From Alcaligenes faecalis (GTDB taxonomy: Bacteria > Pseudomonadota > Gammaproteobacteria > Burkholderiales > Burkholderiaceae_B): 64,000 nt of DNA. The notes beneath the pieces were generated by a model, which worked only from the letters and a program-made list of their open reading frames with translations, ran no database searches and was not told the DNA's origin. Positions within the stretch are counted from its first letter, which is position 1, and each line of letters starts with the position of its first letter. The DNA lies in assembly GCF_002443155.1 (NCBI RefSeq), contig NZ_CP023667.1:3162001-3226000 (forward strand), given 5' to 3'. Below, piece by piece: positions 1-64,000 of this stretch. A program made the translations under genes and the position numbers.

Positions 1-1158
1 CTCTTTCAACGCGTCCAGAACCGTCTGGCGGTAAGCTGCCAATTGTTCGTCATAGCTGGCTTCAGCCTGCTCGACTTGCGCGCGACGCGCTCCAAAATCC
101 AGCAAGGTCAGGGCAAAGGCCGGCCCCAAGGACCAGACTCGCGCCGGAGCCGTCAGCCATTCGCTTAAATCACTGCTACTGAAACCCCCGCTGGCTTTCA
201 AACTCAAACTGGGAAACCAGGCCGCCTTGGCCACACCGATCTGGGCATTGGCCTGCGCCATGCGACGCTCGGCACGAGCCACATCGGGGCGCCGCTCCAG
301 CAAGCTGGATGGCAGGCCCACCGGAATATCCGGAGCAACAGGCCACGGAGCATGGGGCACGACTTCAAACTGGGACGGTGCACGGCCGACCAGCACAGCC
401 ATGGCATGCTGATACGTCGCTTTCTCGCGGTTCAAGGCCAAACGCTGGGTACGTGCACCTTCAAGCTGGCTCAAGGCTGCCGCCACATCCCCCGGCGCCG
501 AAAAGCCGGCGTCCAGGCGGTTCTGATTGATTTGCAAAGAGCGCTCGTACGCGGCCACCGTTTCATCCAGCACTCGTTCGCTGGATTCCACACTGCGGTA
601 CTGCAAATAGGCCTGCGCCAATTGAGACTGCAGGCTCAAGCGCGTGGCGGCCATGTCCGCTGCACTGGCTTGCAGGCCCGCATCACCGGCCTCTACCTGA
701 CGGCGAATCCGCCCCCACAAGTCCACTTCCCAATTCACCGTGATGCTGGCGTCGTAAGCACTGCTGCTTTGGCTAGTATCACCCGACCCACTGCCCCGTC
801 GCGTCGTGCCGACCGAGCTGCCCACTTGCGGGAACTGGGTCGAGCGCGTATTGGACAAGGTGGCTTGCGCCTGACGGACGCGCGCCTGTGCTTGCTGCAA
901 GGTGAAGTTCTGCTCGTTCAGGCTTTGCATCAAGGCATTGAGTACGCCGTCGTTAAAGCTTTCCCACCAAGGGCCGCGATCCTTCAAATCAGCCGGTTCA
1001 GCCTGCTTCCAGGCTGTGGAACGTACCTCTTCGCGAAAGTGCTCGCCCACTGGTGCTTCAGGCCGCTGATAATCGGGGCCAACAGCACATGCGGCCAGGA
1101 GCAGCACCATCCCAGCCAGTGCGAAGCGCGGAAAAATCATGGCGTTAGAAGTAGGCAT
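1..1158 (-). CDS. Outer-membrane efflux lipoprotein, NodT/OprM family (3' end cut by window edge)
   Basis: This is the TolC-like outer-membrane channel partner of the adjacent RND pump, 386 codons visible. The frame begins ATG at 1158; an in-frame ATG at 1140 gives a tighter signal peptide. A lipoprotein signal ends in the lipobox LLAAC, followed by AVGPDYQRP, the usual N-terminus of NodT-family channels. Helical heptad-rich segments such as NFTLQQAQARVRQAQATLSN and the VNWEVDLWGRIRRQVE strand/helix boundary are typical of the family. It starts 6 bases after the mdtC stop, so it is the last visible gene of the mdtABC operon. Neither candidate start has a strong ribosome binding site, which suggests translational coupling. 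The C-terminal end lies outside the window. Confidence 0.93.
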   Translation of the reverse strand, partial: MPTSNAMIFPRFALAGMVLLLAACAVGPDYQRPEAPVGEHFREEVRSTAWKQAEPADLKDRGPWWESFNDGVLNALMQSLNEQNFTLQQAQARVRQAQATLSNTRSTQFPQVGSSVGTTRRGSGSGDTSQSSSAYDASITVNWEVDLWGRIRRQVEAGDAGLQASAADMAATRLSLQSQLAQAYLQYRSVESSERVLDETVAAYERSLQINQNRLDAGFSAPGDVAAALSQLEGARTQRLALNREKATYQHAMAVLVGRAPSQFEVVPHAPWPVAPDIPVGLPSSLLERRPDVARAERRMAQANAQIGVAKAAWFPSLSLKASGGFSSSDLSEWLTAPARVWSLGPAFALTLLDFGARRAQVEQAEASYDEQLAAYRQTVLDALKE

Positions 1159-1164
1159 ATCAGC

Positions 1165-4100
1165 TTATATATTCAAAGTTGTCTGGTTCTTGCGGCGCAT
1201 GAAGCGATGGCGCCAACGATCCAGATAAAGATAAACCACCGGCGTGGTGTACAAGGTCAGGATTTGACTGAGCACCAAACCTCCCACAATGGTGACGCCC
1301 AGAGGCTGGCGCATTTCCACACCTGGGCCGGACGCCAAAATCAAGGGAATAGCACCAAAGATGGCAGACAAGGTCGTCATCATGATGGGACGAAAACGCA
1401 CCAGGCAGGCTTCATAAATGGCTTCACGCGAACCCATGCCGCGCTCACGCTCCATTTGCAAGGCGTAGTCCACCATCATGATGGCGTTTTTCTTGACGAT
1501 ACCGATCAGCAAGAACACCCCGATCATGGCAATCAGGTTGAATTCGCCACTGGTCATCATCAGGGCCAGCAAGGCTCCGATCCCGGCAGAAGGCAAGGTG
1601 GACAGAATGGTAAGCGGGTGCATGTAGCTCTCGTACAGCATCCCCAGCACGATGTACAAAGCAACCAGAGCAGCCAGGAACATCATGGGCTGCTTGGCCA
1701 GGGCATCGAGCATCTGCGCCGTATTGCCTTCAAAGCCCGCCTGAATCTCGCGTGTAGGCAGCTGAATGCGGGCCATGGCCTGTTCAATGGCCGCCGTTGC
1801 CTGACTGAGGGTGACGCCTTCGGCCAATCCGAACGACACAGACTCGGCCACCAGCAGACCCATATGGTTAATGCTGCGCGGCGCGGTGCCCGTGCTAAAG
1901 CGAGTAAAGGCTGACAGGGGGACGCGGGTGCCGTCCTTGGCCACCACCTCGATTTCCTTCAGGGACTCCAGATCCTGGGCAAACCGGGGCTCCACTTCCA
2001 TGACCACGTAATACTGGTTCAAACGACCAAAAATAGTGGAAACCTGGCGCTGGGAGAAGGAGTTGTTCAAGGTACCAGCCACCATGGACATATCAATACC
2101 CAGGCGCGTTGCCATATCACGGTCAATTTCCAGTTGAACCAGACCGGCCTTGTCGTCGGTGCCGGTATCCACGTCCACCAGCTCAGGCAGCTCGGACATG
2201 GCCTGCTGGACCTTGGGCAACCAGGTTTTCAGCAACTCCAGATCGCTGCCCAGCAAGGAGTAGTCATAGGAGCCACTGCGCCCGCCGCCCCCGCTGCCAA
2301 CTGGAATATCTTGCTGCGGCACCATAAACATGCGTGCTCCCGGCGTGGTGGATAAAGGATCACGCAAGCGATTCACAATATCCGTCGTACTGGCTTTACG
2401 CTCATCCATGGGCTTGAGCTCAACCAGAATGAAGGACGAAGTGCTGCCACTGCGACCACCGGCGAATACAGCCACCGAACGGATATCCGGGTCCTGATTC
2501 AAAATGGAACGGAAATACTCCAGCTTGGGCACCATGGACTGGAACGACGTGCCCCTGTCGACCCGGAAGAAACCCATCAACTGACCGGTATCCTGCTGCG
2601 GAAACAAGCCCTTGGGTACCACGGTGTAGAGATACACATTCAGGCCAATAGTGGCAAACAAGGAGAACAGCATCAAACGATGATGCTTGAGCGCCCAATC
2701 CAGAGAGCGACGGTAACCATGCCAACTGACACTGCCTATCCAGCCCAGAAAGCGGCTGACCGGATTAGTGGATTCATGCTCTTGCGGCCCGGGGCGCAGC
2801 AAACGGGCAGTCATCATGGGGGTCAGCATCAAGGAGATGACCAAGGACACCAACACAGCGGTACACAGGGTGACGGCAAACTCCATGAACAGGCGTCCGG
2901 CCAGCCCCCCGATCAGCCACAAGGGAATGAACACGGCTACCAGCGACAAGCTCATGGCGGTTACCGTAAAGCCCACCTCACGCGTCCCGCGCAAGGCCGC
3001 CCGCATGGGAGACAAGCCTTTTTCCAGGTAACGCATAATGCTTTCCAGCACCACAATCGCGTCATCCACCACAAAGCCCGTGGCCACAATCAGGGCCATC
3101 AAGGAAATGGTGTTCAACGTGAAGCCGAACAAATGCATGAAGGCAAAGGTGCTGATCAAGGATGCCGGCACGGCAATGGCCGGAATCAGGGCAGCGCGCC
3201 AGTTTCGCAGGAACAGCAAGACCACCAGCACCACCAGAGCCACCGCAATGATCAAGGTCAGCTGTGCCTCTTCCAGCGTGGCACGGATACTGGGGGTGCG
3301 ATCCTGCGCCACCGTCAATTGCGCCTGGCTGGGCAGCATTTCCTCGATCCCGGGCAAACGCTCACGAATGGTATTCACGGTCTCGATAATATTGGCACCC
3401 GCCTGACGGCGCACAATCAATAGAACCGCTTCCTGGTTATTCCAGTACCCCAGACTGTGAATGTTCTCGACAGAGTCCTCGACCTTGGCCACATCGCCCA
3501 AACGGATAACCTGCCCGTCCTGATTCTTCAGCACCAAGGGTTCAAAGAAGCGTGCCTGGTTATATTGCTTGCCCGAATTGATCTGCCATTGACCCTGCTC
3601 GCCTTCCAGATAGCCGTTGGGACGCAAGCTGTTGGCGTTATTGATCACTGAACGCACATCATCCAGCGCGATACCGGCCGAGGCCAGAGCCTTGGGGTTC
3701 AGTCCCACCCGGACGGCAGGCAAAGAACCGCCACCCACATCAACCGAGCCCACACCCGGAATCTGGGCCAGCTTCTGCTGCACAATACCGCTGGCCATAT
3801 CAAACAGCTGTGCCTTGTTCGCGGTTTGCGAAGTCAACGCCAGCACCATGATAGGCATGGAGGAAGGGTTGACCTTCTCGTAGGTAGGCACACTGGACAT
3901 GCCCGAAGGCAACATGGGCCGAGCCTGATTGATAGCGGCCTGCACATCGCGCGCGGCCCCTTCAATATCCCGATCCAGCTCAAACACCAACATGATCTGG
4001 GTGGAGCCTTCGCTGCTGCGAGAGCTCATCTCAGAGACACCGGCAATGGAACCTAAAGCCTGTTCCAGCGGGGTCGCCACGCTGGAAGCCATGGTTTCAG

Positions 4101-4269
4101 GGCTGGCACCGGGCAAATTGGCCGAGATCGCAATCACCGGAAAATCCATTTCCGGCAAAGACGCCACAGGCAGGAGCCGCAAGGCCAGTGCGCCCACCAG
4201 GACCATCGCCAGTGCCAGCAGGCTGGAGCCCACTGGCCGGAAGATAAACAGCCCTAACAAGCGCTTCAT
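1165..4269 (-). CDS. mdtC: RND multidrug efflux permease, MdtC-type
   Basis: This is an inner-membrane proton-driven HAE1 transporter of 1034 residues, the normal family length. It starts with KRLLGLFIFRPVGSSLLALA, an N-terminal transmembrane helix, and carries the proton-relay motif TGFVVDDAIVVLESI in TM4. A second GIVKKNAIMMVDYAL block marks the internal repeat. Its ATG overlaps the mdtB stop as ATGA, so the two permeases are translationally coupled. In Escherichia coli MdtB and MdtC form a B2C heterotrimer with the adaptor MdtA, and the same three-gene order here argues for the same assembly. Substrates cannot be read from sequence. The E. coli locus exports bile salts, novobiocin and some metals or flavonoids. 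Confidence 0.93.
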   Translation of the reverse strand: MKRLLGLFIFRPVGSSLLALAMVLVGALALRLLPVASLPEMDFPVIAISANLPGASPETMASSVATPLEQALGSIAGVSEMSSRSSEGSTQIMLVFELDRDIEGAARDVQAAINQARPMLPSGMSSVPTYEKVNPSSMPIMVLALTSQTANKAQLFDMASGIVQQKLAQIPGVGSVDVGGGSLPAVRVGLNPKALASAGIALDDVRSVINNANSLRPNGYLEGEQGQWQINSGKQYNQARFFEPLVLKNQDGQVIRLGDVAKVEDSVENIHSLGYWNNQEAVLLIVRRQAGANIIETVNTIRERLPGIEEMLPSQAQLTVAQDRTPSIRATLEEAQLTLIIAVALVVLVVLLFLRNWRAALIPAIAVPASLISTFAFMHLFGFTLNTISLMALIVATGFVVDDAIVVLESIMRYLEKGLSPMRAALRGTREVGFTVTAMSLSLVAVFIPLWLIGGLAGRLFMEFAVTLCTAVLVSLVISLMLTPMMTARLLRPGPQEHESTNPVSRFLGWIGSVSWHGYRRSLDWALKHHRLMLFSLFATIGLNVYLYTVVPKGLFPQQDTGQLMGFFRVDRGTSFQSMVPKLEYFRSILNQDPDIRSVAVFAGGRSGSTSSFILVELKPMDERKASTTDIVNRLRDPLSTTPGARMFMVPQQDIPVGSGGGGRSGSYDYSLLGSDLELLKTWLPKVQQAMSELPELVDVDTGTDDKAGLVQLEIDRDMATRLGIDMSMVAGTLNNSFSQRQVSTIFGRLNQYYVVMEVEPRFAQDLESLKEIEVVAKDGTRVPLSAFTRFSTGTAPRSINHMGLLVAESVSFGLAEGVTLSQATAAIEQAMARIQLPTREIQAGFEGNTAQMLDALAKQPMMFLAALVALYIVLGMLYESYMHPLTILSTLPSAGIGALLALMMTSGEFNLIAMIGVFLLIGIVKKNAIMMVDYALQMERERGMGSREAIYEACLVRFRPIMMTTLSAIFGAIPLILASGPGVEMRQPLGVTIVGGLVLSQILTLYTTPVVYLYLDRWRHRFMRRKNQTTLNI

Positions 4270-7200
4270 GTCGACTCGCGTACCGACTTGGCACCACGAC
4301 GGGTAAAGCGGTCAAAAAACAGATAGATCACGGGAGTCGTGAACAAGGTCAGTACCTGACTGGCCAGCAGCCCGCCAACCATGACCAGACCCAAAGGTTG
4401 ACGCAGCTCTGCTCCCGAACCCGTCGCCAGCATCAGTGGAATCGCACTGAACAAAGCCGCCAGGGTCGTCATCAGGATAGGACGGAAGCGCAGCAAGGCA
4501 GCCTGATGAATGGCTTCCTGGGGGCTTACGCCCTGCTCGCGCTGCGCCTCCAGCGCAAAGTCGATCATCATGATGGCGTTCTTTTTCACGATACCAATCA
4601 GCAGGATGATCCCGATTACCCCCACCATATCCAGGTCCCGTCCGGCCAATAGCAGGGCCAGCAGCGCCCCAATGGCGGCAGAGGGCAAGGTCGACAGAAT
4701 GGTCACAGGGTGGATGTAGCTCTCGTACAAAACACCCAGCACGATGTACATGGTCAGCACGGCGGCCAACATCAACCACAGTGTGCTGGACAAAGAAGCA
4801 TGGAAGGCCTTGGCCGCGCCCAAATAGCGGGTATCGACCGAGGACGGCATGCCGATCTGATCAGGCACCGTTTCAATGGCTTCGATCGCGTCGGACAAGG
4901 AATAGCCCTCAGCCAGGTCAAAGGACACATTCACGGACGGGAACTGCCCCAAACGCTCCACCGATAGCGTGGTTGGCACCAGCTGAATACGCGCCAGGGA
5001 CGTAATTGGCACGGGTGTGCCTGCTGCCGTCATCACATGAATATTTTCTAGATCCTGCGGACCTTGACGGTATTGATCCTTGACCTCCAGCACGACGCGG
5101 TATTGGGCAGACTGCGTGTAGATTGTGGAGATCAAGCGCTGTCCGAAGGCGTCGTACAGTGCATCATCAATATTGGCTTTGGTCACGCCCACACGAGCCG
5201 CCGCATCCCGGTCTATATCCAGCAGCACTTGCAAGCCATCGTTTTGCAGGCTCATGGACGCATCTTTAATCTGCGGCAAGGCATTGACGGCATCCAGCCA
5301 GCGCGGCATCCAGGTGGTCAGCACCTCGGTTTCCGGATCCGACAAGGCCATCTGGTACACATTGCGGCTGATCTGATCGTCGACCGTCAGCTCCTGGATG
5401 GACTGCTGGTACACCGACAGGCCGGGGATGTCTTTCAGACGTTCATCCAGCCTGCTCATGATTTCATTTGCACCAGCCCTGCCCGAGCCGATGGGCTTCA
5501 AGGCAATTTGCAGGCGGCCATTATTCAGCGTGGCATTGGTACCATCTACCCCGATAAAGGAGGTGACGGCCTCCACATCCGGGTCTTCCAGCACAATCGC
5601 CACGGCTTGCTGCTGCAAATTACCCATTGCGCGGAACGACGCGGTTTGTGGCCCTTGGGTAATCGCCTGAATCAGGCCGGTATCTTGCTGGGGAAAGAAG
5701 CCTTTGGGGACAATCACGTACAGCAGGCCCGTCAGGATCACGGTGCCTACGGCAACCCAAAGGGTCAAGGTCTGATGACGCAGGACCACAATCAGACCAC
5801 GATCGTAGGCCGCAATGATGCGATCCATCTGATTGCCCAACCAAGTGGTGAAGCGGCCATACTGGCGCTCGTCCTCGGGCTTGAGCATGCGCGCGCACAT
5901 CATGGGCGTGAGCGTGAGCGAAATGAACAGAGAAAGCAGGATTGCCACGGCCAGGGTAATGGCAAACTCACGGAACAGACGTCCAATGACATCGCTCATG
6001 AACAGCAGCGGAATCAGCACGGCGATCAGGGAGATCGTCAGGGACAGCAGCGTGAAGCCAATCTGCGCCGCCCCCTTCAAGGCCGCCTGCAAGGCGGTTT
6101 CGCCCTTTTCGATATAGCGGGCAATGTTCTCGATCATCACGATCGCATCATCAACCACAAAGCCGGTGGCGACCGTCAGGGCCATCAGGGTCAGGTTATT
6201 GATACTGAAGCCCCACATCAGCATGATGGCAAAGGTGGCGATCAGGGAAATGGGCACAACAACACTGGGAATCAGCGTAGCTGTCCAGGTGCGCAGGAAC
6301 ACAAACGTCACCAGCACCACCAGCACAATGGCCAGCATCATTTCCTTTTGCACATGGTCAACCGAATCCCGAATGGTCTGGGTACGGTCCGTGGCCACTT
6401 CCACATCCACGCCTACCGGCAAGGAACGGCGTATTTCCGGCAGCAAACTTTGAATCTGGTCCACCACATCAATAACGTTGGCCCCAGGCTGGCGCTGAAT
6501 ATTCAGCAAGATCGCGGGCACGGTGCCCATCCAGGCGGCCTGACGCACATCCTGTGCATCCCGTACCACCTTGGCCAGTTCGCCCAGACGCACGGCGGCA
6601 CCGTCCTTATAGCTGACGATCAGGTTTTCGTAATCCTGTACTGTTTTGAGCTGCTCGTTGGCGCTGATACTGGTGGAGCGCTGTGGCCCGTCCAGATTCC
6701 CTTTAGGCTGGTTTACGTTCGCCGCGACCACGGCCTGGCGCAGATGGCTCAAGGTTAGATTGCGTACCGCCAGAGCATTGGGGTCGGCCTGAATACGCAT
6801 GGCCGGCTCCTGGCCACCCGCAATACTGACCAGGCCCACACCCGTCACCTGCGAGAGCTTTTGTGCCACCCGCACATCAATCAGGTCACGTACCTCGTGC
6901 AAGGGCATATTGGGGGAGGTCACCGCCAGGGAGATCACCGGGGTATCGGCCGGATTGACCTTGTTGTAGATAGGTGGAGCGGGCAAATCATTGGGCAGCA
7001 TATTGGAGGCGGCATTGATCGCCGCCTGCACCTCTTGCTCGGCCACATCCAAAGGCAAGCCCAGATCAAACTGCAAGGTAATGCGCGATGCCCCGCCCGA
7101 GCTGGACGAGATCATCTGCGACAGGCCGGACATGCTGCCAAAGCGCCGCTCCAGCGGTGAAGTAATCAAGGCCGCGACCACATCCGGGCTGGCACCCGGA

Positions 7201-7352
7201 TAGAGCGTAACCACCTGAATCGTGGGGTAATCCACCTGCGGCAAAGCAGCCACAGGCAGCATGCGATAGGCCAGCAAGCCAGACACCAGCAAGGCCACCA
7301 TCGCCAAGGTGGTAGCCACCGGGCGCAGGATAAAGATACGCGACATGCTCAC
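4266..7352 (-). CDS. mdtB: RND multidrug efflux permease, MdtB-type
   Basis: This is the second HAE1 permease of the pump, 1028 residues. N-terminal ILRPVATTLAMVALLVSG and VDYPTIQVVTLYPGASPDVV match MdtB. The TM4 motif TGFVVDDAIVMIENI carries the paired aspartates needed for proton transfer, and GIVKKNAIMMIDFALEAQRE is the second repeat. The open frame begins with GTG at 7352; an in-frame ATG two codons later (7346) is an equally possible start, and neither has a strong Shine-Dalgarno sequence. The gene follows mdtA after 3 bases and overlaps mdtC by 4. The two tandem non-identical permeases fit the heterotrimeric MdtBC arrangement rather than a duplicated AcrB. Confidence 0.93.
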   Translation of the reverse strand: MSMSRIFILRPVATTLAMVALLVSGLLAYRMLPVAALPQVDYPTIQVVTLYPGASPDVVAALITSPLERRFGSMSGLSQMISSSSGGASRITLQFDLGLPLDVAEQEVQAAINAASNMLPNDLPAPPIYNKVNPADTPVISLAVTSPNMPLHEVRDLIDVRVAQKLSQVTGVGLVSIAGGQEPAMRIQADPNALAVRNLTLSHLRQAVVAANVNQPKGNLDGPQRSTSISANEQLKTVQDYENLIVSYKDGAAVRLGELAKVVRDAQDVRQAAWMGTVPAILLNIQRQPGANVIDVVDQIQSLLPEIRRSLPVGVDVEVATDRTQTIRDSVDHVQKEMMLAIVLVVLVTFVFLRTWTATLIPSVVVPISLIATFAIMLMWGFSINNLTLMALTVATGFVVDDAIVMIENIARYIEKGETALQAALKGAAQIGFTLLSLTISLIAVLIPLLFMSDVIGRLFREFAITLAVAILLSLFISLTLTPMMCARMLKPEDERQYGRFTTWLGNQMDRIIAAYDRGLIVVLRHQTLTLWVAVGTVILTGLLYVIVPKGFFPQQDTGLIQAITQGPQTASFRAMGNLQQQAVAIVLEDPDVEAVTSFIGVDGTNATLNNGRLQIALKPIGSGRAGANEIMSRLDERLKDIPGLSVYQQSIQELTVDDQISRNVYQMALSDPETEVLTTWMPRWLDAVNALPQIKDASMSLQNDGLQVLLDIDRDAAARVGVTKANIDDALYDAFGQRLISTIYTQSAQYRVVLEVKDQYRQGPQDLENIHVMTAAGTPVPITSLARIQLVPTTLSVERLGQFPSVNVSFDLAEGYSLSDAIEAIETVPDQIGMPSSVDTRYLGAAKAFHASLSSTLWLMLAAVLTMYIVLGVLYESYIHPVTILSTLPSAAIGALLALLLAGRDLDMVGVIGIILLIGIVKKNAIMMIDFALEAQREQGVSPQEAIHQAALLRFRPILMTTLAALFSAIPLMLATGSGAELRQPLGLVMVGGLLASQVLTLFTTPVIYLFFDRFTRRGAKSVREST

Positions 7353-7355
7353 GGC

Positions 7356-8627
7356 TTACTCGCTTGCAGGACGTGGACGGCGACCCTCACCCGGACGTTT
7401 GCCCTGCTCCGGCTTGGCGGCTGCATCGGCTGGAGCAGGCTTTTCCTTGGCCTGGCCATCTTGTTGCATCACCTCGACCTCCGAGCCTTCACGCAAACGG
7501 TCAGTGCCTTCAACCACTACACGATCGCCCTCTTTCAGGCCGGTTTTGATCAGTGTCGATTCCAGGGTAGCGGTGCCCAGTTCCACCACTTGAATATGGA
7601 CCTTGTCCTCCTCATCCAGAGTGTAGACATACGTGCCTACCGAACCCCGCTGTACGGCATGCGAAGGAATCAGCAGCCCCTGTTCCTGTCCCAGGAATAC
7701 GCGGGAATTCACAAACTGATTGGCAAACAGGGTCTCATCGGCATTATCAAACTCGGCCTTTACTTTCAGCGTGCCGGTATTGATGTCGATCTGGTTATCC
7801 AGGGCCTGCAGACGGCCTTTGTCCGACAAGAGCTGGCCTTTGCTGTCGATCAGGGAGACGCGCAAAGGCGACTCGCTTTGCTTCATGGCCTCCAGCAGGC
7901 TGCTCAACTGGTTCTGCGGCAAGGAGAACTCCACGCCGATGGGATCCGTCTGGGTAATCACGACAATCCCATCGGTACTACCGGCAGACACCAGATTGCC
8001 CTGGTCCAGCTTGCGCAAACCCAGACGACCATCCAAAGGCGCTGTGATACGAGTGCGATCCAGCTGGACCTGAGCACGAGCGACTTCTGCCTGATTGGAC
8101 TTGATCTGTGCCTGCAGCTGCTGAACCGCCGTTTCCTTGGTTTCCAAGGCCTGGCGAGCAATCGAATTTTGTTGGAACAGGATGCGGTGACGGGCCAGCT
8201 CCTGCTGCGCTCCTTTCAATTGGGCCTGATTCTGCGCCAATTGCCCACGGGCCTGATCCAGCTGCACCTGATATGTACGGGGGTCGATTTCAGCCAGCAA
8301 GTCGCCCGCCTTCACACGCTGGCCATCCTTGAAGTGGATGCGCTCCAGCACGCCATCGACCTCACCGCGGACCGCAACGGTCTGCAAAGGCTTGACCGTG
8401 GCAATGGCATTGACCGTTTGATCGATCAAGCCCTGCTTGACCGTGGCAACCTGAACCGGGACTTTAGTAGCCCCCATCATGCCGCGAGGCCCGCGCAGGG
8501 GAGTGGGCGTACTTGAGGGGGAAGACAGGGCGTAATAAACGAGGCCTGCTGTTACCAGCAGTCCTACCGACACCCAGACATAGAAGGATCGGGACCGCCG
8601 TCCTCTGCCTGTGTTCAACTCCGACAT
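7356..8627 (-). CDS. mdtA: RND efflux periplasmic adaptor, MdtA-type
   Basis: This membrane-fusion protein links the MdtBC permease to the outer-membrane channel. It has 423 residues. A positively charged N-terminus (GRGRRSRSFYVWVSV) precedes a single membrane anchor. A lipoyl/barrel-sandwich half follows (VRGEVDGVLERIHFKDGQ), then an alpha-helical hairpin (about residues 110-190), the second lipoyl half (ITAPLDGRLGLRKLDQGN) and a beta-barrel domain. The C-terminus is a charged Ala/Pro/Glu/Lys-rich tail, as in MdtA of other proteobacteria. The ATG at 8627 has a good ribosome binding site (GGGGAG) and is the first gene of the operon. The upstream 220 bases contain a long inverted repeat that may be its operator. 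Confidence 0.93.
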   Translation of the reverse strand: MSELNTGRGRRSRSFYVWVSVGLLVTAGLVYYALSSPSSTPTPLRGPRGMMGATKVPVQVATVKQGLIDQTVNAIATVKPLQTVAVRGEVDGVLERIHFKDGQRVKAGDLLAEIDPRTYQVQLDQARGQLAQNQAQLKGAQQELARHRILFQQNSIARQALETKETAVQQLQAQIKSNQAEVARAQVQLDRTRITAPLDGRLGLRKLDQGNLVSAGSTDGIVVITQTDPIGVEFSLPQNQLSSLLEAMKQSESPLRVSLIDSKGQLLSDKGRLQALDNQIDINTGTLKVKAEFDNADETLFANQFVNSRVFLGQEQGLLIPSHAVQRGSVGTYVYTLDEEDKVHIQVVELGTATLESTLIKTGLKEGDRVVVEGTDRLREGSEVEVMQQDGQAKEKPAPADAAAKPEQGKRPGEGRRPRPASE

Positions 8628-8691
8628 GAATACTCCCCGGCTAAAACTTGATTGTCTCTATGCACGGTCTAAATAAGCGTTTAAGCACTAC

Positions 8692-8734
8692 CTATCGTGA
8701 CGGCGACACGCATTATGCCGCCAAAACACGATAG
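8692..8734. promoter_or_regulatory. Nested inverted repeat upstream of mdtA
   Basis: Perfect 8-base arms CTATCGTG (8692-8699) and CACGATAG (8727-8734) enclose a second pair, CGGC (8701-8704) and GCCG (8717-8720). It lies in the only gap between the zapD operon end and the mdtABC start, both on the minus strand. It could be an operator for mdtABC or a hairpin ending zapD transcripts. No T-run follows it, which favours an operator. Confidence 0.4.
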
Positions 8735-8849
8735 CAATTAGTCTGAAACGATCAAGAGATACAAGCGCTGACAAAACAGCATCCTTGCTAGACCACGCTG
8801 GCACAGCAAGTATAAAAGCGGCTGTCTGAACCTTATATGAACAGCGTAT

Positions 8850-9605
8850 TCAGCCGAAGTTGCAACGGGCCAGCCTAAAGGGGATATCTACAGTCACGGC
8901 CTGCGGTTTCAATTGATTATCCTGCTGCACGAAGCGTATCCAGATGACATAGCGGTTAGCACTCATTTCCGGATAGATGCACGCACCCGCGTCCACCCAC
9001 ACCCGCAGCAGCTGGAAGGTCTTGCCTGCCAGCATTTCTTGATAGGAACCGTCACGGGCCACCTGATCGGCCGAGTCGCCCGACTGGCGCAGCAAGCGCA
9101 AAATCAGGGCCAGCCCTTGATACAGCGGCAGGAAAGACTCCGACCAGCGGCGCAAATCCTGAACGCGATCCGTATCGGAACGCTGCTGCCAGGAGTAATA
9201 AGAAGGCATGTCCACCTGGGACGTACCGCCGGGCACGGCCACCCGGCCCCGCAAGCTGGCCAGCCATTCATTGTCGCGCAGGCCCTGCCCCACCCTACCC
9301 TGGGCCGACAGATCAGCGGCAGCACGCACAATTTGTTCAATCATCTTATCCAGCGCCTGCAGCTGAACACCGGGGTGTTCGCGCAGCGCAGCCAGCGCCA
9401 CGCGCTGACGCTCCAGGTCTTGAAGAACGGCAGAACGCAAATCGGTCCGATCCGCGATGTCCAGCAAATCAAACAAAGTCGCTACAGCGATCTGATGCGA
9501 GTACGCATCCTGGTTGGCCGAAAAATGAAACAGCCTATCGAACAAGTATTCGACTCTCAGTAAAGCCCGGACACGCTCATTGCAGGGGTATTCGTATAGA
9601 GTCAC
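8850..9605 (-). CDS. zapD: Cell division protein ZapD (FtsZ-associated)
   Basis: ZapD cross-links FtsZ filaments at the division ring in the cytoplasm. The 251-residue product begins TLYEYPCNERVRALLRVEY, followed by LFDRLFHF, the diagnostic N-terminal helices of the family (formerly YacF). The C-terminal beta domain includes FWIRFVQ-like and VDIPFRLARCNFG segments. The start is GTG at 9605, chosen because the family begins at this position. The coaE gene lies 50 bases upstream on the same strand, matching the coaE-zapD order common in Beta- and Gammaproteobacteria. The yacG gene that usually follows is absent here: no zinc-finger-like small frame lies between 8640 and 8849. Confidence 0.93.
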   Translation of the reverse strand: MTLYEYPCNERVRALLRVEYLFDRLFHFSANQDAYSHQIAVATLFDLLDIADRTDLRSAVLQDLERQRVALAALREHPGVQLQALDKMIEQIVRAAADLSAQGRVGQGLRDNEWLASLRGRVAVPGGTSQVDMPSYYSWQQRSDTDRVQDLRRWSESFLPLYQGLALILRLLRQSGDSADQVARDGSYQEMLAGKTFQLLRVWVDAGACIYPEMSANRYVIWIRFVQQDNQLKPQAVTVDIPFRLARCNFG

Positions 9606-9655
9606 GCGTTTAAAAACCTTTTTTTGTCGACTGGAGAGTCAGACACGTCGTGTTG

Positions 9656-10258
9656 TCAGGCAGTCAAGGCACACCATCGTTGGTGCACCGCCCGTGCCCG
9701 CTCTTCCAACAGGGACAGCGTCGTCTGTCCATCGTTCAGAACCACATCATCGGCCACGTCCAGCCGCTGCTGACGTTGCGCCTGTGCTGCCATGATACGT
9801 TCAATTGTGGCCACTGCCAGCCCGTTGCGCTTTTGTACGCGCTCGATCTGGGTCGCTTCATCACAATCCACAACGCAAATCCGGTCCACACGGTCGCGCC
9901 ATCGTCCTGACTCCACCAGCAAGGGTACAACCACAACAAGATAACATCCTTGCGCTTTCAAGGTCTGTGCTTTTGTTACGTTCCAAATCAGAGGATGAAT
10001 GATCGCCTCCAGGCGATGACGAGCATTGGGATCGGCAAACACACAGGCCCGCATCCAATCCCGATCCATGGAACCATCTGCTGCCAAAGCATCTGCACCA
10101 AAGGCGGCGCGAATCGGTTCAATGGCCAGGCCACCAGGCGCAGTCAACTCATGCGCGATTACATCCGTATCCACGACGGCCGCCCCCCAGGAGGCAAAAA
10201 AATTGGCCACCTGGCTTTTGCCCGATCCAATTCCACCGGTCAGCCCAATCGTCAGCAT
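9656..10258 (-). CDS. coaE: Dephospho-CoA kinase
   Basis: CoaE phosphorylates the 3'-hydroxyl of the ribose of dephospho-CoA, the last step of coenzyme A synthesis. The product has 200 residues from ATG 10258. The P-loop GLTGGIGSGKSQVAN is at the N-terminus, followed by DTDVIAHELTAPGG and HPLIW, which bind dephospho-CoA. A longer frame opens at a TTG 24 bases upstream, but the family begins MLTIGLTGG, so the ATG is preferred. The usual upstream pilD is not present: the divergent neighbour is a lipoprotein gene. Also of CoA relevance, panC lies 1.3 kb away on the same strand, but with other genes between. Confidence 0.95.
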   Translation of the reverse strand: MLTIGLTGGIGSGKSQVANFFASWGAAVVDTDVIAHELTAPGGLAIEPIRAAFGADALAADGSMDRDWMRACVFADPNARHRLEAIIHPLIWNVTKAQTLKAQGCYLVVVVPLLVESGRWRDRVDRICVVDCDEATQIERVQKRNGLAVATIERIMAAQAQRQQRLDVADDVVLNDGQTTLSLLEERARAVHQRWCALTA

Positions 10259-10392
10259 GCGCAATCCACGGATAAAAAACAAAACTGTAACGTACCCACG
10301 CCAATCCTCCTACCCTGAATAGACCTGATACTGTCCCGCCGCCCCTGGTCTAGCGTAGAATTCAGCTATCAACCAGTCCACGGAAGCCCGCC

Positions 10393-11031
10393 ATGTCTTT
10401 CACCAAGATTTCCCCCCTGCGTTCCCTTACCTTGCTTTCGGTCGTGTTGCTGGCAGCATGTGCCCAGGCGCCCGTCCAGCCAGCCCCCAACGAGGGCCGT
10501 GACTCCACCCAGAAAGACGCCCTGCGCCAGGCGCAAGGCAGCGGCACCGCGCGTGCTCCCTCGCAAATCAATTTGGGTTTTGGCAACCAGGAAGGACTGC
10601 ACGCCATTACACCGGCCCGCGCCGAACAGCCCACCGCCCAGGCCGATCGCAGCGTTCCCGAACTGGCCGAACCCAAGACCTTTTTGGGTACCCTGTCCTG
10701 CCCGCCACAAAGCGGCGCTTGCGAGCCCTACAAAATCAGCGTGACCCTGGCTCCCGCTGGCCAATGGCGCATGCGTGCCACCCCGGTAGGCGCTGGCCAG
10801 GAACATCACAAGAGCGGTTGCTGGGTTCCAATCGGTACACAGCCCACCCGTATCGCCCTGCTGGCCAATAACGACTCGACGCTGGCAGACCTGAGCTTTG
10901 TGAACAATAACGTCTTGCGTATCAATACCTTCAACCAGCAGCGTCCTACGCTGGAAAGCCACCTGACTCGCCAGGCCGACCTGGACCCGGTCAGCGAACT
11001 GGACGGTCAGGCCACCCCAGCCTGCCGCTAA
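10393..11031 (+). CDS. Putative lipoprotein, unknown function
   Basis: The 212-residue product has a clear type II signal: basic N-terminus, hydrophobic core LTLLSVVLLAAC, and a lipobox cysteine followed by AQAPVQPAP. The mature part begins with a Pro/Ala/Gln-rich linker and then a compact domain containing two cysteine pairs (TLSCPPQSGACEPYKI and HKSGCWV). I do not recognise the domain. The gene stands alone, divergent from coaE and convergent with the LuxR-type gene. The gap to that gene's stop is a single base. A TAGAAT box at about 10356 could be its -10 element. An envelope-located conserved hypothetical is all the sequence supports. Confidence 0.8.
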   Translation: MSFTKISPLRSLTLLSVVLLAACAQAPVQPAPNEGRDSTQKDALRQAQGSGTARAPSQINLGFGNQEGLHAITPARAEQPTAQADRSVPELAEPKTFLGTLSCPPQSGACEPYKISVTLAPAGQWRMRATPVGAGQEHHKSGCWVPIGTQPTRIALLANNDSTLADLSFVNNNVLRINTFNQQRPTLESHLTRQADLDPVSELDGQATPACR

Positions 11032-11032
11032 G

Positions 11033-11368
11033 CTAAGGCACAGACAGGCCGCCCACCAGGCTGGGCGGCAACACATCCCGCAGGCCCGGCTCGCTGAACA
11101 CAAAGCGAGTCAATTCAACCGCATTGCGCACGCGTAACTTCTGAAAAACGCGTGCCCGATGCGCCTCCACCGTACGCTGGGAAATCTCCAATTCAGCCGC
11201 AATCACCTTATTCGCCTTGCCACTGGCGATATAGGACAGCACGTCGCGCTCGCGCGGAGTCAGGCTTTCAAACAGCACAGAGGCGGGCAAATGACTATTC
11301 AATACCATGTCAGTCTCGTATATCTGTACCAGGCGAACAGGCCGCCTGCGATGTGAAGAATTAACCAT
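11033..11368 (-). CDS. Stand-alone LuxR-type helix-turn-helix regulator
   Basis: The protein has 111 residues and consists almost entirely of a GerE/LuxR DNA-binding domain: LTPRERDVLSYIASGKANK then ISQRTVEAHRARVFQKL, with the conserved E, G, T-V-x-x-H and K-L positions. A receiver or autoinducer domain is missing, so it is a solo HTH protein or the remnant of a FixJ/NarL-type response regulator. ATG 11368 opens the frame, but ATG 11308 (MVLNSHLP) is an alternative giving a 91-residue protein. No strong ribosome binding site distinguishes them. It is convergent with the lipoprotein gene, 1 base away. Target and stimulus are unknown. Confidence 0.8.
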   Translation of the reverse strand: MVNSSHRRRPVRLVQIYETDMVLNSHLPASVLFESLTPRERDVLSYIASGKANKVIAAELEISQRTVEAHRARVFQKLRVRNAVELTRFVFSEPGLRDVLPPSLVGGLSVP

Positions 11369-11488
11369 AGACAGAGTTTGTCATTTTAGGCAGGGACTAC
11401 ACGACTGTTAACTTATACGGGATGTTTTTGTCACAGGACTAATATAGAGACGAAGATTTCACTGCGCTGGGGTGGCGCAGGTATAAAA

Positions 11489-11512
11489 AAAGCACAGTAA
11501 AAACTGTGCTTT
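11489..11512 (-). terminator. Rho-independent terminator of the scpA-panC operon
   Basis: A 9-base stem (AAAGCACAG / CTGTGCTTT) with a 6-base loop lies just past the panC stop. On the minus strand it is followed by a T-rich run. Confidence 0.85.
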
Positions 11513-11534
11513 TCTCACCAAAGAACACAAAAAA

Positions 11535-13264
<1,730 letters not shown>

Positions 13265-13282
13265 AGGCGCAGGTGTACAGAT

Positions 13283-13474
13283 TTAGTTGTTTTCGTAGTA
13301 CACGTAAGGTTTCTGAGGCGTGCGAGCAGCCTTGTAACCGTCTTGCAGCTCCTGATCAATCTGCTTGTCCCACAGACGATAGCGGCCTTCACGCTGCCGT
13401 GCTTCGGTATCCGCATTCTGATCTTTATACTGTTTAAGAAACTGGGTAATTTCGGATTCGAAATTCTTTGCCAT
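13283..13474 (-). CDS. DUF3460 family small protein
   Basis: A 63-residue soluble protein, MAKNFESEITQFLKQYK..., with the conserved QREGRYRLWDK segment and a C-terminal KPYVYYENN. I recognise it as DUF3460, a small betaproteobacterial family of unknown function that sits upstream of scpA and panC. A longer frame runs to 13558, but the ATG at 13474 has an ACAGG ribosome binding site and matches the family start. It is divergent from the MFS transporter gene. Confidence 0.88.
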   Translation of the reverse strand: MAKNFESEITQFLKQYKDQNADTEARQREGRYRLWDKQIDQELQDGYKAARTPQKPYVYYENN

Positions 13475-13551
13475 AATACCTGTACGCCTAAAATAAATTG
13501 GATAACAGAAAAGTTTGAGTTTACTGCACCGCACACCAGAGAGTTCGCTGC

Positions 13552-14985
13552 ATGGCATCTGAACAGACCGAAGCCGTCCAAGCGGCGACCATGTCCCCCC
13601 AAGAACGTCGAGCCATACGCATTATTCCCTACATTGTGGGATGTGCATTGTTCATGCAAATGCTGGACTCTACGGTTGTAGCCACTGCCCTGCCCACGAT
13701 GGCCTTGTCACTGGATACCAGCGTCATCCGGATGAATACCATCATTACCAGCTACCTGCTGGCCGTGGCCGTATTCGTTCCGATCAGTGGATGGGCTGCA
13801 GACCGCTTTGGTGCACGCAAGGTGTTCCTGGCCGCCATTCTACTCTTTACCGCCAGTTCTGTTGCATGTGCCCTGTCCCAGACCCTGCCCCAATTAGTCA
13901 TTTCCCGCGTGATACAAGGCATGGCGGGGGCCATGATGGTGCCGGTGGGACGCATTATCTTACTGCGACGCGTCCCTAAAGATGAGCTTTTAAGCGCCAT
14001 GGCGGTGCTGACCTTGCCTGCCTTGCTGGGCCCCATCATCGGCCCGCCTGTGGGTGGTTTTTTAGTCACCTATGCCAGTTGGCACTGGATCTTCCTGATC
14101 AACATCCCCGTGGGTGCGCTGGGTATCGCTCTGGTATTGCGCTATATACGTGAGGACTATCCCACCGAGCGCCCCCCTCTGGACTGGCTGGGCTTTATCT
14201 TGAGCGCTATCTGTCTGGCCACGCTGGTGACCAGTTTCGAGAACGTAGGTCACGGCACCATCAGCTGGACCACGCTGGGCTGGCTGACCCTGGCCGGTCT
14301 GGTCGCGGGGGCATGGTACATCTGGCACTCGCGGCAAGTAGCCTATCCAATTATTGATTTGTCCTTGCTGCGCACCAAAACCTTTGCCATTTCTGTGCTG
14401 GGCGGCAATCTGTGCCGTTTCTCGCTAGGCGCTGCACCATTTCTGTTGGCCATCATGCTGCAAACCAACTTTGGCATGAGCGCATTATCGGCGGGTCTGA
14501 TCACCTTTACTGGTGCCATTGGCGCCTTGGGCATGAAACTGGTGGCCCCACCTATCATCCGGCGCTACGGCTTTCGCAAGGTACTGATCGTGAATGCCTG
14601 GCTGACGGGCGTATTCATCGCCCTGTGCGCCATGTTCCAGGCTACGACGCCCATGTGGCTCATGATTGCCGTCCTGACTGCAGGCGGTTTCTTCCGCTCC
14701 CTGCAGTTCACTGCAGTCAACACCCTGACCTACGCCGATCTGGAATCCGAAGCCATGAGCCAGGCCAGCAGTTTCGCTGCCATGGCGCAGCAATTGGCCA
14801 TCAGCCTGGGTGTGGCATGTGCGGCGGTAACGCTGAATGTCAGCATGGCATTGCGCGGAGCCAGCAGCGTGGAGACCCAGGATACGATCTGGGCCTTTCT
14901 GATCCTGGGTGCGATTACCGCCATATCCAGCCTGTCTTTTGCCCGACTTTCAGCCAGTGATGGTGAGTCTTTGCAGAAGAAGTAG
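13552..14985 (+). CDS. MFS transporter, DHA2 (EmrB/QacA) drug-export family
   Basis: This 477-residue inner-membrane protein has the DHA2 signature LDSTVVATALPTMALSL in TM1, motif A GWAADRFGARKVF after TM2, and the exporter-specific motif C in TM5 (PIIGPPVGGFLV followed by WHWIFLINIPVG). The length and hydrophobic profile fit 14 membrane spans. No adaptor (EmrA) gene is beside it. It is convergent with the A+T-richer pdxH/trp cluster, 65 bases away. It could export that cluster's product, but its own base composition looks native, so this link is speculative. Confidence 0.88.
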   Translation: MASEQTEAVQAATMSPQERRAIRIIPYIVGCALFMQMLDSTVVATALPTMALSLDTSVIRMNTIITSYLLAVAVFVPISGWAADRFGARKVFLAAILLFTASSVACALSQTLPQLVISRVIQGMAGAMMVPVGRIILLRRVPKDELLSAMAVLTLPALLGPIIGPPVGGFLVTYASWHWIFLINIPVGALGIALVLRYIREDYPTERPPLDWLGFILSAICLATLVTSFENVGHGTISWTTLGWLTLAGLVAGAWYIWHSRQVAYPIIDLSLLRTKTFAISVLGGNLCRFSLGAAPFLLAIMLQTNFGMSALSAGLITFTGAIGALGMKLVAPPIIRRYGFRKVLIVNAWLTGVFIALCAMFQATTPMWLMIAVLTAGGFFRSLQFTAVNTLTYADLESEAMSQASSFAAMAQQLAISLGVACAAVTLNVSMALRGASSVETQDTIWAFLILGAITAISSLSFARLSASDGESLQKK

Positions 14986-15050
14986 ATCTACATGCCAAAC
15001 TGACCCCGGGTAAAACAAACGCGATTAAGGGGCCACACCCTCAGCGGTAA

Positions 15051-15692
15051 TCATGGATACATGCGGCTAGAGGCCCAAGGCATCTCTATAGAACTGCGTT
15101 TGAACACCAACCGATCATGAAGCCGAAAAGGTTTATCGATCCAAAACTCCATCGACAGAGGAACGATACGAAACCCAGTCCAATACGAGGGCCTTGGAAC
15201 TTCACCAATGCCAAAGCGAGCCGCCTGGACCGCAACCGCTTTGGCCAGGTCCCCTCGTTTGAGCAAAGGGCGGGATTGTTGACTTGCCCACGCCCCTATC
15301 CGGCTTGCACGATCTCTAGACGCAAAATGTGCATCAGCCTCGGCGTCCGAAACTTGCTGAACCTGTCCACGAAAACGAATCTGTCGGTGCAAAGACTTCC
15401 AATGCAACACCCCGGCAGCCTGCATATTGCTAAGCAGCTCTCCTCCTTTTTGAGACTGTGTATTGGAATAAAAGACCAGTCCTTCTTGATCAAATTTCTT
15501 CAATAAGACCATACGGACATTGGGCATTCCAGAGGCATCAGACGTAGCAAGCGCCATCGCATTTGCATCGTTCACCTCACTCCGATGAGCTAACTCGAGC
15601 CATTCCCCAAACAAAACAATTGGGTCATTGCCTACAACTGTATTTGTCTCATCGTTAAAAGCCTCACTCACATCGTGCGTCACTTGAGTCAT
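15051..15692 (-). CDS. pdxH: Pyridoxamine 5'-phosphate oxidase (PdxH)
   Basis: PdxH is an FMN enzyme that oxidises pyridoxine- or pyridoxamine-5'-phosphate to PLP. The 213-residue product has [22 protein letters not shown] (FMN phosphate-binding region), [22 protein letters not shown] and [12 protein letters not shown]. The C-terminal FRLHDR carries the substrate-binding Arg-Leu-His, followed by a conserved-type end (RMYP). The ATG at 15692 follows the upstream gene by 12 bases, while a longer frame would overlap it. The sequence reads more like alphaproteobacterial PdxH than a Burkholderiales one, and base use is A+T-richer than flanking genes. Its place as last gene of a five-gene cluster suggests it supplies PLP or has been adapted as an FMN oxidase, as PhzG was in phenazine synthesis. 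Confidence 0.88.
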
Positions 15693-15703
15693 CTTCGAAA
15701 CAC

Positions 15704-16990
15704 CTAAGCGAAAGAAAGTAGTTGGGGCGCCGCCAGCAGATTGCGCCATTTATCAGCGTCATCACCCGGCTTGCTGATCATACGAGCCTGGCCATCCTTG
15801 CCAACGATCACCTCACCAGCAGGCGGCACATTCAAAAACTCCATATGCTGCGTCGCGCAATACGCTCCCACATCAAGAACCAGCAAATAATCACCTGCCT
15901 TTACCGAGGCAGGGACAGTCACTTCACCTGGTATAGGATAGTCATTCCGTAGCAGCGTGCGGCCTCGAATTTTGGCTCTACCCGCGTCCTTGTAGTCTGT
16001 AATTTCCTGAAAGTGGTCGTCCAGAAAGACAGTATTGTGAGGCCGATTACGTAGCTGGGCAGAGGGCATCAACATGCGAGAACTATCTGTAACAACGATA
16101 TGCCCATTGGAATGACGCACTACATCTCGTTTGACGCTTGACACCAAAACACCGGAGTCAGCCAACACATCACGGGCCGGTTCAAATAAGAATTTAACCG
16201 TCTCAGGTATTTTCATTTCGACCGCTAGGTCACGGATCGCAAGGAAATAGGTATTCCAGTCAAAATGCTTTTCCTCTTCATCCCATAATTCATAGTTAAA
16301 ACCATGCCCACCCGCAAAATTAATTGATTTCGCTGATGGAAAGTGTTTAACAAACATGTGGAAGATTTCACGCACGATATCAACCATATCCTGAAGTGAA
16401 TTGCCACTTCCGCAATACACCTCAAAGCACTCCAGAGTCCGCCCACTATCTTTCAACATTTGGGCTAATTGTCCCAGTTGCTCGACCTTCACCCCAGGTT
16501 TATCCGAACGAAGACTATCTATACGAGCACTGATCGTCGGCGCATTCTGCTCAATAGCAAATGCGATTTCATCAAGGCTAGCCAGAAACACCAAATGCTT
16601 TTTGGCATTCCAATAGCTGAGTTCCTTGTTCGAAACATGCCCTGGAGAAATAATGAATCTGTCAAACCCATACTGTGTGAGTAGCTCGTACTCATTAGGC
16701 ATCTGTAACAAGATACCAGCCCCTGCATCATGAAGAGGTTTCATGACATGAGGGTTTGCATTGGGGAAAAACGGAATGTACAGGGAGACACGCCCCTCCA
16801 AGCCTGCAGCACGATAGGCTGATGTAATGCGCTGAAAGTTCTTCAGAACCTGGCTTTCGCTGTAAACAAAGACAGGGGTGCCGGATTTAGAGCAAATATT
16901 AGCTAGGTTAGCTGTTGAAACCCAATGACTCTCTAAATAACGAACATCCAAACACGGCACGTCTTGCTCTGCGGCCTCATATATCGACAT
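15704..16990 (-). CDS. Decarboxylase-fold (fold-III) protein lacking the PLP lysine
   Basis: The 428-residue product aligns by eye with diaminopimelate/ornithine decarboxylases (alanine-racemase-like barrel plus C-terminal beta domain). Conserved-looking landmarks are DAGAG, a Gly-rich [24 protein letters not shown] (family EPGR) and [18 protein letters not shown]. However, the position of the Schiff-base lysine (family Y-A-x-K-A-N) reads [10 protein letters not shown], with no lysine. The active-site GxxCxxxD box reads [10 protein letters not shown], with no cysteine. It is therefore probably not an ordinary decarboxylase. ATG 16990 has an AGAGGAA ribosome binding site. It lies 54 bases after trpC and 12 before pdxH. 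Function unknown: a pseudoenzyme, a PLP-holding protein, or a changed chemistry. Confidence 0.82.
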
Positions 16991-17044
16991 AGTGTTCCTC
17001 TTAAAACAAAGTCACAACAAAGAAAGGTGGGTTGCAAACACCCA

Positions 17045-17836
17045 CTACAAACAGGTGATAGAGCGCGTCGCATGTTCAATATCAGACACTCGCATCAACT
17101 GCTCACCAATCAAAAAACCCTTTATTCCGCTAGCTTTAAGACGAAGCACTTCTGCTGGACTGGATATTCCACTTTCACTAACTGCCAAACAATGCGGCCC
17201 CAACATCTTGAACAATCGCTCTGACACGCCAAGATCAACCGAGAAGTCACTCAAGTTACGGTTATTTATCCCGACCATTCGTACATTCATAGACAAGGCG
17301 CGTTCTGCCTCGGCCTCATCATGAACCTCAACCAGCGCTTCCATTCCAAGACTTTGAGCCCGCTCCATCAGCTCTTTCAGTAAGGAGTCATCACCTAGCA
17401 TCGACATAATCAATAAAATGCAGTCGGCGTTCATCGCTCTGGACTCATAGACCTGATACATATCCACAATGAAATCCTTACGCAGTACCGGCAAGTCAGA
17501 CGCAGATTTTGCAAGCTGCAGATCCCCTGCCTTCCCTTGAAAAAAATGGGCATCAGTCAAAACCGACAAACATGCTGCACCGCCCTTTTTATATGCTTGG
17601 GCAATCTCAACAACATCAAAGCCTTCTCTAAGCAATCCTTTTGATGGACTCGCTCGCTTGATCTCTGCAATCAGTGCAATCTGGTCTCGCACCACGCGTT
17701 TTTCCATGGCGGAAACGAAACATCGAGGTGGTGGCAACCGGGATATAAGAGACTCAAACCTAGATAGAGACATCTCGCTACGAGCTCGTTCGATTTCCTC
17801 AAGCTTATAAGCCTTGATCGTGTTCAAAATACTCAT
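17045..17836 (-). CDS. trpC: Indole-3-glycerol-phosphate synthase
   Basis: TrpC closes the indole ring from CdRP with loss of CO2 and water. The 263-residue barrel has every catalytic motif: ALIAEIKRASPSKG, PVLRKDFIVDMYQV, ALVEVHDEAE, VGINNRNL and LAVSESGI. Nothing in it suggests inactivation. Its ATG overlaps the trpD stop as ATGA, so the two are translationally coupled. The sequence resembles alphaproteobacterial TrpC and is A+T-richer than neighbouring genes. The usual betaproteobacterial partners trpE and trpG are not nearby. It may be a second copy serving a special pathway, or the organism's only copy after replacement. The window cannot decide. Confidence 0.93.
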   Translation of the reverse strand: MSILNTIKAYKLEEIERARSEMSLSRFESLISRLPPPRCFVSAMEKRVVRDQIALIAEIKRASPSKGLLREGFDVVEIAQAYKKGGAACLSVLTDAHFFQGKAGDLQLAKSASDLPVLRKDFIVDMYQVYESRAMNADCILLIMSMLGDDSLLKELMERAQSLGMEALVEVHDEAEAERALSMNVRMVGINNRNLSDFSVDLGVSERLFKMLGPHCLAVSESGISSPAEVLRLKASGIKGFLIGEQLMRVSDIEHATRSITCL

Positions 17837-18922
17837 AGGTCACCAGAAAGCTCAGAGGAAAACAGTTGGGGAGCATCCCCCTGACAAGAAACAGAGATCA
17901 AACGCTGCAAACATCGCAATGCCTGGCCCTCATCAATGGAAGCACGCGCAATTCGTATGGCATCTAACCAGCCCTCTGTTTTCCCGGATGCAATTAATGC
18001 TCCAGCCGCATTGATCAATGCGATATCCCTATAAGGCCCAGCCTCCCCTTCGAGGACTGAACGCAGTGCATGTGCATTCGTCTGCGGATCTCCTCCTTTT
18101 AAGACGTCAGGCGCAGCTATAGACAAGCCAAGGTCCTCTGGCCGTATCTCGAGATCAGTCAAATGACCACTGATAGCCAACGTTGCAAAAGTCGGACCTG
18201 TGGTAGTAATTTCATCTAGTCCATCAGAACCATGAACAACAAGAACCCGTTCAGATCCAAGCTCAGCCAAAGCAGCAGCTAAAGGGCGAACTAAGCTTCT
18301 GGCGTAAACACCAACCAAATGATGCTTAACCCCAGCTGGATTGAGTAACGGACCAAGAATATTAAAAAGTGTTCTGGTTCCAAGCTCTACGCGCACCGGC
18401 ATCGCTTTCGCAAGAGCTGGATGATGAGCAGGAGCAAAAATGAACCCAATTCCAACCTCATCAATGCAGCGTTCAATCGTGTGAGGCTGTACGTCCAGAT
18501 TTACCCCAAGCGCTCGCAAGACATCAGCAGCACCAGACCTTGAGGAAAATGCTCTATTCCCTTGCTTGGCTACGCGAACTCCAGCACCTGCCACAATAAA
18601 AGCAGCACATGTAGAAACGTTGTATGTCCCCGAGTTATCGCCCCCCCGTTCCCAGGATATCCATCGTTCCTGGTGGAGCCTGTATAGTCACCATACGTGC
18701 TCGCATTGCAAGAGCGGCACCGACTATCTCATCGATAGTCTCACCACGCATGCGTAATGCAGTCAGCACTGCCCCAACTTGTGCCTGGCTAGCTTTCCCA
18801 GAAACGATACTGTCCATCAAAGCAGCCATACCGTTACGACTCAACGACCTGTACGAGACAAGGTCTTGAATAGCCGATTTGATATCAAACGCGTCGGTTT
18901 GCATTGTTATGGGGGTCTGCAT
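17833..18922 (-). pseudogene. trpD: Anthranilate phosphoribosyltransferase, frameshifted in a 7-G run
   Basis: TrpD transfers phosphoribose from PRPP to anthranilate. The reading frame from ATG 18922 (GAGG ribosome binding site) runs 96 codons to DILGTGGR and then stops. The frame one base over continues with DNSGTYNVSTCAAF, VAKQGNRAFSSRSGAADVL, TRTLFNILGPLLNPAG and DGLDEITTTGP to the stop at 17833. Removing one G from the 7-G run at 18641-18647 restores the family glycine loop GTGGDNSGTYNVST and a 362-residue protein. The rest looks intact, so this is either a sequencing error, a recent loss, or a slip-prone phase-variable site. One motif change is visible: KQGNR where the family has KHGNR. 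It lies 14 bases after the flavoprotein gene and overlaps trpC. Confidence 0.85.
18641..18647. repeat. Homopolymer run of 7 C (7 G on the coding strand) in trpD
   Basis: Seven identical bases fall exactly within codons for the PRPP-binding glycine loop of TrpD. Six would keep the gene in frame. Runs like this are classic sites of both sequencing error and slipped-strand phase variation. Confidence 0.9.
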
Positions 18923-18936
18923 GAAAACCTCAGCGG

Positions 18937-21084
18937 CTATGAACACATATCCATGCGCTCTGACTGAAATGCATTGAATACATCCAAATCCTCCGGGAGA
19001 GTCTGGTTCCAATCCAATGTCACATTCTCTCGACGAAATGGAGGTATGTCATATAAACGGTTGTCCAATGTCCTAGCGAACAAATGACCGGCATAAACTG
19101 CGGCAGCTATCGTACCCGGTGCATAACAATCACCAATCCTCACTACTCGTCGCTGGGGGCCATCCCCTTCATTGAGAACAGCAAGCTGCGCATCAAGCTC
19201 CCGATACAAGGAATCATTCGGTACCTGTGAGGTCACCAATACCACCGCATCCGCAAGGAGAAATCGCTTGCGCCCGGTAAACACACAAGCAATCACAACG
19301 CCATCCGATAAAATCTTCTCTAGCTTGTGGGATACATGTACACCCTCACACAGCTCGATCAATCTTTTCTGAATTTTTGGCTGCTCAGCCGTATTGAGCG
19401 TGAATGCCGAGACCAAGCTCTCTGGCGTCACAAAACTCACGGAACAACCTTGGGCGGCAAGCCGCTCTCCAATCACCCCTGCCATGTAGTAGTGATCGTC
19501 ATCAAATATGAGTACCCGGCCGCCAAGCGAACTCCCAGCCATTACATCGTCAGGAGTAAAAACCGGTAACCGGTTCAAACCTTCAACGGGTGCCGAGTAG
19601 GTACGCCCCACACCATCTGCCCGCCATCGAGCGCCAGTTGCCACGGCAATCAAATCGCAATCTGTCTCCAGAACCATGCTGGCGGAAACAGGATTCTCCG
19701 GTAGAACAAGGACATTCGGATTCTTGCGCAACTGCCCCACTCGCCAATCGGCAACCCGACGCCATGCTGATAAGCCAGGCAAACTAGCCTCCGTCAGAGC
19801 ACGTCCACCTAGATTGCGCTCCTTATCAGCCAAGATCGTTTCATAGCCACGTCTTCCCAACCACAATGCGGCCTCCAAACCAGCAGGCCCGGCCCCTACC
19901 ACCAAAACTGTATGATCTGTATTTTTGGGCTGGATGATTTCTGGATGCCATTCTCTACGCCACTCTTCACCCATGGTGGGGTTCTGAGTGCATCGCAAGG
20001 GGACACTGAGCTTGTCTGATGCCACACAAATATTGCAACCGATACACTCTCGAATATCCTCAAATGCCCCTGTTCTGATCTTCTCCGGAAGATAGGGGTC
20101 TGCAATAGAGGGCCGCGCCGCCCCAATCAAATCCAACTTCCCAGTCGAGATTAATGACAGCATATGATCCGGGGATGTATACCGACCTACACCTACAACC
20201 GGCTTTCCAGTGACCTGTTTCACAAAGCTGATGTAACTGTCCTGAAAACCTTCATCACTAAAACGCGATGTCTGTCCATCATTCCCAAATGGACTGAGAT
20301 TTACATCCCAAAGATCCGGCAAGTCGGCCAACATTTCAACAACATCACGGCCCTCCCCCTTAGCAGAAAGACCAAAAGGTCCAGCCAGCTCATCTACACT
20401 GAATCGCAAAGCGACTGCACATCGATCCCCCACGGCCTCCTTAGTATCCAAGAGCAACTCTTTTAATAAACGCACTCGATTTTCCAGGCTGCCCCCATAC
20501 TCGTCTGTTCTCTGGTTATGACGCCGCGACAAGAAATGAGCTGGAAGCGTCATGTCGTGGCCTGCATAGATGTACACAATATCGAACCCAGCTCTCTTAG
20601 CATTAAGCGCAGCATTCCTGTGCCAACGCAAAAAGTCTCGAATATCACTTTTGTCCATTTCCCTGGCAGTAACGGGAGCCACTCCTCTTGTCGGAGCCAA
20701 GGAAGGGGCAAAAGGGATAGCACGCGTCTCCAAATTAGTTACGTGAAAACCATTGTGAGCAAGCTCTATGCCTGCCAAAGCACCGTATCGCGCTATCTCC
20801 TCACAAGCTTTGGATAAAACAGGTATATCCCTGGTATCCCAAAGCCTAAGCTCTCTCGGATGACAACTGGAGTAATGAATGTCGCACTGCTCAGTGCAAA
20901 TAACACCCCATCCGCCCTCAGCCTTGATCCCCCGCATTCGAGCCATTGCACTTGGGTGCACCCGATTCATACCATTGCAATGGGGCACCTGATAGAAACG
21001 GTTTTTAGCGATTACCGGACCAATACTCAAAGGCTCAAAAAGTGGTGCATAACGATCAACAGTTACTGGGGGGAAAATAGTCAT
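18937..21084 (-). CDS. Trimethylamine/dimethylamine dehydrogenase-like flavoprotein
   Basis: This 715-residue protein has an Old-Yellow-Enzyme FMN barrel (about residues 10-340), a 4Fe-4S cluster motif CIGCNIC...RCTQN, and a C-terminal dinucleotide-binding part (VLVVGAGPAGLEAALWLGRR). It matches TMADH closely: FYQVPHCNG holds Cys36, equivalent to the cysteine that covalently binds FMN in TMADH, and FDIVYIYAGHD holds the Tyr and His of the active site. Gln66 stands where TMADH has Tyr60, as in dimethylamine dehydrogenase. The Trp that follows the cluster cysteines in TMADH is replaced by Asp (CVASD), so the substrate is probably not a simple methylamine. It starts at ATG 21084 and leads the trpD-trpC cluster. 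Residue comparisons are from memory. Confidence 0.87.
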   Translation of the reverse strand: MTIFPPVTVDRYAPLFEPLSIGPVIAKNRFYQVPHCNGMNRVHPSAMARMRGIKAEGGWGVICTEQCDIHYSSCHPRELRLWDTRDIPVLSKACEEIARYGALAGIELAHNGFHVTNLETRAIPFAPSLAPTRGVAPVTAREMDKSDIRDFLRWHRNAALNAKRAGFDIVYIYAGHDMTLPAHFLSRRHNQRTDEYGGSLENRVRLLKELLLDTKEAVGDRCAVALRFSVDELAGPFGLSAKGEGRDVVEMLADLPDLWDVNLSPFGNDGQTSRFSDEGFQDSYISFVKQVTGKPVVGVGRYTSPDHMLSLISTGKLDLIGAARPSIADPYLPEKIRTGAFEDIRECIGCNICVASDKLSVPLRCTQNPTMGEEWRREWHPEIIQPKNTDHTVLVVGAGPAGLEAALWLGRRGYETILADKERNLGGRALTEASLPGLSAWRRVADWRVGQLRKNPNVLVLPENPVSASMVLETDCDLIAVATGARWRADGVGRTYSAPVEGLNRLPVFTPDDVMAGSSLGGRVLIFDDDHYYMAGVIGERLAAQGCSVSFVTPESLVSAFTLNTAEQPKIQKRLIELCEGVHVSHKLEKILSDGVVIACVFTGRKRFLLADAVVLVTSQVPNDSLYRELDAQLAVLNEGDGPQRRVVRIGDCYAPGTIAAAVYAGHLFARTLDNRLYDIPPFRRENVTLDWNQTLPEDLDVFNAFQSERMDMCS

Positions 21085-21136
21085 TGTTATCTCTGATTGT
21101 TGTGCTGACAGACCTGAAAGACGCCAACGCCATGCC

Positions 21137-21847
21137 CTACTTACAGAGTTCAGGCACAAACTCAAAACATCGACTGTGCTGAGTCAGCATTCCCTCCTTC
21201 AGAACCTCTATCTCCAACTCAGCCGCACGTATCGTGATGCGTTCGTGCAAGGCCTCCAGATCTTCATAAGCCCGCTCATGTAATGCCTCCGCGACGACCA
21301 GTACCGTATCTGACTCTTTAGAGACCACGGACTGAGCCCCCTGCCGGAAAACCCAGCGACGTGAGTGCGCATGGTTGGCCTCATCGGCAAACACAATCTC
21401 GTCTTCTGTTGGATGTTCGACCTCACCCTGAAAGGTTCGGTAAATCTCCGTACCATCGGCAGGCCGAACTGTGATGCCTCCAGAAATATGGGCGCAGTCA
21501 AATGCCGCAATCGGAATGGCTGCCTGCATAGACTCTGCGTTCAAAGTATCGATCAAGGGATGAAAGCCAGGCAGGTGTCCGTCTTTACGAAAGCGACGCA
21601 GCAATGCCTCAACCGCACAGCGGTATTGGGTCGGCTTCATGCCCATCTGGGAATACGCCTGACGCCAGGCCTGAATAGACGGGAGTTCGCTCTCCGGCCC
21701 CTGCTCCAGCAACTGGCCAACCCTCGTAAATGTGCTGTTCAGGGCATCGTTTTGGAGTTTAGCTACCCTCACCCCTTGTAAAACCAGGACCAATGCCGTC
21801 AGCCTCGGAAAGCGGTTCCACACAGTGTCAGAATGATTGAAGTACAT
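21137..21847 (-). CDS. B3/B4 domain protein (Phe-tRNA synthetase beta-like)
   Basis: A soluble 236-residue protein consisting of the B3/B4 domain known from the phenylalanyl-tRNA synthetase beta subunit: QAWRQAYSQMGMKPTQYRCAV, then LPGFHPLIDTLNAESMQAAIP and a C-terminal ITIRAAELEIEVLKEG. Free-standing members are thought to edit or bind misacylated tRNA or amino-acid-like ligands, but roles are mostly untested. ATG 21847 is chosen because upstream sequence in the longer frame is only the shadow of the exporter gene. It lies 56 bases after an EamA exporter on the same strand, a pairing suggesting an amino-acid-like compound is handled by both. Confidence 0.82.
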   Translation of the reverse strand: MYFNHSDTVWNRFPRLTALVLVLQGVRVAKLQNDALNSTFTRVGQLLEQGPESELPSIQAWRQAYSQMGMKPTQYRCAVEALLRRFRKDGHLPGFHPLIDTLNAESMQAAIPIAAFDCAHISGGITVRPADGTEIYRTFQGEVEHPTEDEIVFADEANHAHSRRWVFRQGAQSVVSKESDTVLVVAEALHERAYEDLEALHERITIRAAELEIEVLKEGMLTQHSRCFEFVPELCK

Positions 21848-21903
21848 GGTATGCAGGGCACCTTTCGCCAATTGAAAATGTGAAATACAGGCAAGCACAC
21901 TGC

Positions 21904-22794
21904 CTATTGCGTCAGTACGGTTCGTGCTCGGGTTCGCTCCGGGAAGGTCAACACAAAAATGGCAAGAATGACCGTGGCAACACCCACAATCTGTACCCAC
22001 CCAATCTGCTCCCCTAAAACCAGCGCTGCCAGGGTGACGGCTGTCAAAGGAGCCACCGCCGTAAATACAGACGCTTCGCTGCCACTGACCCGCGCTGCCC
22101 CGCCATACCACAGCAAAAACCCTGCAACGGTAGGGACAAGCGCATACCAAGCCACAGCACCTATCGCTGCGGTATCTGGCATGGAAAGCGGTAACTCAAG
22201 CAAAGCAAAGGGCAAGGACACCAGCAGGCCCAGACCGGTCATCGTGGTGGCTTGCAACAAAGGCCGCAGCGGCACAGGGATGCGCTTGTTAAGCAAAATG
22301 AATGCGCTCTCACAAACCACGGCTCCCAGGATATAAAACATGCCAATGGACGAACTTGGACCTGAGCCCTTCCAGACCACTGCCATGACACCCAAGGTCG
22401 CCAGCACGACGCTGATCAGCAGCCTTAGCCCTGGCCGCTCGCCCAGGACGATCACGGAGAAGAGCGCAGACACAGCGGGCAATGTGCCGATGATTACGCC
22501 CGCATCAGCCGCCGACAAATGGGACAAGCCTGCTATCAGTAAGGTCGTATAGCCAACACTGCCCGCCCCGGCCTGAAGCAGCAACAGTACCCAGTCCCGG
22601 AACAACAGCTTGGGCCACCGCTCTCGCTGCCAGAACATCAGGGCAAGCAAAACCGGCAAGGCAAGCGCAAAACGAAGTGCCGTTGCCAAAAAAGCAGGCA
22701 TGTTGCCAGCGATCAGCTTGGAGGCAATGACAGTCGATCCAACCGTCATCATGGCCAAGGACAGCAATACATATCCAAGTTTGCGACTTGACAT
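21904..22794 (-). CDS. EamA/DMT family exporter
   Basis: This inner-membrane protein of 296 residues has ten predicted spans in two repeated EamA halves. The first half includes GSTVIASKLIAGNMPAFLATALRF, shown here only in part, and AADAGVIIGTLPAVSALF. The second includes ASVFTAVAPLTAVTLAALVLGE, again quoted only to mark the position. ATG 22794 has an excellent ribosome binding site (GAGGAAAAG), which rules out the TTG eight codons upstream. It is divergent from an AraC-type regulator across about 225 A+T-rich bases, the usual arrangement for a regulator controlling its exporter. Substrate unknown. Amino acids or metabolites are common for the family. Confidence 0.88.
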   Translation of the reverse strand: MSSRKLGYVLLSLAMMTVGSTVIASKLIAGNMPAFLATALRFALALPVLLALMFWQRERWPKLLFRDWVLLLLQAGAGSVGYTTLLIAGLSHLSAADAGVIIGTLPAVSALFSVIVLGERPGLRLLISVVLATLGVMAVVWKGSGPSSSIGMFYILGAVVCESAFILLNKRIPVPLRPLLQATTMTGLGLLVSLPFALLELPLSMPDTAAIGAVAWYALVPTVAGFLLWYGGAARVSGSEASVFTAVAPLTAVTLAALVLGEQIGWVQIVGVATVILAIFVLTFPERTRARTVLTQ

Positions 22795-23020
22795 CTTTTC
22801 CTCTAGGACGCAAATCAATTCACGTAATAACTTGGTATTTAATAGTATTGATCAAGAAAAATCTTGAACGATATTGCAAGGAGACAGAAAATCCGCAGGC
22901 ATCAAGAGGGAGCACTATTTTTTTGATAAAAACAAAAATAGAAAACGACTAGAATAATCATTTCCCCACTCATCCAGGAACACGAAGTGCGCTCTTAGAA
23001 AATGAAAGGAAATATCCCAA

Positions 23021-23863
23021 ATGAAGGTCAGTAAGCAATTCAAAGCGAAGGTATGCGGGCAGACAGATATCGTCGCTGTTGAAGCGATGTCCAGCCAATC
23101 GTTTGGTCGGCATACTCACGATCAGTTTGGGATAGGGGTGCTGGTCAGCGGAGCTCAGGACTCAGCCAGTGGTCGCGGACAGGTACGAGCGACCAACGGC
23201 AACATGATTACCGTCAACCCGAATGAAGTTCACGATGGAAGACCCGTAGACGGCAAGGCAAGAACCTGGCGCATGCTGTATCTGGACCCAGAGCTGATCG
23301 CCCAGTTTGCCCAGTCCATGGGGCATAGCGCCGGGGTGGAGTTTATCCACCCTGTTCTTGGCGACACCTCGGCGGTCATGGCATTCAAGCGCCTGTACGT
23401 GGCATTAACCGATCCAAAGCGCGAGCCCAAGCAAGGACTGATAGATGAAATTGCGGAGCAGGAGCTTTTTCAAATTCTGGTGCCACTGCTTGGAAATAAT
23501 CAGCCCACGGAAGCAGAGATTCTATCTGCCGAGTTAGCCAGAGCCAAAGCTCGTCTTGATGCTCACCCAGAAATCCCGGTCTCACTTAATGAACTGGCAA
23601 CGGAGGCCGGTTTAAGCCGATTCCAATTTCTAAGGGCGTTCAAGGCGGTGACGCAATTGCCGCCTCATGCGTATCGACTACAGCGTCAGCTGCAAATGGC
23701 ACGCCGCCTGATCATGCAAGGACACACCTTACTGCAAGCGTCTCTTTTATCGGGTTTTGCAGATCAAAGCCACTTAACCCGCCATTTCGTCTCAAGTTAT
23801 GGCCTGACGCCCGGCTCCCTCTCTCAATCTCGCAAAATGCAGTCTTTTTCGGCGCTCAAGTAA
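23021..23863 (+). CDS. AraC-family transcriptional regulator
   Basis: The 280-residue protein has an N-terminal cupin-like ligand domain (HTHDQFGIGVLVSGAQ and VNPNEVHDGRP, typical of the AraC-binding fold) and two C-terminal helix-turn-helices: VSLNELATEAGLSRFQFLRAF and ASLLSGFADQSHLTRHFVSS. ATG 23021 is preceded by AAAGGAAA. It is divergent from the EamA exporter gene, its most likely target. The same regulator-exporter-B3/B4 trio suggests induction by a small amino-acid-like ligand. The ligand itself cannot be read. Confidence 0.88.
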   Translation: MKVSKQFKAKVCGQTDIVAVEAMSSQSFGRHTHDQFGIGVLVSGAQDSASGRGQVRATNGNMITVNPNEVHDGRPVDGKARTWRMLYLDPELIAQFAQSMGHSAGVEFIHPVLGDTSAVMAFKRLYVALTDPKREPKQGLIDEIAEQELFQILVPLLGNNQPTEAEILSAELARAKARLDAHPEIPVSLNELATEAGLSRFQFLRAFKAVTQLPPHAYRLQRQLQMARRLIMQGHTLLQASLLSGFADQSHLTRHFVSSYGLTPGSLSQSRKMQSFSALK

Positions 23864-23992
23864 TTGAGAGAAATCCGATAATTAATTCAAGACGACAAAT
23901 CAAGAATCAATAATTTTGATAATTTATTTTATTGAAAAAAATTTGATTGGCAATAAAATCAATCTTGAAAAATAAATAATAAGGAAGCCAAT
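23864..23992. other. A+T-rich spacer between convergent regulators
   Basis: About 130 bases of strongly A+T-rich sequence between the araC-type and mmyB-type genes. No clear stem-loop terminator or small frame is seen. Short related stretches (AATCAATAATTTTGATAAT and TTTGATTGGCAATAAAATC) may be decayed repeats. Confidence 0.5.
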
Positions 23993-24832
23993 TTAAACCG
24001 GCTTATCCTCATCCTCCAGCAACATCACCAGCTTGCAATCCGGCCGTATCGCCAGGCGAAAGGTAAATTGCTGAAAGCGGCGCACTCCCTGGCTGGGGTG
24101 CCGGAAATCCCGCAAGCCGCCCTCCCGCTCCACCACGGTCTGGCGTCCCCACCAGAAAGCGAATACCTGGCTTTGCTGCGCCAACTCCTGGATCAAAGCC
24201 TGTATATCGGCCTCGTCCGCATGGGCGCCTACGTCAGCACGGAACTCGGCCACGACGCGGCTGGCGCGCTGCTCCCAGTCCACCACCAGCTCCCGCGCTG
24301 CGGGGTCCAGGAAGATATAACGCAGCAGATTGGGCTGCTCGCTACGGTCGGGCCAGCCATCGAACAAACCCAACAAGGCTTCGTTGCGGGCCAGTACGTT
24401 CCAGCTGCGGTCCAGAATGTAGGCCGGAGCGGAGACGCTATCGACACATGCGCTCAAGCCTTGCGGCAAGGGTTGAATATCACCCTGCCAATGTTCAGGG
24501 TCAGCGCAATCAGCCAGTTCAAACAGGTAGTGGCGCTCGGCTCGGGCCAGTTTCAGAACAGTTGCCAGGCGGGCGCAGACGGTGGGAGATACAGTAACGT
24601 CGCGGCCCTGCTCGATCCAGGTATACCAGGTGGTGCTGATATCGCACAGCTGAGCCACCTCTTCGCGACGTAAACCGGGAGTGCGACGGCGCACGCCGGG
24701 GGCCAGGCCCAGGTCGACAGGCCGGATGCGTTCCCGCGCATGACGCAAGAAACGCCCCAACGCCTGACGCCGGGTTTGGGACGCGCTCTCGGCGCCTCCC
24801 GGATTAGCCCCTGTTGGCCCCGTCGTTCCCAT
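23993..24832 (-). CDS. XRE/MmyB-type transcriptional regulator
   Basis: The 279-residue protein starts with an XRE helix-turn-helix: LGRFLRHARERIRPVDLGL, RRTPGLRREEVAQLC and WYTWIEQGRDVTVSP. It continues with an MmyB-like ligand-binding (PAS-type) domain: APAYILDRSWNVLARNEALLG and LLRYIFLDPAARELVVDWE. This is a common actinobacterial and proteobacterial regulator architecture, often beside an oxidoreductase it controls. None is adjacent here. ATG 24832 comes 1 base after the metH stop (TGA-T-ATG), so it may be co-transcribed with metH. A start further inside is possible. Confidence 0.87.
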   Translation of the reverse strand: MGTTGPTGANPGGAESASQTRRQALGRFLRHARERIRPVDLGLAPGVRRRTPGLRREEVAQLCDISTTWYTWIEQGRDVTVSPTVCARLATVLKLARAERHYLFELADCADPEHWQGDIQPLPQGLSACVDSVSAPAYILDRSWNVLARNEALLGLFDGWPDRSEQPNLLRYIFLDPAARELVVDWEQRASRVVAEFRADVGAHADEADIQALIQELAQQSQVFAFWWGRQTVVEREGGLRDFRHPSQGVRRFQQFTFRLAIRPDCKLVMLLEDEDKPV

Positions 24833-24833
24833 A

Positions 24834-27800
24834 TCAGCCCAACACGCCCGACAGAGTACGGCGTACGTCTTCTTCCGTGCGGCCACTGCGCTGGATGTAG
24901 TCTTGCAATTGGTCCTGGCCAATATTGCCCACGTTGAAGTACTTGGACTGCGGGTGACTGAAATAGAAACCCGACACGCTGGAAGCCGGAATCATGGCGT
25001 AGCTGTCGGTGATGAACATCTCGATGTCCTCACACTGCAAGACGCGGAACATATCGTGCTTGACCACGTGTTCCGGGCAAGCCGGGTAGCCGGGTGCAGG
25101 ACGAATGCCCTGGTATTTCTCGTCGATCAGCTCTTCGTTGGACAGGCGCTCGTCTGTCACATAGCCCCACAAATCCGTGCGGACACGAGCATGCAGACAT
25201 TCCGCAAAGCCTTCGGCAAAACGGTCGCCCAGCGCCTTGATCATCAAGTCGGAGTAATCGTCGCCAGCAGCCTGGAAGCGCTCGGACAATTTATCCACGC
25301 CAATCCCGCCGGTAACCGCAAACATGCCGATGTAATCAGCCACGCCGCTTTCTTTAGGAGCGATGTAGTCAGCCAGACACTTGCTATCGACACCTTCACG
25401 CTTGACGCCTTGCTGACGCAGGTTGCGCCAGGTGAACAGAACTTCGCTGCGCGATTCGTCCGAGTAGACCTCGATATCTTCACCATTGACGGTGTTGGCA
25501 GGGTAGAACGCAATCACGCCGTTTGCCGTCAACCAGCGACCTTCAATGACTTTCTTCAACATGGCCTGGCCTTCGGCAAACAGGGTCTTGGCCTGCTCGC
25601 CCACCACCTTGTCTTCCAGAATGGCCGGGTACTTGCCGAACAGGCTCCAGGTCTGGAAGAACGGTGTCCAGTCGATGAACTGGGCAATATCGGCCAAGTC
25701 GTAATTCTTGAAGGTACGACGACCAATGAATTTGGGGCGTGGCGGCACGTAGGTGGACCAGTCGATGGCAGGCTTGTCTGCGCGCGCTTTTTCCAGAGAG
25801 ATCAGCGGAGTGGCTTTGCGATTGGCATGGCGCTGGCGCACTTGTTCGTACTCCTCGCGCACCTCGGCCAAAAACTCGTCCACATTGTCCGACACCAGTT
25901 GAGTAGCCACACCCACGCAGCGGCTGGCGTCAGGGGTGTAGATAACCGGGCCGTCGTAATGCGGGGCAATCTTCACCGCCGTGTGCACACGGCTGGTGGT
26001 TGCGCCACCAATCATCAAGGGAATATTGCGCTCGCGGAAGTAGGGGTCACGCTGCATCTCGGACGCAACGTAGGCCATTTCTTCCAGGCTGGGGGTGATC
26101 AAGCCGGACAGGCCCACAATATCGGCCTCCACTTCCTTGGCCTTGGCGAGGATCTCGGCACAAGGCACCATCACGCCCATATTCACCACTTCAAAGTTAT
26201 TGCACTGCATCACCACGGACACAATGTTCTTGCCGATGTCGTGTACATCGCCTTTCACTGTGGCAATCACCATGCGGCCTTTGGAGCGCACGTCACCACC
26301 CGCGGCTTCAATCTGACGCTTTTCTTCTTCGATGAAAGGAATCAGGTGGGCCACAGCCTGCTTCATCACACGCGCGGATTTCACCACCTGCGGCAGGAAC
26401 ATCTTGCCCTGACCGAACAGGTCGCCCACCACGTTCATGCCGTCCATCAAGGGGCCTTCAATCACGCTGATAGGGCGACCACCCTGGGCATCGATCTTCT
26501 GACGAACTTCTTCCGTATCTTCCACGATGAAGCTGGTAATGCCATGCACCAAAGAGTGGATCAGACGCTGTTCGACGGTGGTTTCACGCCAGCTCAGGTC
26601 TTCCTCTTTCTTGGCGCCGGAGCCTTTGACGCTCTCGGCCATTTCCACCAGGCGTTCAGTGGGGGTGCGTTCGTCCGCCGGATCGGTTTTGCCTTTGGGT
26701 TCGGCCCGGTTCAGGATCACGTCTTCAATCAGATCGCGCAGATGCGGCTCGATATCGGCGTACACGCCCAGCTGACCGGCATTCACAATACCCATGGTCA
26801 GACCTTCCTGAATGGCGTAGTACAGGAAGACGGTGTGAATGGCCTCGCGCATGGCTTCGTTGCCACGGAAGGAGAAACTGACGTTGGAAATACCGCCCGA
26901 CAAGCGTGCGTGCGGCAGATTCTTGTGAATCCAGCCCACACCGCGAATAAAGTCCAGACCGTAAGTCGCATGTTCGTCCATGCCGGTTGCAACAGCAAAG
27001 ACGTTAGGGTCAAAAATAATGTCCTCTGGCGGGAAGCCAACCTCATCAACCAGCAAGCGGTAGGCGCGTTCGCAAATTTCTACCCGACGCTCGTAGCTAT
27101 CGGCCTGACCTTGCTCGTCAAACGCCATCACAACAATGGCGGCACCGTATTTACGGCACAGACGGGCATGTTCCAGGAAAGGCTCAATGCCCTCTTTCAT
27201 GGAAATGGAGTTCACGATGGCCTTGCCTTGAACGCAACGCAAACCGGTTTCGATCACATCCCACTTGGAGCTGTCGATCATGATGGGCACACGGGCAATA
27301 TCCGGCTCGGAGGCAATCATGTTCAGGAAACGATGCATACAGGCTGCCGAGTCCAGCATGCCTTCGTCCATATTGATGTCAATAATCTGTGCACCGTTTT
27401 CCACCTGCTGACGGGCCACCGACAAGGCTTCTTCGTAGTTCTCTTGCTGAATCAGGCGCAAGAAAGCCTTACTGCCCGTGACGTTGGTACGTTCACCCAC
27501 GTTCACAAACAGGGTTTCTTCGTCAATATTCAGTGGCTCCAGACCCGACAAACGGGTTTTGACAGGAACTTCAGGAACAATGCGGGGAGGCAGCTTGCGG
27601 CACAGCTCGGCAATGGCGGCAATGTGCTCTGGCGTCGTGCCACAGCAGCCACCCACCATATTCACCAAACCGGCTTGCGTGAACTCTTGCAGCAGGCTGG
27701 ACGTATCGGCAGGTGTTTCATCAAAGCCGGTCTCCGCCATGGGGTTGGGCAGGCCTGCGTTAGGGTAGACACACACATAGGTGTCACAAATCTTGGACAG

Positions 27801-28607
27801 CTCGGCCACGTAGGGACGCATCAAGGCAGCGCCCAAGGCACAGTTCAGGCCAATCGTAATAGGACGGGCATGACGCATGGAGTTCCAGAAGGCCTCCACG
27901 GTCTGACCAGACAAGATACGGCCCGAGGCATCCGTGACCGTGCCCGACACCATCACCGGAACGCGTTCACCGCGTTCATCAAAGACCGTTTCCAGAGCAA
28001 AAACAGCCGCCTTGGCATTCAGCGTGTCAAAAACGGTTTCAATCAACAGAATATCGACGCCACCATCCAGCAAGGCTCGAACCTGCTCCGTATACGCTAC
28101 ACGCAGTTGCTCAAAGGTGACGTTACGGGCGGCCGGGTCATTCACATCCGGCGAAATAGAAGCCGTCTTGGGCTGCGGGCCCAAGGCACCAGCCACAAAA
28201 CGCGGCCATTCAGGTGTACTGAAGGCATCGCGCGCCTGACAGGCCAGTTGGGCAGAAGCCAGGTTCAGGTCATAGCTGATGCCCTGCAAATCGTAGTCAC
28301 CCTGGGCAATATCCGTTGCACCAAAGGTATTGGTGCTGATGACGTCGGCGCCGGCGGACAGATATTTCTCGTGAATTTCGCGGATGATGTCAGGGCGTAC
28401 CAGCGACAGCAATTCATTATTGCCCTTCACATCCTTGTGATGATCCGCAAAGCGCTCGCCCCGGAAATCGGCCTCGCCCAATTTGTAACGCTGAATCATG
28501 GTGCCCATCGCACCGTCCAGAATCAGAATTTGCTGCCCCAAACGGCGCGCAAACTCGGCACCACGCGTATAGGCAGAGATCGGATAAGGCAAGGCAGGAT
28601 AAGACAC
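24834..28607 (-). CDS. metH: Cobalamin-dependent methionine synthase
   Basis: MetH methylates homocysteine with methyl-tetrahydrofolate via bound cobalamin. All four modules are visible in 1257 residues: the homocysteine domain ([15 protein letters not shown]; zinc-ligand cysteines in NCALGAAL and [11 protein letters not shown]), the pterin domain ([16 protein letters not shown]), the B12 domain with the lower-axial motif [14 protein letters not shown], and the AdoMet reactivation domain ending in [12 protein letters not shown]. The chosen start is GTG at 28607, because GGAGC lies just upstream and the family begins near here. The open frame runs back to 28784, where it would enter the cobalamin riboswitch on the other strand. 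metH is divergent from the B12 uptake genes. Confidence 0.95.
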
Positions 28608-28749
28608 TAAAAGCTCCGTAACACGAAACGGGACATTGACGGCATCTGACAGCAAGAGCCGCGAGAATGGTGGATTGGCGCCACAATTGTAGCGCTTTGT
28701 ACAGCGAATCCACCCTAAACACTTAACCTTTGCCCCAGCGGCATGTAAC

Positions 28750-28905
28750 ATTTTCCGCTCGGAAAGAGGTGCTTTCCGGCCCATGCAGCCCTGGGCCTGG
28801 GAAAGTCAAATGGGAAACGTGAGCGGTTCCGCCCTGGAACTGCCAAACGTGCTGCCCCCGCAACGGTACCTGCTACGCGCAAAGCCCGATACCAGCCTGC
28901 TTCTC
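28750..28905 (+). promoter_or_regulatory. Cobalamin riboswitch controlling btuB
   Basis: The 5' region of btuB carries the hallmarks of an AdoCbl riboswitch: GAGGTGCTTTCC near 28766, CAAATGGGAAACGTGAG in the middle, the B12 box GCTGCCCCCGCAACGGTA at 28851-28868, and AAAGCCCGATACCAGCC after it. Family knowledge says it represses uptake genes when cobalamin is plentiful. Boundaries are approximate. Confidence 0.88.
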
Positions 28906-28950
28906 GACCCTGAATTCATGGCCGTCCCACGGTGGGCGGCTTCGCTTACT

Positions 28951-28970
28951 GATGTGCGGGGACGCACATC
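28951..28970 (+). promoter_or_regulatory. Hairpin beside the btuB ribosome binding site
   Basis: A perfect 8-base stem (GATGTGCG / CGCACATC) with a GGGA loop ends 3 bases before the AGGA ribosome binding site of btuB. No T-run follows. It is a likely part of a translational expression platform for the riboswitch. Confidence 0.5.
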
Positions 28971-28984
28971 TCACAGGAATCTCC

Positions 28985-30829
28985 ATGACACTACTGTCCA
29001 TCAGACCTTTGATGGTCGCCCTGGCGGGCGCCCTGCCTTTGATCGCCACGGCCCAAACTGCCCCTGTCGCCAAACTGGATCAAATTGTTGTTACCCCTAG
29101 CCGCATGGCTCAGCCACTGAAAAACGTGGTGGGTGACGTGACGGTGATTGATCAGGAAACCTTGCAGAAAGCAGGTCAAAGCAGTGTGGCCGAAATTTTG
29201 CAGCGTCAGCCTGGGGTGGAGATTTACAGCAGTGGGGGCCCGCAGACTACAACGGGCATTTACCTGCGCGGTACCAATCCACAACATACCCGCGTCATGA
29301 TCGACGGGATGCGCATCAACAGCTCCACCAGTGGTTCGGTGAACTGGCAAGCGATTGACCCCGCCCTGATCGAACGCATTGAAATTGTGCGTGGCGCAGG
29401 CAGCAGCCTCTATGGCTCGGATGCCATTGGTGGTGTGGTGAACATCATCACCAAGAAAGGCGGCGGCGACCGTGCCTTGAGCGCATGGGGGAATGTAGGC
29501 CTGGGTTCGCAAGACACCTTCAAAGCCAGCGCCGGTTTTTCAGGTGCGGGCCAAGGCTGGGACTACAGCCTGGCTTCCAGCTACGGCACCAGCGATGGTT
29601 TCAACGCAACCAACCCGCTGTCCTTCAGCTACAACCCGGACAAAAATGGCTACACCCAACACGGACTGAACGGTTCTCTGGGATATGAATGGGCACAAGG
29701 CCAACACCTGGGCCTGACTGCCATCAACAGCTTTATGGATGGTCAATTCGACAACGGCCTGTCCGAACGCCGCACCCCCAGCACGCAAACACGTCAGCAA
29801 GCCTACGGCCTGACCAGCACCAACAAGCTGTCTGAGTTGTGGACCAGCCGCCTGAATGCCTCGCTAAGCAAAGAAACAGTAGAAAACCGTGCCTTTGGCT
29901 CTCGCTATTCCACACTGCAACGCCAATACAGCTGGCAAAACGACCTGACTGTGGCGAAAGGTCATACCGTCTCCTTGCTGGCCGAGCGTCTGGAAGAGCG
30001 CATGACCCACAGCACCGTACACAAGGACGACAAGCGCAACACCAATGCCTTTGCCCTGATTTACCGTGGCGATATCAATCAACATCACCTGCAAGCCAGC
30101 GTGCGTAACGACAATATCAGTGGCTATGGCAACAAGGTAACGGGTGGCTTGGGCTATGACCTGGATATCACCAGCAACTGGACAGTAGGCGTCGCCGCCA
30201 ACACGGGCTTTCGTGCACCTACGTTCGCGGACTTGTACTCGCCATACAACTGGGGCTTCCAAGGCAACCCGGATCTGAAACCGGAAAAATCCCGCAACGT
30301 CGAAGGCCATATCCGCTACACGGACGATACGACTGAGCTGGGCTTGGTGGTCTACCAGAACCGCATCCGCGACATGATCAACCCTTATGTGTGTGACGCC
30401 AACTTCGAGTGCACGACCAGCAACACCGAAAAAGCGCGTATCACCGGCTTGACTTTGACGGCCATGAAGCAACTGGGCGACACCACTTTGAGCGCCAGTG
30501 CTGACTTCACCGACCCAAAAGATAGAAACACCGACAAGCAATTGGTGCGCCGTGCCAAGCAAAACTACAAAGTGGCTGTGGAGCACAAGTTTGGTGAGCT
30601 GAAAACCGGCGCAGAGTACCTGTTCGCCTCCCATCGCTATGAAGATGCGAAGAACGAACAGCGTCTGGGCAGCTACGGCCTGTTGAACCTGACCGCCAGC
30701 TACCCTCTGACCTCCAGTCTGGAGGCCCAACTGCGTTGGAACAATGTGCTCAACAAGGATTACACCTTGGCTCGTGGCTATAACAACGCCGGCTCCAGCG
30801 TGTTCCTGAACTTTGCCTGGCGCATGTAA
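28985..30829 (+). CDS. btuB: TonB-dependent vitamin B12 receptor
   Basis: BtuB brings cobalamin across the outer membrane using TonB energy. The 614-residue precursor has a Sec signal (PLMVALAGALPLIATAQ), the TonB box region DQIVVTPSR, a plug domain (VAEILQRQPGVEIYSSGG, YLRGTNPQHTRVMIDG, ERIEIVRGAGSSLYGSDAIG), and a 22-strand barrel ending in NFAWRM with the terminal aromatic pattern. ATG 28985 has an AGGA ribosome binding site. It sits below a cobalamin riboswitch and 71 bases before a BtuF-like gene. Taken with the riboswitch, B12 specificity is well supported. Confidence 0.93.
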   Translation: MTLLSIRPLMVALAGALPLIATAQTAPVAKLDQIVVTPSRMAQPLKNVVGDVTVIDQETLQKAGQSSVAEILQRQPGVEIYSSGGPQTTTGIYLRGTNPQHTRVMIDGMRINSSTSGSVNWQAIDPALIERIEIVRGAGSSLYGSDAIGGVVNIITKKGGGDRALSAWGNVGLGSQDTFKASAGFSGAGQGWDYSLASSYGTSDGFNATNPLSFSYNPDKNGYTQHGLNGSLGYEWAQGQHLGLTAINSFMDGQFDNGLSERRTPSTQTRQQAYGLTSTNKLSELWTSRLNASLSKETVENRAFGSRYSTLQRQYSWQNDLTVAKGHTVSLLAERLEERMTHSTVHKDDKRNTNAFALIYRGDINQHHLQASVRNDNISGYGNKVTGGLGYDLDITSNWTVGVAANTGFRAPTFADLYSPYNWGFQGNPDLKPEKSRNVEGHIRYTDDTTELGLVVYQNRIRDMINPYVCDANFECTTSNTEKARITGLTLTAMKQLGDTTLSASADFTDPKDRNTDKQLVRRAKQNYKVAVEHKFGELKTGAEYLFASHRYEDAKNEQRLGSYGLLNLTASYPLTSSLEAQLRWNNVLNKDYTLARGYNNAGSSVFLNFAWRM

Positions 30830-30856
30830 TCAGTAAAATCAGCTTTGCTTGATTCT

Positions 30857-30883
30857 GGCGCGGATCTGCACAAGAGCCGCGCC
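30857..30883 (+). terminator. G+C-rich hairpin after btuB
   Basis: A 7-base stem GGCGCGG / CCGCGCC with a 13-base loop follows the btuB stop by 27 bases. It lacks a T-run, so it may only attenuate or stabilise the transcript before the BtuF-like gene. Confidence 0.4.
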
Positions 30884-30900
30884 ATTTACTTAAATGGCGC

Positions 30901-31989
30901 ATGATGCCCTCTTTGCCTGCGACTTATCGTCTTCAGCACCCGACGCGCTCTGTCTGGAGCGGATTGGGGCTATGGGGTTTGCATTCCCTGTGCGTCCTGC
31001 TTTGGGGATTTCCTATCCTGACGCAAGCGCAGGAGCAAGACCCGCTGCTGTCACAGGCGCAGACTCAAGCACAGCCCGAGACACAGACACAGACACAGAC
31101 ACAGACACAGACACAGACAAGCACAGAGCAAAGCACTCAAGAAGTACAGAGCAAGCAGCAAGATAAAACAATACAAAAAGCCGCGACAGAGCAAGCAGTC
31201 CAATCCCCACAAACCATTGCTCCAGCACGCGCGATTAGTCTTGCCCCTCACATCACTGAGATCCTGTTTGCCGCCGGTGCTCAAGATCACTTGATCGCCG
31301 TGGACAGTTCCAGCGACTACCCTTCAGCTGCCAAGGAGCTGCCCCGCATTGGGGACGCCTTGCGCGTGAACCCGGAACGGCTTCTGGAGCTAAAGCCTGA
31401 TCAGGTCTGGGCCTGGCAAGCCAACCAGATCGGTCCTGAATTACAGCGCCAGCTACAGCAAACCCATATCAGCCTGATCTTTGCCGCTCCTGAAAAACTG
31501 GACGATATTCCCGCCTTTGTCCGTCTGGCAGGAGACAGCCTGGATACGGCTGAGGTCGCCGTGCCGATGGCTGCTTTGCTGGACAATCAGATTGCCGCCC
31601 TGCGCCAGAACAGCCGCTTGGGCGAGACTGTCAGCGTGTTTCTGGAAATCGGCTCTGAGCCTTTGTACACCTTGGCGCGCGATCCTCTGATTCAAGATGT
31701 GCTGAACACCTGCAAGGCGCAGAACATTTATGCTCGCCATGCTGCCGTCGCCCCCACCATCAGCCTGGAAGACGTGCTGCACAAGCGCCCGCAAGTGGTC
31801 ATCATGGCCTACCGTGACCCGGCCCAACTGCGCGCACGCCATCTGTTCTGGGAAAAGCATCTGGGGCTAAGTCCCCACGCCTTGCTGAACCTGAACCCGG
31901 ATGCGCTGTACCGCCCCGGCCCCAGGCTGATAGAGGCTACTCGCGAACTATGCGAGCAACTGGATCGCTATCGAGCCCAGGTATCCTGA
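30901..31989 (+). CDS. btuF: BtuF-like cobalamin (ABC) substrate-binding protein
   Basis: This 362-residue protein carries a periplasmic-binding-protein fold of the BtuF/FecB class: RAISLAPHITEILFAAGAQD, YPSAAKELPRIGDALRVNPE and LELKPDQVWAW. A long N-terminus contains a hydrophobic signal (LCVLLWGFPILTQAQ). It is followed by a low-complexity linker of alternating Gln-Thr encoded by a 6-base tandem repeat, then a Gln/Lys/Glu-rich stretch to about residue 108. Such a linker is unusual in BtuF. ATG 30901 has no good ribosome binding site, suggesting coupling to btuB. The partner permease and ATPase (BtuC, BtuD) are not in the window. Confidence 0.85.
   Translation: MMPSLPATYRLQHPTRSVWSGLGLWGLHSLCVLLWGFPILTQAQEQDPLLSQAQTQAQPETQTQTQTQTQTQTSTEQSTQEVQSKQQDKTIQKAATEQAVQSPQTIAPARAISLAPHITEILFAAGAQDHLIAVDSSSDYPSAAKELPRIGDALRVNPERLLELKPDQVWAWQANQIGPELQRQLQQTHISLIFAAPEKLDDIPAFVRLAGDSLDTAEVAVPMAALLDNQIAALRQNSRLGETVSVFLEIGSEPLYTLARDPLIQDVLNTCKAQNIYARHAAVAPTISLEDVLHKRPQVVIMAYRDPAQLRARHLFWEKHLGLSPHALLNLNPDALYRPGPRLIEATRELCEQLDRYRAQVS
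31081..31119 (+). repeat. Hexanucleotide tandem repeat (ACACAG)n in btuF
   Basis: Six full ACACAG units plus a partial one encode a Gln-Thr run in the linker after the signal peptide. Because the unit is 6 bases, gain or loss changes linker length but not frame. Confidence 0.95.
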
Positions 31990-32007
31990 GCGGTTTTCTA
32001 CTTCGGC

Positions 32008-34431
32008 TTAGAACTGATACTTCACCGCCAGCATCATGTTGCGCGGTTCGCCCCAGGTATAGGTGCTGTACCAGGAGAACATGGAGTAATAGCGCTTGTC
32101 GAACAGGTTATTGACGGTGAAGGTGGCCGACAAATTCTTGTTGAAGCGATAACGCGCCATCGCATCCACCAGCCAGTAGCCCGAGACCGTATGCTGCACC
32201 TTACCCGGCGATCCGGGGCGGCTGACGTCCCCCCAGGTCTTGCTTTGCCAACGTGCACCGCCACCCAGAGTCAGACCATTCAGATCACCCTCGAAATCGT
32301 AGGTGGTGTAGATATTGAACTGATGCTCGGGCGATAAGGTCGACACCTTTTCACCATCGCGGCGCGACAGCTTGTAGGCATAGCCTGCGTGCATCTGCCA
32401 TTGCGGTGTCAGCTGACCAGCCACTTCCAGTTCTACGCCATGCGTGCGCACACCTTGAGTCGCCTCGTAAGCGATACCACCCGATGGAGTACGACCACCT
32501 GTTTCCTTGCCAAAGTTATCCTGACGCAGCTCAAAATAAGCCAGGCTGGACGTCAAGCGGCCACCCATGAATTCACCTTTGACACCCACCTCGTAGTTAT
32601 CGCCGCGCAAGGGGTCCAGAGTACGGCCGCCCTCGTCTTGCAGGTCTTGAGGCTGGAAGATATTGGTGTAGCTGGCATAGACCGAGAAGTTGTCGTTCAG
32701 GTCGTACACGGCTCCAACGTAAGGCACCCATACGCCCGTCTCACGCATATCCATCTTGTTGTAGTTGGCGTAGCGGGTACCCAGCAGCAGCTTCAAATCG
32801 TCACGCAGGTTCAGGCGCGTACTGACGTACAAGCCATTTTCTCGTGTTACTTCACGATCATCGCCCAGATGCTGCCAGTTCATGCGCGGCCAACGGCCAT
32901 CCCAATCGTAGTAATTCGCGACATCGGTATTGCTGTTTTCACCATAAGACGCATTGGTCCAGCGACGACGCGATACGCCGCCCCCGACAACCAGCTCATG
33001 CTCGCGCCCGAACAACTCAAAGGGGCCGGTCGCATAGAAGTCCGCCGTATTGGAGACCGTCTTGCCCACGTAGCGCCCGGACCATAAGGAGGTGCCTTTG
33101 CCCGTCAAAGGATCGGGATTACCGGCAGCTACCGCCGCCAACTCGGAGTCATAACCATTGATCAGATGATTGAGCTGCACCTTGGCCATCCAGCCGCTGT
33201 CGAACTCATGCTCCAAAGTGGCAAAAGCCGAGCGGGTGTACTGATTCCAGCGACTCCAGCGCGTACCGTTATTAAAGGAGCGGTCCATATCGTTGAAGTT
33301 GCCTTGCGCGTCATAAATCGGGATGCCGCCCCAGGTCGAGCCTTTGGGGTCGTTGTCCTGCAAGTCCGCCCCCAGGGTCAGGCGGGTATCCGGTGTCAGG
33401 TCGGCTTCCACAATGCCGTACAGCACCAAAGTCTGACGCTGGTAATGGTCCAGCTGGCTTTTCTTGTCCTGATAAGCGCCGACCATACGGCCACGTATGG
33501 AGCCTGTCTCGTTCAAGGGGCCGGAGAAATCCACCTCACCACGATAGTTATCCCAGGTACCTGCGCCCGCACTGGCGTGTCCTTGAAACTCTGGCGTTGG
33601 CTTTTTACGAATCATATTGATTGTGGCGCCAGGGTTGCCACTGCCGGTCAACAGACCGGAGGCCCCTTTCAAGACTTCAACGCGGTCGTAAATTGCCATA
33701 TCGCTGAGCGTATTACCGGCGGAGTAAGGCGAATCCCGCAAGGTGGGGATACCGTCGTACTGGAAGTTCTTGATATCGAAGCCACGAGCCTCGTAGGCGG
33801 TACGTTCGCTGTCGTAAGTAATGATGCTGACGCCCGGCGTATGGCGCACCACATCATCAATACTGGTCAGATTGAAGTCGTCCATCTTCTTGCGGGTGGT
33901 CACGCTGATGGCCTGCGGTGTCTGACGTGGCGTCAGGCGCAAACGGGTTGCCGTGGCAATCGTGCCCGCCGCATACGTGCCTGAACCTTCGGTGATATCG
34001 CCCAGCGCATTACGGCGTACTTCAATACTGGCCAACGACTGCACACCAGCGTCATCAGCCAAAGCACCGCTATCGGGCACGGCAATCAAGACATAGCCCT
34101 GATCCCGGCTTTGAACCTGAAACGGCTGCCCGGCCAACAAGGCGGCAAAGCCCTCCTGCACGGAATACTGACCCTGCAAGCGCGGAGCGCGCAGGCCTTG
34201 CAATCGGGAGGAATCCATCACCAGCGCTACCCCGGCCTGTTGAGCGAACTGGCTCAAGCGGTTGGCCAGATCCCCGGCTTCCAGCGCATAGGCTTGGGTC
34301 GTCTGGGCCGAGGCCGGTGCCACATTCAGCATCAAGGCCCCCACAAAGGCCAAGCCCAGCAGGCGGCGGCAGGTATTGGGCATGAACGTCGTCTTCACAA
34401 GCGCCAAAGGCGGCGCACTCTTCGGGACCAT
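32008..34431 (-). CDS. TonB-dependent ferric-siderophore receptor with STN signalling domain
   Basis: An 807-residue outer-membrane receptor of the FpvA/FhuE class. After a signal (LLGLAFVGALMLNVAPASAQ) comes an STN domain (LEAGDLANRLSQFAQQAGVAL, GQYSVQEGFAALLAG), the part that talks to an anti-sigma factor. The plug (TPRQTPQAISVTTRKKMDDFN, DRVEVLKGASGLLTGSGNPG) and barrel follow, ending in MMLAVKYQF with a C-terminal Phe. ATG 34431 has a strong GAAGGAGA ribosome binding site. It lies 63 bases after fecR and fecI on the same strand, the standard layout for cell-surface signalling. Siderophore specificity is not readable. A hydroxamate or mixed-type siderophore is typical for the family. Confidence 0.92.
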   Translation of the reverse strand: MVPKSAPPLALVKTTFMPNTCRRLLGLAFVGALMLNVAPASAQTTQAYALEAGDLANRLSQFAQQAGVALVMDSSRLQGLRAPRLQGQYSVQEGFAALLAGQPFQVQSRDQGYVLIAVPDSGALADDAGVQSLASIEVRRNALGDITEGSGTYAAGTIATATRLRLTPRQTPQAISVTTRKKMDDFNLTSIDDVVRHTPGVSIITYDSERTAYEARGFDIKNFQYDGIPTLRDSPYSAGNTLSDMAIYDRVEVLKGASGLLTGSGNPGATINMIRKKPTPEFQGHASAGAGTWDNYRGEVDFSGPLNETGSIRGRMVGAYQDKKSQLDHYQRQTLVLYGIVEADLTPDTRLTLGADLQDNDPKGSTWGGIPIYDAQGNFNDMDRSFNNGTRWSRWNQYTRSAFATLEHEFDSGWMAKVQLNHLINGYDSELAAVAAGNPDPLTGKGTSLWSGRYVGKTVSNTADFYATGPFELFGREHELVVGGGVSRRRWTNASYGENSNTDVANYYDWDGRWPRMNWQHLGDDREVTRENGLYVSTRLNLRDDLKLLLGTRYANYNKMDMRETGVWVPYVGAVYDLNDNFSVYASYTNIFQPQDLQDEGGRTLDPLRGDNYEVGVKGEFMGGRLTSSLAYFELRQDNFGKETGGRTPSGGIAYEATQGVRTHGVELEVAGQLTPQWQMHAGYAYKLSRRDGEKVSTLSPEHQFNIYTTYDFEGDLNGLTLGGGARWQSKTWGDVSRPGSPGKVQHTVSGYWLVDAMARYRFNKNLSATFTVNNLFDKRYYSMFSWYSTYTWGEPRNMMLAVKYQF

Positions 34432-34494
34432 GAAATCTCTCCTTCTTTGGCAAGGTCTATCCGTTAAAGACGCACGAGCCCAAAAAAGCGGCAA

Positions 34495-35472
34495 TCAAGG
34501 CCTGAAATTAATCATCAATCCTTCATCTGGCGTGTTCTGCACCTGCAAGCGGGGATACAAATCTTTCAGCAAAGCCAGAGCCGACAAGGGTTTGTCAGCA
34601 GGCAAGACCGCGCTGACCGTCAGCCCCTCCATGCCTTGCGGATTGATCTGTGTTTTGCCGGAATACTGGCGGGTGATCTGCTCCAGAGCCTGTGCCAGAG
34701 GCACATGCTCCAGAAGCAGCTGTCGCTGATCCCAAGTCCGTATGACGCGGTTCACATCGGTCTGAAGATTCGCCCCGAGACCTTGCGCATTAATCTGCAC
34801 CTGATCGCCCGGCTCCAGTTCGCGAGCCGCTTCCGGACCCCGGTTGCGCGGATAAGCCAGCACCCGAGAAGACAGCACCGTCAGCAGTGTGCCTTGCGGC
34901 TGTTCCTGCACAATAAACTCAGTACCCAAGGCTTGCGAGACGGCCTCGCTGCTCAAGACCCGCAAAGGCCGATCCGGCTGCTTGGCCACCACCACTCGGA
35001 CCTGCCCTTCCAGCAGCTCAATATCCCGATACTGCTTGCTATACAAAATCTTGACTTGCGAGGCCCCGGCCAGCTCCAGGCGAGTGCCATCCTCCAGCAC
35101 CACGCTGCGCCATTCTCCGGCAGCGGTGTGTACGGACTGATGAGACCAAGGCAACACAAAGGCCAGAATCGGCAAGATAAACACCACGGCCCAGAGCAGC
35201 AGCATCATGCCCTGACGCCAATCACGCAACAGCTTGGGACGCGCCGACAATCCTGCATCCAGCGCACTGCGGCCAGGGGGGGTATTGGCTTGTACAGCCA
35301 GTTTTCTGACTCTGCCCAAGACCGCTTCCATGCCTACGGCTGCAGCTTCATGACGCGGATCCTGCGCGCGCCAGGCCATGAACTCGGCCTGAGCCTGTTC
35401 GGTGAACTGTTCGGGATCAGACAAGAGCACAACCCATTGGGCCGCCTGTCGCTCTATTTCCTCGCTGGACAT
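34495..35472 (-). CDS. FecR-type anti-sigma / signal-transfer protein
   Basis: A 325-residue inner-membrane regulator. The N-terminus (EEIERQAAQWVVLLSD, FMAWRAQDPRHEAAA) is the cytoplasmic DUF4880 sigma-binding part. One membrane span (MLLLWAVVFILPILAFVLPW) follows at about residue 90. The periplasmic FecR domain (GEWRSVVLEDGTRLELAGAS, ELEPGDQVQINAQG) and a C-terminal STN-like end complete it. ATG 35472, 5 bases after the fecI stop, is preferred to the TTG that overlaps fecI. By family precedent it relays receptor occupancy to the neighbouring sigma factor. Confidence 0.9.
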   Translation of the reverse strand: MSSEEIERQAAQWVVLLSDPEQFTEQAQAEFMAWRAQDPRHEAAAVGMEAVLGRVRKLAVQANTPPGRSALDAGLSARPKLLRDWRQGMMLLLWAVVFILPILAFVLPWSHQSVHTAAGEWRSVVLEDGTRLELAGASQVKILYSKQYRDIELLEGQVRVVVAKQPDRPLRVLSSEAVSQALGTEFIVQEQPQGTLLTVLSSRVLAYPRNRGPEAARELEPGDQVQINAQGLGANLQTDVNRVIRTWDQRQLLLEHVPLAQALEQITRQYSGKTQINPQGMEGLTVSAVLPADKPLSALALLKDLYPRLQVQNTPDEGLMINFRP

Positions 35473-35477
35473 GGGGC

Positions 35478-35990
35478 TCAAGCTGGGATCAAGGTCTGAA
35501 CATGGAGCAAGGCCTGCACCAGATCATTGCGCACGGTGCGTTCGCTGACACCCAGGCGCTTGGCCACGGTGGATTGCGTTTCCCCATCCAAATAGCAGCT
35601 CAGAAACACCATGCGAGCTCGCGCGGGCAGCTCGTCCAGAGCCTGGGCCAACAAGGCCAGCGCTTCCAGGGTTTGGGCGCACTGCTCTGCCGAGGGTGCT
35701 TGTGCCCCTTCGGCCAAGGTCGCCTCCAAGGCTTCCAGATATGCTTGCTCGACAGCCATGCGTCGGCTGCGATCAATTAACAGCCTTCTGGCCGTGGTAG
35801 CCAGAAACGCACGAGGATGACGTAAATGATGAACGGCGCAGGGGGCCAGCAGCAGACGCACAAAAGTGTCCTGAACCAGATCTTCCGCCGTAAAGCTGCA
35901 ATGCAGACGCGCGCGCAACCACCGCAACAACCAGCCACGGTGATCCTGATAGAAATCTCCCATCCCGATGGGCGTTGACGGATAGTCCAT
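35478..35990 (-). CDS. FecI-type ECF sigma factor
   Basis: A 170-residue iron-starvation ECF sigma factor. Region 2 reads FTAEDLVQDTFVRLLLAP and HPRAFLATTARRLLIDRSRR. Region 4 reads LDELPARARMVFLSCYLDGE and TVAKRLGVSERTVRNDLVQALL. ATG 35990 has an AGGG ribosome binding site, better than the GTG five codons upstream. A Fur-box-like sequence lies just upstream. The gene order fecI-fecR-receptor and that box indicate iron-repressed, siderophore-induced control of the receptor. Confidence 0.92.
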   Translation of the reverse strand: MDYPSTPIGMGDFYQDHRGWLLRWLRARLHCSFTAEDLVQDTFVRLLLAPCAVHHLRHPRAFLATTARRLLIDRSRRMAVEQAYLEALEATLAEGAQAPSAEQCAQTLEALALLAQALDELPARARMVFLSCYLDGETQSTVAKRLGVSERTVRNDLVQALLHVQTLIPA

Positions 35991-36007
35991 AGACCCTGAA
36001 CGCACTA

Positions 36008-36026
36008 ATCAATAATCATTCTCATT
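36008..36026 (-). promoter_or_regulatory. Fur box upstream of the FecI-type sigma gene
   Basis: On the minus strand AATGAGAATGATTATTGAT closely matches the Fur consensus (GATAAT-type hexamers). It ends 17 bases before the sigma-factor start, a position suited to iron-dependent repression. Confidence 0.75.
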
Positions 36027-36175
36027 CCAAAATTATGACATGAAAAGACAAGGATTCTGATGGCAAGGGCTGCAAGCGTCGTCTGGCCACGACAGATCAT
36101 CGCCGAAAAGCAGCTAATCGCCCTGCAAGGGCTGTCAAAAACAAAGGGGAAAGGCGTGCGGACTGGAAACAAGAA

Positions 36176-36205
36176 GGCGGGCATCGCTATCAAGCCATGC
36201 CCGCC
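36176..36205 (-). terminator. Terminator downstream of the small helical protein A gene
   Basis: A 9-base stem GGCGGGCAT / ATGCCCGCC is followed on the minus strand by TTCTTGTTT. A second hairpin (GCCCCG / CGGGGC, 36247-36264) lies closer to the gene. Confidence 0.65.
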
Positions 36206-36277
36206 CAACGATCCATGCACAGATCACTCCAACAACGCGAGATTAAGCCCCGAGTTTCCGGGGCATCTGCCAAACCC

Positions 36278-36595
36278 TTACATCACAAAGGAAGGCAGGG
36301 TCAGCACAGCGTGAGTGGGCTGGCAGCGGAAGCCTTCTACATCGTTCAGACGGGCTTTGGCACGACGGGACAGATGCTTGAGGACCTGGCTGCGCTCCAC
36401 GGTAGGCAGTGTGGACAGTGCATTTTCAATGGTGCGACCGGACAGGTCGTTGAGGGCGTAAGCAAACTTGCGGGCACCGTGGGTTTGCAGCAGCTCCAGC
36501 AGGTAGCCTTGGCGCTGGCGGGATGCAGCCAGGCGCAGAGCGTCTTGTAGAGCGTTGTTGTGTGGAGCGGAACGGAACAGGTTGAGGTGGAACAT
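36278..36595 (-). CDS. Small helical protein A, paralogue of the protein at 42545-42886
   Basis: A 105-residue, probably all-helical soluble protein. LLELLQTHGARKFAYALNDL then SGRTIENALSTLPTVERSQV and LKHLSRRAKARL resemble the helical repeats of the MgtE cytoplasmic N domain, but this likeness is only by eye. It is clearly related to the 113-residue protein at 42545-42886 (shared LQ.ALR.A, LL..HG...FA.AL..LS.R, LP...R.QV). The ribosome binding sites also match: both read AGGAGAAT, then 4 bases, then ATG. It stands last in the cation-transporter run, between two terminators, so it is probably its own transcript. Function unknown. Confidence 0.8.
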   Translation of the reverse strand: MFHLNLFRSAPHNNALQDALRLAASRQRQGYLLELLQTHGARKFAYALNDLSGRTIENALSTLPTVERSQVLKHLSRRAKARLNDVEGFRCQPTHAVLTLPSFVM

Positions 36596-36729
36596 AGCAT
36601 TCTCCTTCGGACACGGGGGCCCAGAAAGAGTGCTTACCTCATCAGAGGGGCCCGCTTTGTGGTCCAGCGTCCAATTGACTGGTCATTAAGGAGGCTTGCC
36701 CTTTACAGGAACAAAGCCATAAAGAAGGA

Positions 36730-36849
36730 TCAGGGTCCATTTACTTTTAAACGTGAGTAGTTAAAAAAGAAGGCGCAAGGGTTTTTGCACCAACAGTATT
36801 TTCGCATCTGTGTGTGGGCTTGTCTGCCTGGCATTGGCACACTTTCCAT
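36730..36849 (-). other. Leader block A with possible 39-residue peptide
   Basis: On the minus strand the element GATGCGAAAATACTGTTG (36791-36808) recurs almost exactly at 43271-43288, with CCAATGC 29-30 bases before it in both. The same reading frame gives related peptides in both copies: MESVPMPGRQAHTQMRKYCW here and [20 protein letters not shown] there, aligning without gaps. The A frame runs 36849 to 36730. Ribosome binding sites are poor (AGGG 2 bases from ATG). It may be a translated leader peptide or a structured RNA. I cannot tell which. Confidence 0.45.
36763..36791 (-). terminator. Rho-independent terminator inside leader block A
   Basis: On the minus strand GGTGCAA - AAACCC - TTGCGCC (one G-T pair) is followed by TTCTTTTTT. 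It lies about 190 bases after the ATPase-porin gene and 170 before small protein A. It can end the former or act as an attenuator for the latter. Confidence 0.75.
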
Positions 36850-36978
36850 CACCCTGAAGCCATCAAAAATATACTTAGGGATAAGTGATTTGCTCCCTTA
36901 TCCCCAGACACCTGCCAGCTTTGCGGACCCCCTGGCCTGATACAGGATCAGCCCAAGCGCAGGAATGCAGTGCTTTAT

Positions 36979-38694
36979 TTAGAAGTGATGCGTCACACCC
37001 AAAGCCACACGGCTGCTACGCGGTTCGCTGGCACTGGCTGCCGTTTCCATATCAAAGCGACGTCCTTGAGCCGCAAAGGCATAGACGCTGGTACGGGGCG
37101 ACAAGGCATGCACATAGCCCACAGACATCACCTGAATGCGACGTGCGCGCTCATCGGTATCCTCCCAGCTCCAGTTCGGACGACCCAGGGACCATTGCAG
37201 CTGAAACTCGCCCTTACCCACAGGAATCGCCGTACCTACATACCAGGTATCCAAACGGCCACCGTTAATGAACTCCGCCGGGCCCAAGCCTTCCAAACCC
37301 TTGTCTTCCAGATGGGCAGGGCCATCATCACCATTCAGGCCCACAAAGCCATTGCTCTGACGGCTCCAGCCTGCTGCAAGGCGGGCTACCTCGAAGTCAT
37401 AGCTGGCACCCAATTGCCAGGCCGTAGGACGATTGGATTCGACACGACTCAAGCTCTCGTAGCTGGCCCCCAGCAACCAGGCCCCCTCCTCGTAGCGCAA
37501 GGCCACGCTATAGAGTTTGCTGCGAGAGCCTCCCATGCCTTGCTCGCCCACGTCCGCGCTGTAGCTGGCTCCTAACTGCATGCCAGCCCATTGCGGGCTG
37601 CGCCAGCTGAACTGATTGGAGATCTGGTAGTTGTCCGAGGCACGCATCAGGGCGCCCATGCCAAAGTCTTTCCAGGAGCCCACTTCAATGGCAGAGACAA
37701 ATTCCTGGCCCACGGTGTACTGGCGTCCAAAACGCAATTCGCCCCAGTTGTTACTGCCCAGACCCAGCCAGGCCTGATAGTTGAACAGTCGATCGGATTC
37801 CTCGGCCCGGCCTGCAGCCAGATCAATGCCGCTTTCCAGATTGAAGGTGGCACGAAGCCCATCGCCCAAATCCTCATGGCCGCGAATCCCCCACAGGGAG
37901 TCCGTCTGCCCGCCACTTAGCAGGTCACGCTGCGAGCCTTCGCCGCTCACGCGCGTCCAGCCCAAACCGGCATCCAAAGTGCCATAGAGCTGCACCGAGG
38001 TTTCAGCATGGCTGTGGCCAGGCATCAGCGCCCCTGCCAGACCAAACAGGGCCACCCCTGCCGCTAAAGCAGCGGCTTTGCTCAATTGAAAAGGGCTGCG
38101 CTCCAGCACACGACGCCAGCCGGAAGCGACAGGAACAGACTCACGCATCAGAACGCCTAACAAGGTTTGACTACCCGTCGCCACCACCACACCGTGTGCG
38201 GTCCCGGCCACAACCCGGTCGCCCATGGCGCACGTATCGGGTGCAGCCTGCAAAATGGCGCGGTTCAGAATCAGGTGATCCTGATGGATCAAGCGCAGAT
38301 CCGCCGGCACGTAATCACCGGCAGACAACAGCACGATATCGCCAGTCACCAGCATACGAGCCGGCACGCGTGACTGGTGATCCCGCGCCAGATCGTACAT
38401 GGTCAAATCACGGCGCACCTGACAGGTTTGTTTTTTCATGGTCTGGACCACCTGGACCAGATCAGCGGGGCTGGAACGCAGCACCCGTATTTGATTGGGG
38501 CCGTTCTGTATCAGACGGCGCAAGACTTCATCAAAGGCCAGACCGTGGCGCTGGGTATTCAAGGCTTGCAACACTTGTGGCACGCTGCGGGTGGCGTAGT
38601 AGCTCAGCGCACAGTGGGCGCGGCGTACCAGACGCACCGGGCTCTGGTGTACGACGGCGCTGTGATCGGGATGGTAAAACTGGCTTGCATTCAT
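36979..38694 (-). CDS. Fusion of degenerate Mg2+-ATPase N-terminus/actuator domain with a porin
   Basis: One unbroken 571-residue frame joins two unrelated parts. Residues 20-180 resemble MgtA-type P-ATPases: RSVPQVLQALNTQRHGLAFD (cation-ATPase N domain), LVTGDIVLLSAGDYVPADLR, and VVAGTAHGVVVATGSQTLLG (actuator domain). Membrane helices M1-M2 and the TGES loop are missing, as is everything after the actuator, so it cannot pump. Residues 200-230 form a hydrophobic segment ending HSHA, then ETSVQLYGTLDAGLGW begins a gram-negative porin that ends in GVTHHF. ATG 38694 has a good GAGG ribosome binding site. An internal ATG at 38148 with a weak TTAGG site would give a normal 389-residue porin precursor. 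It lies downstream of three CorA-like genes. Confidence 0.85.
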   Translation of the reverse strand: MNASQFYHPDHSAVVHQSPVRLVRRAHCALSYYATRSVPQVLQALNTQRHGLAFDEVLRRLIQNGPNQIRVLRSSPADLVQVVQTMKKQTCQVRRDLTMYDLARDHQSRVPARMLVTGDIVLLSAGDYVPADLRLIHQDHLILNRAILQAAPDTCAMGDRVVAGTAHGVVVATGSQTLLGVLMRESVPVASGWRRVLERSPFQLSKAAALAAGVALFGLAGALMPGHSHAETSVQLYGTLDAGLGWTRVSGEGSQRDLLSGGQTDSLWGIRGHEDLGDGLRATFNLESGIDLAAGRAEESDRLFNYQAWLGLGSNNWGELRFGRQYTVGQEFVSAIEVGSWKDFGMGALMRASDNYQISNQFSWRSPQWAGMQLGASYSADVGEQGMGGSRSKLYSVALRYEEGAWLLGASYESLSRVESNRPTAWQLGASYDFEVARLAAGWSRQSNGFVGLNGDDGPAHLEDKGLEGLGPAEFINGGRLDTWYVGTAIPVGKGEFQLQWSLGRPNWSWEDTDERARRIQVMSVGYVHALSPRTSVYAFAAQGRRFDMETAASASEPRSSRVALGVTHHF

Positions 38695-38754
38695 GGGGAC
38701 CTCTACACATTGGTGCAGGGACGGCCACCCCGCTCTAAAAGGCTAAGGATGTGT

Positions 38755-38862
38755 TTACCGTCGCAGTGGAAAGACAAAAATCGCGAATTGATTCGGGTAG
38801 GAGTTGCCGCCCGCTGGCTTGCATTCAGAACCAGCGGGCACTATCTCGTGGTCATCGGCCAT
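38755..38862 (-). CDS. Possible 35-residue peptide ahead of the ATPase-porin fusion
   Basis: The frame MADDHEIVPAGSECKPAGGN... (35 residues) has a well-placed AGAGG ribosome binding site 5 bases before its ATG. It fills the gap between the CorA-like 1 stop and the fusion gene. It opens with acidic residues and contains four prolines, features shared in kind with Mg2+-sensing leader peptides such as MgtL. Its sequence is not otherwise recognisable. It may be a small protein, a leader, or chance. Confidence 0.4.
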   Translation of the reverse strand: MADDHEIVPAGSECKPAGGNSYPNQFAIFVFPLRR

Positions 38863-38942
38863 CGACACCTCTGTTTCGTTCAATGAGTTCTTCAGTAAAC
38901 AGCCTGCGTGCCGCACCAGCGGGCCGGCACACAGCGCTCCCA

Positions 38943-39845
38943 TCAACGCAATGCACCCGATTTTTTGATTGTCCAGATCGGTACTGCCGTTAACAGCAAG
39001 ACGGTGACCAACTGCACCCACATGGTGCCTTCCCAAGACAACTCGGGCATGACATGGAAGTTCTGGCCATACCAGTTGATCAGGGCTGTACCGGGCACCA
39101 GCAAGGCCCACAGCACCGTAAAGACTTTGGTCACGTTCAGATCGCTCATGGCTACGGACTCACCGGCAGCGCGCCAATGAAAACGCTGGCGTTCAATGGC
39201 GAAATGCGCACGGCGCTGCATGCCCTCAATGGCGGCAATCAGCTCGTCCACGCGACCCAGATTCATGCTTTTTTCCTGATAGACCCAACGACGCAAGCGC
39301 TGCGCAGCCTGCTCCAGATCATCAATGGAATGCATCACGTGGGACAGCGGCTTGTGCAGGGTTGCCATGTGGCTGTCCAGATCAATCATGTCCTCGGCAC
39401 CACGGGAATAGTCCGTACCTACATTGGACAGAAAGCCGCGCAAGGACAGGGTCGAGACACTCAGGCCCTGGTCCATGCGGTCCAGCACTTGCGAGGTCTG
39501 CGCCAGCAATTGATAAAGCAGGGTCAACGCCAAGGCGTGGGAGCTGGACAGGGACATTTCCTGGGCACTCAAGCGCTCCAGCGCCTGACCCGGACGCAAC
39601 AGGCGATGGCCGGTTTCCACGGTATACAGGGGCTGGTCGTCCTCGCCCAGACACCAGATCAGATCGGACACCTGCATCTGCTCGTCGTTCAGGCGCACGC
39701 AGCGTATGCGTGTCGCCATCCCGAGGCTGGCCTGGGCTTGCGGCAGCAGATCCACGCGATACAGCTTGCCCAGATCTTCCAGCGCCTGACGGTCGGGGGC
39801 CTGCAAGCGCCGCCAGGAAGCCATATCCTTGAAGCGGGCCGTCAT
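38943..39845 (-). CDS. CorA-like divalent-cation channel 1 (GQN type)
   Basis: A 300-residue member of the CorA superfamily: a large, mostly helical cytoplasmic domain and two C-terminal membrane spans. The first span ends in the pore motif YGQNFHVMPEL, where classical CorA has GMN. The second span is followed by the basic tail TIKKSGALR. The N-terminal domain is diverged (RRLQAPDRQALEDLGKLY). ATG 39845 overlaps the CorA-like 2 stop as ATGA, so the two are coupled. CorA channels are homopentamers. Tandem different subunits raise the possibility of heteromers or of different gating. Selectivity cannot be predicted from GQN. Confidence 0.85.
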   Translation of the reverse strand: MTARFKDMASWRRLQAPDRQALEDLGKLYRVDLLPQAQASLGMATRIRCVRLNDEQMQVSDLIWCLGEDDQPLYTVETGHRLLRPGQALERLSAQEMSLSSSHALALTLLYQLLAQTSQVLDRMDQGLSVSTLSLRGFLSNVGTDYSRGAEDMIDLDSHMATLHKPLSHVMHSIDDLEQAAQRLRRWVYQEKSMNLGRVDELIAAIEGMQRRAHFAIERQRFHWRAAGESVAMSDLNVTKVFTVLWALLVPGTALINWYGQNFHVMPELSWEGTMWVQLVTVLLLTAVPIWTIKKSGALR

Positions 39846-40795
39846 CGCATCCACCCTTTACGTTTCACATACGCCAGAGGAGCCAAGGCAAATACAGCGG
39901 TCATGCCCATGACTAGCCACTCACCGCCGATGATTTCCAGCTCGGGCATATTGGCAAAGTTCTGACCATAGAACGCCGCGATCAGCGTAGGCGGCAAGAA
40001 CACCGCGGTAACCACTGTAAAGACCTTGATCACCTGGTTCTGCTTCAAATCCAGCGTGGTCATCAAGGACTGCTGCAAGTTGCGGATCTTGTCGTGCTGA
40101 AAGCGGGCATAGCGACGCAAGCTTTGAATATCCGAGAGCAACATGGACAGGTTCTCTGCGCTTTCACCACCGGGAGTACGACGTAGCCAACGGCCTGCGC
40201 GAGCCAGCATCAATTGCCCTTCCACGGTTTTGGCGACCAGCTCCTCGGCCTCACCCAGACCGATAGCGGTACTGGCAATATCCGCTACCCCGGCCTGACG
40301 GCCGGAGGTATCAAAGCCGCCACTGGCTGCCGCCACCGTATCGCTGCGCTCATCCAGACGTTCGGCAATATCGGAAATCGTGGCACGAGCCTGGTCGTTC
40401 AGAGCCTGCAGGATCATGAACAGAATTGACGCGGGGCTGGGCGCAGCTTGTCCGGCCTCTGCCATGGCGTTCAACTGCTGGCTGACTCGCTCCAGCGTAT
40501 GAACCCGGACGTCCTGCTCCACGCTGATCAGGCGGTCCTTGCTCAAGGCGAACAGCAGGCTGGTTTCGCGGTATTGCTGGCCCTGGCGTATCACCATCTC
40601 CACGGGAATCAGAATAAAGCCTGCTTCTTCCGCCGCTGCTCGGCCCCGTTTGACGCTCAGATCCAGGCCCAGCTTGGCCTGTGCCGCGGCAAGCTCATCG
40701 TGACGGCTGGCCGACAACTGCAACCAGGCCGTTTTTTGCCCGCGCTTGTCGCTCAGGCTGGACACCACCGCGCCCCCCTGTTTTTTATCAGTCAT
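39842..40795 (-). CDS. CorA-like divalent-cation channel 2 (GQN type)
   Basis: A 317-residue CorA-family protein. The cytoplasmic domain includes LLFALSKDRLISVEQDVRV and a long helix LRRYARFQHDKIRNLQQSLM. The first span (VIKVFTVVTAVFLPPTLIAA) leads to FYGQNFANMPEL, then a second span and the C-terminal KRKGWMR, close to the KRK-W end of classical CorA. It has a GAGGA ribosome binding site, starts 3 bases after the single-span protein gene, and overlaps CorA-like 1. It resembles CorA-like 3 more than CorA-like 1 (shared LKQNQVIKVFTVVTAVFLP-type core). Confidence 0.87.
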   Translation of the reverse strand: MTDKKQGGAVVSSLSDKRGQKTAWLQLSASRHDELAAAQAKLGLDLSVKRGRAAAEEAGFILIPVEMVIRQGQQYRETSLLFALSKDRLISVEQDVRVHTLERVSQQLNAMAEAGQAAPSPASILFMILQALNDQARATISDIAERLDERSDTVAAASGGFDTSGRQAGVADIASTAIGLGEAEELVAKTVEGQLMLARAGRWLRRTPGGESAENLSMLLSDIQSLRRYARFQHDKIRNLQQSLMTTLDLKQNQVIKVFTVVTAVFLPPTLIAAFYGQNFANMPELEIIGGEWLVMGMTAVFALAPLAYVKRKGWMR

Positions 40796-40798
40796 GGC

Positions 40799-41098
40799 TT
40801 AGTCCTCGCTTTGTACCTGTTCGGCTTCCGGGGAAACCATGTAGTGACCATACAAATGCAGACCAGCAAAGCTGCCCAGAATCAGGATGTACAGCACCAC
40901 CACCGCAATCATGATTTCGCGCTCGATATGCGCAGTGCGTGGGCGACTGGCACGCGCCCGATCAATAGCCTGACGGCGCTGCTGGACAGCCGCGTTGGAG
41001 TCCGACTGCAAACTCAAATCTTCATTCCAGACCAGACCACGCAACTTATCCGAGCCTGCTGTTGCCATCTCGGCGCTGATTTTCTGTGTGTTCAACAT
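40799..41098 (-). CDS. Small single-span membrane protein 1
   Basis: A 99-residue protein with a hydrophilic N-terminus (about 60 residues, RRQAIDRARASRPRTAHIER near the membrane), one span (IMIAVVVLYILILGSFAGLH) and a short acidic tail ending EQVQSED. ATG 41098 has a GGAAGGA ribosome binding site. It sits between CorA-like 3 and CorA-like 2. A second protein of the same plan, though not obviously the same sequence, precedes CorA-like 3, so each coupled CorA-like gene has a membrane partner. Likely an accessory subunit. Family not recognised. Confidence 0.75.
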   Translation of the reverse strand: MLNTQKISAEMATAGSDKLRGLVWNEDLSLQSDSNAAVQQRRQAIDRARASRPRTAHIEREIMIAVVVLYILILGSFAGLHLYGHYMVSPEAEQVQSED

Positions 41099-41161
41099 AT
41101 GAAATCCTTCCCATTCATTTAATTGTCAAAGGCAGCGAGCCCAGGGCTCACCCGGCGCGCT

Positions 41162-42100
41162 CTAGCGCAGCCAGCCCCGGTGTTTCACATAGATCAGCGG
41201 CAACATGGAGAACAAGGCGGTGGAAATAATCCCCACCATTTCGGCGTGCTCCCATTGCAAAATCGGCATATAGGCAAAGTTCATGCTGTAGTAGGTCGAG
41301 ATCAGCATGGCGGGCAGGAACACGGCAGTCACTACCGAGAACACTTTCACAATCTGGTTCTGCTTCACGTTCAGCGCCATATTGTTGGTGGTCTGCAAAA
41401 GGCGGACGCGATCGTGCACAAAGTTCACCTGCTTTTCCACAGCCTCAATGTCGTCGATCAAGGTATGGAAAACGGGCTTCAGTTTTTCCTGGTCTGCGGG
41501 CAAACGCGCCAGGGCATGGCGGGCAGCCATGGCCAGCTGCAATTGGCTTTCCAGACAGTCGGACAAGAGTTCTTCCACTTCGCTCAAATCCATCTGGGTG
41601 GAGACCACATCACTGACGCCAAAGTCGCGGTCCTTGGTTTCCAGGCTGTTGAGCACGGCATTGGTCTGGGTCAGCACCTTACCCAGATCGTGGCTCAGCG
41701 CGTCCAGCAGTTCATCGGCAGCATCATTAATGGACTGCAAGATCACGGCAAAGCTTTCAAAAGCATCGTTTTCGCGGCCATCGCGCTGCAAGCGCTGCAG
41801 TGCCTGGGCCAGCGGCTTGGGGCTGGGATCAGGTTCAATGGAGACCAGGGTTTCACGACTCAGGATGAACACCACACGGCTGGCTTTCTTCAACCCCTTG
41901 TCCACGTTCAGAAACGTCACGGGCACAAAGCTGAAAGGGCCTTCCTGAGTGGGACTGTTCTGCAAGTTCTGTGGAATCTCCACGCCCAGCTTTTTACGCA
42001 GGCCACCGATCTGCTCGGTGGCATGGATACTGATGCGCATCCAGTTATTGGGCTGGCCGTCGTTGCCAAAGAGCCGCGGCGTTTTATCTTGGTCCGTCAT
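41162..42100 (-). CDS. CorA-like divalent-cation channel 3 (SMN type)
   Basis: A 312-residue CorA-family protein. SRVVFILSRETLVSIEPDPS lies in the cytoplasmic alpha/beta part. LRPADQ-type helices lead to NNMALNVKQNQIVKVFSVVT and FLPAMLISTYYSMNFAYMPIL. The pore motif is therefore SMN rather than GMN. The second span ends in KHRGWLR. Its ATG overlaps the stop of membrane protein 2 (ATGA). Of the three it is closest to classical CorA in motif layout, with YSMNF differing from YGMNF by one residue. Mg2+, Co2+, Ni2+ or Zn2+ transport are all possible. Confidence 0.87.
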   Translation of the reverse strand: MTDQDKTPRLFGNDGQPNNWMRISIHATEQIGGLRKKLGVEIPQNLQNSPTQEGPFSFVPVTFLNVDKGLKKASRVVFILSRETLVSIEPDPSPKPLAQALQRLQRDGRENDAFESFAVILQSINDAADELLDALSHDLGKVLTQTNAVLNSLETKDRDFGVSDVVSTQMDLSEVEELLSDCLESQLQLAMAARHALARLPADQEKLKPVFHTLIDDIEAVEKQVNFVHDRVRLLQTTNNMALNVKQNQIVKVFSVVTAVFLPAMLISTYYSMNFAYMPILQWEHAEMVGIISTALFSMLPLIYVKHRGWLR

Positions 42101-42435
42101 TGTTGATCTCCATCAGAACGGGGCTCTGGGGAGGTGGACGCATCAGGCGATTGCGTCGAGGTCCCCATGTAAAAGCTGGAATGCGAGCCGGAGGTGGAAC
42201 TGGTCCGGGTTTCCAGGTGCGAGTTGCTGAAAAACAGCCAGCTCACCACCACAATCAAAATGCCCCACGAAGAAAGCAGCATGGAAAAAGACAGACGTTC
42301 GTAGCGCGACCAACGCTTGCGGCCCTTAAACGGCGCGGCACTGGGGCGACGCGCCGAGCGGGTCCAGACCTGAGCGGCAAGCGAGTTGTCCTGATACGGT
42401 TTGCTGCTCAAGGAAGAGGGAATGGTTTGCGGCAT
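42097..42435 (-). CDS. Small single-span membrane protein 2
   Basis: A 112-residue protein: basic N-terminus (AAPFKGRKRWSRYERLS), one span (MLLSSWGILIVVVSWLFF), then a Ser/Thr-rich tail (TRTSSTSGSHSS...) ending in an acidic SDGDQQ. The predicted topology is N-in, tail periplasmic. It overlaps CorA-like 3 by 4 bases, so the products are made in step, implying a complex. ATG 42435 is preferred over the longer frame because the upstream stretch belongs to a structured leader. Family not recognised. Confidence 0.72.
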   Translation of the reverse strand: MPQTIPSSLSSKPYQDNSLAAQVWTRSARRPSAAPFKGRKRWSRYERLSFSMLLSSWGILIVVVSWLFFSNSHLETRTSSTSGSHSSFYMGTSTQSPDASTSPEPRSDGDQQ

Positions 42436-42459
42436 AGCACTCTTTTGGTTTGATGAAAG

Positions 42460-42512
42460 CCACAGCAGTCGTCCATGGCGATGCGATCCCCGCATGGGCC
42501 AGTCTGCTGTGG
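42460..42512 (-). promoter_or_regulatory. Long structured leader before the CorA-like operon
   Basis: Perfect 9-base arms CCACAGCAG (42460-42468) and CTGCTGTGG (42504-42512) enclose a second pair CCATG / CATGG. The 53-base element ends 24 bases before the membrane protein 2 start, in the presumed 5' leader. No T-run follows directly. It could be a regulatory RNA structure or an operator. It matches no Mg2+ riboswitch I know. Confidence 0.55.
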
Positions 42513-42544
42513 TGGGTTAAATAGAAATGGGTAGCGTTCAGTGC

Positions 42545-42886
42545 TCAAGAGCGCTGGGGCTGGCGATACTCACGCAGCCAGTCCTGCGTGCCGTAACGGT
42601 GCGGAAACAGGGTGAACAGGCTGGGCGAGGGGCCATGAGTCCGGCGGCGGCCCAGATTCCCCACCCGAACGCCAGTGTGCATGGCACTGTGAACCTGGTT
42701 GCGATCAAATTCGGGAAGCATGGCCAGAACATCGGCACGGACACGAGCCGAGAGCTTGGGCAGAGCCCGTGCAAAAGCCAGGGTGCCGTGCGAGGCCAGC
42801 AAGTCACACACGGCAGCGGGGCGGCAAGTGGCGACAGCCATGCGCAAAGCGCGCTGCAAGCTATCGTGGGGGCGGGAAAACAGCAT
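42545..42886 (-). CDS. Small helical protein B, paralogue of the protein at 36278-36595
   Basis: A 113-residue protein. Its first 75 residues match small protein A: PHDSLQRALRMAV, LLASHGTLAFARALPKLSAR, VLAMLPEFDRNQV. The C-terminal part (GRRRTHGPSPSLFTLFPHRY) differs. ATG 42886 follows CAGGAGAATCCC, the same ribosome-site layout as protein A. It precedes the membrane-protein/CorA operon by about 110 bases. The helical repeat is reminiscent of the MgtE N domain, a Mg2+ sensor module. That is a visual impression only. Confidence 0.78.
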   Translation of the reverse strand: MLFSRPHDSLQRALRMAVATCRPAAVCDLLASHGTLAFARALPKLSARVRADVLAMLPEFDRNQVHSAMHTGVRVGNLGRRRTHGPSPSLFTLFPHRYGTQDWLREYRQPQRS

Positions 42887-43564
42887 GGGATTCTCCTGGG
42901 CACACGGCCACAGAGGTACCCCACACGTCTTAGACCGTGAGGAACCTGGAGCCGGTGCTCAATTCGCAATGAGGTTTCATGCGGGCATGAAACGCTGGGC
43001 AGAACGCGGGGCTGCGTCTTTCAGATTCAGGGTCAGGGCCCAAGAACGTGCTCCTTTAACAATCAAAAAATATCGGCTGCCTGCCTGGGTGTCCTGCATG
43101 GGCATCAGCCATACACGCACTGTCTGTTTCAGGGCGACAAGGCATCTGACCTTGTCCAATCGGACTCAAGCCCCAGGCACATAAACACCTGAGGCTTGGG
43201 TCCGAGCGATAAAACAGAAAGAGCACATGGAATCTACGGATCCCTCAAGAAAACTCCCGTTCTTGAGGAACAACAGAATTTTCGCATCGCCACCCTGGCA
43301 GGGCCAGCCTGCATTGGGGCCTGATGCATGGCCTTAAACATAAGGCGAATATGCCAAGGTATATATTTGCTTCGTCCGCACGCCAATCCGGCCCGCATCC
43401 TTGGCCTGCTCTGTGCCCAGGCCAAATACCCAACCAACATGGCCAAGTCGCTGTACGGGTTTTCCTGCGGGCACCGGCCAAATGGATTATTCTTGCAGTG
43501 TTTGCCCAGCAAAAAACCAATTCTTTATCCGTCAACGAAGACGGATGCGCAACAAAGCACCACC
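42887..43564. other. Intergenic region with leader block B, between helical protein B and thiG
   Basis: A 678-base stretch with no convincing full-size gene. Leader block B (43234-43352) contains the element shared with 36791-36808 and a 31-35 codon frame ending at 43234. A 9-base stem CCTCAAGAA / TTCTTGAGG spans 43244-43269 directly after the shared element. Another imperfect hairpin lies at about 43168-43199. Toward thiG there is an 8-base stem (TTGGCCTG / CAGGCCAA, 43401-43425) and a 7-base stem (ATCCGTC / GACGGAT, 43527-43546). No TPP riboswitch or thiS gene was found ahead of thiG. Confidence 0.65.
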
Positions 43565-44371
43565 ATGACCCAAACAGTGAACAACGACCCCTTTATCCTG
43601 GCCGGAACCAGCTACCAATCCCGGCTGTTGGTAGGCACCGGTAAATACAAAGATTTTGATGAAACTCGTCTGGCTATTGAAGCCAGCGGCGCTGAAATTG
43701 TGACTGTGGCCATTCGCCGCACCAATATCGGCCAGAACGCCAACGAGCCCAATCTGCTCGATTACCTGCCCCCTTCCAAATACACCCTGCTGCCCAACAC
43801 TGCGGGTTGCTATACCGCTGACGACGCCGTGCGTACCTTGCGTCTGGCTCGCGAACTGCTGGACGGTCACAAGCTGGTCAAACTGGAAGTGCTGGGCGAC
43901 TCCGGCAATCTGTTCCCCAATATGCCCGAAACCCTGAAAGCCGCCAAAACTCTGGTGGATGAAGGCTTTGATGTCATGGTGTATTGCGCCGACGATCCTA
44001 TCCAGGCCCGCATGCTGGAAGATATTGGCTGTGTGGCCATCATGCCTTTGGCCTCGCTGATCGGTTCGGGCATGGGCATCATCAACCCCTGGAACCTGCG
44101 CCTGATCATCGATCAGAGCAAGGTGCCTGTGCTGGTGGATGCCGGTGTGGGGACGGCCTCGGATGCGGCCATTGCCATGGAACTGGGCTGTGATGGTGTC
44201 CTGATGAACACCGCCATTGCCGGTGCCCGCCAGCCTGTGATGATGGCCAGCGCCATGAATCTGGCGGTACAAGCCGGTCGCCAGGCTTATCTGGCTGGCC
44301 GCGTACCCCGCAAATACTACGATGCCGACCCCAGCTCCCCTACCGAAGGGCTGATTCACTCCCGTACCTGA
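43565..44371 (+). CDS. thiG: Thiazole synthase
   Basis: ThiG builds the thiazole phosphate of thiamine from deoxyxylulose phosphate, dehydroglycine and ThiS-bound sulfur. The 268-residue barrel has [20 protein letters not shown] with the Schiff-base lysine region, [41 protein letters not shown] and [20 protein letters not shown]. The ATG at 43565 matches the family start. The longer upstream frame does not. It is followed by thiD after 7 bases. No thiS precedes it, although the enzyme needs ThiS; that gene must lie elsewhere. Confidence 0.95.
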
Positions 44372-44378
44372 TCGAGAC

Positions 44379-45197
44379 ATGATTCCCAATACGCTGACCA
44401 TTGCCGGAGTTGACCCCTCCGGCGGCGCCGGTATTCTGGCTGATGTCAAAGCCATGAGCGCTCTGGGTGCTTATGCCACCGCTGTGATTGCCGCTTTGAC
44501 GGCACAAAATACCCAAGGGGTCACCGGCATCAGCCCGGTTCCTGCCGACTTTGTGCGCCAGCAGATTGATACGCTGTTTGCCGATGTGCGCATTGATGGC
44601 GTCAAGATCGGCATGTTGGGCCAGGAAGCCGTCACCACTGTGGTGGCCGAACGCATGGCTCACTTCAAACCCAAGCATCTGGTGCTGGACCCGGTAATGA
44701 TCGCCAAAAGTGGCGACCATCTGCTGGAAAAGTCGGCCGTTCATGCCTTGCGCGAGCAACTGGTGCCCCAGTGCACCATGATCACGCCCAATCTGCCCGA
44801 AGCCGGTGTCCTGCTGGACGCCCGCCCGGTAGAAACCGTCAAGGAAATGCGCCAGGCCGCCGAGCGCCTGCGTCGCCTGATGAATCACAGCGATCAGCGC
44901 TGGGTCTTCCTGAAAGGAGGCCACCTGCCCGGTTCGGACTGCATAGACTTGCTGCACGATGGCGACAAGATGATCGAAATGCCCGCCAAGCGTATTGATA
45001 CTGCCAATACGCACGGCACTGGCTGCACCTTGTCGGCTGCACTGGCCGCCCTGCTGCCCCAGTACAGCAACGTGCCTGACGCCGCCCTGGCTGCCAAAAA
45101 GTACTTGTACGAAGCCATTGCCCGTTCGGGGGAACTGACAGTGGGCAGCGGACACGGTCCGGTGCATCACTTCCATAAACTGTGGCCATCGTCCTGA
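44379..45197 (+). CDS. thiD: Hydroxymethylpyrimidine / HMP-phosphate kinase
   Basis: ThiD phosphorylates HMP and HMP-P to the pyrophosphate used for thiamine phosphate synthesis. The 272-residue ribokinase-fold protein has TIAGVDPSGGAGILADVKAM, VLDPVMIAKSGDHLL, TPNLPEAGVLL and the anion-hole signature DTANTHGTGCTLSAALAA. A ribosome-site GAG lies ahead of ATG 44379. It is the second gene of the thiG-thiD-mtnN run. Confidence 0.95.
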   Translation: MIPNTLTIAGVDPSGGAGILADVKAMSALGAYATAVIAALTAQNTQGVTGISPVPADFVRQQIDTLFADVRIDGVKIGMLGQEAVTTVVAERMAHFKPKHLVLDPVMIAKSGDHLLEKSAVHALREQLVPQCTMITPNLPEAGVLLDARPVETVKEMRQAAERLRRLMNHSDQRWVFLKGGHLPGSDCIDLLHDGDKMIEMPAKRIDTANTHGTGCTLSAALAALLPQYSNVPDAALAAKKYLYEAIARSGELTVGSGHGPVHHFHKLWPSS

Positions 45198-45237
45198 TAC
45201 GTGCCGTTTGATCGGGCCGCTTGAAGGCCCCTGTCTT

Positions 45238-45933
45238 ATGTCTACACTTGGAATTATTGTCGCCATGCGCGAGGAGCTGGAGATTGTGCTGGAGCGCTTG
45301 CAAGAGCCCCAGACCATCCAGCGCGCCGGCATGGACTTTCATCGCGGCAGCTATCTGGGCAAGCCCGTCGTGGCCGTGGTCTGCGGCGTGGGCAAGGTCA
45401 ATGCGGCGGCCTGCACCCAGATGCTGATCTCGGAATTTGCCGTGGGCAGCATCATCAATATCGGCATTGCCGGTGCAGTTGAGCCCAGCATCCGGCCAGG
45501 CGATATCGTCATTGCCGATACGCTGGTCCAGCACGATGTGGAACTGCAAGCCCTGGGGCTGGCACCGGGACAGGTTTTCCGTCTGGATACCTTTGATTTT
45601 CCAGCTGACCCCGCCCTGCTGACGATTGCCCAAACCGCCGCCCAGCAAATCGAAGGCCATCAGGTCCATACGGGCCGAATTGTTACCGGCGACCAATTTA
45701 TCGCATGTAACGATAAAATACAGTGGTTAAGCGCCACCTTTAATGCCTTAGCCTGCGAAATGGAAAGTGGCGCCATTGCCCAGGTGTGCTATCTGAATAC
45801 CGTGCCTTTTGTCTGCATTCGCAGTATTTCAGACAATGCCAATAACGAAGCACACATGGATTTTGATACCTTTTTGCCCATCGCCGTCAATAACGCCAGC
45901 ACCTTGCTCCACGCGATGGTGCCGTCCTGCTAA
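45238..45933 (+). CDS. mtnN: 5'-methylthioadenosine / S-adenosylhomocysteine nucleosidase
   Basis: MtnN cleaves MTA and SAH to adenine and the thioribose sugar, clearing inhibitory SAM by-products. The 231-residue product has IIVAMREELEIVLE, VCGVGKVNAAACTQML, NIGIAGAVEPSIRPGD, CEMESGAIAQVCY and the catalytic SDNANNEAHMDFD. The ATG at 45238 (MSTLGIIVAM) is preferred over an upstream frame start. Downstream are a hairpin and then the group II intron. Confidence 0.94.
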   Translation: MSTLGIIVAMREELEIVLERLQEPQTIQRAGMDFHRGSYLGKPVVAVVCGVGKVNAAACTQMLISEFAVGSIINIGIAGAVEPSIRPGDIVIADTLVQHDVELQALGLAPGQVFRLDTFDFPADPALLTIAQTAAQQIEGHQVHTGRIVTGDQFIACNDKIQWLSATFNALACEMESGAIAQVCYLNTVPFVCIRSISDNANNEAHMDFDTFLPIAVNNASTLLHAMVPSC

Positions 45934-45941
45934 GCCCAACT

Positions 45942-45961
45942 GCGCATCTTTATCGATGCGC
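45942..45961 (+). terminator. Hairpin after mtnN
   Basis: A 7-base stem GCGCATC / GATGCGC with loop TTTATC begins 8 bases after the mtnN stop. No T-run follows. A -10-like TATAAT starts a few bases later (45966-45971), so the hairpin may separate mtnN from a promoter for the methyltransferase gene. Confidence 0.45.
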
Positions 45962-47046
45962 TGGCTTATAATCGGCTCTTTGGTGCGACACGTAGATGTC
46001 GCTTCTGCGTCGGTTCAACCCTTGAGAACCGAACGACCTACTCCCCCAAGGAGCAGGTTCAGGGCACTAATCACAGTTATCAATCAGCGCACTACGGTGC
46101 CTGACACAAGTCAAAAGACCCAGCCTTGGCTGGCGTCTCAAACGACAGAGACACTTCTACGGAAGAGACTCTGCCTAACGGCGACGTTTACAAAACGCTC
46201 GTCCGTATTCTTACGCCCCCTAGACTGCCCAACAGGGTAACTAGACACTCCAAACCCGAGTAATCCATACGGCATCCTTGCGATACCGAATGGAATTCTT
46301 TGTGTGCGTAAAACTAGCTGACTTGGATAACGTGAAACCGCAGAGCGCAAGCTCTGATCTGCCTTGTTATGCCTTCTGAAAGGAAGTGCCATAACCGTGT
46401 GTACGACCACATGTAGCCTACGGTGACGTGCTCGACCAGCAATGGGCGGGTGCGAAGCTCACCAGACAACGTACCCCCGCGTAAGCGGCACTTCTGACCT
46501 GTGAGGGTCAGGGTGGACACTGCCAGCAGAAAGGCGGTTAAGGGGCTAGGCTAGTTCCGCATGGGCAACGTAATGTGAATCATCGTTGGAACCTGGGTAA
46601 CGATTGAATGGCTAAATCTGCTGACAAGCCATAACCAAAAGGTGTGCTGCTGGCTGTGGAAGTCAAAGATTCCCACACGTCGTCAATAAAGCAGTCCCAG
46701 GAGAGATGAGCCCTAAACGGAGAGTCCGACTGCGATGTAAATCGTAATCAGTCGGTAGATCAGGGAACGTGGTAAGCCCCACTATCCGCCAAGGTGTGTA
46801 AACACCTTTGGCAGGCAAACCGCAAGGAGAGCTGTTGGATGAGGGGGTATGGGAGAGTGGAAAAAGCGAATGGCCGCCTGTAATGGGTGGCATAGGGCTC
46901 TGCTCCGGTGCGAAAGCACGCCCACTTCCACTAGGTGCAACCGTCGCAAGACGACTGCAAACGTTCAAACCACCCCGAGGGGATGTACACCATCCCTTCG
47001 GGGACGTTGTGCGTCCTTTTAACGGGATAACCGGAAAGAGGAAAGC

Positions 47047-48738
47047 ATGAGAAAGACCACTCCCCGTGGTTCTGCGTCCTCACATGAGCCGCAAGACTGG
47101 CACGCCATTGACTGGCGACGAGTCGAGCAATTCGTGCGAACAACGCAGCAACGTATCGCGAAGGCGACGCGGGATAATGATTGGCGCAGGGTCAAGGCCC
47201 TGCAACGATCTTTAACCCACTCGTTTTCCGCCAGAGCCTTGGCGGTAAGACGGGTTACTGAAAACCAAGGCAAGCGAACGGCCGGTGTCGATCGTCAGCT
47301 TTGGGAAACTCCTGCCCTGAAACGGGCGGCGATAGGCAGGTTAAGGCAGCAAAGAGGTTACAAGCCTCTTCCCTTGCGGCGGGTTTACATCCCCAAAGCG
47401 AACGGTAAAGAACGCCCCTTGGGCATTCCCACGCTGTTCGACCGGGCGATGCAGGCTTTGCATTTGCTGGGGCTTGAACCCGTGGCAGAAACCACGAGCG
47501 ACCCGAACAGCTACGGCTTTCGGAAACAACGCTCAACGGCGGACGCAATGGGGCAAATATTTGTCTGCACATCCAAAAAGGCTTCGGCCCATTGGGTATT
47601 GGAGGCGGATATTCAAGGCTGTTTTGATCACATTAACCACCAATGGCTGGTTGACCACGTTCCCATGAACAAGGTTGTCCTGCGTAAGTGGTTGAAAGCC
47701 GGGGTGGTCCACAAGGGCCGCCTCTCGCCGACCGAAGAAGGGACGCCGCAAGGCGGAATCATCTCGCCCACGTTGGCAAATGTGTGTTTAAACGGGCTCG
47801 AATCAGACCTGAAAGCGTACCTCGGTGCGCAACACGGAAAGACGAAAGCCACGAAGCTGAAAGTCAATGTGGTCCGGTACGCCGACGATTTCGTGATTAC
47901 CAGCAATTCGAAAGACTTGTTGGAGACTGAAATCAGGCCGTGGGTAGAAGCCTTCCTTGCACAACGAGGACTGCGACTATCGCCGGAAAAGACGAAAGTC
48001 GTACATATAGACGAAGGCTTTGACTTTCTGGGATGGAACTTTCGCAAGTACAACGGAAAGTTGCTCATCAAGCCTAGCAAAAAGAACGTGCAAGCGTTCT
48101 ACCGCAAGGTCAGAGAGATCGTAAAAACGCACTTGATGGTGAAGCAGGAGGTTCTCATTGCCAAGCTCAACCCTGTTTTACGGGGATGGGCTCAGTACCA
48201 CCAACCGGTGGTGGCGAAAGAAACCTTTAGTCGGATGGATAATCTGATCTACTGGCGCCTCGTGCGCTGGACGAGACGACGACATCCGAATAAGTCTCGA
48301 CCCTGGTGCCACCGCCGTTACTGGCAAAGCATCGCAGGTCGGAACGAGTTTGCTGCAACGATATGGACAGAAGAAGGCTCCTTCCCGATCACCCTGTTGA
48401 GGCTCGCTGATACAGAGATCGTGAGGCACGAGAAGATCAAGGGAGAGTACAACCCGTTTGATTCATCGTGGGAGGTCTATGGTGAACAGTTAAGGACGAA
48501 GCGACTGCTTAAACGCATCGCCTATCGAACCGAGACTGCAAAACTATATGTGTCCCAAGCAGGGCGCTGCGCCTTGTGCGGGGAACCTCTGGACTACGAG
48601 AGCGGATGGCATGACCACCACCTGGTTTATCGGATGGATGGTGGGTCAGACGCCCTCTCGAACCGAGTGCTTCTGCATCCGGTCTGTCACATACGGGTGC
48701 ATACCCTTGGTTTGCAGGTAGCGAAACCGGCCCGATAA
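47047..48738 (+). CDS. ltrA: Group II intron reverse transcriptase/maturase with HNH endonuclease
   Basis: The 563-residue protein begins with the RT-0 region (DWRRVKALQRSLTHSFSARA, NQGKRTAGVD). It has RT motifs KERPLGIPTLFDRAMQ, DIQGCFDHINH, GTPQGGIISPTLANV and the catalytic VRYADDFVIT. The maturase X domain (VLRGWAQYHQPVVAKETFSR) follows. A C-terminal HNH nuclease has two Cys pairs (CALCGEPLDY ... HPVCH) and DHHLV. All motifs look intact, so the intron may be mobile. The N-terminal pattern is that of chloroplast-like bacterial introns. The start ATG 47047 follows GGAAAG. Confidence 0.95.
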   Translation: MRKTTPRGSASSHEPQDWHAIDWRRVEQFVRTTQQRIAKATRDNDWRRVKALQRSLTHSFSARALAVRRVTENQGKRTAGVDRQLWETPALKRAAIGRLRQQRGYKPLPLRRVYIPKANGKERPLGIPTLFDRAMQALHLLGLEPVAETTSDPNSYGFRKQRSTADAMGQIFVCTSKKASAHWVLEADIQGCFDHINHQWLVDHVPMNKVVLRKWLKAGVVHKGRLSPTEEGTPQGGIISPTLANVCLNGLESDLKAYLGAQHGKTKATKLKVNVVRYADDFVITSNSKDLLETEIRPWVEAFLAQRGLRLSPEKTKVVHIDEGFDFLGWNFRKYNGKLLIKPSKKNVQAFYRKVREIVKTHLMVKQEVLIAKLNPVLRGWAQYHQPVVAKETFSRMDNLIYWRLVRWTRRRHPNKSRPWCHRRYWQSIAGRNEFAATIWTEEGSFPITLLRLADTEIVRHEKIKGEYNPFDSSWEVYGEQLRTKRLLKRIAYRTETAKLYVSQAGRCALCGEPLDYESGWHDHHLVYRMDGGSDALSNRVLLHPVCHIRVHTLGLQVAKPAR

Positions 48739-48810
48739 GGGCTTCGAATCCAGACGGAAAAGGTGATCAGAGATATAATCTGAAAATCCTTTTTCTGCTG
48801 GACGTGTTGT

Positions 48811-48852
48811 GCTTGAGCCGGATGCGGTGAAAGTCGCAAGTCCGGTTCTTAG
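48811..48852 (+). ncRNA. Group II intron domain V
   Basis: The near-canonical catalytic hairpin GAGCCGGATGCGGTGAAAGT ... CAAGTCCGGTTCT, with paired GAGCCGG and CCGGTTC arms and the GAAA tetraloop. It is the most conserved part of group II ribozymes. Confidence 0.9.
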
Positions 48853-48915
48853 GGGGGGATGATCCAGCAATGGATCGTTCCTACCCTACCCCAAGCCTTT
48901 AGTTTTCTGGAAGCT

Positions 48916-49596
48916 ATGAACCATATTGCGCTGTCTGAACTCGAACGTGCCCGTTACTACATGGTGGAACAACAGATCCGTCCCTGGAACGTATCCGACG
49001 AAAAAGTGCTGCAAGCATTGGTCGAGGTCCAGCGCGAACGCTTTGTTCCCTCGTCTTTGCGCTCGTCGGCCTTTTCGGACACCGAGCTGCCACTGATCAT
49101 CAATGCCGTGGACACGCACGAGACCATGCTCTCGCCCAAAGTCGAAGCCCGTCTGGCTCAAGAGCTGCTGTTGCAGCCTAGCGACGGCGTACTGGAAATT
49201 GGCACCGGCTCGGGCTATCAGGCCGCCTTGCTGGCTCACCTGTCCCAACAAGTTACCTCCATCGAAATTGACAGCAAACTGGCCGCTTTCGCCCAGGAAA
49301 ACCTGCAGCGCAACAATGTGCGCAACGTCAAGGTTGAAGTGGGTGATGCACACGCAGGCTGGGGCACCACCGAGTACGACGCCATTCTGGTCACCGGCTC
49401 CGTGCCCACCATTCCTGATGCCTTGAAGTACCAGCTCTGTATCGGGGGCCGTCTGGTTGTGGTGGTCGGTCAAAACCCGGTCATGACGGCGGTGCGCATT
49501 ACTCGCACCAGCGCCGCCAGCTTCGAGACCACGCCCCTGTTCGACACCTGGATCAAACCTTTGCGCGGCACCGCCGTTTCGCAATTTCGCTTTTAA
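48916..49596 (+). CDS. pcm: Protein-L-isoaspartate O-methyltransferase family protein
   Basis: A 226-residue SAM-dependent methyltransferase of the PIMT family, which repairs isoaspartyl residues. It shows the family start ARYYMVEQQIRPWNVSDEK, the SAM-binding loop VLEIGTGSGYQAALLAHL, acidic strand end VTSIEIDSKLA and GGRLVVVVGQ. The active-site region reads LVTGSVPTIP where classical PIMT has T-A-A-x-P, so the substrate may differ. ATG 48916 has a TGGAAG site. It is followed by tolC after 6 bases and is preceded by a group II intron in its 5' region. Confidence 0.88.
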   Translation: MNHIALSELERARYYMVEQQIRPWNVSDEKVLQALVEVQRERFVPSSLRSSAFSDTELPLIINAVDTHETMLSPKVEARLAQELLLQPSDGVLEIGTGSGYQAALLAHLSQQVTSIEIDSKLAAFAQENLQRNNVRNVKVEVGDAHAGWGTTEYDAILVTGSVPTIPDALKYQLCIGGRLVVVVGQNPVMTAVRITRTSAASFETTPLFDTWIKPLRGTAVSQFRF

Positions 49597-49602
49597 GTAC
49601 CT

Positions 49603-50934
49603 ATGCGGTTCATGACTCCCTTGCGCCTGGTATTGCTTTCGCTGTTTGCCTTCAGTACCACCGCCCAGTCGCAAGATCTGCTGCAGGCCTGGAACCAGGC
49701 CCTGGCACATGAACCGCAATTTGGCGCTGCCCAGGCTGTACATCAAGCCGATCAGGAACAGGTGCCCCAAAGCCGGGCGCAATTGTTGCCACAGATCAGC
49801 GCCATCGGCACGGCCGAACTGCAAGAGCGTCGTCAAACCAGCAAGCTGTCCAATCAGCACTCCAGCGACCGAGCCGCCTGGACCCTAACACTGAGCCAAC
49901 CCGTATACAACCGCAATGCCTGGGCCCGTTACGAACGCGCTCAGCTATTGGCGCAGGGTGCGGATATTCAGCTGACGCTGGACCGGCAGGATTTGATGCT
50001 GCGCGTCAGCCAAAGCTATTTTGATGTGCTGGCGGCGCAAGATACGCTCTCTACCCTGAAAGCCCAGCAAGCCGCCATTGACGAGCAATTGCGCGCGGCT
50101 GATCAGAACTTTCAGTTGGGCGGCACCACAATTACCGATACCTACGAAGCAAAATCACGCCTGGATCTGACTCGGGCGAGCGTCTTGCAGGCAGAAAATG
50201 CCCTGCAAGTGGCTCAGGACAAGCTGGCTGCGCTAACGCTGGAGCGCTATGAAACACTGGCTCGCCTGCGCGAACCGTTGCGTCTGCCCGCCCCGCAGCC
50301 TGCGAACCTGCAGGACTGGCTGGATCAGTCCAGCCAATCCGGCTTGAGCGTCGCGCTGGCCGATATCAAGGCTCGTGCCGCCGAAGAACAGCTGAAAAGC
50401 ACCCAGGCCCTGCACGAGCCAACCTTGGCCTTGAAGGCTCAGACCGGCAGCGGTAGCGACCAGACTCTGTTTGGCCAGGCGGGCGGTGGCCCGCGTTCGC
50501 TGAACAGTGCGTTGGGTCTGGAACTAAGCATCCCGATTTTCCGTGGCGGTGAAACCAGCTCACAAGTTCGTGAACAAAGCTCGCGCCTGCAACAAGCCCG
50601 CTACGATCACCAGTTCGCCATTCAGCAATCCATCCAGCAGACGCGCCAGTACTTCTCTGGCGTCACTACGGGCCTGGTCCGTGTGCAAGCACTGGAAGCA
50701 GCCACCAAGTCCAGCCAGGATGCTCTGGAGGCCAACAAGCTGGCCTACGAAGTCGGTGTGCGTGTAAATATCGACGTGCTCAATGCCCAGCAGCAGCTTT
50801 ACGAAGCACAACGTAGCTTGGCTCAAGCCCGTTATGAGGTTCTGATGAACAGCCTGCGCTTGAAAGCAGCCAGCGGCACACTGAACGAAAACGACCTGCG
50901 CGCCGTGAACGATCTGCTTCAACCCGCATCCTGA
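49603..50934 (+). CDS. tolC: TolC-family outer-membrane channel
   Basis: TolC forms the trimeric outer-membrane exit duct for type I secretion and efflux. The 443-residue precursor has a signal peptide (LRLVLLSLFAFSTTAQSQ). Two TolC repeats follow: LLQAWNQALAHEPQFGAAQA, then LSQPVYNRNAWARYERAQLL, and in the second half LGLELSIPIFRGGETSSQVR with VLNAQQQLYEAQRSLAQARY. It directly follows the methyltransferase gene, an arrangement common in Burkholderiales. It is distinct from the NodT-type lipoprotein at the window's left end. Confidence 0.92.
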   Translation: MRFMTPLRLVLLSLFAFSTTAQSQDLLQAWNQALAHEPQFGAAQAVHQADQEQVPQSRAQLLPQISAIGTAELQERRQTSKLSNQHSSDRAAWTLTLSQPVYNRNAWARYERAQLLAQGADIQLTLDRQDLMLRVSQSYFDVLAAQDTLSTLKAQQAAIDEQLRAADQNFQLGGTTITDTYEAKSRLDLTRASVLQAENALQVAQDKLAALTLERYETLARLREPLRLPAPQPANLQDWLDQSSQSGLSVALADIKARAAEEQLKSTQALHEPTLALKAQTGSGSDQTLFGQAGGGPRSLNSALGLELSIPIFRGGETSSQVREQSSRLQQARYDHQFAIQQSIQQTRQYFSGVTTGLVRVQALEAATKSSQDALEANKLAYEVGVRVNIDVLNAQQQLYEAQRSLAQARYEVLMNSLRLKAASGTLNENDLRAVNDLLQPAS

Positions 50935-51123
50935 GGCGGCTCAGGCAAAGCTACAACAAAGCTCTCCCATTGAATCCTCGAGATTCTGAAAACCCGAGAT
51001 ATATACGTAGCGCTCTTTGCTCACAGTAGCAATGTCAGACAATCAGCAGCTCACAGCAGCTTCGGTGCACATGTTCCTGTCTATATGTACAAGACACGAT
51101 GCCTGAGTCAAACAGGCAAAAAA

Positions 51124-51146
51124 AATCCCGGACCATTGCCGGGATT
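51124..51146 (-). terminator. Terminator after rfaE2
   Basis: An 8-base stem AATCCCGG / CCGGGATT with a 7-base loop is followed on the minus strand by a run of T (TTTTTTTT). Confidence 0.88.
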
Positions 51147-51167
51147 CAAAACTTCCATACAACTTGA

Positions 51168-51650
51168 TCAGTCACGCAGCTTCTTGACCAGCGCGGTTGT
51201 AGAACGCTGGAACTCGAAGGGAATTGCGACAGCGTCACCACCCCAGCTACGCACCAAGGCCGTTTCAGGCAAGGCTTCCATATCGTAGTCGCCACCCTTC
51301 ACGATCAGGTCCGGGCGCAGTGCTGCGATCAAGGCTTCAGGCGTGTCCTCGTCAAACAGGACCACCGCATCCACGCAAGCCAGTGCAGCCAACAAGGCGG
51401 CGCGATCCTGCTCGGGATTGATGGGGCGCTCCGGCCCCTTGTTCAGGCGTCGAACCGAGGCATCGGTGTTCACACCGACAATCAGCGAGGCACCCAGCTG
51501 GGCGGCCTCGTCCAGGTAGCTGACATGCCCACGGTGCAAGATATCAAACACACCGTTGGTAAAGACCAGCGGGCGCGCCAGGCGCCCCTGCTCCACCGCT
51601 TCACGCAAGGCATCCAGACCCAGCACCTTGGCCTCGAAACGTGCGCTCAT
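51168..51650 (-). CDS. rfaE2: D-glycero-beta-D-manno-heptose 1-phosphate adenylyltransferase
   Basis: This enzyme makes ADP-heptose for the lipopolysaccharide inner core. The 160-residue product is a nucleotidyltransferase with FTNGVFDILHRGHVSYLDEA (HxGH), VGVNTDASVRRLNKGPERPI and LIVKGGDYDMEALPE. It corresponds to the C-terminal half of E. coli HldE; in Betaproteobacteria the kinase and adenylyltransferase are separate genes. The ferritin-like gene ends 1 base before its ATG. Confidence 0.94.
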   Translation of the reverse strand: MSARFEAKVLGLDALREAVEQGRLARPLVFTNGVFDILHRGHVSYLDEAAQLGASLIVGVNTDASVRRLNKGPERPINPEQDRAALLAALACVDAVVLFDEDTPEALIAALRPDLIVKGGDYDMEALPETALVRSWGGDAVAIPFEFQRSTTALVKKLRD

Positions 51651-51651
51651 A

Positions 51652-52521
51652 TCAAGCCTGTACCAGAGTCGAATCGGAGCCGACCTGACGGGCCAGATCC
51701 TTGCGGTAGCGGTTCAATTCCTGCACGGTTTCAAAGGAGCTGCCCATCAGCAGCGACATATTGTGCAAGATGCGCGAGCTGACCTTGTGCTCCCATTCCT
51801 TGTCGAAGCGAATCTGCGTATCCAGCCAGTTTTCCAGCCAGCCGGGCGAGGGCAGCTTGGACTGCACGGTATCTTCCGGGAACATGGCTTTGTTCACGTG
51901 CAAGTTGGTGGGGTGCAGCGCCTGAGCGGTGCGGTGAGCCGAAGCCATCAGAACACCAATCTTGGAGAAAGCCAGACGAGCTTGCAGGCCAAATTCCTGG
52001 CCCTTGTGCACCAGAGCGCGCTTCATGTAGCGCAGGTAAGCGCCAGCATGACGGGCCTCGTCCTGAGCCACGATCTTGTAGATGGCCTTGATCACCGGCT
52101 CGGTATGCCAGTCGGCAGCACGGCGGTACCAGTGGTTCAGACGCACTTCGCCGCAAAAGTGCAGCATCAGCGTTTCCATGGCCGGGGCCGGATCGAAGTC
52201 AAAGCGCACTTTGTGCAGTTCTTCTTCGGTAGGCATCAGCTCGGGGCGGAAACGGCGCAGGTATTCGATCAGAACCAGCGAGTGCTTTTGTTCTTCAAAG
52301 AACCATACGGACATAAAGGCGCAAAAATCGCTGTCATCTTTATTGTCACGCAGGAACATTTCGGTAGCAGGCAAGGCAGCCCACTCGGTAATGGCGTTCA
52401 TCTTGATGGTGTAGGCTTGCTCGTCAGTGAGCTTGCTGCCATCAAAGTCATCCCACGGTATGTCATGCGCGAAATTCCAGCGCACCGCTTCCATGGATTT
52501 AAATAAGTCATGGTAAAGCAT
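51652..52521 (-). CDS. Ferritin-like di-iron protein (acyl-ACP desaturase-like fold)
   Basis: The 289-residue helical protein carries two di-iron half-sites: FMSVWFFEEQKHSLVLIEYL (E-E-x-x-H, with an earlier Glu in ITEWAALPATEMFL) and a Glu in HFCGEVRLNHWY with VAQDEARHAGAYLRYM (E-A-R-H). This is the ligand pattern of stearoyl-ACP desaturase and related oxidases. I recognise it as a conserved betaproteobacterial ferritin-like family with no proven substrate. ATG 52521 has an AGGAA site. It is probably co-transcribed with rfaE2. Confidence 0.85.
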   Translation of the reverse strand: MLYHDLFKSMEAVRWNFAHDIPWDDFDGSKLTDEQAYTIKMNAITEWAALPATEMFLRDNKDDSDFCAFMSVWFFEEQKHSLVLIEYLRRFRPELMPTEEELHKVRFDFDPAPAMETLMLHFCGEVRLNHWYRRAADWHTEPVIKAIYKIVAQDEARHAGAYLRYMKRALVHKGQEFGLQARLAFSKIGVLMASAHRTAQALHPTNLHVNKAMFPEDTVQSKLPSPGWLENWLDTQIRFDKEWEHKVSSRILHNMSLLMGSSFETVQELNRYRKDLARQVGSDSTLVQA

Positions 52522-52695
52522 AACGATTCCTAAAAAGAATCAAGCGGTTCCTTGAGGGCGGCCATTTACCGTCCGGAAGGCGCCGGAAAGCGCCAGCTTA
52601 GCAATCAGCTGGCGGACCTGCGTCTATCGTAGAACCTGCAGTTATCAGAAATATGTCAGCCACAAAAAAACTGACGCGTTGCGGAGAGATCACAC

Positions 52696-54252
52696 TTATC
52701 GCCCCACCAAAGCCCAGATGGCCACACCGACCGCAACCGCCAATACCGCGCACAAGGCCGTCAGCAATCGGTTGGTCTGCTGCTGCGACTGGCGCAACAG
52801 CTTAAGTTCCTGGTTCAACGCCTGCCCTGTCTCCGGTCTATTCAAGCTGGAATAAACCAGACGCGGAAGCTGCGGCATGATCTGGGCCCACTGCCCGGCT
52901 TCCTGTTTCAAACGCGAGTAAAAGCCCGATGGACCAATACGCTGGTACATCCACTTTTCCAGATACGGTTTGGCGGTATCCCACAGATCCAGCTCCGGAT
53001 CCAGGTCCCGCCCCATCCCTTCCACATTCAGAAGGGTTTTCTGCAGCAGCACCAGCTGCGGCTGAATTTCTACATTGAACCGGCGCGAAGTCTGGAACAG
53101 GCGCAACAGCACTTGCCCCAGGGAGATCTCGGACAAGGGCCGGTCAAAATACGGTTCACATACCGCGCGTACCGAGCCTTCCAGCTCCTCTTCGCGGGTT
53201 TCAGGTGGCACCCAGCCAGACTCAATATGCAATTGAGCCACCCGGCGGTAATCGCGCCGGAAGAAAGCCAGAAAGTTCTGTGCCAGATAATTTTTGTCGA
53301 ACTCGGACAGCGAACCCACAATGCCAAAGTCCAGGGCGATGTAGCGGCCCAAGGTTTCGGGTGCGTCCGAGACATAAATATTGCCGGGGTGCATGTCGGC
53401 GTGAAAAAAACCGTCGGTAAATACCTGGGTAAAGAAAATCTCCACCCCTTTGCGGGCAAGATCCTTCAAATCCACATTGGCAGCACGCAAACGGTCAATC
53501 TGGTTGACCGGAATGCCCTTCATGCGATCCATGGTGAACACGGTCGAGGCGCAATAGTCCCAATGCACTTCGGGTACGATCAGCAGTTGCGTACGCTCTA
53601 CATCTTTGGTGAAGTTGCGGCGCAACTGGCTGCAATTGGAGGCTTCGCGTATCAGGTCCAGCTCGTCGTTCAGGTACTTGTCGAACTCGGCCACCACCTC
53701 GCGCGGTTTCAGGCGGCGGGCATCGGGACCCAGGCGTTCCATGAACGCAGCCAGAACACGCATCAGGCGCAGGTCTTTATGGATGACCTCGCGCATGCCA
53801 GGGCGCAACACCTTCACGGCTACTTCGCGGCCATTATGCAGCTCGGCAAAGTGAACCTGGGCAATCGAAGCCGAAGCAATAGGTTCGCGATCGAACTGCT
53901 TGAACAGTTCGTACGGCGATGCACCCAAAGCCTTCAGAATCGTCGCTTCTGCCACCTCGGAAGGGAATGGGGGCACACGATCCTGCAACAAGGCCAGTTG
54001 TTCGGCGATATCCAGCGGAATCAGATCCCGGCGCGTGGAGAGTACCTGGCCGAACTTGACGAAAATAGGGCCCAGACTTTCCAGGGCCAAACGCAAACGC
54101 ACACCGCGTGGCAACTTGGGTTTGCGGCCCAGGCGCACGACGCGCAACATGCGGGACGCCCAGGGATGGCGGATGCTCGATAGCACCAGCTCGTCCAGGC
54201 GATAACGGAATACAACCAGCAAAATAGTCAGCAAACGGCACAAGGAGAACAT
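52696..54252 (-). CDS. ubiB: Ubiquinone biosynthesis regulatory kinase-like protein UbiB
   Basis: UbiB is an ABC1/ADCK atypical kinase-like ATPase that supports the ubiquinone-synthesis complex at the membrane. In 518 residues it shows the KxGQ motif [20 protein letters not shown], the Ala-rich loop [39 protein letters not shown] and [10 protein letters not shown]. It ends with a C-terminal membrane span ([20 protein letters not shown]). It starts 2 bases after the ubiJ stop, with GGGAG as ribosome site. Confidence 0.95.
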
Positions 54253-54254
54253 GC

Positions 54255-54884
54255 TCAGGACTCCCGCCGACGCGCATCAAGACGATTCAAGCGCTGGTCC
54301 AGTTCGTCCAGGCGTTGAGCCAGAATTGTCGATTGCTCGCGCAGCCGCTCAAGCTCGGGCCGCGTCACCAGCAAGGCACTTTCTTCAGTCAGGTATTCGC
54401 TGGCATTGCCTGCCAGACGCTGTCCCAGGTCACGCAGGCCGGAAAAAGCCCGACGCGCACCGCTGAACAGGCGCACTGCCATGACATCACCGACGATCTT
54501 GGCCAGATCATGCTCGGCATCCCAACGCAGATTGGCCGCCAGATCCGATACCAGATTGGCCAGACCCGCCTCGCCTTGTACATGCATTAATTGCGCTACA
54601 CGGCTGAAATCGCCGTCTTGCAGGATTTGTGGCAACTCGGGCAGCTTGTCCTGGGGCAGCGTCAGCGTGACATCCGGCACCACGGCAGGATGGCCCTGTT
54701 CCAGTTTTCCCTGAGAACTGATGGTGTAGACCAGTTGCAAACGGCCCACAATCAGCGAGACGGTTTTACCCGCATAACTGCGCAAACGCTCACGCGCCCA
54801 ATCCTCACGATCAAGCAAGGCATTGAGCAAACGCACGCCTACGGCGCCAGGTTCTAGGAATGAAGGGATACCAAGCATGTCCAT
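54255..54884 (-). CDS. ubiJ: Ubiquinone biosynthesis accessory factor UbiJ
   Basis: UbiJ contains an SCP2-type lipid-binding domain that presents isoprenoid intermediates to the Ubi enzymes. The 209-residue product shows [20 protein letters not shown] at the N-terminus, then [45 protein letters not shown] and a C-terminal coiled coil ([20 protein letters not shown]). It overlaps no gene and is coupled to ubiB downstream. ATG 54884 opens the frame, but ATG 54878 is equally likely. Confidence 0.92.
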
Positions 54885-55017
54885 GCAAGTCTACTGCCGG
54901 GGCGAGTAAACCAGTCCAATTAAAACAGCCAGTTTAACCCGACACAGACATGGCCGGATGCACGGGGCTAAAGGAACACGGGCAGATGGGATCACAGAGA
55001 AACGAGAGGTGCTCATA

Positions 55018-55053
55018 ACAGACAGCCGCCTTGTTAAAGAGGCGGCTGTCTGT
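55018..55053 (-). terminator. Terminator after the Tim44-like gene
   Basis: A 13-base perfect stem ACAGACAGCCGCC / GGCGGCTGTCTGT with a 10-base A+T-rich loop, 11 bases past the stop. Few Ts follow, but the stem is very strong and its position fits. Confidence 0.75.
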
Positions 55054-55064
55054 CTAGATACGCA

Positions 55065-56057
55065 TTAAGCGTTGGGGTCAACCGGGATCTGCTGAATGCC
55101 AGCCAGCAACCAGCCAGCGCCGTCAGCCTTGAACAGATTCCAGACTTCTTCAAAGCGGAAGGCCTCTGCACCCACTTCTTCACGCAGCATGCCGGAGTAG
55201 CGCACGCTGGCCAGGTGACCGTCGGCTACCTTCTCGATACCCAGCAGCTCTGCATTGAGCAGTACCACTTGAGTCACGTTCTCGCCTTGGCGCTGAGCGA
55301 TTTGAGGAGCGGCTTCCTTGAGCAGGTCGTCGGTCAGGAAGGTACGCAGTTGTTCCACGTCGCCCTTGTCCCAAAGCTTCTGGATTTCCACGAACTGGGT
55401 CTTGGCATTGGCCAGGAAAGTAGGTGTATCGAAATCACCAGGAATGAACCAGCTTTCGTCGACTGGCGGCGCTGGAACAGCGGCAGCAGCAGCGGGCTGA
55501 GCAGCAGGAGCGGCAGCAGGCATAGGTGCTGGCGCGGCCTGAGGCTGTTGCCATGGGCTAGGAGCCGGATCGGCATTGCGCATCATGGACTGACCACCGG
55601 CCTGTTGCATGGCTGGGCGAGCAGCCGAACCACGGAAACGACGCACGATAAACAGAACAGCGAAGATAACCAGACCGATCAACAAGAGGCTGGACATCAT
55701 TTCCAGGAAAGCACCGCCCAGACCCATGCTGGACAGCAAGGCGGCAATACCCAGACCGGCGGCAATACCGGCGATCGGGCCCAGGAAGCGGGACATGCCC
55801 GACTTGGCAGCAGTACCCGCAGCGGCAGTACCGGCAGCAGCGGCACCCGCAGCAGGAGCAGCCGAACGAGTGGCGTTATTCGCTGCAGCAGGAGGCGTCG
55901 CTGCCGAGCGATTGCTGGTGATGTTGGAGGATTGGCGGCCAAAACTGGAGCCACCACCCATGCGTCGTGCTTCCGCATCATAAGAAACGGTCAGCAAGGC
56001 GCCGGTGCTAAAAGCCAATACAGCGGCCATGAAATAACGAGAAAGCCGTCCAGACAT
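55065..56057 (-). CDS. Tim44-like domain membrane protein
   Basis: A 330-residue inner-membrane protein. An N-terminal signal/anchor (YFMAAVLAFSTGALLTVSYD) is followed by an Ala/Pro-rich stretch and two spans (FLGPIAGIAAGLGIAALLSS and MMSSLLLIGLVIFAVLFIV). A second Ala/Pro/Gln linker leads to a C-terminal Tim44-like domain (WDKGDVEQLRTFLTDDLLKE, VRYSGMLREEVGAEAFRFEE). Bacterial Tim44-like proteins are of unknown role. ATG 56057 has an AGGAG ribosome site. It lies between ubiE and ubiJ-ubiB, so a link with ubiquinone membrane enzymes is conceivable but unproven. Confidence 0.88.
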   Translation of the reverse strand: MSGRLSRYFMAAVLAFSTGALLTVSYDAEARRMGGGSSFGRQSSNITSNRSAATPPAAANNATRSAAPAAGAAAAGTAAAGTAAKSGMSRFLGPIAGIAAGLGIAALLSSMGLGGAFLEMMSSLLLIGLVIFAVLFIVRRFRGSAARPAMQQAGGQSMMRNADPAPSPWQQPQAAPAPMPAAAPAAQPAAAAAVPAPPVDESWFIPGDFDTPTFLANAKTQFVEIQKLWDKGDVEQLRTFLTDDLLKEAAPQIAQRQGENVTQVVLLNAELLGIEKVADGHLASVRYSGMLREEVGAEAFRFEEVWNLFKADGAGWLLAGIQQIPVDPNA

Positions 56058-56225
56058 AGTCACAAACTCCTGACCAGAACAAGCGGTTAACACACAGGGT
56101 TTTGAAGCCCCCGGCCATGCCATCCCAGTCGATTATTCAAGAAAACTTACGATAAGCTGAACATTAACATGACAAGTTCTCATGCACCATGTTTTTTTTA
56201 CCGTTAATTACAGACCAAAAACGAA

Positions 56226-56243
56226 CGGCACCTGAAGGTGCCG
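56226..56243 (-). terminator. Terminator after ubiE
   Basis: A 7-base stem CGGCACC / GGTGCCG with a 4-base loop is followed on the minus strand by TTCGTTTTTGG. Confidence 0.8.
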
Positions 56244-56270
56244 CTGTATATAGAGAGGGAACGCCCGGCA

Positions 56271-57041
56271 TCAATCCAGGCGGATGCCTTCATGCAGCGC
56301 AGCTACGCCAGCTGTCAGATTGAAATACTGCACGCGCTCCAGGCCCACTTCACGCATCATGTCGGCCAGGGTTTCCTGATCGGGGTGCATGCGAATGGAT
56401 TCAGCCAGATAGCGGTAGCTTTCCTCGTCCTTGGCAACAAACTTGCCAATACGGGGCAGGATATTGAAGGAATACCAGTCATAAGGGGCCTGCAGAGGCT
56501 TGGCCACGCGGGAAAACTCCAGCACCAGCAATTTGCCGCCCGGACGCAACACCCGCTTCATTTCAGCCAGCGCACGGTCCTTGTGCGTCATGTTGCGCAA
56601 ACCAAAGGCCACCGAGACGCGATCAAAATAGCCGTCAGGAAATGGCAGGTGCTCGGCATCACAGACCGCAACGGGCGTGATGATGCCCTTGTCCTGCAAA
56701 CGATCACGCCCCACGCGCAGCATGGAGCTATTGATATCGGTATGCCAGACTTCGCCGTCCGCACCGGCCTGACGGGCAAAGGTCTTGGTCAAATCGCCCG
56801 TTCCCGCCGCAATATCCAGCACTTTCATGCCAGGACGCACAGCCGCTCGACCGATGGTGAAGGCTTTCCAGATACGGTGCAGGCCGCCCGACATCAGATC
56901 ATTCATAATGTCGTAGTTGTTAGCCACCGAATGAAAAACCTGGGCAACTTTGCCCGCTTTTTCGCTTTCGGCGACAGTTTGAAAGCCAAAGTGCGTATCG
57001 GCGTTCTGGGCGGAGGAGTGTTGGGGACGCTGTTTTTCCAT
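56271..57041 (-). CDS. ubiE: Ubiquinone/menaquinone C-methyltransferase
   Basis: UbiE methylates the demethoxy-ubiquinol ring using SAM. The 256-residue product has [39 protein letters not shown], the SAM loop [28 protein letters not shown] and [16 protein letters not shown], all family hallmarks. ATG 57041 gives the normal length; the frame extends further upstream without support. It is followed by a clear terminator. Confidence 0.95.
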
Positions 57042-57300
57042 AATGGCATAATCGTAACGCAGATTTCCCGGTACAGAAACGAAAATCCCGCTGGCTAAGC
57101 GCTGCCCTTTTTTGCACATTCACAAACCTGAAACATTAACGCCATATGATGGCGCTATTACGTGCAGTCAGGGATGAATCAGCGCCTCCTGCCATGCCCT
57201 TGAGCCGCCTGCTGACATCAGCGGGCCTGGCGCCCAGGCACCATGCAGACAGCCTGCCTGACCATCTTTTATTTTTTATCGGACCAGTCTGAAGCTAACA

Positions 57301-58011
57301 ATGAGTACAAGCATATTAGTCGTGGAAGATGAGCCTGCGATCCAGGAACTGATCTCTGTCAATCTGTCTTTTGCCGGCCATAAAGTGCTGCGCGCCTTCG
57401 ATGCCGAACAAGCCCAGATCCTCATTCGCGCGGAACTGCCTGATTTGATTCTGGTGGACTGGATGCTGCCTGGCTCCTCGGGCATCAATCTGGCCCGCAA
57501 GTTGCGCTCGGACGAACGTACCCGCCATATCCCGGTCATCATGCTGACCGCCAAAGGCTCGGAGCAGGACAAGGTCGATGGCCTGGAAGCTGGCGCGGAC
57601 GATTACATCACCAAGCCTTTCTCGCCCAAAGAACTGATTGCCCGCATCAAGGCTGTACTGCGTCGCCGCGCCCCCCAACTGACCGATGACGTGATCTCTA
57701 TTGGCAACCTTCAGCTGGACCCCAGCACGCACCGCCTGTCCAGCCAGGGCATGGCGCTGACCATTGGGCCTACCGAGTTCCGCCTGCTGCATTTCTTCAT
57801 GACACACACCGAGCGCGTATTTACCCGCTCCCAATTGCTGGATCAGGTCTGGGGTGATCACGTTTTTGTGGAAGAACGCACGGTAGACGTCCATATTCGT
57901 CGCTTGCGCAAGGCGCTGGAGCCTAGCGGACACGACAAACATATTGAAACGATTCGTGGCTCGGGCTATCGTTTTGCCCTTTCCCCACTGGAAAAGGCTC
58001 CAAGCGCCTGA
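57301..58011 (+). CDS. phoB: Phosphate regulon response regulator PhoB
   Basis: PhoB activates phosphate-starvation genes when phosphorylated by PhoR. The 236-residue OmpR-type protein has a receiver domain (ILVVEDEPAIQELISVNL, phospho-acceptor Asp in LILVDWMLPGSSG, Lys in DDYITKPFSPKELIARIKAV). It also has a winged-helix domain (LTIGPTEFRLLHFFMTHTER, VDVHIRRLRKAL, IRGSGYRF). It lies 4 bases before phoR. No convincing Pho box was seen in the 260-base region upstream, and no pst genes are near. Confidence 0.94.
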   Translation: MSTSILVVEDEPAIQELISVNLSFAGHKVLRAFDAEQAQILIRAELPDLILVDWMLPGSSGINLARKLRSDERTRHIPVIMLTAKGSEQDKVDGLEAGADDYITKPFSPKELIARIKAVLRRRAPQLTDDVISIGNLQLDPSTHRLSSQGMALTIGPTEFRLLHFFMTHTERVFTRSQLLDQVWGDHVFVEERTVDVHIRRLRKALEPSGHDKHIETIRGSGYRFALSPLEKAPSA

Positions 58012-58015
58012 TCCC

Positions 58016-59314
58016 ATGTTCAGCATATTCACGTCTATTGTTATCTGGGCCCTGTTGGGCAGCCTGATTGGCTGGTGGCTCGGGCCATTCATCGGCCTGG
58101 CCTTGTTTTGTGGCGGCCTGTTGATGCTGGTTGTCATCAGCACCTTGCAGTTGTCCCGCGTTGAGCGCTGGACCCTCAACCTGAACGATCCCCCACCGCC
58201 CGCTGTCGGCCCCTGGGACGCCATCCTGGCTCCCATCTATCGCCAATTGCGCCGCGACCGGCAGGAAATTCAGGACCTGAATCGTTACGTAGACGGCATC
58301 ATGATGGCCGCCGAGGCCCTGCCCGACGGTGCCATCACCCTGAATGGGGACATGGAGCTGCAATGGTGCAACCAGACCGCCTGTGAACACATAGGCTTGA
58401 ATCTGGCGACGGACCGCCATCACAGCATCTTCAATATCCTGCGCGAACCCGAGTTTTCCCGTTACGCCCGCCAGCCCCAATGGGACGGCCCTTTGCTGCT
58501 GCACCTGAGCAAAGATGGACGTGAACGCTCCTTGTTGCTGCAGTTAACCCCCTATGGCCTAGGCCAGTTCCTGATCGTGACACGTGATGTCACCCAGGTT
58601 GAAATGCTGGAGACCACCCGCAAGGACTTTGTGGCCAATGTGTCTCATGAACTGCGCACTCCCTTGACCGTATTGCTGGGTTTTCTGGAAACCCTGCAAG
58701 ACATGCCTCCCGAAAGCCTGCCTTTGGAACAGCGTCAGCGCTACGAGCAAATGATGTTGGAGCAGACCCGCCACATGCAGTCGATTGTGGCCGACTTGCT
58801 GACCCTGTCCACGCTGGAATCTTCGCCCACAGTAGAGGGGGAAACCGTGCAGGTCAGCCAATTGATCGAAAGCGCGCTGAAACAAGGCGAGGCCATTTCC
58901 GGCGGCCAGCACAGCTTTGTCACGGATCTGGACCCGCGCATTGCCATTCAGGGCATGGAAACCGAACTGAGCTCGGCTGTCTCCAATCTGATTACCAATG
59001 CCGTGCGCTACACCCCCAAGGACGGCACCATCACCGTGCGCTGGTACCTGAATGACAATGGCGAGGCCTGCTACTCCGTTCAGGACACGGGCATCGGTAT
59101 TGCCGCCCAGGATATTCCCCGTCTGACCGAACGCTTTTATCGCGTGGACAAGGGACGCTCCCGCTCCACGGGCGGCACCGGCCTGGGCTTGGCCATCACC
59201 AAACACATTATCGTGCGACATAACGCCGACCTGCAGATCCAGAGCCGTCTGGGCGTGGGCAGCGTGTTTATGTTGCGTTTCCCCAAGAGCCGGGTTCGAC
59301 TCCAGGACAGCTAG
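58016..59314 (+). CDS. phoR: Phosphate regulon sensor histidine kinase PhoR
   Basis: The 432-residue kinase starts with two short membrane segments (FTSIVIWALLGSLIGWWLGP and FIGLALFCGGLLMLVVIS), then a PAS domain (MMAAEALPDGAITLNGDMEL). The H box is DFVANVSHELRTPLTVLLGF. ATP-binding boxes follow: N (SNLITNAVRYTP), G1 (YSVQDTGIGIAA) and G2 (GGTGLGLAITKHI). ATG 58016 gives the normal PhoR start after the phoB stop. A short hairpin (GGGCCA / TGGCCC) follows near 59325-59339. Confidence 0.94.
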   Translation: MFSIFTSIVIWALLGSLIGWWLGPFIGLALFCGGLLMLVVISTLQLSRVERWTLNLNDPPPPAVGPWDAILAPIYRQLRRDRQEIQDLNRYVDGIMMAAEALPDGAITLNGDMELQWCNQTACEHIGLNLATDRHHSIFNILREPEFSRYARQPQWDGPLLLHLSKDGRERSLLLQLTPYGLGQFLIVTRDVTQVEMLETTRKDFVANVSHELRTPLTVLLGFLETLQDMPPESLPLEQRQRYEQMMLEQTRHMQSIVADLLTLSTLESSPTVEGETVQVSQLIESALKQGEAISGGQHSFVTDLDPRIAIQGMETELSSAVSNLITNAVRYTPKDGTITVRWYLNDNGEACYSVQDTGIGIAAQDIPRLTERFYRVDKGRSRSTGGTGLGLAITKHIIVRHNADLQIQSRLGVGSVFMLRFPKSRVRLQDS

Positions 59315-59394
59315 AACATGTGGGGCCATATTGGCCCTACAATAAACGGCTCTGAAGACCACGTTGGCGGCCTTATGCCGCACAGGAGCCAAGC

Positions 59395-59826
59395 ATGTCC
59401 CATACCAACGAGCTGCGCCCTTTCCACCTGGCTTTTCCGGTCCATGATCTGGCCGTTGCACGCCAGTTCTACGGACAGACACTGGGCTGTCCCGAAGGCC
59501 GATCCTCTGACCAATGGATTGACTTCAACTTCTACGGCCACCAGATCGTGGCCCACCTGGCCCCTTCGGAATGCGGCAGCAATGCCACCAGTGCGGTGGA
59601 TGCCCATAACGTGCCCGTGCGCCACTTTGGCGTCGTGCTGGACATGCCCACCTGGCAAACACTGGCTGACAAGCTGGTTGCCGCTGGCACCAAATTCGTC
59701 ATCGAACCCTACATCCGTTTCAAGGGCGAGCCTGGCGAACAGGCCACCATGTTCTTCATGGACCCTTCGGGCAATGCCCTGGAATTCAAAGCCTTCAACA
59801 GCCTGGATTCCCTTTTCGCCAAATAA
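59395..59826 (+). CDS. VOC (glyoxalase/bleomycin-resistance-like) family protein
   Basis: A 143-residue protein with the paired beta-alpha-beta-beta-beta units of VOC metalloenzymes: [49 protein letters not shown] and [20 protein letters not shown]. His and Glu at the usual metal positions (FHLAF, LEFKAF) suggest a metal site. It precedes pxpB by 2 bases, so it may be co-transcribed with the oxoprolinase genes. Substrate unknown. Confidence 0.88.
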
Positions 59827-59828
59827 AG

Positions 59829-60527
59829 ATGCACAAAACCTGGCTACTTACCGAGCAAGGCGACCGCTGTCTGCTAGTGCAGTTCAGCGGTGAGCTTTCT
59901 CTGGACACCGGCTTGCGCTGTACCCGCGCCGCACGCTTGCTGCGCGACCACGCACCCGCCTGTGTCCGTGATCTGGTCCCCAGCTTTACCGCAGTCGCCA
60001 TCCACTTCTACCCGGATGGCAGCAGCGACCAGCTCGCCCGTTTGCACGACTATGTTCACCAAGCACTGGCCGAACTGGATGCCAGCCAGGATCAGGCTGC
60101 CCCTGGTGCTCTGGTGGATATTCCCGTCTGCTATGGCGGCCCCTTCGGCCCCGACCTGCCCGCCATTGCGGAGCAACTAAGGCTAAGCCAGGAACAAGTC
60201 ATTGAACTGCACAGCAGCCAGGTGCAGCTGGTATTCATGGTGGGCTTTGCGCCCGGCGCCCCCTATGTGGGCATCTTGCCCGAGCAGTTGAATGTGCCGC
60301 GTCGAGCCACTCCTCGCACCGTCTTGCCCAAAGGCTCGGTGGCCATTGCCAACCAGCAAACCATTATTTACCCCAACGAATCTCCCGGCGGTTGGCATTT
60401 GATTGGCCGCTCGCCAGTTAATTTGTTCGACGCCCGGCGCTCGCCCGCGGCCCTGCTCGCCCCTGGCGACCAGGTGCGCTTTGTGCCCCTGTCCCACGAG
60501 CAGTTTGATCACTGGACTCCCGCATGA
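59829..60527 (+). CDS. pxpB: 5-oxoprolinase subunit B (KipI-like)
   Basis: PxpB forms part of the ATP-dependent 5-oxoprolinase PxpABC, which opens pyroglutamate to glutamate. The 232-residue protein has the allophanate-hydrolase subunit 1 fold: DIPVCYGGPFGPDLPAIAEQ, QVQLVFMVGFAPGAPYVGIL and RATPRTVLPKGSVAIANQQT, with IYPNESPGGWHLIGRSPVNL. It overlaps pxpC as ATGA. PxpA, the third subunit, is not in the window. Confidence 0.92.
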   Translation: MHKTWLLTEQGDRCLLVQFSGELSLDTGLRCTRAARLLRDHAPACVRDLVPSFTAVAIHFYPDGSSDQLARLHDYVHQALAELDASQDQAAPGALVDIPVCYGGPFGPDLPAIAEQLRLSQEQVIELHSSQVQLVFMVGFAPGAPYVGILPEQLNVPRRATPRTVLPKGSVAIANQQTIIYPNESPGGWHLIGRSPVNLFDARRSPAALLAPGDQVRFVPLSHEQFDHWTPA

Positions 60528-61537
60528 CGGTACATATCCTCAAGCCAGGCATGATGAGCAGCCTGCAAGATCGAGGCCGTTATGGACACCAGCACCTGGG
60601 GGTTTCACCCAGCGGTGCCATGGATGAACGTGCCCACCGACTGGCCCATTTGCTGGCGGGCAATACCCCCGAGCGAGATCTGGCCAGCCTGGAAATTACT
60701 GTACAAGGCCCAAGCCTGCGTTTTGACGAACCCAACCTGTTTGTCCTGACGGGCGCGGATATGAATGCCAGCCTGGACGGTCTGCCCGTGGCAGTTTTGC
60801 GCCCTACTCTGGCGCGTGCCGGACAGACACTGACCATGCAGTCCGCCAAACCCGGCCAAGGTGCCCGCAGCTACCTGTCTGTCTACGGCGGTTTTCAGCT
60901 CGAACCCTTGCTGGGTAGCCAAAGCACTCATATGCGCGTTGGCCTGGGTGGTTTCGAAGGCCGCGCCCTGAAAAAGGGCGATCAGATTCAACTGGCCCAA
61001 CCCCTCCCCAATCAGGAGGCGGCGCTAGACAAGCTGCAAGACGTGCTGGATGAGCTACGGATTTACATGCCGGCGGCACTGGCCCTGGCTCCACGGGATC
61101 GCTTGCGTGTCATGCTGGATCAAGCCGATTTGTTTACCGACGAATCACTGGAACTGTTTCAAAGCCAAAGCTATCGCATCAGCCCGGCCTCAGAACGAAT
61201 GGGTTATCGCCTGGAAGGCCAGCCCTTGCAGCGCAAGACGCCAAAAGAACTGCTGTCCGCCCCCACCTGTTTTGGAACGATTCAAGTTCCCAACGATGGT
61301 CAGCCCATTGTGCTGATGGCGGATCGACAAACCACCGGAGGCTATCCGCGCATTGGACAAGTCGCCAGCGTGGATCTGGCCCAAGTGGCACAACGCCTGC
61401 CAGGTCAGAGCCTGGGCTTTGAAGTGGTGAGCGCAGAGCAGGCTCATGCGCTGTCCGCTCGTCAGGAACAAGCCTTTGTGCGCCTGAATGACAGTCTGGA
61501 GCCGTTGCGGCAGGCTTTAAAACAGTGTGTGGCATAA
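60524..61537 (+). CDS. pxpC: 5-oxoprolinase subunit C (KipA-like)
   Basis: The biotin-dependent-carboxyltransferase-like / allophanate hydrolase subunit 2 domain in 337 residues: HILKPGMMSSLQDRGRYGHQ, GVSPSGAMDERAHRLAHLLA, SYLSVYGGFQLEPLLGSQST, SERMGYRLEGQPL and ILMADRQTTGGYPRIGQVAS (quoted in part). It partners with PxpB. Its ATG overlaps the pxpB stop, so the two are made together. A shared terminator with ilvA lies about 200 bases downstream. Confidence 0.93.
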   Translation: MTVHILKPGMMSSLQDRGRYGHQHLGVSPSGAMDERAHRLAHLLAGNTPERDLASLEITVQGPSLRFDEPNLFVLTGADMNASLDGLPVAVLRPTLARAGQTLTMQSAKPGQGARSYLSVYGGFQLEPLLGSQSTHMRVGLGGFEGRALKKGDQIQLAQPLPNQEAALDKLQDVLDELRIYMPAALALAPRDRLRVMLDQADLFTDESLELFQSQSYRISPASERMGYRLEGQPLQRKTPKELLSAPTCFGTIQVPNDGQPIVLMADRQTTGGYPRIGQVASVDLAQVAQRLPGQSLGFEVVSAEQAHALSARQEQAFVRLNDSLEPLRQALKQCVA

Positions 61538-61734
61538 AGTCTATTCAGGCAGTACCCGTACAGGCAGAGCTTCTGACGCTGTCCCACATTCGCATGCCCT
61601 AACTAGCCATCCGATCGCACAGAGATAGGCGGCTTGGGCCAATCCCCCTGACGAACCCAGGAACAGACCCCACCGCTCTTTGCTCCCAGGCTCAATACGG
61701 CTCCAATGACAGCCATCACATTCAAGCCCAATAA

Positions 61735-61766
61735 AAAACACCTCGCCCTTACAGGCGAGGTGTTTT
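61735..61766. terminator. Bidirectional terminator between pxpC and ilvA
   Basis: A 13-base perfect stem AAAACACCTCGCC / GGCGAGGTGTTTT with a 6-base loop. The ends are T-rich on both strands, so it can serve both convergent genes. Confidence 0.9.
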
Positions 61767-61813
61767 CATTTGGTCTGGCGCAAGGCAGCGAATGCCTTGC
61801 ACCACCGTCTGAC

Positions 61814-63322
61814 TTACAGGAACAGCTTGTAAGCCGGGTTGTCTGTCTCGTCCCAATGCGGGTAGCCCAGATTGCCCAGGAAAGCCTTGAACTCTTTCTT
61901 GTCCGAAGGTGGCACCTGGATACCGATCAGGATGCGACCGTAGTCATCGCCCTGATTACGGTAGTGGAACAAGCTGATATTCCAATCCTGGTTCATGCTG
62001 GACAGGAATTTACGCAAGGCGCCGGGGCGCTCTGGAAACTCGAAACGCAGCAGAACTTCGTCCGTGGCCTGGCTGGACACCCCACCCACCATATGACGCA
62101 CATGAGTCTTGGCCAGCTCGTTGCCCGTCAGATTCAAGGTGCCAAAACCTTTCTTCACGAAACGCTCTTCCAGCTTTTCGATCTCCGCTTCCGAGGAAAT
62201 CGACATACCCACAAAGACGTGCGCCTTTTCAGGGTTGGACATGCGGTAATTGAACTCCGTCACCGAGCGGGTGCCCAGGGCATCGCACAGGCGGCGGAAG
62301 CTGCCTTTCGCCTCGGGGATCGTCAAGGCAAACAAGGCTTCACGAGCCTGCCCCACATCCGCACGGTCTGCCACCATGCGCATACGGTCAAAGTTCATGT
62401 TTGCGCCAGACGTGACCGCGATCAGCGTCTTGTTCTTGAGCTTGTTTTGAGCAGCGTAGCGCTTGGCACCGGCCAAAGCCAGGGCACCTGCCGGTTCCAG
62501 CACGCTACGCGAGTCCTGGAACACATCTTTGATAGCCGCACAAATCGCGTCCGTATCCACGATGACAAAATCATCCACATACTGACGCACCAGACGGAAA
62601 GTTTCAGAGCCCACCTGCTTGACGGCAGTACCGTCGGAGAACAGGCCCACATCCGACAAATTCACACGACGACCGGCCTTGATACTGCGCACCATGGCAC
62701 AGGAATCCTCGGTCTGTACGCCGATCACTTTGATTTCAGGACGCAAGGACTTGATGTATGTGGCCACGCCCGCTGCCAGACCACCACCGCCAATCGCGAC
62801 AAAGACCGCTTCAATCGGGCCGGGGTGCTGCTGCAGAATCTCCATGGCCACCGTGCCCTGCCCGGCGATCACATCAGGATCGTCAAAGGGATGCACAAAG
62901 GTCAGGCCTTCGTTCTTTTGCAATTCCAGAGCGTGCTGGTAGGAGTCCGAATAGCTCTCGCCCACCAAGACCACTTCGCCGCCCAGATTGCGGACACCGT
63001 CAATTTTCACTTGAGGAGTGGTGGTTGGCATCACGATAACGGCACGGCAACCCAGCTTGCGTGCTGCCATGGCCACGCCTTGCGCGTGGTTGCCAGCCGA
63101 AGCCGCCAGTACACCCCGTTTTAATTCTGCGGCCGACAGATTGGCCATCTTGTTATAGGCACCGCGCAGCTTGAAGCTAAAAACAGGTTGATAGTCTTCG
63201 CGCTTGAGCAGGACCGTGTTACTAATTCGTGCCGATACCTGGGGAGCGGGTTCAAGTGGTGTTTCGATGGCTACATCGTACACTTTCGAGGTCAGAATGC
63301 GCTTTAGGTAATCGTTCGACAT
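61814..63322 (-). CDS. ilvA: Threonine ammonia-lyase, biosynthetic
   Basis: IlvA deaminates threonine to 2-oxobutanoate, the first step to isoleucine. In 502 residues it has the PLP lysine in PVFSFKLRGAYNKM (Lys51), the phosphate loop VAIGGGGLAAGVATYI, SAGNHAQGVAMAARKLG, and two C-terminal ACT-like regulatory domains (ALFALTIPEAKGSFRRLCDA and LLRFEFPERPGALRKFL). The length fits the isoleucine-inhibited long form rather than the catabolic one. It is convergent with pxpC and divergent from the YqaA-like gene. Confidence 0.95.
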   Translation of the reverse strand: MSNDYLKRILTSKVYDVAIETPLEPAPQVSARISNTVLLKREDYQPVFSFKLRGAYNKMANLSAAELKRGVLAASAGNHAQGVAMAARKLGCRAVIVMPTTTPQVKIDGVRNLGGEVVLVGESYSDSYQHALELQKNEGLTFVHPFDDPDVIAGQGTVAMEILQQHPGPIEAVFVAIGGGGLAAGVATYIKSLRPEIKVIGVQTEDSCAMVRSIKAGRRVNLSDVGLFSDGTAVKQVGSETFRLVRQYVDDFVIVDTDAICAAIKDVFQDSRSVLEPAGALALAGAKRYAAQNKLKNKTLIAVTSGANMNFDRMRMVADRADVGQAREALFALTIPEAKGSFRRLCDALGTRSVTEFNYRMSNPEKAHVFVGMSISSEAEIEKLEERFVKKGFGTLNLTGNELAKTHVRHMVGGVSSQATDEVLLRFEFPERPGALRKFLSSMNQDWNISLFHYRNQGDDYGRILIGIQVPPSDKKEFKAFLGNLGYPHWDETDNPAYKLFL

Positions 63323-63472
63323 GACTCAGCTTTAATCAACAACCGGTTTTGCCACCAAGGCCAGTCGCAGGCCCCTGCCTGAGACCGCTCACCGGGAAAG
63401 AAAAACAGAATACCATAGGCGGATGCCCTAACTGGCGTCCATTATTCCCTACAAAACCCGCCCACTTTACTT

Positions 63473-64000
63473 ATGCAAGCCTGGATCTCCGATCTTATTT
63501 CGTGGCTCTTGACCACTCTGTCTCTGCCCGAAATCGGTTTAAGCGCCATTTTCATCGTCAGTCTGGTCTCGGCTACTCTCCTGCCCTTGGGGTCGGAACC
63601 GGCAGTATTCGCCTATATCAACCTGGCCCCGGACATGTTCTGGCCTGCTGTACTGGTAGCCACCGTGGGCAATACAGCGGGCGGCGCTATCAGCTATGCC
63701 ACCGGTCTGGCAGCCGAAAAAGCCTACGAAGCCTGGCGCGAAAAGCACCCGCAACAGACAGAAGATGGGGCACGCCCCAAGAACAAGGCCGCTGGCCGCT
63801 GGCACGAGCTGGGACAACGCTGGCTGACCCGCATGGGGCCACCCGCTCTGCTCTTGTCCTGGCTGCCGGTTGTAGGTGATCCCCTGTGTGCCGTCGCCGG
63901 TTGGCTACGCCTGCCATTTTGGCCCAGCCTGTTTTACATGGCGGTGGGGAAACTGGCGCGCTACATCACCATGACCGCGGGTCTGCTGTGGATTTTCCCC
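63473..64000 (+). CDS. YqaA/DedA-like membrane protein (3' end cut by window edge)
   Basis: 176 codons are visible from ATG 63473. Membrane segments and the family motifs ATLLPLGSEPAVFAYINL, VATVGNTAGGAISYATGL and LSWLPVVGDPLCAVAGWLRL identify the YqaA branch of the DedA/SNARE-associated family. DedA-like proteins support membrane homeostasis and lipid carrier recycling. YqaA itself has no settled role. The sequence continues past the edge with GKLARYITMTAGLLWIFP. Confidence 0.9.
   Translation, partial: MQAWISDLISWLLTTLSLPEIGLSAIFIVSLVSATLLPLGSEPAVFAYINLAPDMFWPAVLVATVGNTAGGAISYATGLAAEKAYEAWREKHPQQTEDGARPKNKAAGRWHELGQRWLTRMGPPALLLSWLPVVGDPLCAVAGWLRLPFWPSLFYMAVGKLARYITMTAGLLWIFP

Follow-up and report, generated by a model that had tools for sequence, protein, structure and literature searches.

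Regions that precede a signal sequence are usually short and disposable. The ESPR of autotransporters is an unusually long example ahead of the signal core of an outer-membrane protein, at a few tens of residues and with no folded domain, whereas the gene described here places a whole enzyme-derived domain before its signal core. A further parallel is offered by RsiP, the N-terminal domain of which is cytosolic. Signal peptidase is reported to be the site-1 protease of this membrane-anchored regulator (PMC8844934), and our candidate would share with RsiP-type anti-sigma factors both the membrane anchor and the signal-peptidase cut, with the differences that in the fusion the cut is predicted and that the outer part is a porin for the outer membrane. 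Each half of the fusion has a described counterpart. The general porins of Burkholderiales (Omp32, BpsOmp38; Porin_4) have in common with it a barrel, a signal-peptide-like segment and a C-terminal Phe, but carry an ordinary short signal peptide where the fusion has about 230 residues before the mature porin. The Mg2+ pumps MgtA and MgtB (TIGR01524, PDB 8uy7) share its N-terminal and actuator (A) domain sequence, whereas the fusion is without M1-M2, TGES, the phosphorylation/nucleotide domain and the transport membrane domain, and therefore cannot be a pump. In E. coli at low Mg2+, ribosomes fall off at the acidic EPDP of mgtL, and transcription of mgtA follows (PMC11282234). A leader upstream of the fusion resembles mgtL and corL leaders in that a short ORF with RNA structure lies ahead of a Mg2+ gene and, as in mgtL, has acidic residues early on (PMC11282234, PMC11552253), but it is longer (35-46 aa) and stands before the fusion gene within or at the head of a gene cluster. 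Judged by titles and abstract starts, none of the papers listed in searches of an open-access library describes the fusion or the gene cassette beside it.

In this work we describe the fusion gene in a stretch of 64,000 nucleotides from Alcaligenes faecalis (the window), and find that a Mg2+-pump domain without its membrane and catalytic parts has been kept before a porin signal-like sequence across several genera. We consider it probable that the gene encodes one preprotein that is split by signal peptidase, and that its A domain serves Mg2+ transport. Under this proposal the first ~190 residues would form a non-catalytic N/A domain of the MgtA type in the cytosol, the adjoining hydrophobic segment would act as an internal Sec signal sequence with the N-terminus in the cytosol, and signal peptidase would cut after this segment, allowing the porin to reach the outer membrane. 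The A domain and its membrane stub would remain at, or later leave, the face of the inner membrane, in a 1:1 ratio with the porin, and may regulate Mg2+ uptake either by mimicking part of a P-type pump or by contacting neighbouring CorA-like, MgtE or MgtC proteins, with an mgtL-like leader ORF possibly tuning expression in some lineages. A more specific version, which we offer tentatively and at somewhat less than an even chance, is that the 'signal peptide' of this porin is itself a folded regulator, and that the split yields an outer-membrane pore and, anchored in the inner membrane, a Mg2+-pump derivative that serves as decoy or sensor, each pore thereby bringing one regulator of Mg2+ uptake to the cytosolic face, in some lineages under an mgtL-like leader. 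This version, if true, would couple the two sides of the envelope in a new way. With both halves functional, outer-membrane permeability would be tied by a single gene to inner-membrane Mg2+ transport at a fixed stoichiometry, and the actuator domain of a P-type ATPase would be able to act alone as a regulator.

An MgtA-type actuator domain fused in frame to a porin

The fusion gene and its parts are as follows.

36979..38694, minus strand: A-domain/porin fusion gene, 571 aa (ORF, Pfam, homologues, dN/dS)
38482..38595, minus strand: Cation_ATPase_N match, residues 34-71 (Pfam, just over the cut-off)
38140..38427, minus strand: E1-E2_ATPase actuator domain without TGES, residues 90-185 (Pfam, alignment, MgtA profile comparison, dN/dS)
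38005..38139, minus strand: linker and signal-peptide-like segment, residues 186-230, core 210-224 (hydropathy; pLDDT below 50 at 186-231)
36982..38004, minus strand: mature porin part, residues 231-571 (Porin_4, barrel model, Foldseek)

The initial annotation had read this interval as the actuator domain of a Mg2+ P-type ATPase in frame with a porin, and both the ORF and the Pfam matches agree. The frame runs from an ATG at 38694 to 36979 without an internal stop, in a genome assembled as a single contig of 4.08 Mb. Pfam places Cation_ATPase_N just over its cut-off (21.9 bits vs 20.4), E1-E2_ATPase (PF00122) well within it (43.5 vs 28.1), and Porin_4 (PF13609) at residues 220-545 (159.6 vs 27), covering profile positions 4-306 of 310. 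The assignment of residues 20-180 to the N-terminal and actuator domains of MgtA-type pumps likewise holds: with a profile built from eight fused N-terminal parts, the best solved relative is E. coli MgtA (8uy7, E 5e-20), which aligns clearly over its residues 138-212 and 239-276, the match to MgtA 49-87 being worth 3 bits only. Residues 88-137 and 213-238 of MgtA have no counterpart; we take these gaps to be the M1-M2 hairpin and the TGES loop, respectively, in keeping with the earlier statement that M1-M2, TGES and all catalytic parts are missing. TGES is absent at its expected place in all 12 fused proteins, most of which read Q-xxPD-x-CAMGD, while the A-domain motifs that flank this site are kept in all 12. 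Invariant positions, in an alignment of eight N-terminal parts read from DNA and two typed ones, include G118, D119, G126, P130-D132, R134-L135, M157-G158, V161, G164, A166 and T173-G174. Models of full-length pumps are matched over short stretches far below their cut-offs, NF011702 at residues 81-149 (69 bits vs 975) and TIGR01524, the Mg2+-transporting P-type ATPase family, at residues 83-149 (48.9 vs 610.75); a phosphorylation site and transport membrane helices are absent, the protein being porin from residue 220 on. What remains would thus be an A domain minus its catalytic loop and membrane hairpin, which, lacking counterparts of both, should be soluble and non-catalytic.

An AlphaFold2 model of the full-length protein (23 sequences) has a mean pLDDT of 78.8 and a pTM of 0.56, with the A domain at 79-94 in blocks of ten and the barrel mostly at 80-92, dipping to 56. 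Values fall below 50 at residues 1-20, at 186-231 and in two short loops, such that the joint between the two halves is modelled as disordered. Foldseek relates the barrel to BpsOmp38 (8wv0, E 3.8e-22) and also to Omp32, and the matches shown for the full-length model are porins. A model of the N-terminal part alone is poor (pLDDT 52.4, 8 sequences); its first Foldseek match is MgtA, at E 1.2e-6, TM 0.37 and rmsd 12.

Elsewhere, one of the fused genomes (G202:C29:14906-15268) contains a 177-aa frame whose match to the Mg2+ ATPase family is confined to positions 31-157, and which is either another shortened P-type ATPase or an effect of the contig.

Distribution and selection

The fusion recurs in relatives, a check proposed with the initial annotation. 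The 62 listed homologues, drawn from the 7997 candidates with the most words in common, comprise 12 full-length fusions (44-97% identity to the window protein), 31 porins alone and 19 P-type ATPases alone. Among 46 DNA loci from named genomes, eight (L009-L016) match across both A domain and porin: L009-L011 are from Alcaligenes, whose species are the closest relatives with a name, L012 from Bordetella trematum, L013 from Paenalcaligenes suwonensis, L014 and L016 from Alcaligenaceae (L014 with the genus handle of L013), and L015 from Advenella, on a contig that carries the label plasmid. Among the 38 remaining loci, L026 is truncated by the end of its contig. The family-level search found the fusion in 10 of 268 genomes, the window's own included, with no stop in any of them, the next match (E 3.7e-9) lying inside an 851-aa frame. 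Within the window's genus, five of 10 genomes carry the fusion; in G054 the porin stands alone, and the other four lack any close copy of it. Across 399 genomes of the order no further fusion was found at E 1e-15, matches in eight other genomes being frames of 892-945 aa; at most the best 8 candidates per genome were scored in this search, so misses are possible. Plasmid records gave 171 matches to the whole query and 77 to the N-terminal part, none covering 80%.

Occurrence in many contigs and genomes rules out a one-off deletion or an assembly artefact. That separate mgtA and porin genes in relatives might point to such an event was in part well founded, since MgtA is found in eight of the 10 fused genomes and unfused porins occur in Comamonas (L017) and Alcaligenes (G054), but the event was not a one-off. 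The possibility of a stop or frameshift in relatives likewise applies at most to P0171, a 229-aa relative with an unrelated tail after the A domain, which may reflect a frame break at that point. Porin-only relatives show that the porin does not require the A domain. On a tree of the porin part (55 rows), the fused label needs five changes, four of them forced by well-supported branches, and fused forms on both sides of the midpoint root suggest that an old fusion was lost repeatedly or that the A domain has moved. The true number of changes may be lower, since P0032, scored as unfused, is listed as a 385-aa porin while the DNA of apparently the same contig (L016, equal in length at 470249) carries the full fusion, which also illustrates that annotation can hide the fusion. 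A relic N-terminal tail in the unfused porin of G054 was considered and rejected: the protein starts are similar, but blastn aligns the porin part only.

Pairwise dN/dS was calculated by the Nei-Gojobori method, taking the A domain as residues 25-185. Six Alcaligenes pairs (dS 0.15-0.90) gave 0.06-0.11 for the A domain and 0.03-0.08 for the porin, and the pair L013-L014 gave 0.026 (dS 1.5) and 0.015, respectively. Higher values were obtained for Advenella-CGII (0.29 and 0.19 at dS 0.20), and for the window gene against B. trematum (0.35 and 0.18) and against L013 (0.17 and 0.15), both at dS >1.2; the window-Advenella pair is saturated. The linker and signal segment are looser, at 0.07-0.27 in the Alcaligenes pairs and L013-L014, and the N-terminal tail is also among the faster-evolving parts. 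The A domain is under purifying selection at the protein level, somewhat weaker than that on the porin; the dN/dS comparison that had been suggested for the ATPase part thus bears out, most directly in the six Alcaligenes pairs, the earlier argument for selection from the open frame.

These values also bear on the view that the protein is an ordinary porin whose N-terminal part is left from an old fusion and has no present function. Porin-only forms in close relatives, the four to five changes of label on the porin tree and the possibly broken P0171 would fit such a neutral relic. Nonetheless we regard it as very improbable, being largely contradicted by dN/dS of 0.03-0.11 over 160 codons at substantial synonymous divergence, by the lack of stops in 10 of 10 fused genomes, and by the disappearance of TGES from every fused protein while the flanking motifs were all kept.

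Synonymous constraint at the 5' end was strong only in L013-L014, where none of 15 fourfold sites, those in the first 30 alignment codons, had changed, compared with 134 of 235 elsewhere (Fisher 6e-6). It was weak in window-L009 (p 0.02) and window-L011 (p 0.06), and none was seen in window-L010 or L009-L010.

A signal-like segment and the site of translation start

The initial annotation had placed the porin signal peptide where TM3 of the ATPase would lie, and the segment fits this description. In the window protein the hydrophobic core is followed by PGHSHA|ETSVQLYG, the cut at 230/231 (SHA|E) having been placed by eye. Across the nine fusions read from DNA, a 15-residue core of modest hydrophobicity (Kyte-Doolittle 1.8-2.2) ends 9-13 residues before the first strand motif of the porin, with Ala or Gly at the expected cut and a net-positive flank (2-4 positive vs 0-2 negative charges in the 20 residues before the core). 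Windows upstream are less hydrophobic than the core, except in B. trematum (1.84 vs 1.81), and are nearly equal in L013 (1.75 vs 1.77). Among the listed proteins, P0003 and P0008 have a neutral flank with no net positive charge, and the hydropathy scan of P0014 picked an earlier segment. The combination of hydrophobic core, positive flank and Ala/Gly at the cut is consistent with an N-in signal sequence processed by signal peptidase, and suggests putative export of the porin part to the outer membrane.

One alternative is that a single frame has two starts, with a long form that keeps the A domain, perhaps uncleaved or degraded, while translation of most porin would begin near codon 183 and provide a 48-aa signal peptide of the ordinary kind. 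The internal ATG at 38148 to which the initial annotation had drawn attention does exist (residue 183), and eight of the nine fused genes read from DNA have an in-frame ATG at residues 180-187. From this start the first strand motif would fall at residue 54, within the range of 25-70 seen in unfused porins, and in L011 the ATG is preceded by AGGAG. No SD-like match of at least 4 bases precedes the other seven ATGs, the window's included, however; L010 has TTG at this place, and Met is missing there from three more fused proteins, P0009, P0011 and P0012, whose source name is Kerstersia. Selection on the A domain would also go unexplained unless the long form were made too. We consider internal initiation unlikely, and the sequence favours one long chain from the first ATG, in line with the other option raised initially, a long extension ahead of the signal. 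At this proposed start, TAGAGGTnCCC-ATG is common to Alcaligenes loci that differ in their upstream DNA (L010, G057), while in B. trematum it is preceded by AGAGAG only, with no clear SD.

Another alternative is that the A domain is an export brake or chaperone, a long stretch in the cytosol that would retain or free the signal sequence and so make export follow cytosolic conditions, with no other target. The position of the A domain directly before the signal-like segment, its 1:1 linkage to the porin and its strong constraint are all compatible with this role. Nearby unfused porins do without the A domain, however, and a brake leaves unexplained both the retention of a Mg2+-pump domain in particular and the Mg2+ gene context. 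We judge this role improbable, less likely than internal initiation, and continue to prefer a split preprotein whose A domain acts on Mg2+ transport.

Genomic context

In the window, the fusion lies downstream of a cassette that includes three CorA-like genes.

38943..39854, minus strand: CorA-like gene 3, GQN in place of GMN (Pfam, motif reading)
39842..40795, minus strand: CorA-like gene 2, GQN (Pfam, motif reading)
40799..41098, minus strand: 99-aa small protein, hydrophobic stretch by eye, kept in the cassette (locus comparison)
41162..42100, minus strand: CorA-like gene 1, SMN (Pfam, motif reading)
42097..42495, minus strand: 132-aa protein, hydrophobic stretch by eye, kept in the cassette (locus comparison)
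42545..42886, minus strand: 113-aa protein heading the cassette, adjoining the fusion in G057 (locus comparison)

In L009, L011 and B. trematum (L012) the fusion is likewise the last gene, after three CorA-like genes and proteins of the 99-aa and 132-aa types. In Comamonas L017 this cassette accompanies a porin that is not fused. The CorA-like proteins pass the Pfam CorA cut-off, lack GMN and score below the TIGR00383 cut-off (92.5, 119.3 and 27.8 bits vs 200.75). SMN is found in 103 of 105 relatives of CorA-like protein 1 (P0063-P0167), with no motif read in two and P0168 left out of the 106 listed; for CorA-like genes 2 and 3, the motif in the window, L012 and L017 is GQN. The three tandem genes (38943-42100) possibly encode a hetero-oligomeric CorA variant. 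In Advenella L015, the fusion is followed instead by genes for MgtE with CBS domains and for MgtC, and L016 has ORFs with the same sizes and starts as this mgtE and mgtC. The context therefore points to magnesium, through either three CorA-like genes or mgtE-mgtC nearby, neither of which is universal.

No single partner is obligatory. Strong CorA-like matches occur in only five of the 10 fused genomes, and the cassette is not beside the fusion in G057, L013, L015 or L016; MgtA over the cut-off is present in eight of the 10 and absent from two. Nor are A domain and cassette always lost together: both are missing in G054, where the porin is unfused, only the cassette is missing in G057, where the 113-aa gene immediately precedes the fusion, and Comamonas L017 has the cassette only.

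Several neighbouring genes deserve mention. The 113-aa protein is related to a 105-aa protein (36278-36595, minus strand), the two flanking cassette and fusion; kinship of this pair with MgtE_N (FliG-like) is not claimed, as hhalign gave a probability of 58% over 31 columns and neither exceeded the Pfam cut-off. A 131-aa protein precedes the leader in L015 (6515-6910) and L137 (1110-1505, reverse-complemented). In L015 this protein matches the C-terminal domain of MgtC/SapB below threshold (E 0.016), and it is possibly a second case of part of a Mg2+ protein occurring by itself. FecI/FecR-type sigma and regulator genes, beside a gene that we take to be TonB-receptor-like, lie downstream of the fusion at 32008-36005 (minus strand).

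A leader ORF with a conserved hairpin

Between CorA-like gene 3 and the fusion lie two further features.

38755..38862, minus strand: leader ORF, 35 aa, acidic start MADDHEIV..., SD-like GAGG upstream (upstream comparison, ORF scans)
38809..38839, minus strand: conserved 10-bp hairpin in the leader ORF (alignment, folding, shuffles)

The window leader reads MADDHEIVPAGSECKPAGGNSYPNQFAIFVFPLRR; that of B. trematum starts MEEDSEIAPAG... and those of Advenella and CGII-64 start MDEDGNEM.LAG.... A leader is present in five of 10 fused loci and absent from L010, L011, G057, L013 and L014, although L011 and G057 retain part of its 3' end. A scan of 12 loci on both strands for an SD and at least 4 acidic residues at positions 2-9 recovered the leaders of L012, L015 and L016 and no other ORF; a looser scan (three acidic residues, no SD) over the minus strand of 36950-43400 returned the 35-aa leader as its single ORF. 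The locus of the window genome's own mgtA yielded no acidic leader (at least 3 acidic residues).

The hairpin is common to all five leaders, with 50 of 50 cells paired and two pairs changed on both sides. This covariation rests on five related sequences with mixed shuffle controls, its score being reached in 5 of 500 shuffles, the count of double-changed pairs in 257 and the count of pair types in all 500. The folding energy of the leader stands out in L012, L015 and L016 (z -3.1 to -3.9), whereas that of the window leader is unremarkable (z -0.8). A known Mg2+ riboswitch was rejected: Rfam, searched over 36000-44000 with E values up to 1, produced a single match at chance level.

An RNA covariance model built from the five leaders (R1) matched 22 places in 19 of the 268 family genomes searched at E<=0.01, one of them in the window genome. 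Six are true elements, namely the five leaders used to build the model and a new one in G128, and two others are the opposite strands of such elements (G051, G202). Of the remaining 14, a second place in G092 was left out and no leader was found in the 13 inspected, eight of which fall in one recurring coding sequence, presumably enoyl-CoA-hydratase-like. The G128 element, with only two acidic residues at positions 2-9, stands directly before mgtE (E 2e-9). In G128 the leader is present together with roughly 20 initial bases of the fused gene; mgtE, from about its 70th base, comes 43 bases further on, and the region matches Advenella DNA on either side of the missing A-domain/porin block. By analogy with mgtL, expression of the fusion may be under Mg2+ control via the leader.

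The sequence GAATGCAAGCCAG is present twice on the minus strand, in the leader ORF (38814-38826) and at the fusion start (38680-38692), and the stretch between is absent in L010, so a small duplication or deletion is possible. In L013 and L014, the 250 bases upstream of the fusion hold a different leader, with inverted repeats noted by eye (GCCAGAC/GTCTGGC and GCGAAAATAC/GTATTTTCGC).
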